Source: an uncultured Pelagibacteraceae bacterium
GTDB taxonomy: Bacteria; Pseudomonadota; Alphaproteobacteria; Pelagibacterales; Pelagibacteraceae
Assembly: GCA_902553675.1 (NCBI GenBank)
Contig: CACDLV010000005.1
Coordinates: 1-46,969, forward strand
Length of the DNA stretch: 46,969 bases
Direction: 5' to 3'
The notes under the pieces are model-generated. The model made no database searches and was not told the DNA's origin. It worked only from the letters and a program-made list of their open reading frames with translations. Position numbers and translations under genes: made by a program. Of this stretch, positions 1 to 46,969 are shown one piece after another (the stretch's first letter is position 1; each line of letters begins with the position of its first letter).

Positions 1-1
1 A

Positions 2-823
2 GGTGTTGTACATATGAGACATACTCATTTACCAGAACATAAGTTCGTAAGCGGTCAACCAGAAACAGGTGTCGAGCTAGCAGAGGATTTGGAAAGAATT
101 TGTATGAACTTTGGTGCTGAAAATATTGCAGCTTGTATTGTTGAGCCTATTGCAGGATCAACAGGCACATTAGTTCCACCAAAAGGATACTTACAAAGAT
201 TAAGGGAGATTTGTGATAAGCATGGAATACTTTTAATTTTTGATGAAGTAATCACTGGATGGGGTAGAACTGGATCTCCATTTGCATCACAAGAGTACGG
301 CGTAACTCCAGACATGATGACAATGGCAAAAGCTACTACAAACGGGATTAGCCCAATGGGAGTTGTTGCATGTAAAGAAGATATCTATGATGCAATTGCA
401 GAAAATGCTCCGAAAGGAACGATTGAATTATTCCATGGATATACTTATTCAGGAATTCCAATTTCTGTAGCTGCTGGATTAGCAGTACAGGATATTATTG
501 AAAAGGATGATATTTTCAATAGAGCAAAAAATTTAGCACCTTATTTCCAAGAAGGGTTGATGTCTTTAAAAGATATTGATGTTGTAGATAACATTAGAGG
601 TTATGGAATGATGGGTGGAATTGATATTGTTATGGATAAAAAACCAGGTGCAGCAGGGTTTACTTGTTTCAAACATTGCTATGAAGCAGGAGTAAATTTT
701 AAAGCTACTGGTGATTGTTTAATCATTGCTCCAATGTTTATTTGTGAAAAAAAACATATTGATGAGATAATTGAAAAACTTCGAACAGGAATAACAAATT
801 ACGCAAAAAGTAAAAAGAATTAA
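2..823 (+). CDS. Class III PLP-dependent aminotransferase (omega-amino acid/taurine--pyruvate type), 5' end truncated by window
   Basis: ORF open to the window edge; motifs IVEPIAGSTGTLVPP, LLIFDEVITGWGRTG and MTMAKATTNG are typical of class III aminotransferases. Confidence 0.85.
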   Translation, partial: GVVHMRHTHLPEHKFVSGQPETGVELAEDLERICMNFGAENIAACIVEPIAGSTGTLVPPKGYLQRLREICDKHGILLIFDEVITGWGRTGSPFASQEYGVTPDMMTMAKATTNGISPMGVVACKEDIYDAIAENAPKGTIELFHGYTYSGIPISVAAGLAVQDIIEKDDIFNRAKNLAPYFQEGLMSLKDIDVVDNIRGYGMMGGIDIVMDKKPGAAGFTCFKHCYEAGVNFKATGDCLIIAPMFICEKKHIDEIIEKLRTGITNYAKSKKN

Positions 824-832
824 TTTTCGTTT

Positions 833-1951
833 ATGAAAATTGGAGTTCCTAAAGAAATAAAACCACAAGAAAATAGAATTGGTTTAACACCAGATAGTGT
901 TAAAACTTTAGTTTCAGAAGGTCATGAGGTTTTAGTAGAAAACAACGGTGGATTTGAAGCTGGTTTTGAAAATGATCAATATTTAAAAGCTGGAGCTAAA
1001 ATTGCTGATAATGCAGCTGACATTTTTAATGATGCAGAAATAATTGTTAAAGTAAAAGAACCTCAAAAAGCAGAAGTTGACATGATTAGAGAAAATCAAA
1101 TCGTATATACCTATCTCCATTTAGCAGCTGCAAAAGAATTAACTGAGGGATTAATAAAATCTAAAAGTATTAATATAGCTTACGAAACAGTTACAGATGA
1201 TAACGGAAGACTTCCTTTACTAGCACCTATGAGTGCTGTTGCGGGAAGAATGTCTGTTCAAGCCGGTGCTCATTGTTTAGAGAAAAACCAAAGCGGCAGA
1301 GGTTTGCTTTTAGGGGGCGCACCAGGTGTAACAGGTGGAACAGTAGTTATATTGGGTGGAGGAGTTGTAGGAGAAAACGCTGCAGTGATTGCAACTGGCA
1401 TGCAAGCAAAAGTTCATATTGTAGATAAATCAGAGACTAGATTAAAACAACTTGTAGAAATGTTTGGCGATAAAATTATACCCGAACAAAGTGATAAAAC
1501 AGATTTAGATAAACTAGTTGCTGAGGCAGATTTATTAGTTGGCGGAGTATTAATTCCAGGTGCAGAAGCACCAAAATTAATTACTAAAGAAATGATTAAA
1601 ACAATGAAAAGAGGATCTGTAATAGTTGATGTTGCTATAGATCAAGGTGGATGTGTAGAAACTAGTAAACCTACAACCCATGGTGATCCAACTTATATAG
1701 TTGATGATGTAGTCCATTATTGCGTAGCAAATATGCCTGGTGGCGTTCCTAGGACATCAACATTAGCACTAAATAATGCAACTTTACCTTTCTTAGTTAA
1801 GCTTGCTAATAAAGGCTATCAAAAAGCATTAAGTGAAGATAAAAACTTTTTAGCAGGGTTAAATGTTCATAAAGGTAAAGTAACTTACAAAGCAGTTGCT
1901 GATGTTTTTGGGCATGATTTTGTCGAACCTGGAGAAGCTATCAAACATTAG
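833..1951 (+). CDS. ald: Alanine dehydrogenase
   Basis: MKIGVPKEIKPQENRIGLTP start, VILGGGVVGENAA nucleotide-binding motif, 372 aa. Confidence 0.95.
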   Translation: MKIGVPKEIKPQENRIGLTPDSVKTLVSEGHEVLVENNGGFEAGFENDQYLKAGAKIADNAADIFNDAEIIVKVKEPQKAEVDMIRENQIVYTYLHLAAAKELTEGLIKSKSINIAYETVTDDNGRLPLLAPMSAVAGRMSVQAGAHCLEKNQSGRGLLLGGAPGVTGGTVVILGGGVVGENAAVIATGMQAKVHIVDKSETRLKQLVEMFGDKIIPEQSDKTDLDKLVAEADLLVGGVLIPGAEAPKLITKEMIKTMKRGSVIVDVAIDQGGCVETSKPTTHGDPTYIVDDVVHYCVANMPGGVPRTSTLALNNATLPFLVKLANKGYQKALSEDKNFLAGLNVHKGKVTYKAVADVFGHDFVEPGEAIKH

Positions 1952-1953
1952 AA

Positions 1954-4398
1954 ATGGAAAAAAACTATCCTTCAAGCGCAAAGGTAGTTGTAATAGGTGG
2001 TGGCGTTGCCGGCACCTCTTGTGCTTACCATTTAGCAAAATTTGGTTGGAAAGATGTAGTTTTATTAGAAAGAGATCAATTAACTTCTGGTACTACCTGG
2101 CATGCTGCTGGACTAATAGGGCAATTAGGTGCAACTTCTACAATTACAAAATTAAGAAAATACTCTTTAGATCTTTATAATGAGCTAGAAAAAACAACAG
2201 GTTTATCAACTGGTCTTAAACAAAATGGCGCAATAACAGTTGCTTCATCAAAAGAAAGAATGCAGGAGTTATTAAGGCAAGCTACTACAGCACAACTTTC
2301 CAATGTTGAGGTAGAGGTTTTAGACAAAGAAAGAATAAAAGAATTATATCCAGTAGTAAAAAACGAGGATTTAGTTGGTGGTGTTTATATGCCAAAAGAT
2401 GGTCAGGCAGATCCTGTTGGAGTTACCAATGTATTGGCTAAAGCTGCTAAAATGCTAGGTGTTCAGATATTTGAGAAGTCACCAGTAAAAAAAATATTAC
2501 TTAAAAATAAACACATATGTGGTGTTGAAACTAATCAAGGAAAAATTGATTGTGAATATGTAGTTTTAGCCACAGGAATGTGGTCCAGACAAATTGGAGA
2601 AGATATTGGTGTTAGTGTTCCGCTATATCCTAATGAGCACTTCTATGTGATTACAGAGCCAATGAATAATCTTCCCAAAGATTTGCCTGTTTTAAGAGAT
2701 TACAATGCTTGTCTCTATTTAAAAGAAGATGCTGGAAAAATGTTGGTTGGAATTTTTGAACCTAATGCAAAACCTGCTTTTAAAAATAGCGGCAGAGTTC
2801 CTGATGATTTTTCATTTGGAGAATTTCCTGATGATTTTGATCACTTTGAACCATACCTTGAAAAATCTTTTCATAGGCTACCAATGTTAGAAAACGCAGG
2901 TATAAGAAAATTTTTTTCAGGCCCAGAGTCATTTACGCCTGATACACAGTATTTACTTGGAGAAACACCAGAAGTTAAAAACCTTTATACCTGCTGTGGT
3001 TTCAATAGTATCGGAATTGCAAGTTCTGGGGGAGCAGGAAGAGTAACTGCAGAATGGATGATTAATGGTCATATAAATGAGGATTTATTTTCTTTAGATA
3101 TAAAAAGATTTCAAAAGCTTCATTCATCTAAAAAATTTATCATGGATAGGGTTACTGAAACCTTAGGGGATTTATATGGTATGCATTGGCCTTATAAACA
3201 ACATACAACTTCAAGAAATGAAAAATTATTACCTTATCACGAAGAATTAAAAAAAGCTGGTGCATGTTTTGGTGTAGCAGGAGGGTTTGAAAGACCTATG
3301 TGGTATTCCTTAAATGAAAAAAAATCAGAATATGAATATAGTTTTAACTATCAAAATTGGTATCCATCAGCAAAACACGAAACCATAAATGCTAGAAAAA
3401 ATGTTGGACTTTTTGATTTTTCAACTTTTTCCAAATTTGATTTAAAAGGTGAGAAAGTTCATAGCGATCTACAAAAAATTTGTACAGCTAACATTAAAAA
3501 TGGAATTGGGAAATCTACCTATACAAACATGCTAAATGAGGACGGTGGTATTGAAACAGATGTAACAGTTGTCTGTATTGATAAAAATTATTTTAGAATA
3601 GTTAGTTCAGCAGCAACTAGAGAAAGAGATAAATTTCATATTTTAAAATATTTATCTGAAGATGTTAAATTTATTGATGTTACAGATGAGATTTGCTGTC
3701 TTGGTTTATTTGGTCCTAAAAGTAGAGAAATGATTCAAAAGATTAGTGATGAGGATTATTCACCAGAGAATTTTCAATTTGGATCAGGTAAAAATGTATT
3801 GATTGAGAATATAAAAGTTTGGGCACAAAGAATATCTTATGTAGGTGAACTTGGTTTTGAATTGTATGTTGATAAAGAAAATGCATTAAAATTGTATAAA
3901 ATTTTAATAAAAGAAGGTAAATATTTTGACTTATCTCATTGTGGTATGCACGCAATGGATATAATGAGAATGGAAAGTGGCTTTTTGCATTGGGGCCATG
4001 ACATTTCTCCAGAGGAAAACCAGTATCAAGCTGGTTTAAGTTTTACCATTAGTTATAAAAAAAATGTTAATTTTATAGGTAAAGACGCCTTGTTAAAAAT
4101 TAAAGATAAACCTTTAGAAAAAAGAATGATGATGTTTGTATTAAAAGACAGCAGACCTGGTGAACCTTTGTTGTTACATGAAGAGCCTATTTATTTAGAT
4201 GATAAAATCATTGGAAGAACAACTTCAGGAAATTATTCATTCTGCTTTGATAAAAATTTATCATTTGGCTATGTTAATTCAGGAAATACAATAGATACGC
4301 TTAAAGATAAAAATTTGTTCATAGAAGTAGAGAAGATCAAATATCCAATCGAAATTCTTTCAAAACCACTAAATACTAAAGATTTTAGGCGAGCTTAG
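1954..4398 (+). CDS. FAD-dependent oxidoreductase with GcvT-like C-terminus (dimethylglycine/sarcosine dehydrogenase family)
   Basis: N-terminal VVVIGGGVAGTSCAYHL dinucleotide motif, TTWHAAGL covalent-flavin-type motif, C-terminal aminomethyltransferase-like fold sequence; 814 aa. Confidence 0.9.
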   Translation: MEKNYPSSAKVVVIGGGVAGTSCAYHLAKFGWKDVVLLERDQLTSGTTWHAAGLIGQLGATSTITKLRKYSLDLYNELEKTTGLSTGLKQNGAITVASSKERMQELLRQATTAQLSNVEVEVLDKERIKELYPVVKNEDLVGGVYMPKDGQADPVGVTNVLAKAAKMLGVQIFEKSPVKKILLKNKHICGVETNQGKIDCEYVVLATGMWSRQIGEDIGVSVPLYPNEHFYVITEPMNNLPKDLPVLRDYNACLYLKEDAGKMLVGIFEPNAKPAFKNSGRVPDDFSFGEFPDDFDHFEPYLEKSFHRLPMLENAGIRKFFSGPESFTPDTQYLLGETPEVKNLYTCCGFNSIGIASSGGAGRVTAEWMINGHINEDLFSLDIKRFQKLHSSKKFIMDRVTETLGDLYGMHWPYKQHTTSRNEKLLPYHEELKKAGACFGVAGGFERPMWYSLNEKKSEYEYSFNYQNWYPSAKHETINARKNVGLFDFSTFSKFDLKGEKVHSDLQKICTANIKNGIGKSTYTNMLNEDGGIETDVTVVCIDKNYFRIVSSAATRERDKFHILKYLSEDVKFIDVTDEICCLGLFGPKSREMIQKISDEDYSPENFQFGSGKNVLIENIKVWAQRISYVGELGFELYVDKENALKLYKILIKEGKYFDLSHCGMHAMDIMRMESGFLHWGHDISPEENQYQAGLSFTISYKKNVNFIGKDALLKIKDKPLEKRMMMFVLKDSRPGEPLLLHEEPIYLDDKIIGRTTSGNYSFCFDKNLSFGYVNSGNTIDTLKDKNLFIEVEKIKYPIEILSKPLNTKDFRRA

Positions 4399-4447
4399 TT
4401 TTCTCTAATTTTATTGTATTTATACTTATTACCTGTTTAAATTAAGT

Positions 4448-4657
4448 GTGAAAAAAAACGATCAAGATACATCATTATTTAATAATGATATTGCTCAAAA
4501 TAAAGATTTAGAAGTAGATAAGATTAAAACTACTAATGTAAATATTCTACTTAATAGAGTTAGATTAAATCAAAAAAGAACTTTAAAGAAAAGAATTGTT
4601 TTTTCGATTATTTTGGTTGGTTTAGTTAGTTCGTTAGCTATTTATTTTATAATTTAG
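4448..4657 (+). CDS. Small hypothetical protein with a C-terminal transmembrane segment
   Basis: 69 aa ORF, GTG start, hydrophobic tail RIVFSIILVGLVSSLAIYFII. Confidence 0.5.
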   Translation: MKKNDQDTSLFNNDIAQNKDLEVDKIKTTNVNILLNRVRLNQKRTLKKRIVFSIILVGLVSSLAIYFII

Positions 4658-4683
4658 TTTAAAATTTGACTTAAAAAACTTTA

Positions 4684-4711
4684 TTGAAACAATAAAGATT
4701 TGTATTATAAA
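4684..4711 (+). promoter_or_regulatory. Putative sigma70-type promoter for the tRNA gene (TTGAAA-N16-TATAAA)
   Basis: TTGAAA at 4684-4689 and TATAAA at 4706-4711, about 15 bp before the tRNA 5' end; AT-rich context gives real chance matches. Confidence 0.35.
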
Positions 4712-4726
4712 CCATTTATCAATTAA

Positions 4727-4803
4727 GGCGGGGTAGCTCAGTTGGTTAGAGCGCGGGACTCATAAGCCCGAGGTCAGTGGTTCGATCCCACTTCCCGCTA
4801 CCA
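4727..4803 (+). tRNA. tRNA-Met (anticodon CAT), probably elongator; CCA encoded
   Basis: 77-nt cloverleaf: acceptor GGCGGGG/TCCCGCT, D-arm GCTC..GAGC, anticodon loop CTCATAA, T-arm AGTGG-TTCGATC-CCACT, ACCA end. CAT anticodon could also be Ile2; acceptor resembles alphaproteobacterial elongator Met. Confidence 0.9.
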
Positions 4804-4809
4804 AAAATT

Positions 4810-5328
4810 ATGAAAGATATTTATATAACTTGGGAAGAATATCATAACAAGATAGAGCAATTAGCTAAAAAAGTTCATGAGGATAATTTAAAATTTAATC
4901 AGATTATTTGTATTGCAAAAGGTGGATTAAGAGTAGGTGATGTTTTTAGTAGACTTTTCAATGTCCCTTTAGCCATTTTATCTGTTGAGTCATACCATGG
5001 TGATAGTGATGATATTAAAAATCAACAAGGACAATTTACTTTTTCAAGAGACTTAGCAAAAACTACTCCAAATTTGGGTTCACATGTTTTATTGGTTGAT
5101 GATTTAGCAGACTCGGGGAAAACTTTAATTAAAAGTATTAAATGGTTAGAACATTTTTATGGATTTTATTTAGAAGAAAAAATCAAAACTGCTGTTATAT
5201 GGCACAAATCAACTTCAAAATTTAAACCTGATTACTCTGTAGATTATTTAAAAGATTCTCCTTGGATACATATGCCTTTTGAGAAATATGAAACTACAAA
5301 TATAAAAAATTTTAAGTTTGATAAATAA
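4810..5328 (+). CDS. Phosphoribosyltransferase (xanthine-guanine phosphoribosyltransferase-like)
   Basis: VLLVDDLADSGKTL PRPP-binding motif; start reassigned from 4777 (inside the tRNA) to the ATG at 4810. Confidence 0.85.
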   Translation: MKDIYITWEEYHNKIEQLAKKVHEDNLKFNQIICIAKGGLRVGDVFSRLFNVPLAILSVESYHGDSDDIKNQQGQFTFSRDLAKTTPNLGSHVLLVDDLADSGKTLIKSIKWLEHFYGFYLEEKIKTAVIWHKSTSKFKPDYSVDYLKDSPWIHMPFEKYETTNIKNFKFDK

Positions 5329-5329
5329 A

Positions 5330-6364
5330 TTATTTAATTAAACTATCATTAAATTGACTAGATACCCTAACGAACGTTGTACATTTACTTAATTGTTTAA
5401 GTGAAGGTGCCCCAACATAAGTACAGCTGCTTCTTACACCACCAAGTATATTTAAGATAGTATCGTTGATTTTGCCTCTGTATTTTACTCTTACTTTCCT
5501 TCCTTCACTGCTTCGATAATCTGATAGCCCACCATAATGTTTCTTATTTGCAACCTCAGAACTAGATCCGTAAAACTCTATGTATTTCTCTCCGTTGACT
5601 TTAACAATTTTACCGTTACCTTCATCATGTCCTGCAAGCATACCTCCAAGCATTACAAAATCTGCACCACCACCAAAACCTTTAGCAACATCACCAGGAC
5701 ATGTACACCCACCATCTGCAATTACATGTGCACCAAGTCCATGCGCTGCATCAGCACATTCGATTACTGCACTTAATTGAGGATAACCAACTCCTGTTTG
5801 AATTCTTGTTGTACAAACACTTCCAGGTCCAATTCCAACTTTAACAATATCTGCTCCGCTAAGAACCAATTCTTGAGTCATATCAGCTGTTACAACGTTA
5901 CCTGCAATTATTGTTTTTGTTGGATATTTATCTCTTACTGATTTAATGAAATTAGTAAAATGCTCTGTGTAACCATTAGCAACATCAATACAAATAAATT
6001 TAAAAAAACTAAATTCTTTCAATACCTTATCCAAATTTTGAAAATCTTCTTTTTTTATACCAACGCTAAGTGCGATATTTGGAAATATTTTTTTAATATT
6101 TTTATTTTGTTTAATTTTTTTAACATCATGTTGTTTAGTTAAAGATGTGATCATTCCGAATTCATTTAATTTTTCAGCAATACTCAACTCTCCAACACCA
6201 TCCATATTTGCTGCCATTATTGGAATACCTGACCATTCATTTTTGCTGTATTTGAATCTGTATGTTCTTAGAAGATTTACGTCTTTTCTACTCTTTAGTG
6301 TGCTTCTTTTAGGTCTAAAAAGTACATCTGAATAATCTAACTTAAGCTCTTCTTCAATTCTCAT
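5330..6364 (-). CDS. guaC: GMP reductase
   Basis: IMPDH/GMPR family: [69 protein letters not shown]. Confidence 0.9.
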
Positions 6365-6435
6365 GGGTAATTAAGTTATAACCATAGAAATTAATTTCAA
6401 ATCAATATATAGCCTGTGGATAAGTTTTTTACTTT

Positions 6436-6963
6436 CTAATGACCTGGAAATTCAATTAAATTCTCAACTTTATAGTTGTTTTTTATTAAATTTTCTGACC
6501 CGTCTAGATCGAATAAGTTTATTACAAATATAAATCCTGCAACTTTGCCTTTAGAAACTTCAACCAATTTTGCTGCTGCTTCTGCCGTTCCGCCAGTAGC
6601 AATAAGATCGTCTATTATTAAAACCTCATCTTTTTGATTAATAGAATCTTTGTGTACTTCAATTGTTGCAGTTCCATACTCAAGCTCAAAATCTACAGAG
6701 TGAACATCTGCTGGCAACTTATTTTTTTTTCTGAGCATAATAAATGGTTTTTTAAGGACGTATGAAACAGCAGAAGCAAAAACAAATCCTCTGGACTCTA
6801 TGGCTGCAATTTTAGAAAAATTGAATTTTTTTGATCTTTCTATAATCTGATTAATTGTTTCAGCAAATGCCTTTTCATCTTTAATTAATGTAGTGATATC
6901 TCTAAATAAAATGCCTTTTTTTGGATAATCAGGAATAGATCTAATATAATCTTTTAAATTCAT
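6436..6963 (-). CDS. apt: Adenine phosphoribosyltransferase
   Basis: IRSIPDYPKKGILFRDITTL start, VLIIDDLIATGGTAEAAAKL PRPP motif. Confidence 0.95.
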   Translation of the reverse strand: MNLKDYIRSIPDYPKKGILFRDITTLIKDEKAFAETINQIIERSKKFNFSKIAAIESRGFVFASAVSYVLKKPFIMLRKKNKLPADVHSVDFELEYGTATIEVHKDSINQKDEVLIIDDLIATGGTAEAAAKLVEVSKGKVAGFIFVINLFDLDGSENLIKNNYKVENLIEFPGH

Positions 6964-7004
6964 AATAGTTAAATATAAAAGTATAAATAAATATATTTTT
7001 AATT

Positions 7005-7877
7005 ATGACAACAAATAAATTAGCTATAATTGGTGGCAGTGGTCTTTATGATGTTGAGGAGTTCAAAGATAGAGAATTGCTCACTTTACAAACACCATGG
7101 GGAAGTCCATCTGATCAGGTCTTAAAAACTAAATATAATGGTAAAGAAGTTTATTTTTTACCAAGACACGGAAGAGGGCATTTTGTTTCTCCTTCAAATA
7201 TAAATTTTAGAGCAAATATAGATGCACTCAAACAACTAGGAGTTACGGATATTGTTTCTGTATCAGCCGTGGGTTCGCTTAAAGAATATTTACCACCTGG
7301 AAAATTTGTAATTGTAAATCAATTTATAGATAGGACTTTCGCAAGAATAAAAACTTTTTTCGATGATGAAATTGTAGCTCATGTATCAATGGCTCATCCA
7401 ACTTCAAATGGATTAATGAATGCATGCGAAGAGGCAATTAAAAAATCTAACATAGATTATCAAAGAAACGGAACTTATGTTGTTATGGAAGGGCCGCAAT
7501 TTTCTACATTAGCAGAATCTAATTTATATAGATCATGGAAGGCAGATGTAATTGGGATGACAAATATGCCTGAGGCAAAATTAGCAAGAGAAGCTGAAAT
7601 AAGATATGCATCAGTTTCTATGGTAACTGATTTTGATTGTTGGCATCCAGATCATGAAAATGTTGATGTGCAACAAGTAATAAAAGTTTTATTAGGAAAC
7701 GCAGAAAAAGCAAAAGTTATGATTAAGAATTTGATTGATAATTTTGAAGATCATATTGATCCAAAAGACCCAACAAATAATTGTTTAGACGTAGCAATAA
7801 TTACTGCACCCGAAAAAAGAACTCAGAAAACAATAGATAAACTTAAAACAGTAGCGGGTAGAGTCCTTAATAAATGA
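7005..7877 (+). CDS. mtnP: S-methyl-5'-thioadenosine phosphorylase
   Basis: KLAIIGGSGLYDVEEF, FLPRHGRGHFVSPSNINFRANI, VVMEGPQFSTLAES; 290 aa. Confidence 0.95.
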   Translation: MTTNKLAIIGGSGLYDVEEFKDRELLTLQTPWGSPSDQVLKTKYNGKEVYFLPRHGRGHFVSPSNINFRANIDALKQLGVTDIVSVSAVGSLKEYLPPGKFVIVNQFIDRTFARIKTFFDDEIVAHVSMAHPTSNGLMNACEEAIKKSNIDYQRNGTYVVMEGPQFSTLAESNLYRSWKADVIGMTNMPEAKLAREAEIRYASVSMVTDFDCWHPDHENVDVQQVIKVLLGNAEKAKVMIKNLIDNFEDHIDPKDPTNNCLDVAIITAPEKRTQKTIDKLKTVAGRVLNK

Positions 7878-7912
7878 AACAAATATTAATTATTTAAATA
7901 AAATTTATTAAT

Positions 7913-8986
7913 ATGAGAATAGAAGGAAAAGAATATCGAACAATATGGTACGAGGAAAATGTTGTTAAGATAATTGATCAAACTAAACTTCCACATCGTT
8001 TTATTATTAAAGAACTTAAAACAGTAAAAGATGCTATTAACGCCATTAAAGTAATGGAAGTAAGGGGCGCTCCATTAATTGGTGGAACAGCTGCTTATGG
8101 AATGGCTTTAGCAGTTAAAGAAAACAATGATCCTGAATTTATTAAAAAAAGTTCAGAAGAATTAATTCAATCAAGACCTACTGCTATAAATCTAAAATGG
8201 GCAGTAGATCGTATGATGAAAAAATTATCAGGAATAAATAGTGATCAAATTTTAGATGTAGCTTTAAAAGAAGCTAAAGAAATATGTGATGAAGATGAAA
8301 AATTTTGTGAAAGTATAGGGATTAATGGGCTTAAAATAATTGAAGATATTTATAATAAAAAAAAAGATACTGTTAACATTTTAACGCATTGTAATGCAGG
8401 CTGGTTAGCAACCATTAACTGGGGAACAGCCACATCTCCAATTTATCATGCACATAAAAAAGGTATTCCTATTCATGTATGGGTTGACGAAACAAGGCCA
8501 AGAAATCAAGGTGCAAATTTGACCTCATATGAGTTAAATGAAGAGAAAATTCCTAACACAATTATTGCTGACAACACAGGTGGTATTTTAATGCAGAGAC
8601 GCGAAGTTGATATGTGTATTGTAGGAACCGATAGAACTTTATCAAACGGAGATGTTTGTAATAAAATTGGTACATATCTTAAAGCTTTAGCTGCTTACGA
8701 TAATAAGGTTCCTTTTTATGTAGCACTTCCAAGTTCAACAATAGATTGGGACATTAAAAATGCGAAAGATATTCCTATTGAGGAGAGAAACTCTGAAGAA
8801 TTATCTCACGTAGAAGGAGTTGATGAAAATAATGAAATTAAGAAACTTTTAATTTATCCAAGTAAAAGTAAAGCAATGAATTTAGCTTTTGATGTGACAC
8901 CAGCAAAATATGTCACTGGTTTAATTACAGAAAAAGGGATTTCCGAAGCATCCTCTGAAAGCCTAAAAAAATTATTTAATAAGTAG
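7913..8986 (+). CDS. mtnA: S-methyl-5-thioribose-1-phosphate isomerase
   Basis: VRGAPLIGGTAAYGMALA, LTHCNAGWLATINWGTATSPIYHAHKKG, WVDETRPRNQGANLTSYEL. Confidence 0.95.
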   Translation: MRIEGKEYRTIWYEENVVKIIDQTKLPHRFIIKELKTVKDAINAIKVMEVRGAPLIGGTAAYGMALAVKENNDPEFIKKSSEELIQSRPTAINLKWAVDRMMKKLSGINSDQILDVALKEAKEICDEDEKFCESIGINGLKIIEDIYNKKKDTVNILTHCNAGWLATINWGTATSPIYHAHKKGIPIHVWVDETRPRNQGANLTSYELNEEKIPNTIIADNTGGILMQRREVDMCIVGTDRTLSNGDVCNKIGTYLKALAAYDNKVPFYVALPSSTIDWDIKNAKDIPIEERNSEELSHVEGVDENNEIKKLLIYPSKSKAMNLAFDVTPAKYVTGLITEKGISEASSESLKKLFNK

Positions 8987-8990
8987 CAAT

Positions 8991-9968
8991 ATGGAATCTT
9001 TAAGAATGGTTGAGGTTACAAGAAGTGAAGAGGTAGAAAGTTTTCATCAAGGTGTAGCAGTATTAATTAATTCATCAGGAGATATTTTAAAAGAGTGGGG
9101 AAATTCAGACTTGAATATATATCCTAGGTCAGCATTAAAACCAATTCAAACTCTAAATCTATATAAGGATGGCGTAGCAGATTCTATGAGTCTAAGTGAA
9201 GAGCAAATAGCAATTACAACAGCATCACATCATGCTGAAAAATTTCATCAAGAAATTATTTCTACTTGGTTAAAAAAAATTAATATTAACGAAGAAAACC
9301 TCTCATGTGGACATGATTGGCCTTGGAATTTAGAGGATAAATTTAAAGCAAAATTACAATATCAAAATAAAAGAAGAATTTATCATAATTGTTCAGGCAA
9401 ACATTGTGGACACCTTGCAGTGTGTAAGCATAAAAACTTAACTCTAGAAAATTATAATGAAAAAACACACCCTATACAAAAAGATTTAATTCAATTAATT
9501 GAAAATTTATCTGAATTTAAAATAAAAAATATTGGAATAGATGGTTGTACACTCCCCAATCCTTTAATGCCTTTAAAAAAATTTGCATTAGCAGCATCTA
9601 GATTAACTGATAACAAAATATTAAATGAAAATACAAATATAGCAAAAAAAATTTTTAACTCATGTGTAAATTTTCCAGAAATAACTGGCGGTACAAATAG
9701 CGCCAATTGTATTTTAACAAAACTTTCCAAAAAAAAAATATTTTTTAAAAATGGTGCTGAAGGAGTATTTTTAGCTTTAATACCAGAAATGAAATCATCA
9801 TTAGTAGTTAAAATTTTAGATGGAGCAGCAAGAGCAGCTGAAACTGCAATGGCAGGATTGATCTCCGAATTAAATATTATTGATGAAAATGAATTATCAA
9901 AGATTAAATTTAGTGACGTAACAAATTCTACAGGTCATAATATAGGAAAAATGAGATTTGTCCTATAG
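8991..9968 (+). CDS. Asparaginase (Rhizobium-type L-asparaginase II family)
   Basis: YPRSALKPIQTL, TASHHAE, NCSGKHCGHL, GIDGCTLPNP motifs. Confidence 0.85.
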   Translation: MESLRMVEVTRSEEVESFHQGVAVLINSSGDILKEWGNSDLNIYPRSALKPIQTLNLYKDGVADSMSLSEEQIAITTASHHAEKFHQEIISTWLKKININEENLSCGHDWPWNLEDKFKAKLQYQNKRRIYHNCSGKHCGHLAVCKHKNLTLENYNEKTHPIQKDLIQLIENLSEFKIKNIGIDGCTLPNPLMPLKKFALAASRLTDNKILNENTNIAKKIFNSCVNFPEITGGTNSANCILTKLSKKKIFFKNGAEGVFLALIPEMKSSLVVKILDGAARAAETAMAGLISELNIIDENELSKIKFSDVTNSTGHNIGKMRFVL

Positions 9969-11054
9969 TTCAGAACAAATCAATCCATCTAGAGGTTTTG
10001 GGTGAAACCAAGTTGATTTTGGCGGCATAAATTTTTTTTTATCTGCAATTCTCATAACACTTGAAATATTTGTAGGGCAAAGCCTAAAAGCAATATTGAA
10101 CTTTTTGGAATTTACTAATTTTTTTAGAAAATTTGAATCATTAATCCCTGAAATAAACTCGATTTTAATAGCATTAATTTTACTAATAATATTTTCATGG
10201 AGTATAGTTACATCTAATTTATTATTCTTTTTTTTTTGTTTTAAAGAATACCATTGATTATTCAAATACATTTCCAAATAACCTTTTTTTAAATTTTTGT
10301 AGTTATATTTAATTTTTTTAATATCAAAATTTTTACTAATAACATTGATAATTTTTTCATTACTTAACTTACTTTTTAATACTCTATTATAATCTAAGAT
10401 TTTTATTTGATTGTGAGGAAAAGCAATAACCATGGGTGATATTTTTTTATTACTTTTGATCATTCCTTGTATTCTATGGTGACCATCGCAAATGTATATT
10501 TTATTTATTTTTTTAATTAAATTTTTCAAAGTATTTAAATTTTCTCTGTCAACAATCCACACTTGGTGGTTATATTTGTCTAAAGATTTAAATGAATAAA
10601 TTGGCTTTAATTTTGTAATTTTATTTAAGAAATTTTGAAGATAGTTGTTGTACTTATAAGCTGTATAAATTGGACCTACTTGTGTTGAGATATTTAAGAT
10701 CTGTTTCTTTCTTTCAGTAACTCTATCTTTAAATGTTTCTTCATGGCCCAAAATATTTTTATTATCATACTTATTTAAATTTACCTTACCCAGTATTCCA
10801 ATTTGTTGATGGTTTTTGTTAGATATTTTGTAAATATAATAACAATCTTTTCTTTCTATAGTTATGAGTTTTTTATTCTTCATACTTTTAAAATATTTTT
10901 TTGATTGAATTAGGTTTTTACTAGTTAATATCTTTAAATAGCCAAACTTTGGATAGGATTGTAAACTTTTAAAATATTTAGGATTTGGAGTTGAAATTTT
11001 GTGTGCCAGTTTTTGTATTGGTCTTAAAGCTTTGAATGGATTTATTAAACTCAA
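9963..11054 (-). CDS. DUF1015 family protein
   Basis: IYICDGHHRIQGM and C-terminal FMPPKSTWFHPKPLDGLI typical of DUF1015. Confidence 0.75.
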   Translation of the reverse strand: MSLINPFKALRPIQKLAHKISTPNPKYFKSLQSYPKFGYLKILTSKNLIQSKKYFKSMKNKKLITIERKDCYYIYKISNKNHQQIGILGKVNLNKYDNKNILGHEETFKDRVTERKKQILNISTQVGPIYTAYKYNNYLQNFLNKITKLKPIYSFKSLDKYNHQVWIVDRENLNTLKNLIKKINKIYICDGHHRIQGMIKSNKKISPMVIAFPHNQIKILDYNRVLKSKLSNEKIINVISKNFDIKKIKYNYKNLKKGYLEMYLNNQWYSLKQKKKNNKLDVTILHENIISKINAIKIEFISGINDSNFLKKLVNSKKFNIAFRLCPTNISSVMRIADKKKFMPPKSTWFHPKPLDGLICSEL

Positions 11055-11062
11055 TTTGAAAA

Positions 11063-12424
11063 TTAAGCGATTTTTGGTAGTTCTTCTAAAGCTTTATCAA
11101 CACTTGCTTGATCAAATTTATCTTCAGCTAAATTTCCTTCAAAGAAATCTCCATAAGCTTTCATATCAAAATGACCATGTCCACAAAGATTAAATAGAAT
11201 TGATTTTGTTTCACCGTTCTTTTTACATTCTAATGCAGCATCAACAGCACCTTTAACAGCATGAGTAGCTTCAGGTGCAGGTACTATTCCTTCTGTCCTT
11301 GCAAATGACACTCCTGCTTCGAAGCATTCTTTTTGACCATATGATTTTGCCTCTATTGCACCTATTTCTTTGAGGTGACTTACCATTGGTGCCATAGCAT
11401 GATATCTCAATCCCCCAGAGTGTGTTGCTGGTGGAATAAATTGAGAGCCCAAAGTATGTGTTTTCATTAAAGGTGTTAATCTTCCAGTATCGCCAAAATC
11501 ATAAACAAATTTACCTTTTGTAAGTGAAGGACAAGATTTAGGCTCACACGCTATTACTCTAGTATTTTTTCCTTCTCTAAAATTTTTACCTATAAAAGGA
11601 AATACTAATCCTGAAAAATTACTTCCACCACCAGTACAACCAACTAATATATCTGGGTAATCATCAGCCATTTCCATTTGAAGTAAAGCTTCATTACCAA
11701 CAATAGTTTGGTGCATTAGAACATGATTTAAAACACTTCCAAGTGCATATTTAGTGTCAGGATTTTTTGCAGCCATCTCAACCGCCTCTGAAATAGCAAT
11801 ACCTAAGCTACCAGTATTATTTGGATCTTTTGCTAAAATAGCCTTTCCACTATCAGTTTCATCTGATGGACTTGCAACGCATCTTGCGCCATATGTTTGC
11901 ATTACTAGTTTTCTATATGGCTTTTGTTCAAAACTAACTTTAACCATATAAACATCTAACTCTATTCCAAAAAGTTTACATGCAAATGCAAGCGATGTTC
12001 CCCACTGACCAGCACCAGTCTCAGTAGTTATTTTTTTAGTTCCTTCTTCTTTATTATAAAATGCTTGTGCAACTGCTGTATTAGGCTTGTGACTACCGGA
12101 TGGACTAACTCCTTCGTACTTATAATAAATTTTTGCAGGTGTATCTAAAAATTTTTCTAATTTTCTAGCTCTATAAAGCGGAGAAGGTCTCCATTGTTTA
12201 TAAATATCTCTTACTGGCTCAGGAATTTCAATTTCTCTATCCTGAGAAACTTCTTGACCAATTAAAGCCATTGGAAATAAAGGAGCTAAATCATCTGGTC
12301 CTATTGGTTTTAAAGTACCTGGGTGTAAAACTGGATCAAGTGGTTTTGGAAGATCTGCAGCAATATTATACCATGACTTAGGCATTTTACCTTCTTCAAG
12401 AAAATATTTAATAGTATCAGACAT
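11063..12424 (-). CDS. TrpB-like PLP-dependent enzyme (TrpB2-type)
   Basis: EGVSPSGSHKPNTAVAQAFYNK, TETGAGQWGTSLAFA, VGCTGGGSNFSG; 453 aa. Confidence 0.9.
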   Translation of the reverse strand: MSDTIKYFLEEGKMPKSWYNIAADLPKPLDPVLHPGTLKPIGPDDLAPLFPMALIGQEVSQDREIEIPEPVRDIYKQWRPSPLYRARKLEKFLDTPAKIYYKYEGVSPSGSHKPNTAVAQAFYNKEEGTKKITTETGAGQWGTSLAFACKLFGIELDVYMVKVSFEQKPYRKLVMQTYGARCVASPSDETDSGKAILAKDPNNTGSLGIAISEAVEMAAKNPDTKYALGSVLNHVLMHQTIVGNEALLQMEMADDYPDILVGCTGGGSNFSGLVFPFIGKNFREGKNTRVIACEPKSCPSLTKGKFVYDFGDTGRLTPLMKTHTLGSQFIPPATHSGGLRYHAMAPMVSHLKEIGAIEAKSYGQKECFEAGVSFARTEGIVPAPEATHAVKGAVDAALECKKNGETKSILFNLCGHGHFDMKAYGDFFEGNLAEDKFDQASVDKALEELPKIA

Positions 12425-12484
12425 TTTTTATAATCTTAATCTTGAAGATAAAATTTAGAAATTGCAAGAATAAAATTAAATTAA

Positions 12485-14518
12485 CTATCTTAAAGAAGCT
12501 GCAATATTTCCACCATCTACTGTTAAAACTGCGCCTGTGGTTTTTTTAGATATAGCTAAATGAAAGAAAGCTTTTGCAACATCCTCAGCCTTAACTTCAT
12601 TTAAAAGTAGATTTCCTCTCATATACTCATCTGTAGAAACTTCTCTAGCTTTTGCTCTAGATTTAATCATTCCATCATTCAATAGACCACTTCTAATTCT
12701 ATCAGCATTTACTCCATTTGATCTAATGCCTAGTGATCCATAATCAACTGCATATTGTTTGCATAAACTTAATAATGCAGTTTTTGGAAGCCCATAAGGT
12801 CCAAAATTTTTTCCAGGATTTACTGATTGTTTAGAAATATTAAACAGTAAGCATCCTTGTATACTTTGTTTTTTCATTATTTTAATAGTTTCTGAAGCAC
12901 AATTTTGATGGGAAAAAAAATTATCTTCAAAACTTTCTCTTAAAATTTTATCATCTACTTCAGCAATAGATCCGCCAACTGCTGTTCCAGCATTTGATAT
13001 CAAAATATCAATACCACCATATTGTTCACTAATTTTTTTAAAAGCATTTTTTACACTTTTTTTATTTCTGACATCACAATGCAAACATAAATCTTTGATT
13101 TTATTTTGCATTTCATTTACTTTTTTAGCATCGTAATCAAGCAATACAATTTCAGCACCATAACTTTTAAAAAGTTTATAAGTAGCTGAACCAATAGCTC
13201 CAAATCCACCAGTTATAACAACAACATTTCCTTGAAGAATTTTTTTAGCTTTTTTAATTTTAGCCTGTTCCAGAGACCAATATTCAACATCAAATAAATC
13301 TTTTTCAGATATGAACTTATATTTTGTTGTTTCTTCAACTGATGAAATTACTCTAGCATTTGTTTCAGTTAGATCTCCAGCTATTTTAGAAGCATTAAAA
13401 CTATCACCCACACTAAATAAGCCAACGTTTTGAACTAATATTACTCTTGGAGAAGTATCCAGCATTGTTTTTTTACTTTTAACCTTTTTCTTATTAGTGT
13501 TGAAATACTTCACATATTTTTTTCTATAATCTTTAAAACTTTTTTTTGCTATTTTTTTAAAATCTTCAATATTTGAATTTTGTTTTGGTGTAATTACTAG
13601 TGGAAATGGTTTAACTCTTATTACATGATCTGGAGTAGCCGTTCCAATACTTGAATATCTTTTTACGTCTTTTCCATTAATAAAATAATTTAATTTTTTA
13701 TTTGATCTATAATTAAGTATAAATTTTTGATTTTGATTTTCTGATAGCAAACCTCTTAAAATTGGAGCAATTTCATATGGCTTAAACTTTGGATTGTAAT
13801 TTTTTATTTGCTTTATTTTTTTTCTTTTTAATTTTCTGATGGTTTTTTCAGCTATAGAAACATATTTAATCATCAAGTCATAAGATTTTTTAGCATCATT
13901 ATCAAAAGTAAATATTCCATGGTTTAAAAGTATTAAGCAATTGATATTTGGATTCTTTTTATAAACTTCGTTAATTTTTTGTGCCAAAGCAAATCCAGGC
14001 ATTACATAAGGTACAATACTGACATTATTTCCAAATATTTTTTTACAAAGATCTTTACCATTTGGCCTATTTGTTACATCCATAATCGCATCAGAGTGGG
14101 TGTGATCAACAAATTTGAAAGGTAAAAAGGCATGTAAAAAAGTTTCAACAGATGGGTTAGGCGACTTAATATCAATCAAGTTTCTTTTTTGATATGCAAC
14201 CATATCTTCATCACTTAAATATTTTTTATTTTTAAGGGCTAAAAGTGGATTTAATTTTACAGCAGGTAAACCAGCTGGTTCTATTTCAGCCATGTCCCAC
14301 CCGCTTCCTTTTACACAGAGCACATCATAATGTTTACCATCAATATCTTTAATTGATGTTTTTACAGAAGTATTTCCACCTCCATGTAGAACGAGCTCTC
14401 TATTTCTTCCTAATAATCTGGTTGTATAAACTCTTAAAGCCATGTCTTTTGAATGACCAAGTTTTGTATACTTTTTGATGTATTTTTTAGCTTCTAAATT
14501 TGACCAATTGTTTTTCAC
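12485..14518 (-). CDS. Bifunctional class II aldolase / short-chain dehydrogenase
   Basis: N-terminal aldolase class II motifs HGGGNTSVK, DHTHSDA, LNHGIFTF; C-terminal SDR with VVITGGFGAIGSA and YGLPK. Confidence 0.9.
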   Translation of the reverse strand: MKNNWSNLEAKKYIKKYTKLGHSKDMALRVYTTRLLGRNRELVLHGGGNTSVKTSIKDIDGKHYDVLCVKGSGWDMAEIEPAGLPAVKLNPLLALKNKKYLSDEDMVAYQKRNLIDIKSPNPSVETFLHAFLPFKFVDHTHSDAIMDVTNRPNGKDLCKKIFGNNVSIVPYVMPGFALAQKINEVYKKNPNINCLILLNHGIFTFDNDAKKSYDLMIKYVSIAEKTIRKLKRKKIKQIKNYNPKFKPYEIAPILRGLLSENQNQKFILNYRSNKKLNYFINGKDVKRYSSIGTATPDHVIRVKPFPLVITPKQNSNIEDFKKIAKKSFKDYRKKYVKYFNTNKKKVKSKKTMLDTSPRVILVQNVGLFSVGDSFNASKIAGDLTETNARVISSVEETTKYKFISEKDLFDVEYWSLEQAKIKKAKKILQGNVVVITGGFGAIGSATYKLFKSYGAEIVLLDYDAKKVNEMQNKIKDLCLHCDVRNKKSVKNAFKKISEQYGGIDILISNAGTAVGGSIAEVDDKILRESFEDNFFSHQNCASETIKIMKKQSIQGCLLFNISKQSVNPGKNFGPYGLPKTALLSLCKQYAVDYGSLGIRSNGVNADRIRSGLLNDGMIKSRAKAREVSTDEYMRGNLLLNEVKAEDVAKAFFHLAISKKTTGAVLTVDGGNIAASLR

Positions 14519-14603
14519 AGTTACAACCTCAGCGAAGTATTATAATAGTTTTTTGTTTGAAAGAAGCAAAAAATTTGATTAGTAAGGTTTCATCAAGCAT
14601 ATT

Positions 14604-15644
14604 ATGACGAAAGTTGGTGAACATATTACCCTAGATATAATTGGAACTACTAAAGAGTACGATCCTTCTATATTTGAAAAAGTAATTCATGATATTGCAA
14701 AAGCTGCAAAAGTAACCATCTTAAATATATCTAAATATAAATTCGAACCCCAGGGTTTTACAATTCTTGCTTTGCTAGCTGAAAGCCATATTAGTTTTCA
14801 TACTTTTCCAGAAAAAGGTATTATTAGCTTTGATTTCTTTACATGCGGAAAAGTAAGTCCCTCTGTCGCGATAGATATTATTAAAAAAGAGTTTGAACAT
14901 ACAAGAATAGTTAAAAAGGAATTCAATAGAGATACTAAATCTCTTTATCATGACATTTATAGTTCACCAGGATTACAAAAATCATATGTAGTAAATGATG
15001 TTTTAGAAGATTTTAAATCTAAAGTAGGTCAACATATAGAAATTTTAGATTTAGAGCAATTTGGTAAATCTTTATTTATTGATGGTGAAATACAAGTTGC
15101 TGCTACAGATGAACATTTATACAGTTCTACTTTCGTTGGCTCTGGTTTAAATTTAAACAAAGATAATGAAAGAGCTGCTATCATAGGTGGTGGTGATGGT
15201 GGAGTAGCAAGAGAATGTATTTCAAAAAATTTTAACTTTATAGATTGGTACGAACTCGATCCTGAAGTTGTAGATGTTTGTAATAAACACCTTGGTGATA
15301 TCGGAAAAAAAGCAACTGAAAAAAATTCTGTAAAATGTGTTTGGGGTGATGCTTTTGAAAGTATTAAATCTGTAAATGATGATACTTACGATCATATATT
15401 TGTAGATCTTAATGATGATCAATTTTGCATAGATTTAGCTGCAAAAAATATGGACTCATTAGTCAGAATATTAAAACCAAAGGGAGTTATTACAGCTCAA
15501 GTAGGGAGTCAGGACAAAAAACCACAACAGGTTGAAAATTGGCTGAATGTTTTTAACCAAAATTTTGGAAACGCAAAATTAGCAAGAGTTTACATACCAA
15601 GCTTTGATTGCTCTTGGAATTTTTCTTCATCAATTAATCATTAA
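14604..15644 (+). CDS. S-adenosylmethionine decarboxylase - spermidine synthase fusion
   Basis: N-terminal SpeD-like LLAESHISFHTFPEKGIISFDFFTCG, then SpeE-like AIIGGGDGGVARECI, DLNDDQ. Confidence 0.9.
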   Translation: MTKVGEHITLDIIGTTKEYDPSIFEKVIHDIAKAAKVTILNISKYKFEPQGFTILALLAESHISFHTFPEKGIISFDFFTCGKVSPSVAIDIIKKEFEHTRIVKKEFNRDTKSLYHDIYSSPGLQKSYVVNDVLEDFKSKVGQHIEILDLEQFGKSLFIDGEIQVAATDEHLYSSTFVGSGLNLNKDNERAAIIGGGDGGVARECISKNFNFIDWYELDPEVVDVCNKHLGDIGKKATEKNSVKCVWGDAFESIKSVNDDTYDHIFVDLNDDQFCIDLAAKNMDSLVRILKPKGVITAQVGSQDKKPQQVENWLNVFNQNFGNAKLARVYIPSFDCSWNFSSSINH

Positions 15645-15703
15645 TTTTTCTTTTTTATTATTTAAATTTGTGAAATAATTCTTCTTAATTAAAGGAGAAA
15701 ATA

Positions 15704-16555
15704 ATGAATATATTCAAAAAAACTATTTTAACAGTTCTTGCTTCTTTATTTATCATTGGAAATGTTTCTGCTGAGAAAATAAAAATTGGAACTGAAGGCG
15801 CTTACCCTCCATGGAATTCAAAAGATGCTTCAGGAAATCTTATTGGTTTTGAGGTTGAACTTGCTCAAGAACTTTGTGCGATCATGAAATATGAGTGCAC
15901 TATTGTAGAACAAGATTGGGATGGAATGATACCTGCTTTAGTAATGAGAAAATTTGATGCGATTATGGCTGGTATGTCTATTACCGCAGAAAGACAAAAA
16001 ACAATTACTTTTTCACAAGGTTATGCTGATGAAGTAGCGTCTCTTGCGGTAATGAAAGGTTCAAGTTTAGAGGGCATGGATACACCAGAAGGTATTAATT
16101 TATCATTGGGTGGATCTGATGTTAAAAAAGCTCTTAAAACTTTAACAGACGCACTTGCGGGTAAAACTGTTTGTACTCAAACAGGAACAATTCACCAAAA
16201 CTTTTTAGAGTCAGGTGATGTGGGAAGTATAAATGTAAGAACTTATAAAACTCAAGATGAAGTTAATCTAGATTTAACATCTGGAAGATGTGATGTTGCT
16301 TTAGCAGCAGCAGTGGCATTTACTGATTATGCAGACAAATCTGGTAAACCAGTAGTATTAGTTGGACCAACTTTTTCAGGTGGTGCATTTGGTAATGGTG
16401 TAGGTGTTGGTATTAGACAAGCTAGCGATAGTGCTATAGGAAAAAGAGATGCCAAAATCTTAAAAGACTTCAATAAAGCAATTAACAAAGCTAGAAAACA
16501 AGGAATTATTAGCAAACTTGCTATTAAGCACTTTGGCTTCGACGCTTCTATGTAA
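15704..16555 (+). CDS. Polar amino-acid ABC transporter substrate-binding protein
   Basis: Signal peptide, EGAYPPWNSKDASGNLIGFEVELAQEL, FDAIMAGMSITAERQKTITFS. Confidence 0.9.
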   Translation: MNIFKKTILTVLASLFIIGNVSAEKIKIGTEGAYPPWNSKDASGNLIGFEVELAQELCAIMKYECTIVEQDWDGMIPALVMRKFDAIMAGMSITAERQKTITFSQGYADEVASLAVMKGSSLEGMDTPEGINLSLGGSDVKKALKTLTDALAGKTVCTQTGTIHQNFLESGDVGSINVRTYKTQDEVNLDLTSGRCDVALAAAVAFTDYADKSGKPVVLVGPTFSGGAFGNGVGVGIRQASDSAIGKRDAKILKDFNKAINKARKQGIISKLAIKHFGFDASM

Positions 16556-16563
16556 TTCATTTC

Positions 16564-16597
16564 AGATCTGGCGACTATAATATATAGTCGCCAATCT
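16564..16597 (+). repeat. Inverted repeat/RNA hairpin between substrate-binding protein and permease genes
   Basis: GGCGACTATA-ATA-TATAGTCGCC (16570-16592) perfect; extends with flanking AGAT(c)T/AATCT; no T-tract. Confidence 0.8.
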
Positions 16598-16599
16598 AT

Positions 16600-17292
16600 A
16601 TGGAACTTCTCGCATTTGGTAAAACAGGTTGGGGTGACGAGTTATTTTACGCAACCCTGATGACAATTGCTGTATCGATTACAGCAATGTTGGTTGGTTT
16701 CTTTTTTGCATTAATATTTACGCCTTTAAAACTTTCAAAATATAAAACTTTAAATTTAGTTGGTAATTTTTATACCACAGTTATTCGTGGAGTACCTGAA
16801 CTATTAGTTATTTATCTTTTCTTCTTTGGGGGAAGTGGTGCAATAATGTATGTAGCTTCTATCTTTGGTTATTATGAATATATAGAAATTAATGCATTTA
16901 TTACTGGTTCAATGGCTATTGGAATTATTTCTGGAGCTTATTCAACAGAAGTATTTCGAGGCGCAATTCAATCAATAGATAAAGGTCAATTTGAAGCTGC
17001 AAAGGTACTTGGAATAAATAAGTTTGGGCAATTTTATAAAATAATACTACCCCAGATGTTAAGATTAGCTATTCCAAATTTAAGCAATGTTTGGCAAATA
17101 ACTTTAAAAGATACCTCTCTTATCTCAGTTACGGGTTTGGTTGAAATAATGAGACAGTCTTATATTGCGGCAGGATCTACTAGAGATCCATTATTCTTCT
17201 ATTCATTTGCAGCAGTTTTATATTTGATGCTTACTTATGTGAGCATGAAATTAATCAACAAGTTAGAAGTTAGGTATAGCAAGGGGTATTAA
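16600..17292 (+). CDS. Amino-acid ABC transporter permease
   Basis: HisM/HisQ-type permease with EAAKVLGINKFGQFYKIILPQMLRLAIP motif. Confidence 0.9.
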   Translation: MELLAFGKTGWGDELFYATLMTIAVSITAMLVGFFFALIFTPLKLSKYKTLNLVGNFYTTVIRGVPELLVIYLFFFGGSGAIMYVASIFGYYEYIEINAFITGSMAIGIISGAYSTEVFRGAIQSIDKGQFEAAKVLGINKFGQFYKIILPQMLRLAIPNLSNVWQITLKDTSLISVTGLVEIMRQSYIAAGSTRDPLFFYSFAAVLYLMLTYVSMKLINKLEVRYSKGY

Positions 17293-17969
17293 TGGATTTT
17301 GATTTAATGATCAATAGTTTCCCTAAACTTTTAGGAGCAACAGTAGTTACTTTAAAATTATTATCTGCATCATTATTCTTTGGATTATTCTTAGGTCTTT
17401 TTTTTGCAATTTTAAGATTAAATAAAAATATTTTTATTAATAAATTTGCTTATGGCTATTCATATATATTTAGAGGAACACCATTATTGGTTCAGATTTT
17501 CATAATTTATTTTGGGTTAGGACAAATCGAATATTTAAGAACAACATTTCTATGGGTAATTTTAAAAGAACCTTATTGGTGTGCAATAATAGCATTCACA
17601 TTAAACACTGGCGCATATACCTCAGAAATTTTAAGATCAGCATTTCAAACAATAAAACCAGGCATTATTGAAGCTGGAAAGAGTTTAGGTATATCAAATA
17701 AGATTATTTTTTACAAAATTCAAATTCCAATTGCCATTAGACAATCACTTCCTGCATACGGAAATGAAATTATATTGATGATGAAAGGAACTTCTTTAGC
17801 AAGTACGGTAACTTTAATGGATTTGACGGGTGTTGCTAAATATATAATTTCAACAACTTTTAAACCAATCGAAGTATTTATTGTTGCTGGTGGAATTTAT
17901 TTGTTCATGACTTTTATCATTCATAATGTGATTAAATATTTAGAGAAAAAGTATAGCTTTCAACAATAA
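17292..17969 (+). CDS. Amino-acid ABC transporter permease
   Basis: RGTPLLVQIF, EAGKSLGISNKIIFYKIQIPIAIRQSLPAYGNE; overlaps upstream permease by 1 nt. Confidence 0.9.
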   Translation: MDFDLMINSFPKLLGATVVTLKLLSASLFFGLFLGLFFAILRLNKNIFINKFAYGYSYIFRGTPLLVQIFIIYFGLGQIEYLRTTFLWVILKEPYWCAIIAFTLNTGAYTSEILRSAFQTIKPGIIEAGKSLGISNKIIFYKIQIPIAIRQSLPAYGNEIILMMKGTSLASTVTLMDLTGVAKYIISTTFKPIEVFIVAGGIYLFMTFIIHNVIKYLEKKYSFQQ

Positions 17970-17971
17970 AT

Positions 17972-18760
17972 ATGTTTTTATCTGATAGACAAATTAAAGA
18001 TTATCAAAATGATGGTGTTATAATAATTAAGGATTTATTTAAAGATTGGATTGAGCCACTTAGAAAAGGATTCCAAAAAGTTTTAGACAATCCAAGTAAA
18101 CATGGTAGAGAAAATGTAACTGATGACAATGGAAGATTTTTTGAGGATTATTGTAATTGGGAAAGAATAGAAGAATTCAAGGATTGTTTATATAATTCAC
18201 CTGGAGCTCAAATAGTTGCAGAGGCAACTAATTCTAAATTTACTCAAATTTTTCATGATCACATTTTTATAAAGGATCCAGGTACTCATAAAGAGACACC
18301 ATGGCATCAAGATATGCCTTATTACTGTGTTGATGGTAACGATACCGGAAGTTTTTGGATACCATTAGATGAAGTTGATCAGAAAAATAATCTTAAATTA
18401 ATTCTAGGTTCTCACAAATGGTCAAAGTTAATTAGACCCATAAAATGGTCAAATAATAAATCTTGGTATGATGATGATAGTTCTTTTATGGATTTACCTC
18501 CTTCAAAAGAATTTGAAAAAAATATTTTAATTCCAGAACTAAGTTTAGGGGATGCTGTTTTATTTAATTTTAAAATTGTACATGGTTCAACAGGAAACAA
18601 TAACTCAAAATCACGAAGAGCATTTTCGATGCGATTTATAGGAGATGATGTGAAATATATTGAAAGAGGTGGGCCAACCTCACCTCCATTTGATGGAATT
18701 AATTTAAAAACAGGGGATTTGATGAGAGATGATTGGTTTCCTAAAGTTTTTAGTAGCTAG
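17972..18760 (+). CDS. Phytanoyl-CoA dioxygenase (PhyH) family Fe(II)/2OG oxygenase
   Basis: WHQDMPYY (HxD), DAVLFNFKIVHGS...RRAFSMRF. Confidence 0.85.
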   Translation: MFLSDRQIKDYQNDGVIIIKDLFKDWIEPLRKGFQKVLDNPSKHGRENVTDDNGRFFEDYCNWERIEEFKDCLYNSPGAQIVAEATNSKFTQIFHDHIFIKDPGTHKETPWHQDMPYYCVDGNDTGSFWIPLDEVDQKNNLKLILGSHKWSKLIRPIKWSNNKSWYDDDSSFMDLPPSKEFEKNILIPELSLGDAVLFNFKIVHGSTGNNNSKSRRAFSMRFIGDDVKYIERGGPTSPPFDGINLKTGDLMRDDWFPKVFSS

Positions 18761-19139
18761 TATATTCTTTAATTTCTTTAATGCTTGAACCAGTGTGATT
18801 ATTCATTTCTAATTTAATTTTTGCTCTATCATCATTTAAAAAATGAACATCTCTAGATAATTTTATAAATTTATCACCGAAGTCCTTATTTTTTTCACAA
18901 TCTCTTTTGTCATCTTCTATAACCCACAACTTGGCATTAATTTCTTTTAAATCTTGGAATAATTTATTTAGTTTATCATCAGATTTAACATTTTTTTCCA
19001 ATTGATCTTTAAGAATCGAATGTTCATTCGATATAAATTTTAGTTTTTTAGGATCTTTAATTTTTTCTTTTTTAATTTCTAAGATTGAAATTTTGTCTAA
19101 AAGCTCGCCTACAGATATTTCTACTATAATTTTATTCAT
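18750..19139 (-). CDS. DUF6165-like hypothetical protein
   Basis: VEISVGELLDKISILEIKKEKI N-terminus; next to a family 9 glycosyltransferase. Confidence 0.6.
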   Translation of the reverse strand: MNKIIVEISVGELLDKISILEIKKEKIKDPKKLKFISNEHSILKDQLEKNVKSDDKLNKLFQDLKEINAKLWVIEDDKRDCEKNKDFGDKFIKLSRDVHFLNDDRAKIKLEMNNHTGSSIKEIKEYTSY

Positions 19140-19171
19140 TAAATTTTATACTATGTTAAATTGTTAAAAAT

Positions 19172-20113
19172 ATGTCTAATATTTTAATCATTAAACATGG
19201 ATCTTTGGGGGATATAGCTCAAGCTTGTGGTGCAATTCAAGATATTTCTGAGAATCATAAAGGAGATGAAATTTATTTGCTCACAACTAAACCATACTTT
19301 GATTTGTTTAAAAAAAATCCACATATTTCTGACGTTATTTTAGATAAGCGATTATCAAGACTAAACCTAATTTATTTATATTCATTAATGAAAAAGATAA
19401 AAAAATATAATTTTTCTAAAGTTTATGATCTACAGAACTCAAGTAGAACAGCTTTTTATAAAAAAATTTTATTTCCAAAAGCAAATAAAGATACTTGGTC
19501 ATCTACTGATACAACATTACCTGAAGGAACCACAAAACAAGATTTTGATAAAGACTCTGTTCTATCTAGATTTGAATATCAATTAAAAAATTCAGGCATA
19601 AATACAAATCATACTTTGAAACCTGATTTTTCATGGAGCACAACTGACATATCTCAAATAAAAAATCACCATCGATTAGATAAATATATTCTCCTTTTTC
19701 CATTTTGTTCGCCTCATTTAACTTCAAAGAAATGGCCTTATTATAATGAGTTAATTTCTATGATTAATGAAAAATCAGAAAATAAATTTAAAGTAGTAAT
19801 TGCACCTGGACCGAGTGAAATTATAGATGCATCAAATATTAATGCACTTTGCGTTTTAGATAATGGTAAAGCTTTAGATATTTCTCAGTTAGCAACATTA
19901 ATTAAAGATAGCTCATTTGTTATTGCAAACGATACTGGACCAGCACATATGACAGCTCATTTAGGTTCAAAAGGAATTGCTTTATTTGGATCTCACACAA
20001 CTCCTTTTAAAGTAAGTATTGAAAGAGAAAATTTTAAAGCAATACAAGCTCCTGAATTATCCAAACTATCAGCAGAAAAAGTTTTTGAAAGACTTTCTGA
20101 AATTATTTCTTAA
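19172..20113 (+). CDS. Glycosyltransferase family 9 (heptosyltransferase-like)
   Basis: ILIIKHGSLGDIAQACGAI start and FVIANDTGPAHMTAHLGSKGIALFG motif. Confidence 0.85.
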   Translation: MSNILIIKHGSLGDIAQACGAIQDISENHKGDEIYLLTTKPYFDLFKKNPHISDVILDKRLSRLNLIYLYSLMKKIKKYNFSKVYDLQNSSRTAFYKKILFPKANKDTWSSTDTTLPEGTTKQDFDKDSVLSRFEYQLKNSGINTNHTLKPDFSWSTTDISQIKNHHRLDKYILLFPFCSPHLTSKKWPYYNELISMINEKSENKFKVVIAPGPSEIIDASNINALCVLDNGKALDISQLATLIKDSSFVIANDTGPAHMTAHLGSKGIALFGSHTTPFKVSIERENFKAIQAPELSKLSAEKVFERLSEIIS

Positions 20114-21179
20114 TTTTTTCTAATACTTTTAAGAATATAGGGACTGTGAAAAGTATGAAAAGTAGTCTTATGATATGGTGAAAAGCAACAAAGTCTGGGT
20201 CTAAATCAAAAGCAATTGCTATAACTGCCACCTCATAAATCCCTCCAGGACTAAAAGATAAGATTAGAGTTAAAATATTTGTCTCAACAAAGAATGTTGC
20301 AACATAGGCTGCAGCTAAACCTAATACTACCAAAATAGTAGTAGCTACAATACTATGAAGAGAATTATTAGCTATCTCTTTAACAGTTTTTTCTGCAAAT
20401 CTACATCCAACTGAAGAGCCAAGTATTAGTAGACAAAAATTTACTGTTTCATCTGGTAATTTGTATGAGGCTATATCTGTAATTTGTAACAAACCACTCG
20501 CAAATAATGTCCCAGATAGTAAAGCTGCTGGAATTCTAATTTTATCAAAAACAAAAATAAAAAAAAAGGATGCAATAATAAGTAAAATTAAATTTAAATG
20601 ATTTTGAGCAAAATAATTGAAGTCGTCATTTAACAAAACATTGTTGTCAGTATTATTAACTATAATAAATGGAATGACAGTTATTATGATAATTAATCTA
20701 ATTAAGTGAGAAGTTGCAACTTGAGATAAATCTGTTTTTTCATTTTCTGCTAAAATCATTAAAGGACCCAGTGCGCCAGGAGCTGCTGAAAATATTGAGG
20801 CTTTTTCTCCATAACTTGGAAATTTTTGGAGATATTTAGCGACAACTAAAATACAAATTATTATGTAGATTAACATAATTAATGAAGTCCAAATCCAACC
20901 AAGCATTTGATTAAATAGATTTTGGTCTATGTAATTTCCAATATGCAAACCCAAAATTATCAAGATAAAACTTAATACAATTTTTGGCATAATGATTTTA
21001 AGACCTGATAAAGCAGCAATTGAGGTAACAATCATAGGTCCTAAAAACCAAGCTAGTGGAATATTAAAATAGTCAGCAATAATTGCGCTAGGAAAAGAAA
21101 TTATCAGTACAGAAATAAATTTAATTGAAAATACTTGTTTAACATTTTCAAGATAAGATTTGATTTGATATTTAATCAT
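20103..21179 (-). CDS. AbrB-family membrane protein (putative transporter)
   Basis: Multi-TM, IPLAWFLGPMIVTS and SFSPGGIYEVAVIAIAFDLDPDFVAFHHIIRLL repeats typical of the AbrB duplication family. Confidence 0.8.
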   Translation of the reverse strand: MIKYQIKSYLENVKQVFSIKFISVLIISFPSAIIADYFNIPLAWFLGPMIVTSIAALSGLKIIMPKIVLSFILIILGLHIGNYIDQNLFNQMLGWIWTSLIMLIYIIICILVVAKYLQKFPSYGEKASIFSAAPGALGPLMILAENEKTDLSQVATSHLIRLIIIITVIPFIIVNNTDNNVLLNDDFNYFAQNHLNLILLIIASFFFIFVFDKIRIPAALLSGTLFASGLLQITDIASYKLPDETVNFCLLILGSSVGCRFAEKTVKEIANNSLHSIVATTILVVLGLAAAYVATFFVETNILTLILSFSPGGIYEVAVIAIAFDLDPDFVAFHHIIRLLFILFTVPIFLKVLEKIKK

Positions 21180-21396
21180 TCATTAAGCTTCTATCATCTA
21201 CTATGTAAAAGATAAGAAAAAATATATTAGTAAATAAAGTGAATATTTAATTTTTAAAATTAATAAAATTCTAAGTTTTTATTAATATTATTTTTGAGAA
21301 TATGCTTTCAATTAAAAGTTGTGTTACTTAATTAGAGGTTGAATAAAGATTAAGACTATAATTAACTTACATTTTTAAATTAGAGAGGAGTAAATA

Positions 21397-22377
21397 ATGA
21401 AAAACTTAAAAAAAATAGTTTCAGTATTGTTCTCAGCAATCCTATTATTCTCAGCAACAACTACAAGCTCATTAGCAATTGACAAATTGCACTTTGTAAT
21501 TGGTGGTGGTGCTGGTGGTGGTTGGGATGGAACCGCTAGAGGTACTGGAGAAGCTTTAACAAAAGCTGGAATGTTAAGTAGTGCATCATTTGAAAATATG
21601 TCAGGTGGTGGTGGTGGTAAAGCTTTAGCTTACATGATCAATACTAAACCTGCTAATACAGTTTTAGTTCAATCAACACCATTAGTATTAAGATCAATTA
21701 CTAGACACAAAGGTTACGTAAAAGGAAGTGGAACTTTATCTTATAAAGATGTAGTGCCAATAGCTGGTGTAATTGGTGACTACGGTGCTATCGCAGTTGC
21801 AAAAAGCTCATCTTTTAAAAATTTTAAAGATGTAGTTGATGCATATAAAAAAGATCCAAATTCAGTTAAAATGGCCGGAGGATCAGTAAGAGGAAGTATG
21901 GACCATTTAATTGGTGCTTTAGCTTTTCAAGCTGCAGGTGCAGATCCGAATGCTGTTCAATACATTCCTTATGATGCTGGTGGAAAAGCTTTAGCTGGAC
22001 TTTTATCTGGAGAAACTCAAATCATATCAACTGGTTTAGGTGAATTGATGGGTGCAAGAGACCAAGTAAGAATTATTGGTATCACTGCGCCTTCAAGAGT
22101 TTCTGATGCACCAGATGCACCAACTCTTAAAGAACAAGGATATGATGTACAATTCGTTAACTGGAGAGGTTTTTTTGGCCCTCCAGGTATGAGCAATGCT
22201 GATAGATCAGCTATTGCAAAAATGCTGGGCGATGTACAAAAAACTCCTGAATGGGAAACTGTCAGAGCAAGAAATGCTTGGGTTAATATTTACAACCCAG
22301 AAGGCAAGTTTGTTTCTTTCTTAGAAAAACAAACTCAAGAAATGACAGCTCTTATGAAAAAACTAGGAGTGATATAA
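21397..22377 (+). CDS. tctC: Tripartite tricarboxylate transporter substrate-binding protein
   Basis: Signal peptide, FVIGGGAGGGWDGTARGTGEAL, QYIPYDAGGKALAGLLSGETQI; strong SD agaggag. Confidence 0.9.
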   Translation: MKNLKKIVSVLFSAILLFSATTTSSLAIDKLHFVIGGGAGGGWDGTARGTGEALTKAGMLSSASFENMSGGGGGKALAYMINTKPANTVLVQSTPLVLRSITRHKGYVKGSGTLSYKDVVPIAGVIGDYGAIAVAKSSSFKNFKDVVDAYKKDPNSVKMAGGSVRGSMDHLIGALAFQAAGADPNAVQYIPYDAGGKALAGLLSGETQIISTGLGELMGARDQVRIIGITAPSRVSDAPDAPTLKEQGYDVQFVNWRGFFGPPGMSNADRSAIAKMLGDVQKTPEWETVRARNAWVNIYNPEGKFVSFLEKQTQEMTALMKKLGVI

Positions 22378-22390
22378 TCCTTAGGATTAT
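22374..22390 (+). repeat. Perfect inverted repeat over tctC stop codon
   Basis: ATAATCC-TTA-GGATTAT, 7-bp stem. Confidence 0.7.
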
Positions 22391-22398
22391 TTAAAATT

Positions 22399-22453
22399 AG
22401 AGCAGTGAATATAAATACTACAAAAATTATATCACTGCTCTTTTTTATTTTTT
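22399..22453 (+). terminator. Intrinsic-terminator-like hairpin and T-tract overlapping the start of tctB
   Basis: AGAGCAGTGA (22399-22408) pairs perfectly with TCACTGCTCT (22432-22441); inner TATAA/TTATA after a 1-nt bulge; followed by TTTTTATTTTTT. Confidence 0.7.
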
Positions 22454-22875
22454 CAGCATTTTATTTATATACTGCTTACCAAATTCAAGTTTTTGCATTT
22501 GATGAAAATGCACCATTTAATGCACGAACTTTTCCAATTTATTTAGGTTATGCAGGATTATTCTTTTCTGGATTAAAACTTATTTTACCAGACACAAATA
22601 CTATTAAAGTTGATCATAAAAACTTAGAATACAAAAAAACAGGTATACTTATACTGATTGCAATTATTTATGGAGCCACAATTTTAAAAGTTGGTTATTT
22701 TTTAACTACTTCTTTATTTTTATTTGCTTCATATTATTTCTTAGGAGAACGAAGATGGATTTTGATGTTTTTATTATCTTTTCCATTTGTTGCTGCATTT
22801 ATGTATCTCCTTCATGGTATTCTTGATATTTATTTGAGAGATCCATTCTTACAGTTAATTGGAGTTATGGGATGA
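22405..22875 (+). CDS. tctB: Tripartite tricarboxylate transporter small membrane subunit
   Basis: 156 aa, four hydrophobic segments, between tctC and tctA; GTG start. Confidence 0.8.
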   Translation: MNINTTKIISLLFFIFSAFYLYTAYQIQVFAFDENAPFNARTFPIYLGYAGLFFSGLKLILPDTNTIKVDHKNLEYKKTGILILIAIIYGATILKVGYFLTTSLFLFASYYFLGERRWILMFLLSFPFVAAFMYLLHGILDIYLRDPFLQLIGVMG

Positions 22876-24371
22876 TTGAAGGAATATTAATTGGATTAAC
22901 AACTGCACTTACGTTTCAAAATATATTAATGGTTATGGTTGGTTGTTTTTTTGGAACAATCATTGGAATGCTTCCTGGTCTTGGTCCAATGACAGCAATC
23001 GCATTAATGATACCAATTACTTATGGTTTTGATCCTGCAACAGGATTAATTTTGATGGCTGGAGTTTATTATGGAGCAGTATTTGGTGGTTCTACTTCTT
23101 CTATATTATTAAATGCACCTGGTGTTCCTGGAACTGTTGCAACTTCATTTGATGGTTATCCTATGGCACAACAAGGTAAAGCGGGTAAAGCTTTAGCGAT
23201 TGCAGCCTGGAGTTCGTTTGCAGGTGGAACTTTATCTGCAATTTATTTATTGTTTATGGCACCAAGTTTATCAAAAGTAAGTTTGTCTTTTAGGTCACCA
23301 GACTATTTTGCTTTAATGATTTTAGGTTTAACTGCAATTGCTGCTTTTTCATCTAAAGGACAATTTTTAAAAGCAATGATGATGGTAGTACTTGGATTGA
23401 TGTTGGCATCTGTCGGCCAAGATAGTTTGTCTGATATCACAAGATTTACATTTAATAATATGAACTTAACTGACGGAATTAGTTTCGTACTAGTTGTGAT
23501 GGCAACCTTTGCAATGAGTGAAGCTTTGACAATTATTTTAAAAAGAAACGATCCAACTGATGCTGCTAAACAAGTTTCATTAACAGAACTTGGTTCAATT
23601 AGAATTAATAAAGAAGAACGTACAAAAATGTATAAAACAATACCAAGATCATCAGTGATTGGTTTTTTAATTGGTGTTCTCCCAGGAGCTGGTGCAACTA
23701 TTGCTTCATTTTTAGCTTATGGAATGGAACGAAACGTTGTCAGTGATGAAGAAAAAGAAAAATTTGGTAAAGGGAGTGTAAATGGCTTATCTGCACCAGA
23801 AACTGCAAATAATGCTGCTTGTTCAGGTTCTTTCGTTCCAATGCTTACTTTAGGAATTCCTGGAAGTGGAACTACAGCTGTAATGCTAGGTGCTCTTTTA
23901 GGTTTTGGTGTTCAGCCTGGTCCTAGACTTTATATGACTAATCCAGAGATTTTTTGGTCAATAATTATGTCTATGTATATTGGAATGGTAATTCTTCTTA
24001 TATTAAACTTACCACTCATTCCTTATATAGCTAGAATTCTTGCTGTTCCTAAAAATTATTTAATTCCTCTTATTTTATTTTTCTCTGTTACTGGGATTTA
24101 TGTAATGTCATTTAATAATTTTGATATTTATTTAATGATTGGGATTGCTGTAGTTGCAACTTTTTTAAGATTATATGATTTTCCAATGCCACCTTTAATA
24201 TTAGCTTTTGTTTTAGGTGGATTGATGGAAGAAAACTTGAGACGATCTTTATTATTAAGCAATGGTTCGTGGGAATTTTTGTGGGACAGAACATTAACTG
24301 CATGCATCCTAGCAACTACAATTTTAATTGTGATTTGGCATATTTACAAAACCTTTAAGAAGAAAAATTAA
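22872..24371 (+). CDS. tctA: Tripartite tricarboxylate transporter large permease subunit
   Basis: GTIIGMLPGLGPMTAIALMIPITYG, GVLPGAGATIASFLAYGMER, 499 aa. Confidence 0.95.
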   Translation: MIEGILIGLTTALTFQNILMVMVGCFFGTIIGMLPGLGPMTAIALMIPITYGFDPATGLILMAGVYYGAVFGGSTSSILLNAPGVPGTVATSFDGYPMAQQGKAGKALAIAAWSSFAGGTLSAIYLLFMAPSLSKVSLSFRSPDYFALMILGLTAIAAFSSKGQFLKAMMMVVLGLMLASVGQDSLSDITRFTFNNMNLTDGISFVLVVMATFAMSEALTIILKRNDPTDAAKQVSLTELGSIRINKEERTKMYKTIPRSSVIGFLIGVLPGAGATIASFLAYGMERNVVSDEEKEKFGKGSVNGLSAPETANNAACSGSFVPMLTLGIPGSGTTAVMLGALLGFGVQPGPRLYMTNPEIFWSIIMSMYIGMVILLILNLPLIPYIARILAVPKNYLIPLILFFSVTGIYVMSFNNFDIYLMIGIAVVATFLRLYDFPMPPLILAFVLGGLMEENLRRSLLLSNGSWEFLWDRTLTACILATTILIVIWHIYKTFKKKN

Positions 24372-25258
24372 GATTTAATATCTATTCGTTTTCTAATAAT
24401 TTCTTTATCAAGTTTCATTTCACGATATGACATGATTAAAACACCTAAAAATATAACACTAGCACCAATCCAAGTGAAGAGGTCAGGTGTTTCACTAAAA
24501 ACATAGTAGCCTATTAAAGAAGCGAAGACTAAACTTAGAAATGAGTATGGTTGTGTCATACTAACATCTACTAATTTGTATGCGTGATTAATGCAAAGAT
24601 GTAACAATGTACCAAATAAACCTGCAAAAAATAAATAAATCAAAGTTTGAAAACTAGGTGTTTGCCAATAAAACAACGCAATAATGAAACTAAAAATTGT
24701 CATATACGTGTATCCATAAGATAAAATCGTAATCGAACTATCGTCTTTTGCGATAGTTTTTGTAATTATAATCACTATTGACCACATAAAAGACGATGCC
24801 AGTGCCATATAAACTCCAAGAGAAATTTCAATTATTCCTGGTCTTAAAATTATTAACATTCCTATAAATCCTAAAACTAGTGCAAAACTCCTGTAAATGT
24901 AAATTTTTTCTCCTAGAAATAAAACTGCCAGTATTGTTACTATGAAAGGAACCACAAAAGATATTGCTGTAGCTTTTTCAATTGGCATCATTACTAAAGC
25001 TGAAAAATATAACAGCATTGAAGGTAAATTTAAAACCGCTCTTAAAAAATGTTTTTTATGATGATTGGTTTTAAAAACTGTAAATTTAGATTTTAACATA
25101 TACGGAAAAATAATCAGTAAACCAAATAAAAATCTAAAAAATCCAGCAACATAAACATTAACTTCCTCTTGTGCTAATTTTAAAAAGGTTAACATTAATG
25201 TTCCACAAAAAACTGAGATAATAATTAAAAAAATTGCTAATTTATTGTTTGAAATCAA
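24368..25258 (-). CDS. EamA/DMT superfamily transporter
   Basis: Ten-TM hydrophobic pattern, KATAISFVVPFIVTILAVLFLGEKI. Confidence 0.85.
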   Translation of the reverse strand: MISNNKLAIFLIIISVFCGTLMLTFLKLAQEEVNVYVAGFFRFLFGLLIIFPYMLKSKFTVFKTNHHKKHFLRAVLNLPSMLLYFSALVMMPIEKATAISFVVPFIVTILAVLFLGEKIYIYRSFALVLGFIGMLIILRPGIIEISLGVYMALASSFMWSIVIIITKTIAKDDSSITILSYGYTYMTIFSFIIALFYWQTPSFQTLIYLFFAGLFGTLLHLCINHAYKLVDVSMTQPYSFLSLVFASLIGYYVFSETPDLFTWIGASVIFLGVLIMSYREMKLDKEIIRKRIDIKS

Positions 25259-26337
25259 TTGAGTATCTTTTTGTATTCTTCAATTATTTTTGACCATTGA
25301 AATTTATTCACAAATTCTTTTGCATTTTTTCCAAGCTCTAAATATTTTTTATTTTCCAACATTGAATTAATTGATGAATAAATATCATCGAGGCTATTTC
25401 CATCACATATTAAACCAGTCTTTTCATGATTAATTGCATCTGCAGCTCCACCATCTTTACCACCAATCGATGGAACACCGTATTGTGCAGCCTCAACATA
25501 CGCTATGCCAAAACCTTCAACTGATTTTTTATAGATTATAGATGGCATTACAAAGATATCTGATTTTGAAATTAAAGCATTTTTTAAATCATTACTAATA
25601 TCTTTAAAAAACATAACTTGTGCTTCAAGATCTAGCTCTTTTACTAGATTTTTAATATTTTCTTCCTCTTCTCCATATCCAACACAAATGTAAACAATGT
25701 CAGGATATATTTGTTTCAAATTTCTCAAAGCCATAACTATTTTTTCATGATTTTTACGCTTATCAAATCTCGAAACTGTAATTAGTCTTGGATTTTTAAC
25801 TTTAAGTATACTTTCAACTTTATCTAAAGTTTTTTTATTTAATTCTTCAGCAGGATCCACACCTGGATTTATTACAATTACTTTATTTGCATTAACACCA
25901 AGTTCTATCGCTAGATCTTTTGTAAACTGAGAATTTGCTATAACTTTTTCAACATTATTTAAAACGCTAACCACTCTATTATTTTGACTAGAACCTTTAG
26001 GATGGTTGATTTCTTTACTATGAATTAAACAGTATTTTTTCTTAGAAGTTTTAATAAGCTCTAAACTTTTCCAATGATCAGCAATAATTCCATCTATTTT
26101 ATTTTCTTTGATATATTCATTAATTAATTGTGCTTTTCTATATTTTCTAAGTAGTTTAATTCCTCCAACTCTTTCGATCGAAAAAGAGGCTTGCTCATCA
26201 AATTCTTTATGACCTTCTATATGATCTGCAAAAACTTTTATCATGAAGTTTTTAGATAGTTCTCTTGAAAGACCCCACATTAGATTTTGCATACCACCAA
26301 GCTCAGGTGGGAATGATCTAGTTACAATTAGATACAT
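25255..26337 (-). CDS. Glycosyltransferase family 4
   Basis: RSFPPELGGMQNLMWGLSREL, VSRFDKRKNHEKIVMAL, SVEGFGIAYVEAAQYGVPSIG. Confidence 0.9.
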   Translation of the reverse strand: MYLIVTRSFPPELGGMQNLMWGLSRELSKNFMIKVFADHIEGHKEFDEQASFSIERVGGIKLLRKYRKAQLINEYIKENKIDGIIADHWKSLELIKTSKKKYCLIHSKEINHPKGSSQNNRVVSVLNNVEKVIANSQFTKDLAIELGVNANKVIVINPGVDPAEELNKKTLDKVESILKVKNPRLITVSRFDKRKNHEKIVMALRNLKQIYPDIVYICVGYGEEEENIKNLVKELDLEAQVMFFKDISNDLKNALISKSDIFVMPSIIYKKSVEGFGIAYVEAAQYGVPSIGGKDGGAADAINHEKTGLICDGNSLDDIYSSINSMLENKKYLELGKNAKEFVNKFQWSKIIEEYKKILN

Positions 26338-26891
26338 TAATCATACTTCCATTTAATACCACAGCCCGCACTGGGTATTTGATCTTTAGGACCTTTTCCA
26401 GTTTCAGCTATTTGTCTCATAGCTGTTAGCAGATCACTTTCTCCGTCTTTAACTGGAATAAACTTTTTAAGTTCTCTTAATCGTCCTCTGTATTGAAGTT
26501 CTAGATTTTTATTGTAGCCAAAGAAATCTGGAGTACATACAGCATCATATGCTTTAGCAATTTCTTGAGTTTCATCATGTAAGTAAGGAAAATTGAAATG
26601 ATTTTCATTTGAAAACTTGATCATGTTATCAAATGAGTCGTCTGGATAATTAATAAAGTCATTTGAGCAGATAGCAACTGAGTTAATACCAATTTTTTTC
26701 AATTCACTACAATCTTCAACTAATTCTTTTGTAATTGCTTTTACATATGGACAATGATTGCAAATGAACATTATCAAAGTTCCATTTTCACCCATGATAT
26801 CATTTAAAGAAAGAATTTTATTATCAGTAGATTTTAATTCAAATGGAATAGCTTTTTGACCAAAATCACATATTGGAGTTTGTATAGGCAT
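26337..26891 (-). CDS. Thioredoxin-fold redox protein (AhpC/TSA-like)
   Basis: GTLIMFICNHCPYVKAITKELVEDC; 184 aa. Confidence 0.8.
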   Translation of the reverse strand: MPIQTPICDFGQKAIPFELKSTDNKILSLNDIMGENGTLIMFICNHCPYVKAITKELVEDCSELKKIGINSVAICSNDFINYPDDSFDNMIKFSNENHFNFPYLHDETQEIAKAYDAVCTPDFFGYNKNLELQYRGRLRELKKFIPVKDGESDLLTAMRQIAETGKGPKDQIPSAGCGIKWKYD

Positions 26892-26910
26892 AATGTAAAA
26901 TATATAGATT

Positions 26911-27423
26911 ATGTTTTATGATTTAAAAGATAAAAAACCAAAAAACTCTGGCGAAAATTGGGTAGCTCCTAATGCCACAATAATTGGAGATGTTACTTTA
27001 GAAAAAAATACAAGTATTTGGTTTAATGCTGTACTTAGAGGAGATATTGAAAATATTCATATTGGTGAAGGATCCAATGTACAAGATGGAAGTGTTTTGC
27101 ACACTGACCCAGGCTGCCCACTAAAAGTAGGAAAAAATGTTACTGTTGGCCATTTAGTTATGCTTCATGGATGTACTATTGGAGACAACAGTTTAATTGG
27201 AATTGGAGCTGTTATCTTAAATAAAGCTAACATTGGAAAAAATTGTATTATCGGAGCTAAAACTCTAATTACAGAAAATAAAGTTATACCGGATAACTCT
27301 TTGGTTGTAGGCTCTCCAGGTAAAGTTATTAGAGAAGTTTCAGAGGAAGAAAAAAAAGCAGTGTTTGAAAATACGAAACATTACCAAGATAATTGGAAAA
27401 AATACTCTAAATCAATATTTTAA
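26911..27423 (+). CDS. Gamma carbonic anhydrase family protein
   Basis: Left-handed beta-helix hexapeptides; NVQDGSVLHTDPG, VGHLVMLHGCTIGD. Confidence 0.9.
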   Translation: MFYDLKDKKPKNSGENWVAPNATIIGDVTLEKNTSIWFNAVLRGDIENIHIGEGSNVQDGSVLHTDPGCPLKVGKNVTVGHLVMLHGCTIGDNSLIGIGAVILNKANIGKNCIIGAKTLITENKVIPDNSLVVGSPGKVIREVSEEEKKAVFENTKHYQDNWKKYSKSIF

Positions 27424-28755
27424 ATGAAAATATTTTTATTCTTAATATTGTTATTTTTTTCATTATTTAATTATTCTCAAGCTGATATTAAAGAACCAGG
27501 AAAAATTAATAGTCTGAAGTGTGCAGTAGGTGCGCTAGATGCTTACTTTGAGCTTAAAGAATACCTAGAAAAAAAACCAAAACTTAAAGGAGTGGTGTAT
27601 TTAGCATGCGATACTTCAAGCGGAGAATATTCGTGGACTTGGCAATCCTCTAAAAACATTGAAAAAGCTCACACAAAAGCTTTTAAAAATTGCACTAAAC
27701 ATTCTAAAAAGCGCGGTACAGGGGAATGTTTCCTTTTTTCGGAAAATCAAAACATAGTTTGGCAATTATCTGAAAGAAGAATGGCAATGCTTAAAAAAAC
27801 ATTGGCAAAAAAACAAAACAATGAAACTGCAGAAGAAGATATAGCTTTTACATTTGATGGACGTTGGAACGTAAAATCAAGCGAAAATGATTTTATAAAA
27901 TATAAAAATCAAAAAAAGGAACTTAAATTTAAAAAGAAAGAAGACGAGATTCCAGGACGTTATTTATTTGATCAGGAAGATGTGACAGATGATTATCAAA
28001 TTCATGCTATATATATTTTAGCTGCCGACTCTAAAGATAAGCAATTTGATGTAAAAGGAATAATCGAAAAAGTTGTTTTTAAGGCCAACAAAAATATGAA
28101 AAAGAAAACAAAAGGAAAAGAATTAAGATTAGATTTAACTAAAGATGGTAAACTTGATGTAAGTTTTTTGAGAGTTGATAGGACAAAAAAACAAATAAAT
28201 GCTGATGATGCAGCTACATATCTAACAGGAATGGCAGTTAAAAATGGGTTTTACCATCCCAAAAAAATTTATACCATTTTTTATCAGGACAAATATAGAG
28301 ATGAAAGAGGACAAGTTGGGCAAGCAATGCTATTTGGAGACAAAGGAAATGTTGAAATTATATCTGGTGTTACATACTTGGGTCACGGTACTCAAGACTC
28401 GTGGAAGCATCATCTTCATGAAATATTTCATGCCCTAGGTTTTGTGCAGTTATGTGCCCCTGGTGCAGTAACAGAAAAAAATAGTAGATGGGGAAAAAAT
28501 GATCACTTAAAATATAGTGGAGATATCATGAGTGATATGGGGGGTGATGCAAACAATATTGATAAAAAAAATACTGAATATTACGGTCATTCTAATTCAA
28601 ATTGTCCAATGGATTTAAAGAAAAGTGTATACTTAACCCCAACAGAATTAGACCCTCAGTTACTTCCTTATTTAAAAGGTTGTGTAACAACAAGAAGATT
28701 AAGTAAATATAGTCACGAAAATTCATTGAATTGTTTAGATAAATTAGAATTTTAG
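27424..28755 (+). CDS. Secreted putative zinc metalloprotease (metzincin-like), otherwise uncharacterised
   Basis: Signal peptide MKIFLFLILLFFSLFNYSQA; HEIFHALGF (28417-28443), downstream H at 28504-28506 and DIMS Met-turn-like motif. Confidence 0.6.
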   Translation: MKIFLFLILLFFSLFNYSQADIKEPGKINSLKCAVGALDAYFELKEYLEKKPKLKGVVYLACDTSSGEYSWTWQSSKNIEKAHTKAFKNCTKHSKKRGTGECFLFSENQNIVWQLSERRMAMLKKTLAKKQNNETAEEDIAFTFDGRWNVKSSENDFIKYKNQKKELKFKKKEDEIPGRYLFDQEDVTDDYQIHAIYILAADSKDKQFDVKGIIEKVVFKANKNMKKKTKGKELRLDLTKDGKLDVSFLRVDRTKKQINADDAATYLTGMAVKNGFYHPKKIYTIFYQDKYRDERGQVGQAMLFGDKGNVEIISGVTYLGHGTQDSWKHHLHEIFHALGFVQLCAPGAVTEKNSRWGKNDHLKYSGDIMSDMGGDANNIDKKNTEYYGHSNSNCPMDLKKSVYLTPTELDPQLLPYLKGCVTTRRLSKYSHENSLNCLDKLEF

Positions 28756-28764
28756 GAGGAAAAT

Positions 28765-29055
28765 ATGCCATCAGGTTATGTGATAGCTCAATTAAAAATA
28801 ACTAATCCTGAAAATTATAAAGAGTATGTTGAAAAAGTTAATCCACTTGTAAAAAAATTTGGTGGAGAATTTTTGGTAAGAGCTGGTGAATTTCAAATTT
28901 TTGATGGCGAAACAAATTTTCCTAGAATTATTATTCTTAAATTTCCTACATATGAAAAAGCATTAGAATGGTACAATTCTGAAGAATACAAACCAATAAA
29001 ACAAATAAGATTAGATAATTCTGAGGGTACAAATATAATTATTAAAGGTATTTGA
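28765..29055 (+). CDS. DUF1330 family protein
   Basis: 96 aa, GGEFLVRAGEFQIFDG...RIIILKFPTYEKALEWYNSEEYKPI; SD aggagg. Confidence 0.85.
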   Translation: MPSGYVIAQLKITNPENYKEYVEKVNPLVKKFGGEFLVRAGEFQIFDGETNFPRIIILKFPTYEKALEWYNSEEYKPIKQIRLDNSEGTNIIIKGI

Positions 29056-29068
29056 AATAATAATTTAT

Positions 29069-29272
29069 TTAATTAAATAATAGATCGTTCACTGAATAAA
29101 TAATCAATCCAATTATTGCTATAAATAAAATTAAAAAAGAAATTTGTCCACTTAACTTTGATTTAATTTTGGTTTTACCCTCTTTAAATTTTTTAAAATG
29201 AATGCTGCCAAATCTCATTACAGCTAAACCTAAAATTATAAGAAATGCTGTGAATATATATCCAGTAACCAT
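29069..29272 (-). CDS. Small membrane protein, two predicted TM helices
   Basis: 67 aa with hydrophobic segments at both ends, flush with the upstream gene. Confidence 0.5.
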   Translation of the reverse strand: MVTGYIFTAFLIILGLAVMRFGSIHFKKFKEGKTKIKSKLSGQISFLILFIAIIGLIIYSVNDLLFN

Positions 29273-29872
29273 CTATGGAATTAGCCAAGTATCTTTATTA
29301 TTTTCCAAATTAAATTTTGCTCTTCGATGACCTTTAGCTGCTAAATAAAGCCATTCTATGGATTTAATTTTACACTGAATAACAGTAAAATTCTTATAAC
29401 CTTCTTCACTTTGCTCTTTTGTATAATCAAAATTGTCTAATTCTGGTTTTAGTCCAGAGGTTGGTAGATCTGATTCAGTTCCTGGGCCATTATCAACTAA
29501 ATAACATTTTCTAGATATATGCTGGGTTTTAGACCAAGATTCTTTAGTAATTTCGTTGTTATGATTAATAATACATTCCACTTTTAATCTAACCTGTATT
29601 TTTTCATCCTTATCATAAAATAACAGCGCAGCATTTTTATTAGCTTTTAATTTTTCAATTTTATCTGAGCGTATGTCGCTATGGAATTGAATGAGATTAT
29701 TTGATTGATCTGATTTTCTAAGAACTACAATTCTACCATCTAAATCATTCTGATTACCACAGATAAATACTGGTATTCTAAATGGGGAACTTCTATCTGT
29801 CACTGCATTATCTAGCATTGACCAAATCTTTTTTTTTATTTCGGAAAAATCCTCATAATATGAGGGTTGCAT
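29273..29872 (-). CDS. Pyridoxamine 5'-phosphate oxidase-related FMN-binding protein
   Basis: DGRIVVLRKSDQSNNLIQFHSDIRSDKIEKLKANKNAALLFYD, C-terminal WLYLAAKGHRRAKF. Confidence 0.8.
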   Translation of the reverse strand: MQPSYYEDFSEIKKKIWSMLDNAVTDRSSPFRIPVFICGNQNDLDGRIVVLRKSDQSNNLIQFHSDIRSDKIEKLKANKNAALLFYDKDEKIQVRLKVECIINHNNEITKESWSKTQHISRKCYLVDNGPGTESDLPTSGLKPELDNFDYTKEQSEEGYKNFTVIQCKIKSIEWLYLAAKGHRRAKFNLENNKDTWLIP

Positions 29873-29873
29873 A

Positions 29874-30743
29874 TCACTTCCTAAATCGTCTTATTAAACT
29901 TGAGGTATCCCATCTATTACCACCCATTTCTTGGACTTCACCATAGTATTTATCAACCAATTCAGTAACAGGAAGAAGTGAGCCATTATTTTTTGCCTCA
30001 TCCATCGCAATTTTTAAATCCTTTCTCATCCAATCTACAGCAAATCCAAAATCAAATTGATCGTCAATCATTGTTTTATATCTATTTTCCATTTGCCATG
30101 ATTGTGCTGCTCCTTTAGAGATGACTTCAATAACGTCCTCCATTTTAAGTCCAGCTTTCATTCCAAAATTAATTCCTTCAGACAATGCTTGAACTAAACC
30201 TGCAATACAAATTTGATTTACCATTTTAGCTAACTGACCACTGCCAGCTGATCCTAGTAATTTCATTTTTTTACTATAACAATCAATTTTATCTTTAGCT
30301 TTGTCAAAGTCCGCTTGATCGCCACCTATCATTACAGTCAGAGCTCCATTTTCTGCACCAGCTTGTCCTCCAGACACTGGAGCATCTAAAGAACCAAATC
30401 CATTTTTTTTTGCGTATTCATGGATCTCTCTTGCTATAGTTGCTGAAGCAGTGGTGTTATCTATGTACACAGCACCTTTTTGAATATTTTTAAAAGCACC
30501 ATTTTCTCCAAACGTTACCTCTCTTAAGTCGTTATCATTACCAACACATGTAAAAATATATTCAGCACCTTTTGCTGCTTCAGCAGGTGATTCTGCCATT
30601 TTACCTTTATATTCACCAATCCATTTTTCAGCTTTTGATTTTGTTCTATTAAAAACAGTTACATTGTGTCCGGCTTTTGATATATAACCAGCCATTGGGT
30701 AGCCCATAACCCCAAGACCTATGAAAGCAACATTACAAGTCAT
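29874..30743 (-). CDS. NAD(P)-dependent beta-hydroxyacid dehydrogenase (3-hydroxyisobutyrate dehydrogenase family)
   Basis: VAFIGLGVMGYPMAGYISKAGH, DAPVSGGQAGAENGALTVMIGG. Confidence 0.9.
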   Translation of the reverse strand: MTCNVAFIGLGVMGYPMAGYISKAGHNVTVFNRTKSKAEKWIGEYKGKMAESPAEAAKGAEYIFTCVGNDNDLREVTFGENGAFKNIQKGAVYIDNTTASATIAREIHEYAKKNGFGSLDAPVSGGQAGAENGALTVMIGGDQADFDKAKDKIDCYSKKMKLLGSAGSGQLAKMVNQICIAGLVQALSEGINFGMKAGLKMEDVIEVISKGAAQSWQMENRYKTMIDDQFDFGFAVDWMRKDLKIAMDEAKNNGSLLPVTELVDKYYGEVQEMGGNRWDTSSLIRRFRK

Positions 30744-30754
30744 AATTTTTTTCT

Positions 30755-31960
30755 ATGTTTAAAAGTTTAAGTTTAAAAGTAATTGTATTTGGATTTATTT
30801 TTACATTTTTTTCAAGTTTTGGACAGAGTTTTTTTCTTGGCTTATTTAATTCTAGTATTAGAGACGCCTTATCAATTACACATGGACAATTTGGCTCAAT
30901 TTATGCATCAGCCACTTTATTAAGTAGTATTGTTTTAGTTTGGATTGGAAAAAAAATTGATGATGTAAATATATTAAAGTTTGCATCTTATGTAATAATT
31001 TTTTTATCAGCTTCCTGCTTTATATTTTCAAAGATTTCATCTGTTATTTTTTTATTTATAGGAATTTTTTTAATGCGTTTATCTGGACAAGGTTTATCAA
31101 GTCACACAGCAACAACAACCATATCTCGTTTTTTTGAAAAAAATAGAGGTAGGGCTTTAAGTACAGGTTGGTTAGGATTGTCATTGGCTGAATTTATAAT
31201 GCCGGTTTTAATTGTTTTTTTATTAACTTTTATAGAATGGAGAGATATTTGGGTCTCAATATCTATTTTAGTTATACTTATTTTACCTATTTCAACTTTT
31301 CTTTTAGTTAAAGACGTAAAGCTTGATACGAGAGAAAAATTTAAAACAGAAGAGAATTATAAAGAAATTAAACAATGGAAAAGAATAGAAGTTTTAAAAG
31401 ATTATAGATTTTACATCATTTGTATGACGATGTTAGCAATGCCATGGATTGCAACAGGATCTTTTGTTTATCAGTCTTTTATATCTTCTTCTAAAGGGTG
31501 GGGACCTTATGTGATTGCACAATCATTTATGGCTTACTCTATTTTATCAGTGATTACTCTTTTTATATCTGGTTTTTTAATTGACAAATTTTCAAGTAGA
31601 AAATTATTAATCTATATGAATATCCCACTTCTTTTTGGCACTATAGTTCTCTACTATTTTAATGCACCGCTGTCTTCTTTTATATTTTTTGGTTTAGTGG
31701 GGGTAACCAATGGTTTGGCAAACGTACTTGGTTCCTCAACTTGGGCTGAGATTTATGGTGTTAAATATATTGGATCTATAAAGGCCTTAACAACTGCACT
31801 AATGGTATTTTCAACAGCTTTTGGTACAGCTTTATTTGGATTTTTGATTGATATTGGTTTTTCAATTGAACAGATAGCCGTTGTTTCAGGTACTTATATC
31901 TTTGGCTCAATTATTCTTCTTTATTTAGTTAAAAATAAGCTAAATCCAAATTATTTATAA
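30755..31960 (+). CDS. MFS transporter
   Basis: 401 aa, twelve hydrophobic segments, SITHGQFGSIYASATL; MFS pattern. Confidence 0.85.
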   Translation: MFKSLSLKVIVFGFIFTFFSSFGQSFFLGLFNSSIRDALSITHGQFGSIYASATLLSSIVLVWIGKKIDDVNILKFASYVIIFLSASCFIFSKISSVIFLFIGIFLMRLSGQGLSSHTATTTISRFFEKNRGRALSTGWLGLSLAEFIMPVLIVFLLTFIEWRDIWVSISILVILILPISTFLLVKDVKLDTREKFKTEENYKEIKQWKRIEVLKDYRFYIICMTMLAMPWIATGSFVYQSFISSSKGWGPYVIAQSFMAYSILSVITLFISGFLIDKFSSRKLLIYMNIPLLFGTIVLYYFNAPLSSFIFFGLVGVTNGLANVLGSSTWAEIYGVKYIGSIKALTTALMVFSTAFGTALFGFLIDIGFSIEQIAVVSGTYIFGSIILLYLVKNKLNPNYL

Positions 31961-32003
31961 AATAGATCTTGATTTTTAAAGACTCACTGTGTAGATACTG
32001 CGC

Positions 32004-32540
32004 ATGGCAAGAGTTACCGTAGAAGACTGTATAGATAAAGTAGAGAGCCCTTACGAATTAGTACTAGTTGCTAAAGAAAGAGCTACTCAACTTAATGCAG
32101 GAATAGAACCAACAATTGATAGAGATAACGACAAAAATACGGTTATTTCATTAAGAGAAATTGCAGAAGAAAAAATTAAAGTTTCAGATTTAACTGACAG
32201 CGCTGTTTATAAACTTAGAAAACATGTTGAGCAAGTTGACGATACTGCTGAGGATGACGAAGAAATAGGTGATGATTTTGAAAATCTATATAAAGGTGAA
32301 ATATCAAAAAGTGGTACCCCAATTTTACCATCTAAAAGAGCAAGGAAAACTCCAGAAAAAATTCAAGTAACAAAAGAAGATTTGGCTGAGCTATCTGAAA
32401 CAGCTACAGCGGAACTTGATAATTCAGTAGGAGAAGAAACTATGAATGAGCAAGGGGAAGTTTCTTTAGATGAAGTATCAGAATCAGAAAACCAAGAAGC
32501 GGATGTAACTTCAGAAGATACAGAAGCTTCAAACTCTTAA
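32004..32540 (+). CDS. rpoZ: DNA-directed RNA polymerase omega subunit with acidic C-terminal extension
   Basis: MARVTVEDCIDKVESPYELVLVAKERATQL; canonical omega core then about 90 aa acidic tail. Confidence 0.9.
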   Translation: MARVTVEDCIDKVESPYELVLVAKERATQLNAGIEPTIDRDNDKNTVISLREIAEEKIKVSDLTDSAVYKLRKHVEQVDDTAEDDEEIGDDFENLYKGEISKSGTPILPSKRARKTPEKIQVTKEDLAELSETATAELDNSVGEETMNEQGEVSLDEVSESENQEADVTSEDTEASNS

Positions 32541-32562
32541 AAAAATAATATAAAGTCATATC

Positions 32563-33555
32563 ATGAATAGGAAAGTATCAGTTGCTCCTATGATGGATTG
32601 TACAGATCGTCATGAACGATATTTTCTTAGATTAATATCCAAAAATACTCTTCTTTATACTGAGATGATAGTCGATGAAGCTATAAATAGAGGAGATAAG
32701 AAAAAGTTATTAGAATTTAATATTAACGAGAAACCTGTAGCACTTCAATTAGGAGGCTCTTCTCCAAAACTTTTAGCTGAAGCCACTAAAATAGGCGAAG
32801 ATTTTGGTTATGATGAAATTAATCTAAACTTAGGTTGTCCTAGTAAAAAAGTTGAAAAAAATAGATTTGGTGCTTGTTTGATGAAAGAACCAAATTTGGT
32901 TGCTGATTGTTTAAGTAAAATGCAATCAGTTACAAAACTGCAAGTAACTATAAAAACAAGAATTGGTTACGATGATGTAGAAGATTATGAAAATTTACAT
33001 AGTTTTATTTCTACCCTAAAAACAACTGGAGTTAAAACTTTTATCATTCATGCAAGAAAAGCAATGTTGGGTAAGTTTACACCTAAGCAAAATTTAAATA
33101 TTCCACCTTTAAAATATGAATATGTTTATAAATTAAAAGAAGATTTTCCTAATGAAGAGATTATTATCAATGGAGGAATAACTTCTGTAGATGAAATAAA
33201 ACCTCATTTAGAAAAAACAGATGGTGTAATGATTGGAAGAGCTGCGTATCATACTCCTTATTTATTGGCAGATATTGAAAGAGAAATATTTAACAATGAT
33301 AATGTTCCAAGCAGACAAGATGTAATTGAGCAACTTATTCCTTATGTTAAAGAAGAATTAAAAAAAGGAACAAGGTTAAATCAAATCATGAGACACACTC
33401 TTGGTTTATTTCATGGACAAACTGGAGCAAGTTATTGGAAAAGATATTTAAGTGAAAACATGTGTGTAAGAGATGCTGATGTTAAAAAAATAGACCACAT
33501 AATGGATAAAATTAAATATAATAATGTAGATACTAGAGAAGGGCAGTCTGCTTAA
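32563..33555 (+). CDS. dusA: tRNA-dihydrouridine synthase A
   Basis: VAPMMDCTDRHERYFLRLISK, NLNLGCPSKKVEKNRFGACLM. Confidence 0.95.
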   Translation: MNRKVSVAPMMDCTDRHERYFLRLISKNTLLYTEMIVDEAINRGDKKKLLEFNINEKPVALQLGGSSPKLLAEATKIGEDFGYDEINLNLGCPSKKVEKNRFGACLMKEPNLVADCLSKMQSVTKLQVTIKTRIGYDDVEDYENLHSFISTLKTTGVKTFIIHARKAMLGKFTPKQNLNIPPLKYEYVYKLKEDFPNEEIIINGGITSVDEIKPHLEKTDGVMIGRAAYHTPYLLADIEREIFNNDNVPSRQDVIEQLIPYVKEELKKGTRLNQIMRHTLGLFHGQTGASYWKRYLSENMCVRDADVKKIDHIMDKIKYNNVDTREGQSA

Positions 33556-33595
33556 TTCAATTTTAATAAACGAATACAGTTATATTATTTTATTA

Positions 33596-34381
33596 ATGGC
33601 TTTAACAGCTATACCAGTAGGTTTTGTTGCTGGATTATTCGGTATCGGCGGAGGATTGATAACTGTTCCTTTTTTATATTTTATTTTTGGCTCTTTAGAA
33701 ATTGATCCTCGATATGTTATGCACCTTGCTGTAGGAACTTCCTTTGCAATTATAATACCAACATCTACAGTTTCAGTTTTAACACATCATAAATTTAAAG
33801 CAGTTGATTTTGATATTGTTAAGAATTACGGCTTGTTTGTTGTACTAGGTGTTATTGTTGGTACTGTTTTTGCAGCTTCTTTAAAAACCAAGTCTTTGGT
33901 TTTATTCTTTTCTATAATGATCTTATTTTTAGGAATTTACTTATTATTAATAAAAGAAAAGAAACAAAACATAATTGTTAAAATGAAATTACATCTAAAA
34001 GTAATTCTTGGTTTTCTTGTTGGGTTTATATCTGCTCCTATGGGCATAGGAGGAGCTGTAATGAATGTTCCTATTCTAAAGTTTTTTGGTTATTCAATAA
34101 ATAAAGCAATAGGAAGCGCAGCAGCTATAGGATTTTTAATTGCTTTATTTGGAGCAATAGGTTTTTTAATTTCAGGAAATTATTTAAATTCAAGTCTTCC
34201 ACTAAGTATTGGTTTTATAAATCTGCCTGCTTTTTTAATTTTTATACCGATTACAACTTTCATGGCAAGGATAGGAGCTAAAACAGTTCATAGTATCGAT
34301 AAAAATAAAATTAGTAAGTTTTTTGGAATTTTTCTTTTAGTGGTGTCGATTAAATTTTTTTACGAATATTTAAAATTATAA
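33596..34381 (+). CDS. TSUP/TauE-SafE family membrane transporter
   Basis: PVGFVAGLFGIGGGLITVPFL and GFISAPMGIGGAVMNVPIL duplicated motif. Confidence 0.9.
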   Translation: MALTAIPVGFVAGLFGIGGGLITVPFLYFIFGSLEIDPRYVMHLAVGTSFAIIIPTSTVSVLTHHKFKAVDFDIVKNYGLFVVLGVIVGTVFAASLKTKSLVLFFSIMILFLGIYLLLIKEKKQNIIVKMKLHLKVILGFLVGFISAPMGIGGAVMNVPILKFFGYSINKAIGSAAAIGFLIALFGAIGFLISGNYLNSSLPLSIGFINLPAFLIFIPITTFMARIGAKTVHSIDKNKISKFFGIFLLVVSIKFFYEYLKL

Positions 34382-34386
34382 TAAGC

Positions 34387-34425
34387 AAAAAAAAAGAGGT
34401 GACTTCAGTCTCCCTCCATCACCTC
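34387..34425 (-). terminator. Strong rho-independent terminator on the minus strand
   Basis: Minus strand reads GAGGTGA-TGGAGGGAGACTGAAG-TCACCTC followed by nine T (plus-strand A-tract 34387-34395). Confidence 0.7.
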
Positions 34426-34560
34426 ACTAATCCAAACTAAGTGATTCTTTAAATATTTATGAACACTTATTAGTTGAAAATGTTATTTATCAACTAATTT
34501 AAAATCGTACAATCTTAAGTTGTATTTACTCTTAAATAAAAACTCAAATTAGCCACACAT
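34387..34560 (-). ncRNA. Candidate structured small RNA (5' end not defined)
   Basis: No ORF; ends in the minus-strand terminator; upstream hairpins 34438-34469 and 34470-34497 and alternative pairing 34494-34500 with 34546-34552. Confidence 0.4.
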
Positions 34561-34598
34561 AATATTTAGTGTTATTATTCTAATTGATACTTTTAAAA

Positions 34599-35702
34599 AT
34601 GGTTTCAATAAAAAACATTAATAAAAATATTAAAAAAAATTTATTTGATCCAATCGACAAAACAAAACAAAAGTTTTCCTCAATTTTAGAAGATTTTAAA
34701 AAAAACAAAGTCAAAAAAGATTTAGCATTACAAAAACAATTAGAAAAAGAAAAAAAAAGAGAATCAATTTTAGAAAAAAAACTAGCAAAAAAAGCTAAAC
34801 AAGATGAGCTCAAAGCAGAAAGAAAAAAAATCCTTTTTCAAAAAAAATTAATCATTGAAAATGAAAAACAAGAAAAAAAGAATGAAGAAAAAAGACAAAA
34901 AATAGAAGCTCAAAGAATTAAAATAGAACAGAAAAAAATTAAAGACGAAGAAACAAGAAAACTTAGAGAGGAAGCAAGAAAGCTTAAGCAAGAAGATTTA
35001 AGGCTGAAGATGTTAGAGAGACAAAGAATTAGAGAAGAAAATATTAAAATTAAAGAAGAGGAATTAAAAAATAAAGAGATAGAGGCTCAAAAAAGAAGAG
35101 ATGAAAAAGAAAAGGAAAGACAAGAGAAATTAAGATTAAAAGAAATTGAAAGTAAAAATAGACTTGAGGAAGAACAAAGATTGAGAGAGGCAGCTAGAAA
35201 GCTGAAATATGAGCAAGAAAAACTTAAAGAAATGGAGCAAAGATTAAGAGATCTAGAAAACGAAAGACAGCAAGAAATTCAAAAACAGATTTTACAAGAG
35301 GAAGCTGAGCAAAGAGCCAAGGAAGAAGAATTAAGAATTAAAGAAAAAGAACTTAAAGAAGCAGAACGTGAGAGAATAAATCGAGAAAATGAAAGACGTC
35401 AAAGAGAAAGAGAATTGAAAATAGAGGAGGAAAGACAAAAAAGAATTGAAGAAGAAAATGAAAGAATTCGACTAGCTGAAATAGCTCAAAAAGAGAGAAT
35501 TGAAGAGGAAAATAGGCGAATGAGAGAATGGGAAAAAAAATTTGATGAAGAACAACGGCTAAAAGAAGAGGAATTGGTTAGAAAGTTTTATAGCGATGAA
35601 ATTCCTGAACAAGAAAACAATCAGGATGGCGATAATTTAGAAACTAAAGCTGATAACGATAATTTAGAAAATAAAAATGATGAAGATAATTTAAAAAATT
35701 AA
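34599..35702 (+). CDS. Highly charged E/K/R-rich coiled-coil or single-alpha-helix protein
   Basis: ORF with long runs of E/K/R and no Gly or Pro in the central part; ATG at 34599 preferred over TTG 34584. Confidence 0.7.
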   Translation: MVSIKNINKNIKKNLFDPIDKTKQKFSSILEDFKKNKVKKDLALQKQLEKEKKRESILEKKLAKKAKQDELKAERKKILFQKKLIIENEKQEKKNEEKRQKIEAQRIKIEQKKIKDEETRKLREEARKLKQEDLRLKMLERQRIREENIKIKEEELKNKEIEAQKRRDEKEKERQEKLRLKEIESKNRLEEEQRLREAARKLKYEQEKLKEMEQRLRDLENERQQEIQKQILQEEAEQRAKEEELRIKEKELKEAERERINRENERRQRERELKIEEERQKRIEEENERIRLAEIAQKERIEEENRRMREWEKKFDEEQRLKEEELVRKFYSDEIPEQENNQDGDNLETKADNDNLENKNDEDNLKN

Positions 35703-37153
35703 ATCTTCTGATCATATTCACCAACTTTACCCGTTTTTTGCAACAAATTATCAATAAAATCAAAGATTTTTTTCTTTCTTTCATCTGATGTTGGGCTTTC
35801 AGTAACAATTACTAAAGATGGTTTGTTTGAAGAAGCTCTTATAAGCCCCCAAGAACCATCTTCAAATGAAAACCTAACTCCATTAATAGTTAAAATATCA
35901 TTTATAACTTGGCCATCTATTTCAGTTTTGTTTTCTTGTAAATTTTTAATTTGTCTAACTAGTTCTTCAACAACAATATATTTTTCTTCATCTTTGCAAA
36001 AAGGTGCCATTGTTGGTGTTTGAAATGTACTAGGTAACTCCCTCATAATTTCACTCATTTTTTTATTTTGATTTTCTAATAAGTGGCATACTTGAATTGC
36101 TGAATTGATACCATCATCATAACCAAAACCTAATGGTTGATTAAAGAAAAAATGACCACTTTTTTCAAAGCCTGCTAATGCTTTTTCAGTGTTTACTTTC
36201 CTTTTAATGTGAGAATGACCTGTTTTCCAATAAATTGTTTCACAATTGTTTTCAATTAATTTTGCATCTTTTGAATACAAACCTGTTGATTTTACATCTA
36301 CAACAAATTTAGAATTTTTATGTTTATTTGATAGATTTCTAGCTATCAGAAGACCTATTTTATCTGAAAATATTTCATTACCCTTATCGTCAATAACTCC
36401 AACTCTATCTCCATCACCATCAAATCCAAAACCTATATCAGCATTGTTTTCTTTAACTGCTCTAGCTATTTCATGAAGCATTTCTAGATCTTCTGGATTT
36501 GGATTGTATTTAGGAAAATTCCAATCTAGATTACAATCTAACTCAATTACTTCACAACCAATACCTCTTAAAATATCTGGAGCAAAAACACCCGCTGTTC
36601 CATTCCCACAAGCTGCCACAGCTTTAATTTTTTTCTTAATTTTATTTTTACTAATTAAGTCATCCTTATAAATTTTATCAAAATCATTTATTTGTTTTTC
36701 ACTACCTTCACCTTTTGTGAACTTTTCGTTTAAAGTAATTTCTTTTAATTCTTTCATTTCTTCAGGTGCATGAGTTAGCCCTTTTTTGATTCCCATTTTC
36801 ACACCAGTCCAACCATTTTCATTATGACTTGCTGTAACCATAGCGACCGCATCTGCATCTAAATTAAATTGCGCAAAATAAACCATTGGAGATAATGACA
36901 AACCGATATCTTCTATATTGCATCCTGTAGATATTAATCCTTTTTTAAGAGCTGTTTTTATTTCCTCACTATAAGAGCGATAATCATGTCCTACTATGAT
37001 TCTTGGATTTTCCTTTTTAGTATGAATTTTTATTTGCGTTCCTAGCCCTTTACCCAGATTCTCTATCCCAGATTGGTTTATATCTTTCTCATACAACCAA
37101 CGAGCGTCATATTCTCTAAAACCATAGGGATCTATTTTTATATTTTGGCTCAT
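35699..37153 (-). CDS. Phosphomannomutase/phosphoglucomutase
   Basis: VTASHNENGWTGVKMG, FGFDGDGDRVGVID; 484 aa. Confidence 0.9.
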   Translation of the reverse strand: MSQNIKIDPYGFREYDARWLYEKDINQSGIENLGKGLGTQIKIHTKKENPRIIVGHDYRSYSEEIKTALKKGLISTGCNIEDIGLSLSPMVYFAQFNLDADAVAMVTASHNENGWTGVKMGIKKGLTHAPEEMKELKEITLNEKFTKGEGSEKQINDFDKIYKDDLISKNKIKKKIKAVAACGNGTAGVFAPDILRGIGCEVIELDCNLDWNFPKYNPNPEDLEMLHEIARAVKENNADIGFGFDGDGDRVGVIDDKGNEIFSDKIGLLIARNLSNKHKNSKFVVDVKSTGLYSKDAKLIENNCETIYWKTGHSHIKRKVNTEKALAGFEKSGHFFFNQPLGFGYDDGINSAIQVCHLLENQNKKMSEIMRELPSTFQTPTMAPFCKDEEKYIVVEELVRQIKNLQENKTEIDGQVINDILTINGVRFSFEDGSWGLIRASSNKPSLVIVTESPTSDERKKKIFDFIDNLLQKTGKVGEYDQKI

Positions 37154-37210
37154 TAGTTAGTTTCTTACTGTTTATTATGTTAATTTCTTGAAAAATTTTT
37201 TATTTTTTTG

Positions 37211-37244
37211 TTGATTATTATATTGTCGCGTTCTATAAATGTTC
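37211..37244 (+). promoter_or_regulatory. Putative nrdA promoter with LexA-type GTTC-N7-GTTC box
   Basis: TTGATT (37211-37216), 17-bp spacer, TATAAA (37234-37239); GTTC-TATAAAT-GTTC at 37230-37244. Confidence 0.45.
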
Positions 37245-37255
37245 TATTGTTTAAA

Positions 37256-37301
37256 TGATTATATAGTATATTTACAATAAGCGCCTACAACATATAGTTG
37301 T
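37256..37301 (+). promoter_or_regulatory. Two putative NrdR boxes upstream of nrdA
   Basis: tgattATATAGtata (37256-37270) and acaacATATAGttgt (37287-37301), offset 31 bp. Confidence 0.5.
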
Positions 37302-37334
37302 TTTCGTACTAATAACAAAATATATTAAACTTTT

Positions 37335-39275
37335 ATGAATAAGATTCTTTCTCAGGCCCTCAAAAAAGCTGTCTCTGAATATAGCCCAGAAGTTAAAGAA
37401 GTTTCTAAAATAAATAAACCTGATCTTTTCTCGTTAAATAATGAAACTGAATTATTTCAAAATGAAAAAGGTATCATAATTAAAATTGATCGTTCGAAAG
37501 ACACAAATCTAACTGATTTTGGTAAAGCAACTTTAAAAGACAGATATTTAGGTTTGAACGAATCTTATCAAGATTTATTTGCAAGAGTAGCAAGTACATA
37601 TGCAGATGATAATTTACATGCTCAAAGAATTTATAATTACATAAGCAACCTTTGGTTCATGCCAGCAACACCAGTTTTGTCAAATGGTGGTACAAAAAGA
37701 GGATTACCAATTTCATGTTTTTTAAATGAAGCATCTGATAGCTTAGGAGGTATTCTTGATTTATGGAGTGAGAATGTTTGGTTAGCAGCGAAGGGTGGAG
37801 GAATTGGAAGTTACTGGGGTAACCTAAGATCTATAGGTGAAAAAATAGGAAGAGTTGGAAAAACTTCTGGAATAATTCCTTTTATAAAAGTTATGGACTC
37901 TTTGACTATGGCTATCAGCCAAGGATCATTAAGAAGAGGTTCTGCAGCATGTTATCTTCCAATAGATCATCCTGAGATAGAAGAGTTTATTGAAATGAGA
38001 AGACCTACTGGTGGTGATCCAAATAGAAAAGCATTAAATTTACATCATGGCGTTTTAGTTTCAGATGCGTTTATGAGAGCCGTAGAAACTGATGAACAAT
38101 GGGCATTGAAGAGTCCAGCAGACGGCAGTATTCAACAAACTATTTCAGCAAGAAATTTATGGATAAGATTATTAACTGCAAGAATTGAAACTGGTGAACC
38201 GTATATAATTTATATTGATACTGTTAACAGACAAATTCCTCAACATCATAAGTTAGCAAATCTTACTGTTAAAACTTCTAACTTATGTAGCGAAATAACT
38301 TTACCAACAGGAATTGATAAAGATGGAAGAGATAGAACAGCAGTATGTTGTTTGTCTTCGTTAAATTTAGAAAAATATGATGAGTGGAAAGATGATCCAG
38401 ACATGATTAGTGATGTGATGAGATTTTTAGATAATGTTTTATCTGATTTCATTAATAAAGCACCAGATCAATTTAAAGATGCGAAATATTCAGCTGAAAG
38501 AGAAAGAAGTGTTGGATTAGGTGTAATGGGCTTTCATTCATTTTTACAAAAAAATAGAATTCCACTTGAGTCTGTAATGGCAAAGTCATGGAATAAAAAA
38601 ATATTTAAAAATATTCACGAAAAAGTTAATCAAGCTTCTAAAGATTTAGCTGAAGAAAGAGGCGCTTGTCCAGATGCAGCTGAGTATGGTTACAAAGAAA
38701 GATTTTCAAATAAAACAGCAATTGCTCCAACAGCTTCAATCTCAATTATTTGTGGAGGTGCTTCACCTGGAGTAGAACCTATTGCTGCAAACAGCTATAC
38801 ACACAAAACTCTTTCAGGATCTTTTAATGTTAGAAATAGATATTTAGAAGAAATTCTTCAGTCGCATGGTAAAAATGATGATGAAACATGGTCTACAATT
38901 ACTACTAATCAGGGCTCAGTTAATCATCTGGATTTCTTAACTGATCTTGAAAAAGACGTATTTAAAACTGCATTTGAGCTTAACCAAAATTGGATAATTG
39001 AATTAAGTGGTGACAGAACTCCATTTATTTCTCAGGCACAGTCAGTAAATTTATTTTTGCCAGCGGATGTTCATAAGAAAGAACTACACAAAATTCATTT
39101 TGATGCCTGGAAGAAAGGTTTAAAGAGCCTTTATTACTGTAGATCAAAATCAATTCAAAGAGCTGAAAATATTAATGATGCTAAATCAACTGATATTACG
39201 GCTAATGTTTATAAATCTAAAAATCAACCATCTAACGAAGAGCCAGAGTACGAGGAGTGTCTATCATGTCAGTAG
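37335..39275 (+). CDS. nrdA: Ribonucleotide reductase large subunit (no ATP-cone)
   Basis: MPATPVLSNGGTKRGLPISCFLNE, SNLCSEITLP, C-terminal CLSCQ. Confidence 0.95.
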   Translation: MNKILSQALKKAVSEYSPEVKEVSKINKPDLFSLNNETELFQNEKGIIIKIDRSKDTNLTDFGKATLKDRYLGLNESYQDLFARVASTYADDNLHAQRIYNYISNLWFMPATPVLSNGGTKRGLPISCFLNEASDSLGGILDLWSENVWLAAKGGGIGSYWGNLRSIGEKIGRVGKTSGIIPFIKVMDSLTMAISQGSLRRGSAACYLPIDHPEIEEFIEMRRPTGGDPNRKALNLHHGVLVSDAFMRAVETDEQWALKSPADGSIQQTISARNLWIRLLTARIETGEPYIIYIDTVNRQIPQHHKLANLTVKTSNLCSEITLPTGIDKDGRDRTAVCCLSSLNLEKYDEWKDDPDMISDVMRFLDNVLSDFINKAPDQFKDAKYSAERERSVGLGVMGFHSFLQKNRIPLESVMAKSWNKKIFKNIHEKVNQASKDLAEERGACPDAAEYGYKERFSNKTAIAPTASISIICGGASPGVEPIAANSYTHKTLSGSFNVRNRYLEEILQSHGKNDDETWSTITTNQGSVNHLDFLTDLEKDVFKTAFELNQNWIIELSGDRTPFISQAQSVNLFLPADVHKKELHKIHFDAWKKGLKSLYYCRSKSIQRAENINDAKSTDITANVYKSKNQPSNEEPEYEECLSCQ

Positions 39276-40273
39276 CAGAAAAAATAAATAAAGAAATTAT
39301 TCAACCAAAAAAAATGGGATTACTAGTTGAAAACCCTGTTTATAAACCTTTTAGATATCCTTGGTGCTATGATGCTTGGTTAACTCAGCAAAGAATTCAT
39401 TGGTTACCTGAAGAAGTTCCTCTTGGAGATGATGTTAGAGACTGGCAAAAAAATCTTTCACAACCAGAAAAAAATCTACTCACTCAAATTTTTAGGTTTT
39501 TTACTCAAGCTGATGTAGAGGTTAACAATTGTTATTTAAGACATTACACAACTGTATTTAAACCAACAGAGGTATTAATGATGATGACAGCATTTGCTGC
39601 AATGGAAACAGTCCATGTAGCTGCTTATTCTCATTTATTGGATACCATTGGTATGCCAGAGTCAGAATATTCAGCTTTCATGAAATACAAAGAGATGAAA
39701 GACAAGTATGATTACATGCAGGGTTTCAACGTAAATTCCAAAGAGGATATTGCTAAGACAGTTGCAGTGTTTAGTGCTTTTACAGAAGGATTACAGTTAT
39801 TTGCAAGTTTTGCTATTTTGTTAAATTTTCCAAGACACAATAAAATGAAAGGAATGGGACAGATAGTTACTTGGTCTGTAAGAGATGAAACACTTCATTG
39901 CAATTCTATGATCAGAATTTTTAAGGAGTTTATAAAAGAAAATCCTGAAATTTGGACACCTAAACTTAAAAAAGAACTTTATGAAGCTTGTAGAACAATT
40001 GTTGAGCATGAAGATGCCTTTATCGATTTAGCTTTTGAAATGGGTCCGATGGAAGGTTTAACTGCGCAAGAAGTTAAAGGTTATATCAGGTTCATTGCGA
40101 ATAGACGACTTATTCAATTAGGATTAGAACCAATTTATGACGTTCAAAAAAACCCACTAACTTGGCTTGATACAATGCTTAATGCAGTTGAGCATATGAA
40201 TTTCTTCGAAGGTAGAGCAACCGAATATTCTAAAGCATCAACCCAGGGAACTTGGGCAGAAGCTTTTAGTTAA
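39266..40273 (+). CDS. nrdB: Ribonucleotide reductase small subunit
   Basis: AAMETVHVAAYSHLL, WSVRDETLHCNSMIRIF; ATG at 39266 preferred, overlapping nrdA by 10 nt. Confidence 0.95.
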   Translation: MSVAEKINKEIIQPKKMGLLVENPVYKPFRYPWCYDAWLTQQRIHWLPEEVPLGDDVRDWQKNLSQPEKNLLTQIFRFFTQADVEVNNCYLRHYTTVFKPTEVLMMMTAFAAMETVHVAAYSHLLDTIGMPESEYSAFMKYKEMKDKYDYMQGFNVNSKEDIAKTVAVFSAFTEGLQLFASFAILLNFPRHNKMKGMGQIVTWSVRDETLHCNSMIRIFKEFIKENPEIWTPKLKKELYEACRTIVEHEDAFIDLAFEMGPMEGLTAQEVKGYIRFIANRRLIQLGLEPIYDVQKNPLTWLDTMLNAVEHMNFFEGRATEYSKASTQGTWAEAFS

Positions 40274-40278
40274 AAAAA

Positions 40279-41403
40279 TTATCTTTGATTTAACTGCATC
40301 ACTTTTCGATGCTTGTTACCTTTGTAACTAGCTAAAGGTCTAATTAGTTTGTTTGCAGCATGTTGTTCCATTATGTGAGCGGACCAACCTGTTATTCTTG
40401 AAATTACAAATATTGGGGTAAAAAAATCAGTTTCAAATCCCATTAAATGATAAGTAGGTCCTGTAGGATAGTCTACATTAGGATATATATTTTTTTCTTT
40501 TATCATTACCCTTTCAACAATATCGTAAATTTTCTCGAATTTTTTATCTTTCTTAATTTTTGCAACTTTTGCAAAATACTTTCTCATGGTTGGAACTCTA
40601 GAATCACCTGATTTATAAACTCTATGTCCAAATCCCATTACCACTTCTTTATTTTTTAATGCGTTATTTATCCATTTTAAGGCATTTTCAGGCTTTTTAA
40701 TTTTATTCATCATATGCATCACTTCTTCATTAGCTCCACCGTGAAGAGGCCCTTTTAAACTAGCAATTGCTCCTGTTATTGCGCCATGTATGTCAGACAA
40801 ACTGCTTGTAATTGTTCTAGCTGTGAATGTTGAAACATTAAAACTATGCTCAGCATATAAAATTAAAGAAACATCGAATGCTTTAACAATTTCTTTTTGA
40901 GGAACTTTTCCAAAACACATATAGAAAAAGTTTTCAGCAAAAGTTAAGTTTTTCTTTGGTTTGATTATTTTTTTTCCTTTTCTAATTCTATAAAAAGCTG
41001 CCAACGCGGTTGGAGTTTTTGCAAAAATTCTTAATGCTTTTCTCATATTAGCCTCAGGAGAAGAGTCGGTCGTTTCTTTGTCCTCTAATCCCATAACACT
41101 TACTGCTGTCCTTGCCACATCCATAGGGTGTGATTTTTTTGGCATGTGTCTAATTATTTCATATAAATTTTTAGTTAATTCTCTGTTATTTCTCTCTTCT
41201 TTTTCAAATTTTCTAAGCTGAATTGTATTTGGAAGATCTTTGTTGAGTATTAAATAAGCAACTTCCTCAAATCTACAATATTCACATAAATCTTGAGCAG
41301 CATATCCTCTATAAGTAAGAGAATTTATTTCTGGCATTACTTTTGAAACTTCAGTTTCATCTACCACAATACCTAGTAAGCCTTTTTTAATATCATCACT
41401 CAT
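40279..41403 (-). CDS. prpC: 2-methylcitrate synthase/citrate synthase family
   Basis: GLLGIVVDETEVSKVMPEINSLTYRGY, LKGPLHGGANEEVMHMM, VMGFGHRVYKSGDSR; prp operon context. Confidence 0.9.
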   Translation of the reverse strand: MSDDIKKGLLGIVVDETEVSKVMPEINSLTYRGYAAQDLCEYCRFEEVAYLILNKDLPNTIQLRKFEKEERNNRELTKNLYEIIRHMPKKSHPMDVARTAVSVMGLEDKETTDSSPEANMRKALRIFAKTPTALAAFYRIRKGKKIIKPKKNLTFAENFFYMCFGKVPQKEIVKAFDVSLILYAEHSFNVSTFTARTITSSLSDIHGAITGAIASLKGPLHGGANEEVMHMMNKIKKPENALKWINNALKNKEVVMGFGHRVYKSGDSRVPTMRKYFAKVAKIKKDKKFEKIYDIVERVMIKEKNIYPNVDYPTGPTYHLMGFETDFFTPIFVISRITGWSAHIMEQHAANKLIRPLASYKGNKHRKVMQLNQR

Positions 41404-42299
41404 TATTCATGTCCTTTCGTACTAAAATTATAAATTTTTTCGTCTAATGAATTATATTTTTCATAATCGACTAATTCGTAAAGTCTTTTCCTAGTTTGCA
41501 TCTTATCAATAACATTGTTTTGGTGTCCATTTGCATAAATGTCTCTTAATCCATCTTCGACATTTTTCATTGCTAATCTTTGTGAGGTTACTGGATAAAT
41601 AACTATATTATACCCAAAATTTTCTAATTCTTTGTAATTAAACAATTTCGATTTACCAAATTCAGTCATATTAGCTAACAAGTAACCAGACAATTCTTTA
41701 CGAACTTTTTCAAAATCTTTTTCATCTTCAAGCGCTTCTGGGAAAATAATTTCAGCACCAGCATCAATGTAGGCTTTGCATCTTTCAATCATTTTATCTA
41801 AACCTTCAACACTTTTAGCATCTGAGCGTGCAATAATTTTAAAATTTTGATCTTTTTTAGCAGCAACACATTCTTTAATTTTTTTAACCATAGAATCAGT
41901 TGAAATAAGTTCTTTATTATCAAGATGCCCACATCTTTTTCTTTCAATCTGATCCTCTAAGTGGACACCTGTTATTCCAAATTCTTCAAATGTTTCTATG
42001 GTTTCTTTACAAGATTTAAATCCTGTATCGATATCAACTATTGTTGGAAGATTAGTTACTCTCGAAATTAGATAAGATCTTGTGCTAACATCTTGTAGAG
42101 TTGTTAAGCCAATATCGGGAAAACCAAGATCATTAGCCATTACTCCACCAGATACATAAACTGCATCATATCCAATTTCTTCTATAAGCTTTGCTGTCAA
42201 AGGATTGTATGCACCTGGAACTCTTAATATTTTATTTGATTTTAATTTTTGATCAAAATCTAATCTTTTTTGACTCGGTTCTTTTTCTACAAAGTGCAT
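41403..42299 (-). CDS. prpB: Methylisocitrate lyase
   Basis: VPGAYNPLTAKLIEEIGYDAVYVSGGVMAN, HLEDQIERKRCGHLDNK. Confidence 0.95.
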   Translation of the reverse strand: MHFVEKEPSQKRLDFDQKLKSNKILRVPGAYNPLTAKLIEEIGYDAVYVSGGVMANDLGFPDIGLTTLQDVSTRSYLISRVTNLPTIVDIDTGFKSCKETIETFEEFGITGVHLEDQIERKRCGHLDNKELISTDSMVKKIKECVAAKKDQNFKIIARSDAKSVEGLDKMIERCKAYIDAGAEIIFPEALEDEKDFEKVRKELSGYLLANMTEFGKSKLFNYKELENFGYNIVIYPVTSQRLAMKNVEDGLRDIYANGHQNNVIDKMQTRKRLYELVDYEKYNSLDEKIYNFSTKGHE

Positions 42300-43801
42300 T
42301 AAAAAATTCCTTTTTTATTATTTTGTTTCAATTTACTTTTTTTTACTACAATATTTAATTTATCAAGTTGACCAGATTTTAGGTTTTTTAAGTTTTGCAC
42401 TGCTTTTAAAAAACGTTTACTTTCACTTTTATCTAAAATTCCCTCCGTCAAAGTCAAAAACTTATTTATATAATTCTGTCTCTTAAATGGTCTCGCTCCA
42501 TATGGATGTGCATCAGCTCTATCTAATTCCTCAATTATTTTTTTTCCATTATTAAGTGTTACAACCACTTTAGCACCAAATGCTTTATTTTTTGGATTTG
42601 GGTCATGATATTTTTTTGTCCATTTTTTATCTTCATATGTTTTTATCGATTTCCAAATTTTTATTGTACTTTTTTTGTTAGCTCTAGCTTTTGTATAAGA
42701 TTTAACATGATGCCAGTCCCCATCTTCTAAAGCTACAGCAAATATATACATTATAGAATGATCTAGTGTTTCTCTGCTAGCATTTGGATCCATTTTTTGA
42801 GGGTCATTAGCGCCTGTTCCAATAACATAATGCGTATGATGACTAGTAAAAATATCAATTTTTTTAATAACATTTAAATTAGGGATTTTTGTTTTTAGCT
42901 TTTTAGCCAGATCTATTAATGCCTGAGATTGGTATTCAGCAGAATATTCTTTTGTGTATGTTTCCAGAATAGCTTTTTTGCTTTCACCTTTTTTTGGTAA
43001 TGGAACTTTGTATTTTGCTTTTTTACCATCTAGTATTCTTGCTATTACACTATCTTCGCCTTCATAAATTGGACTAGGAGCTCCTTCACCTCGCATAACT
43101 CTATCCACTGCTTCGATTGCAAGTTTACCAGCATGTGCGGGGGCATAAGCTTTCCAGCTAGAAATCTCACCTTTTCTTGATTGTCTAGTTGAAATTGTAG
43201 TATGTAAAGCTTGTTGAATAGCCTGATAAATAGTTTCAATATTTAATTTTAACATTGTTCCTAATCCAGCGGCCACACTAGGTCCCAAATGAGCAATGTG
43301 ATCAACTTTATGCTTATGTAAGCAAATTCCTTTAACTAAGTTAACTTGAACTTCGTAAGCAGTAATTATACCTCTTAGTAAATCTAATCCGCTTTTTTTA
43401 TTTTGTTGCGCAACACTTATAAGTGGAGGTATGTTGTCACCAGGATGACTATAATCTGCAGCTAAAAAGGTATCATGAAAATCTAATTCTCTAACTGCGG
43501 TTCCATTAGACCATGCTGCCCATTCGCAATCAAATTTTAACTTTGAGTTTACACCAAATATAGTAGCACCATTTTTTCTTGAATGTTTTAAAGCCATCTC
43601 TCTAGATGAGATCACAGGTTTTCTATTTAATGAAGCAATAGCAACTGAGGCGTTATCAATTATTCTATTGATAACCATTTCAATAGCATCTTTATTTAAT
43701 TTAGCATTATCACTTGCTATCTCAGCTATTTTCCAAGCAAGCTGTTTCTTTTTTGGAAGATTGATTTTTGACGGATATACTTTAACTGTATGTAATAACA
43801 A
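42299..43801 (-). CDS. prpD: 2-methylcitrate dehydratase (MmgE/PrpD family)
   Basis: [28 protein letters not shown], operon with prpB and prpC. Confidence 0.9.
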
Positions 43802-43854
43802 TTTAACTCCTAATTTGTGATTTTGTTTTAATAGTTAAAATAAATTAATCAATA

Positions 43855-44520
43855 TTAAAGATACTCAGATATTATTTTCTCAATACCTACAAAGTCTTTT
43901 ATTATGTGATTATGATAAATTTCATCAGATCTTTTTTCTGTATATCCATATTTAAGTAAAATTATTGGAATTTCAGCAGCCTTAGCAGCGTTAGCATCTG
44001 TCTCACTATCACCAATCATAATAGATTTATTTTTATCACCATCTAAAATTTCTATAGTTGTCGTTAAATGTCTGGGGTCTGGTTTGCAATATTCAAAAGT
44101 ATTATATCCTGCAACATATTCAAAATAATCATAAATTCCAATTTTTTTTAATAGATCAACAGCCAAATGTTCAGTTTTATTAGTGCATACTGCCATAGAG
44201 ATATTTTCATTTTTACACCAATTTAAAAATTCATTTACGCCATTAATTAATTTACTTTCATGTAAAATATTTTTTCCATAATAAGATAAAAATTCTTCAG
44301 TCATTTCATTTTGAATTTTTTCATCAAACCATTTCCATTGACCATTAGCCTTTGCCATCATAGCTTTTGCACCTTTTCCAACAGCATTTTTTAGCTCTCC
44401 CAAAGTTTTAGTTGGGTAACCAAATTTTTTCATTACATGATTATGGGCACGTATCAAATCTGGAGCGGTATCCACTAAAGTGCCATCTAAATCAAATAAA
44501 ACCGTAAATTTTTGTTTCAT
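43855..44520 (-). CDS. gph: HAD-family phosphoglycolate phosphatase-like protein
   Basis: VLFDLDGTLVDTAPDL, AVCTNKTE, MIGDSETDANAAKAA. Confidence 0.85.
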   Translation of the reverse strand: MKQKFTVLFDLDGTLVDTAPDLIRAHNHVMKKFGYPTKTLGELKNAVGKGAKAMMAKANGQWKWFDEKIQNEMTEEFLSYYGKNILHESKLINGVNEFLNWCKNENISMAVCTNKTEHLAVDLLKKIGIYDYFEYVAGYNTFEYCKPDPRHLTTTIEILDGDKNKSIMIGDSETDANAAKAAEIPIILLKYGYTEKRSDEIYHNHIIKDFVGIEKIISEYL

Positions 44521-44589
44521 ATTAAAAGTATTTTAAAGAAATAAATTGTGAATTAATCAAGACTTATTCTTAATGTAAATCATTTCTAA

Positions 44590-45201
44590 ATGGAAGTTAT
44601 AAATCAAAATAAACTTAGAAAAAAATTTATAAAATCAGGAGTAAAAATGTTTGGTCCTGAAACTATTTTTTTTTCAAAAGATACAAAAATTGGAAATAAT
44701 GTGACTATAGAACCTTATGTTGTTATTGGCCCTAAGGTTAAAATTGGGAATAACGTAATTATAAAATCTTTTTCTCATTTAGAGTCTTGTAAAATTGAAA
44801 ATAAAGTTGAGATTGGTCCATATGCAAGGATAAGACCCAATACAGTATTAAAAGAAGAGTCAAAAGTTGGTAATTTTGTAGAAATTAAAAAAAGCATAGT
44901 AGGTAAAAAATCTAAAATTAATCATTTATCTTATGTTGGGGATAGTGTGTTAGGAAAATCTGTAAACATTGGTGCAGGAACAATAACATGCAATTATGAT
45001 GGAATAAAAAAAAGCAAGACAAATATTAAGGACAAAGTTTTTATAGGTTCTAATTCTTCACTTGTTGCTCCAGTAACAATTGAAAAAGAAAGTATAGTAG
45101 GAGCAGGGTCAGTTATAACCAAAAATGTTCAAAAAAAAAGTTTGGCTTTAACAAGATCGCCACAATTAGAAGTTAAAAATTATAAAAGAAAGAAAAAATA
45201 A
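44590..45201 (+). CDS. GlmU C-terminal (glucosamine-1-P acetyltransferase, left-handed beta-helix) domain protein
   Basis: GPYARIRPNTVLKEESKVGNFVEIKKS, NIGAGTITCNYDG, FIGSNSSLVAPVTI; N-terminal uridylyltransferase domain absent. Confidence 0.85.
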   Translation: MEVINQNKLRKKFIKSGVKMFGPETIFFSKDTKIGNNVTIEPYVVIGPKVKIGNNVIIKSFSHLESCKIENKVEIGPYARIRPNTVLKEESKVGNFVEIKKSIVGKKSKINHLSYVGDSVLGKSVNIGAGTITCNYDGIKKSKTNIKDKVFIGSNSSLVAPVTIEKESIVGAGSVITKNVQKKSLALTRSPQLEVKNYKRKKK

Positions 45202-45204
45202 TAG

Positions 45205-46969
45205 ATGTGTGGAATAATCGGAATATCTAGTAATAAACCTGTATCATCTAACATAATTAACTCTTTAAAAAAATTAGAGTATAGAGGTTATGACTCTGCT
45301 GGTATAGCTACACTTTCTGATGGAGAAATTAACGAGGTTAAGTTACAGGGCAGGGTAGATAATTTAGAAAATAATTTTGATTTAAAAAATTTGAGAGGGA
45401 ATATAGGGATTGGACATGTTAGATGGGCTACTCACGGAATTCCTAATAGTGTGAATGCTCACCCACATTCATCTCATAATGTTTCGGTTGTTCATAATGG
45501 AATTATTGAAAACTCCACAATATTAAAAAAACATTTAATTAATAAAGGTCATAATTTTAAATCCCAGACAGATTCAGAGGTAATTGTTCATTTGATAACC
45601 GAACATTTGAAAACCTCAGAATTAGAAGAAGCTATTACAAAAACATTAAAACAGCTTCATGGTAGTTTTGCCCTTGGAATTGTGTTTAAAGATATGCCGG
45701 ATTTAATAGTTGGTGCTCGTAGAGGATCTCCTTTAGCTGTTGGTTATGGTCCAAATGAAAACTATTTAGGATCAGATTCTTATGCTTTGAAATCAATGAC
45801 AAATAAAATTACTTATCTTGACGATGGTGAGTTTTGTATTGTTAAAAAAGATCAAGTTCTTTTTTTTAATGAGGGAGGAAAAAAAGTTAATAAAAAAATA
45901 TTAGAATTATCATCAGATGAAGCAAATTATGATAAAGGTGATTTTAAACATTTTATGGCAAAAGAAATTGAAGAGCAGCCAAAAACAATTAAAACTGGAA
46001 TAAAAGAGTACATAGATAATGTAAATAAAGATATCAATATCTTAAATTTTCCATGGAAAATAGAGGACATCAAATCAATAACCTTGATTGGATGTGGAAC
46101 AGCATATCATTCTTGCTTAATGGCAAAATATTGGTTTGAAGAACTTACAACTTTAGATGTTAGTATAGATATAGCATCAGAATTTAGATATAGAAAAAAT
46201 AGATTTAAAAAAAACACTCTATATGTTTTCGTTTCACAATCTGGAGAAACAGCTGACACTTTTGCAGCTTTAGATCTTTGTAATAAAAACAACATGAAAA
46301 CTTGTGCAGTTGTTAATGTAATTGAAAGCTCAATAGCAAGAGATTCTAATTTTGTATTACCAATTCATTGCGGACCTGAAATTGGAGTGGCATCAACAAA
46401 AGCTTTCCTAGGTCAAATACTTGTTTTATACATTTTAGCTTTAAAACTAGGATCATTGAGAAAAGAAATTGAAAAAAAAGAATATCACGAAAAAATTAAA
46501 TATTTAAAAGATTTACCAAATTTAATAGAAAAAACATTGCTTCATGACAATGATATTCAGGCTATATCCTCAACATTTAATGAAGCCAAAGGTTCAATGT
46601 TTTTAGGCAGAGGTTTTTCATATCCTATAGCTTTAGAAGGGGCACTTAAGCTTAAGGAACTTTCTTATGTTCATGCTGAGGGTTATCCTGCTGGTGAAAT
46701 GAAGCATGGACCATTAGCTTTAATTGAAGAAGGTATGCCAGTGGTGGTTTTGGCTCCAAGGGATAATTATTATAAAAAAACAATTTCAAATATGCAGGAA
46801 GTTATTGCTAGAGGAGCAAAGGTATTATTGATAACCAATAAAAGTAAAGATGAAGTTGTATCTGAAAATATTTGGGAGACTATTGAAGTCGAGAATACAA
46901 ATGATGACTTGCTTCCATTCCTATTGACTATTCCTCTTCAAAAACTTGCGTATTATTCAGCTCTTAAAA
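45205..46969 (+). CDS. glmS: Glutamine--fructose-6-phosphate aminotransferase, 3' end truncated by window
   Basis: Starts MCGIIGISSNKP; YDSAGIA, GIGHVRWATHG, HAEGYPAGEMKHGPLALI; open to the window edge so absent from the ORF track. Confidence 0.95.
   Translation, partial: MCGIIGISSNKPVSSNIINSLKKLEYRGYDSAGIATLSDGEINEVKLQGRVDNLENNFDLKNLRGNIGIGHVRWATHGIPNSVNAHPHSSHNVSVVHNGIIENSTILKKHLINKGHNFKSQTDSEVIVHLITEHLKTSELEEAITKTLKQLHGSFALGIVFKDMPDLIVGARRGSPLAVGYGPNENYLGSDSYALKSMTNKITYLDDGEFCIVKKDQVLFFNEGGKKVNKKILELSSDEANYDKGDFKHFMAKEIEEQPKTIKTGIKEYIDNVNKDINILNFPWKIEDIKSITLIGCGTAYHSCLMAKYWFEELTTLDVSIDIASEFRYRKNRFKKNTLYVFVSQSGETADTFAALDLCNKNNMKTCAVVNVIESSIARDSNFVLPIHCGPEIGVASTKAFLGQILVLYILALKLGSLRKEIEKKEYHEKIKYLKDLPNLIEKTLLHDNDIQAISSTFNEAKGSMFLGRGFSYPIALEGALKLKELSYVHAEGYPAGEMKHGPLALIEEGMPVVVLAPRDNYYKKTISNMQEVIARGAKVLLITNKSKDEVVSENIWETIEVENTNDDLLPFLLTIPLQKLAYYSALK

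Follow-up and report, generated by a model that had tools for sequence, protein, structure and literature searches.

The window, by which we mean the whole 46,969-nucleotide stretch of DNA that we analyzed, comes from an uncultured Pelagibacteraceae bacterium. No open reading frame covers the gap between its TSUP gene and the coiled-coil gene that follows, as a sequence-only reading of this DNA had claimed. That reading had also proposed a structured small RNA on the minus strand of the gap, and the stem and tail it described are both present: nine A's (34387-34395; nine U's in a minus-strand transcript) lie beside GAGGTGA (34396-34402), which faces TCACCTC (34419-34425). The features of the locus are as follows.

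33596 to 34381, plus strand: TSUP (TauE/SafE) gene, PF01925, the convergent neighbor.
34384 to 34497, minus strand: the whole conserved block, matching covariance model R1 with 115.3 bits.
34387 to 34395, minus strand: nine-U tail, which makes the hairpin an intrinsic terminator here; many relatives, not all, have a U-tail.
34387 to 34427, minus strand: likely transcript of about 40 nt, predicted from conservation of the upstream block.
34396 to 34425, minus strand: conserved hairpin with stem GAGGUGAU/GUCACCUC, seen in sequence, covariation, and fold.
34416 to 34405, minus strand: hairpin apex GAGGGAGACUGA, near-invariant in host RNAs and in host plus phage.
34434 to 34439, minus strand: -10-like TAGTTT (consensus TAWWWT, first T and A invariant), from the alignment of copies.
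34443 to 34447, minus strand: GAATC, a GANTC (CcrM methylation) site, from the alignment of copies.
34464 to 34476, minus strand: dyad CAACTA-A-TAAGTG, a candidate protein-binding site over the -35 region, judged by conserved spacing.
34599 to 35702, plus strand: accessory coiled-coil gene with a highly charged product, the divergent neighbor; many relatives do not have it.

At the gathering threshold, Rfam 15 matched only a tRNA in the window and nothing at the hairpin block. At a relaxed threshold, the best subthreshold match by E-value was AniS, with 21.8 bits against the 50 required. Thus, Rfam agrees with the sequence-only reading, which had recognized no family. A coding explanation was rejected: the tiny frame across the apex is interrupted in relatives, with a stop codon in one of them (L062).

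Both the 174-nt minus strand (z = -2.75) and the isolated 41-nt hairpin (z = -2.79) fold more strongly than shuffled sequences. Across 127 distinct host copies, stem bases swap while pairing is kept (A-U/G-C, U-A/C-G, and G-C/A-U). In 32 diverse copies, 98.6% of cells are paired and five pairs show double changes; the covariation score of 0.50 compares with 0.28 for shuffles and a ceiling of 0.23 for slid partners. On the minus strand there are 82 G-U cells and 13 A-C cells, all 13 of the latter beside the internal loop, and when the pair beside that loop is omitted the counts are 19 and 0. Because G-U cells exceed A-C cells there, the minus strand is the RNA strand. These patterns indicate that the hairpin at 34396-34425 is real and functional and is under selection as RNA, and the claim of a structured minus-strand RNA was borne out.

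The apex consists of the non-canonical pairs G84-A95 and A85-G94 (a tandem G-A), then G-U and G-C, closed by a GAGA tetraloop. We found G84-A95 in 125/127 host copies, A85-G94 in 124/127, G86-U93 in 126/127, and G87-C92 in 127/127, and GAGA as the loop; these copies were collected via the apex, so that its constancy is partly selected, and model-based searches agree with it. RNA hairpins that are recognized usually show this combination, a non-Watson-Crick apex that stays constant while the stem changes freely. The exposed loop GGAGGGAG of the sequence-only reading is mostly paired or structured, and the suggested Shine-Dalgarno-like base-pairing through an open loop has no support. The same reading had called the hairpin a strong terminator. 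This is right for the window with its nine-U tail, but several relatives keep the hairpin without a U-tract, and the U-tract is therefore non-essential. Two further stems were not confirmed. The AAGTG...CACTT stem at 34438-34469 is conserved in sequence, but good pairing is restricted to close relatives; TTAGTTGA/TCAACTAA also pairs in close relatives but is absent beyond those and unsupported across genera. We found no support for a mutually exclusive switch between the latter and an alternative AAATTAG/CTAATTT hairpin.

When the region was compared by BLAST with 151 genomes of the genus, matches fell mainly in the TSUP-proximal ~92 nt (34387-34478), even where the flanks were unmatched. We built covariance model R1 from 42 representatives. 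It matched 145/248 genomes of the family, 73 in the window's genus, Pelagibacter (g1), and 71 in a sister genus (g4); the one remaining match, from a third genus, is weak and comes from a genome whose contamination is estimated at 8%. Among 142 genomes drawn across the class, R1 matched none except the window's own. The exact hairpin matches in named genomes all belonged to Pelagibacteraceae or Pelagibacterales among the matches listed. The block was not found outside Pelagibacteraceae in the genomes searched here. It is single copy, except in two genomes (G201 and G302) that each hold a second, degenerate copy. Model R2, which describes the hairpin only (8 host and 19 phage sequences), found one copy in each of 10/10 genomes of the genus, the window's included, and none (0/12) in genomes of another Pelagibacterales family. 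We rechecked 20 near-complete congeners without the block at a relaxed threshold and saw no credible match; all absence counts derive from draft genomes under strict filters. Presence of the block switches at least three times on a pgm tree; gain or loss has happened repeatedly.

The genes around the block differ. In some g1 genomes it directly follows pgm; in the window and others an opposite-strand coiled-coil gene lies in between. This accessory gene, between pgm and the RNA block, had no match in a Pfam search. That the block belongs to the coiled-coil gene as a plus-strand element was rejected: in many relatives this gene is missing and pgm is convergent. In g1 genomes without the block, the pgm and TSUP stops almost adjoin wherever a locus shows the two genes next to each other. 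In several congeners (L254-L257), two TSUP genes lie next to each other, with about 50-60% identity to that of the window. In g4, the block follows tRNA-Ser(GGA) and precedes a convergent NlpC/P60 gene, and in some genomes cargo of glycan type or of unknown type separates the tRNA from the block. That interval is an insertion site (L227, L228, L229, L233, and L235) holding methyltransferase, glycosyltransferase, and large unknown proteins; no recombinase was found among the g4 cargo genes that we scanned. The degenerate second copies (L233:6322-6435 and L239:4282-4393) sit beyond cargo genes, which are glycan genes in G201 and, in G302, the coiled-coil gene, a layout that would fit insertion of cargo together with its own copy of the block. 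In another genome (G173), which we take to be HTCC1062 and in which the block coordinates also match the published HTCC1062 coordinates, the block lies between a 536-aa gene and an HIT gene, exactly in intergenic region 1142870-1143031. The 536-aa neighbor is SulP by published annotation. Meyer et al. list this region between SAR11_1190 (COG0659) and SAR11_1191 (HIT) with no RNA assigned, and its 29 BLAST hits are under that study's cut-off of 200 (PMC2704228). That table is the sole entry that we found in the literature on this region or on pelagiphage hairpins or small RNAs (PMC2704228). Because the genera differ in neighbors and some close relatives cleanly do without the block, we read it as an autonomous RNA gene that cells can dispense with, and as no neighbor's terminator. 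Its being kept as a block of its own in differing gene contexts agrees with the earlier suggestion of an independently organized RNA with no gene to terminate.

We then considered the upstream half of the block. GAATC is at the same position in about 160/163 copies; the alignment is anchored on this motif, and three of the about 163 copies could not be anchored. The dyad, CAAYTA-N-TANNTG, lies 29 nt upstream of GAATC in 141/157 anchored copies, and the AT-rich filler between the two is fixed in length and free in sequence. TA occurs at +8/+9 relative to GAATC in 107/107 non-redundant copies, followed by W-rich bases, usually with T as the last of them, some 9 nt ahead of the hairpin. A divergent copy from a further genus (g10, L238) has GACTC in place of GAATC and so retains GANTC. 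No consistent base pairing was found in the upstream half across genera. The upstream half thus looks like promoter DNA, in which TAWWWT would be the -10 element, with a CcrM site immediately before it and the dyad covering the -35 region. If the promoter reading holds, the predicted transcript may be only about 40 nt long, with a putative 5' end about 7 nt past the -10-like element, and so would be shorter than the sequence-only reading proposed. The match to the -10 consensus is weak at its last base, which counts against a promoter-driven RNA gene. The window's genome encodes GcrA. GANTC is almost fully methylated in cultured Pelagibacter, a result for the genome and not for the site in the hairpin block (PMC9516812). 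DnaA-box-like sites (≤1 mismatch) occur upstream in 23/83 copies, versus a mean of 6.1 and a maximum of 14 in mononucleotide shuffles; this excess stems in part from g4. We rejected the possibility that other genes share the upstream block as their promoter: across 2.1 Mb of loci, mostly fetched because they bear the hairpin, the block was always accompanied by the hairpin.

When phage records were searched, only the hairpin came up, within unannotated gaps of pelagiphages and without the host upstream block. With three hairpin queries against 50,697 phage records, the only near-full-length match outside Pelagibacter phages was a poor one in a Klebsiella phage (E = 8). Exact stem-loop patterns found 51 + 11 contigs in IMG/VR (62 in total), an undercount because these scans demanded stems like the known ones; a pattern with a wider apex gave no matches in viral contigs. 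In the IMG/VR contigs the hairpin is intergenic and on the mRNA strand, and in nearly all of them its apex is 29-69 nt before the next start. We observed three contexts: the lysozyme/primase gap in T7-like Pelagivirus; in a second lineage, the gap between a phrog_2402 gene and a primase of a different family (phrog_21866); and, in other T7-like pelagiphages, the gap that separates capsid from tail tube A. The position upstream of primase is thus found in two unrelated phage lineages. The R2 alignment is 99.2% paired, with double changes in 6/7 stem pairs. R2 found exactly one strong copy in 12/17 cultured or fosmid pelagiphage genomes, or 13/17 counting the weaker match in HTVC021P (3.3e-6). 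The match in HTVC019P is 1.2e-7, and the hairpins of HTVC019P and HTVC021P are not themselves in the model. HTVC011P and HTVC008M gave marginal matches only, and HTVC010P, HTVC023P, and HTVC119P gave none. None of five control phages matched (T7, P-SSP7, Syn5, SIO1, and HMO-2011; 0/5). The phage hairpin is often preceded by another hairpin; in Pelagivirus, the lysozyme gene is closely followed by a second strong conserved hairpin, CGCTCCTAGTTAGAAATAGCTAGGGGCG, which precedes the shared one (L359-L361 and L418). In HTVC019P, an opposite-strand tRNA-Cys directly follows the phage hairpin (8899-9019; L418:500-620) and is possibly an attachment site. We rejected the hairpin as the transcript start from a repeated phage promoter, as the preceding sequence is unrepeated in HTVC031P and HTVC022P.

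Taken on its comparative evidence, the element is very probably an autonomous hairpin RNA gene on the minus strand. For its overall role, we favor at roughly even confidence an autonomous SAR11 RNA gene with a one-hairpin product whose near-invariant apex is read by a factor. A CcrM/GcrA-tuned promoter in the upstream block would drive an RNA of about 40 nt, the apex would be the recognition site for an RNA-binding factor, and the free host RNA would titrate or regulate that factor. Phages would place the same site before replication or tail genes, exploiting the factor or being controlled by it. A shared RNA-binding factor is favored because a constant non-Watson-Crick apex stands on a changing stem, with one free copy in the host and one copy in predicted phage transcripts. 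The hairpin common to host and virus thus probably marks an RNA-binding interaction used by both. That the host RNA acts specifically as a factor-binding decoy is a tentative proposal. The more elaborate version, in which the factor reading the phage hairpin is titrated by the host RNA and this RNA forms an arm of phage-host conflict tied to the chromosome cycle through CcrM/GcrA, is a long shot. Several observations sit poorly with the favored reading. Many congeners do without the block, and the phage hairpin has no repeated phage promoter beside it in the genomes examined. The site is also single copy in each host genome, which leaves no known host mRNA that bears it; a regulator of host mRNAs would not be expected to look like this. 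The sharing between host and phage could also reflect convergence, or gene transfer with different roles.

Several other explanations account for part of these data. The whole ~110-nt block might be a longer regulatory RNA starting near TTCAACTA, with CAAYTA, AAGNGU, and GAAUCA as single-stranded contacts and the hairpin at its 3' end. The block is conserved as sequence, a -10-like TTAATAAA lies just upstream in many g1 copies, and AAGTGTTC/GAATCACTT pairs in close relatives; however, the 5' half does not pair consistently across genera, phages carry the hairpin alone, and fixed spacing, free filler, dyad symmetry, and GANTC suit DNA better. We consider this longer RNA possible but unlikely. 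A similar doubt applies to an mRNA processing or stability element, an RNase site or end stabilizer between phage genes, with the host copy left as an isolated relic or serving as a substrate. It would fit the intercistronic position in phages, with the apex 29-69 nt ahead of the start codon in most contigs, and the other hairpin that often precedes the phage copy. General RNase sites would be numerous, however, and here each genome has a single copy and host mRNAs have none, so that we regard this element as rather unlikely.

A host anti-phage decoy, a free hairpin soaking up a factor that phage transcripts need, would explain the patchy, accessory presence in hosts, the variable or insertion-prone loci, and the hairpin common to host and pelagiphages. 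We judge it improbable: the genomes that we take to be HTCC1062 and HTCC7211 seem to have the RNA, yet both strains are infected by hairpin phages, and the GANTC promoter suggests housekeeping control. Degenerate copies flanking cargo in G201 and G302, tRNA genes nearby in g4 and HTVC019P, and DnaA-box-like sites upstream of some copies would suit a recombination or replication hairpin that acts as DNA and not as RNA. Such an element would not explain why one strand tolerates G-U and not A-C, why the hairpin is in mRNA sense in the phage contexts examined, or why many host copies have a terminator tail; with no recombinase in the cargo genes scanned either, we think it very improbable. Finally, the GC stem with its U-tract, and pgm directly upstream in some genomes, could point to an ordinary intrinsic terminator that serves pgm or stops antisense read-through. 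Terminator loops drift, but this apex is near-invariant; the hairpin is kept without a U-tract, and the upstream gene is variable or divergent. An ordinary terminator is thus hardly credible.

SAR11 cells rank among the most numerous in the sea, and few of their regulators are known. A lineage-specific RNA with a recognition element duplicated in pelagiphages offers a way into posttranscriptional control in this group and into the contact between phage and host. The predicted RNA-binding factor could be caught with a 40-nt hairpin as bait. Hfq is unlikely as the partner, because a search for PF17209 found none in five near-complete SAR11 genomes (G173, G012, G180, G082, and G194) or in the window's genome, while it was positive in five controls. 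An Hfq-dependent trans-acting small RNA was rejected for the same reason.

The hairpin resembles several known systems in part. CsrB/RsmZ-type decoys likewise combine a free RNA with a hairpin that is also found upstream of genes in mRNAs. However, CsrB-type RNAs have several CsrA-binding GGA hairpins, and here there is one hairpin, no CsrA-type consensus, and mRNA-borne copies only in phages. T7 late leaders (the phi3.8 and phi10 transcripts) have a 5' hairpin, comparable in that a hairpin follows lysozyme and precedes primase in a T7-like phage; however, R2 has no match in T7, the T7 hairpin has no such apex, and we found no T7 equivalent. As in GcrA/CcrM-regulated promoters, GANTC has a fixed position in the candidate promoter, beside a -10-like element, and GcrA is present. 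The rhtB element of "Ca. P. ubique" is likewise a conserved SAR11 hairpin/loop, about half of whose copies are followed by poly-U; its locus differs from that of the hairpin block, and we set it apart by locus and not by sequence alignment (Meyer et al. 2009, PMC2704228). The same study lists another GC-rich intergenic region of HTCC1062, between recA and a protease gene (626974-627168), with 1168 BLAST hits and no RNA assigned there (PMC2704228, Table 1).
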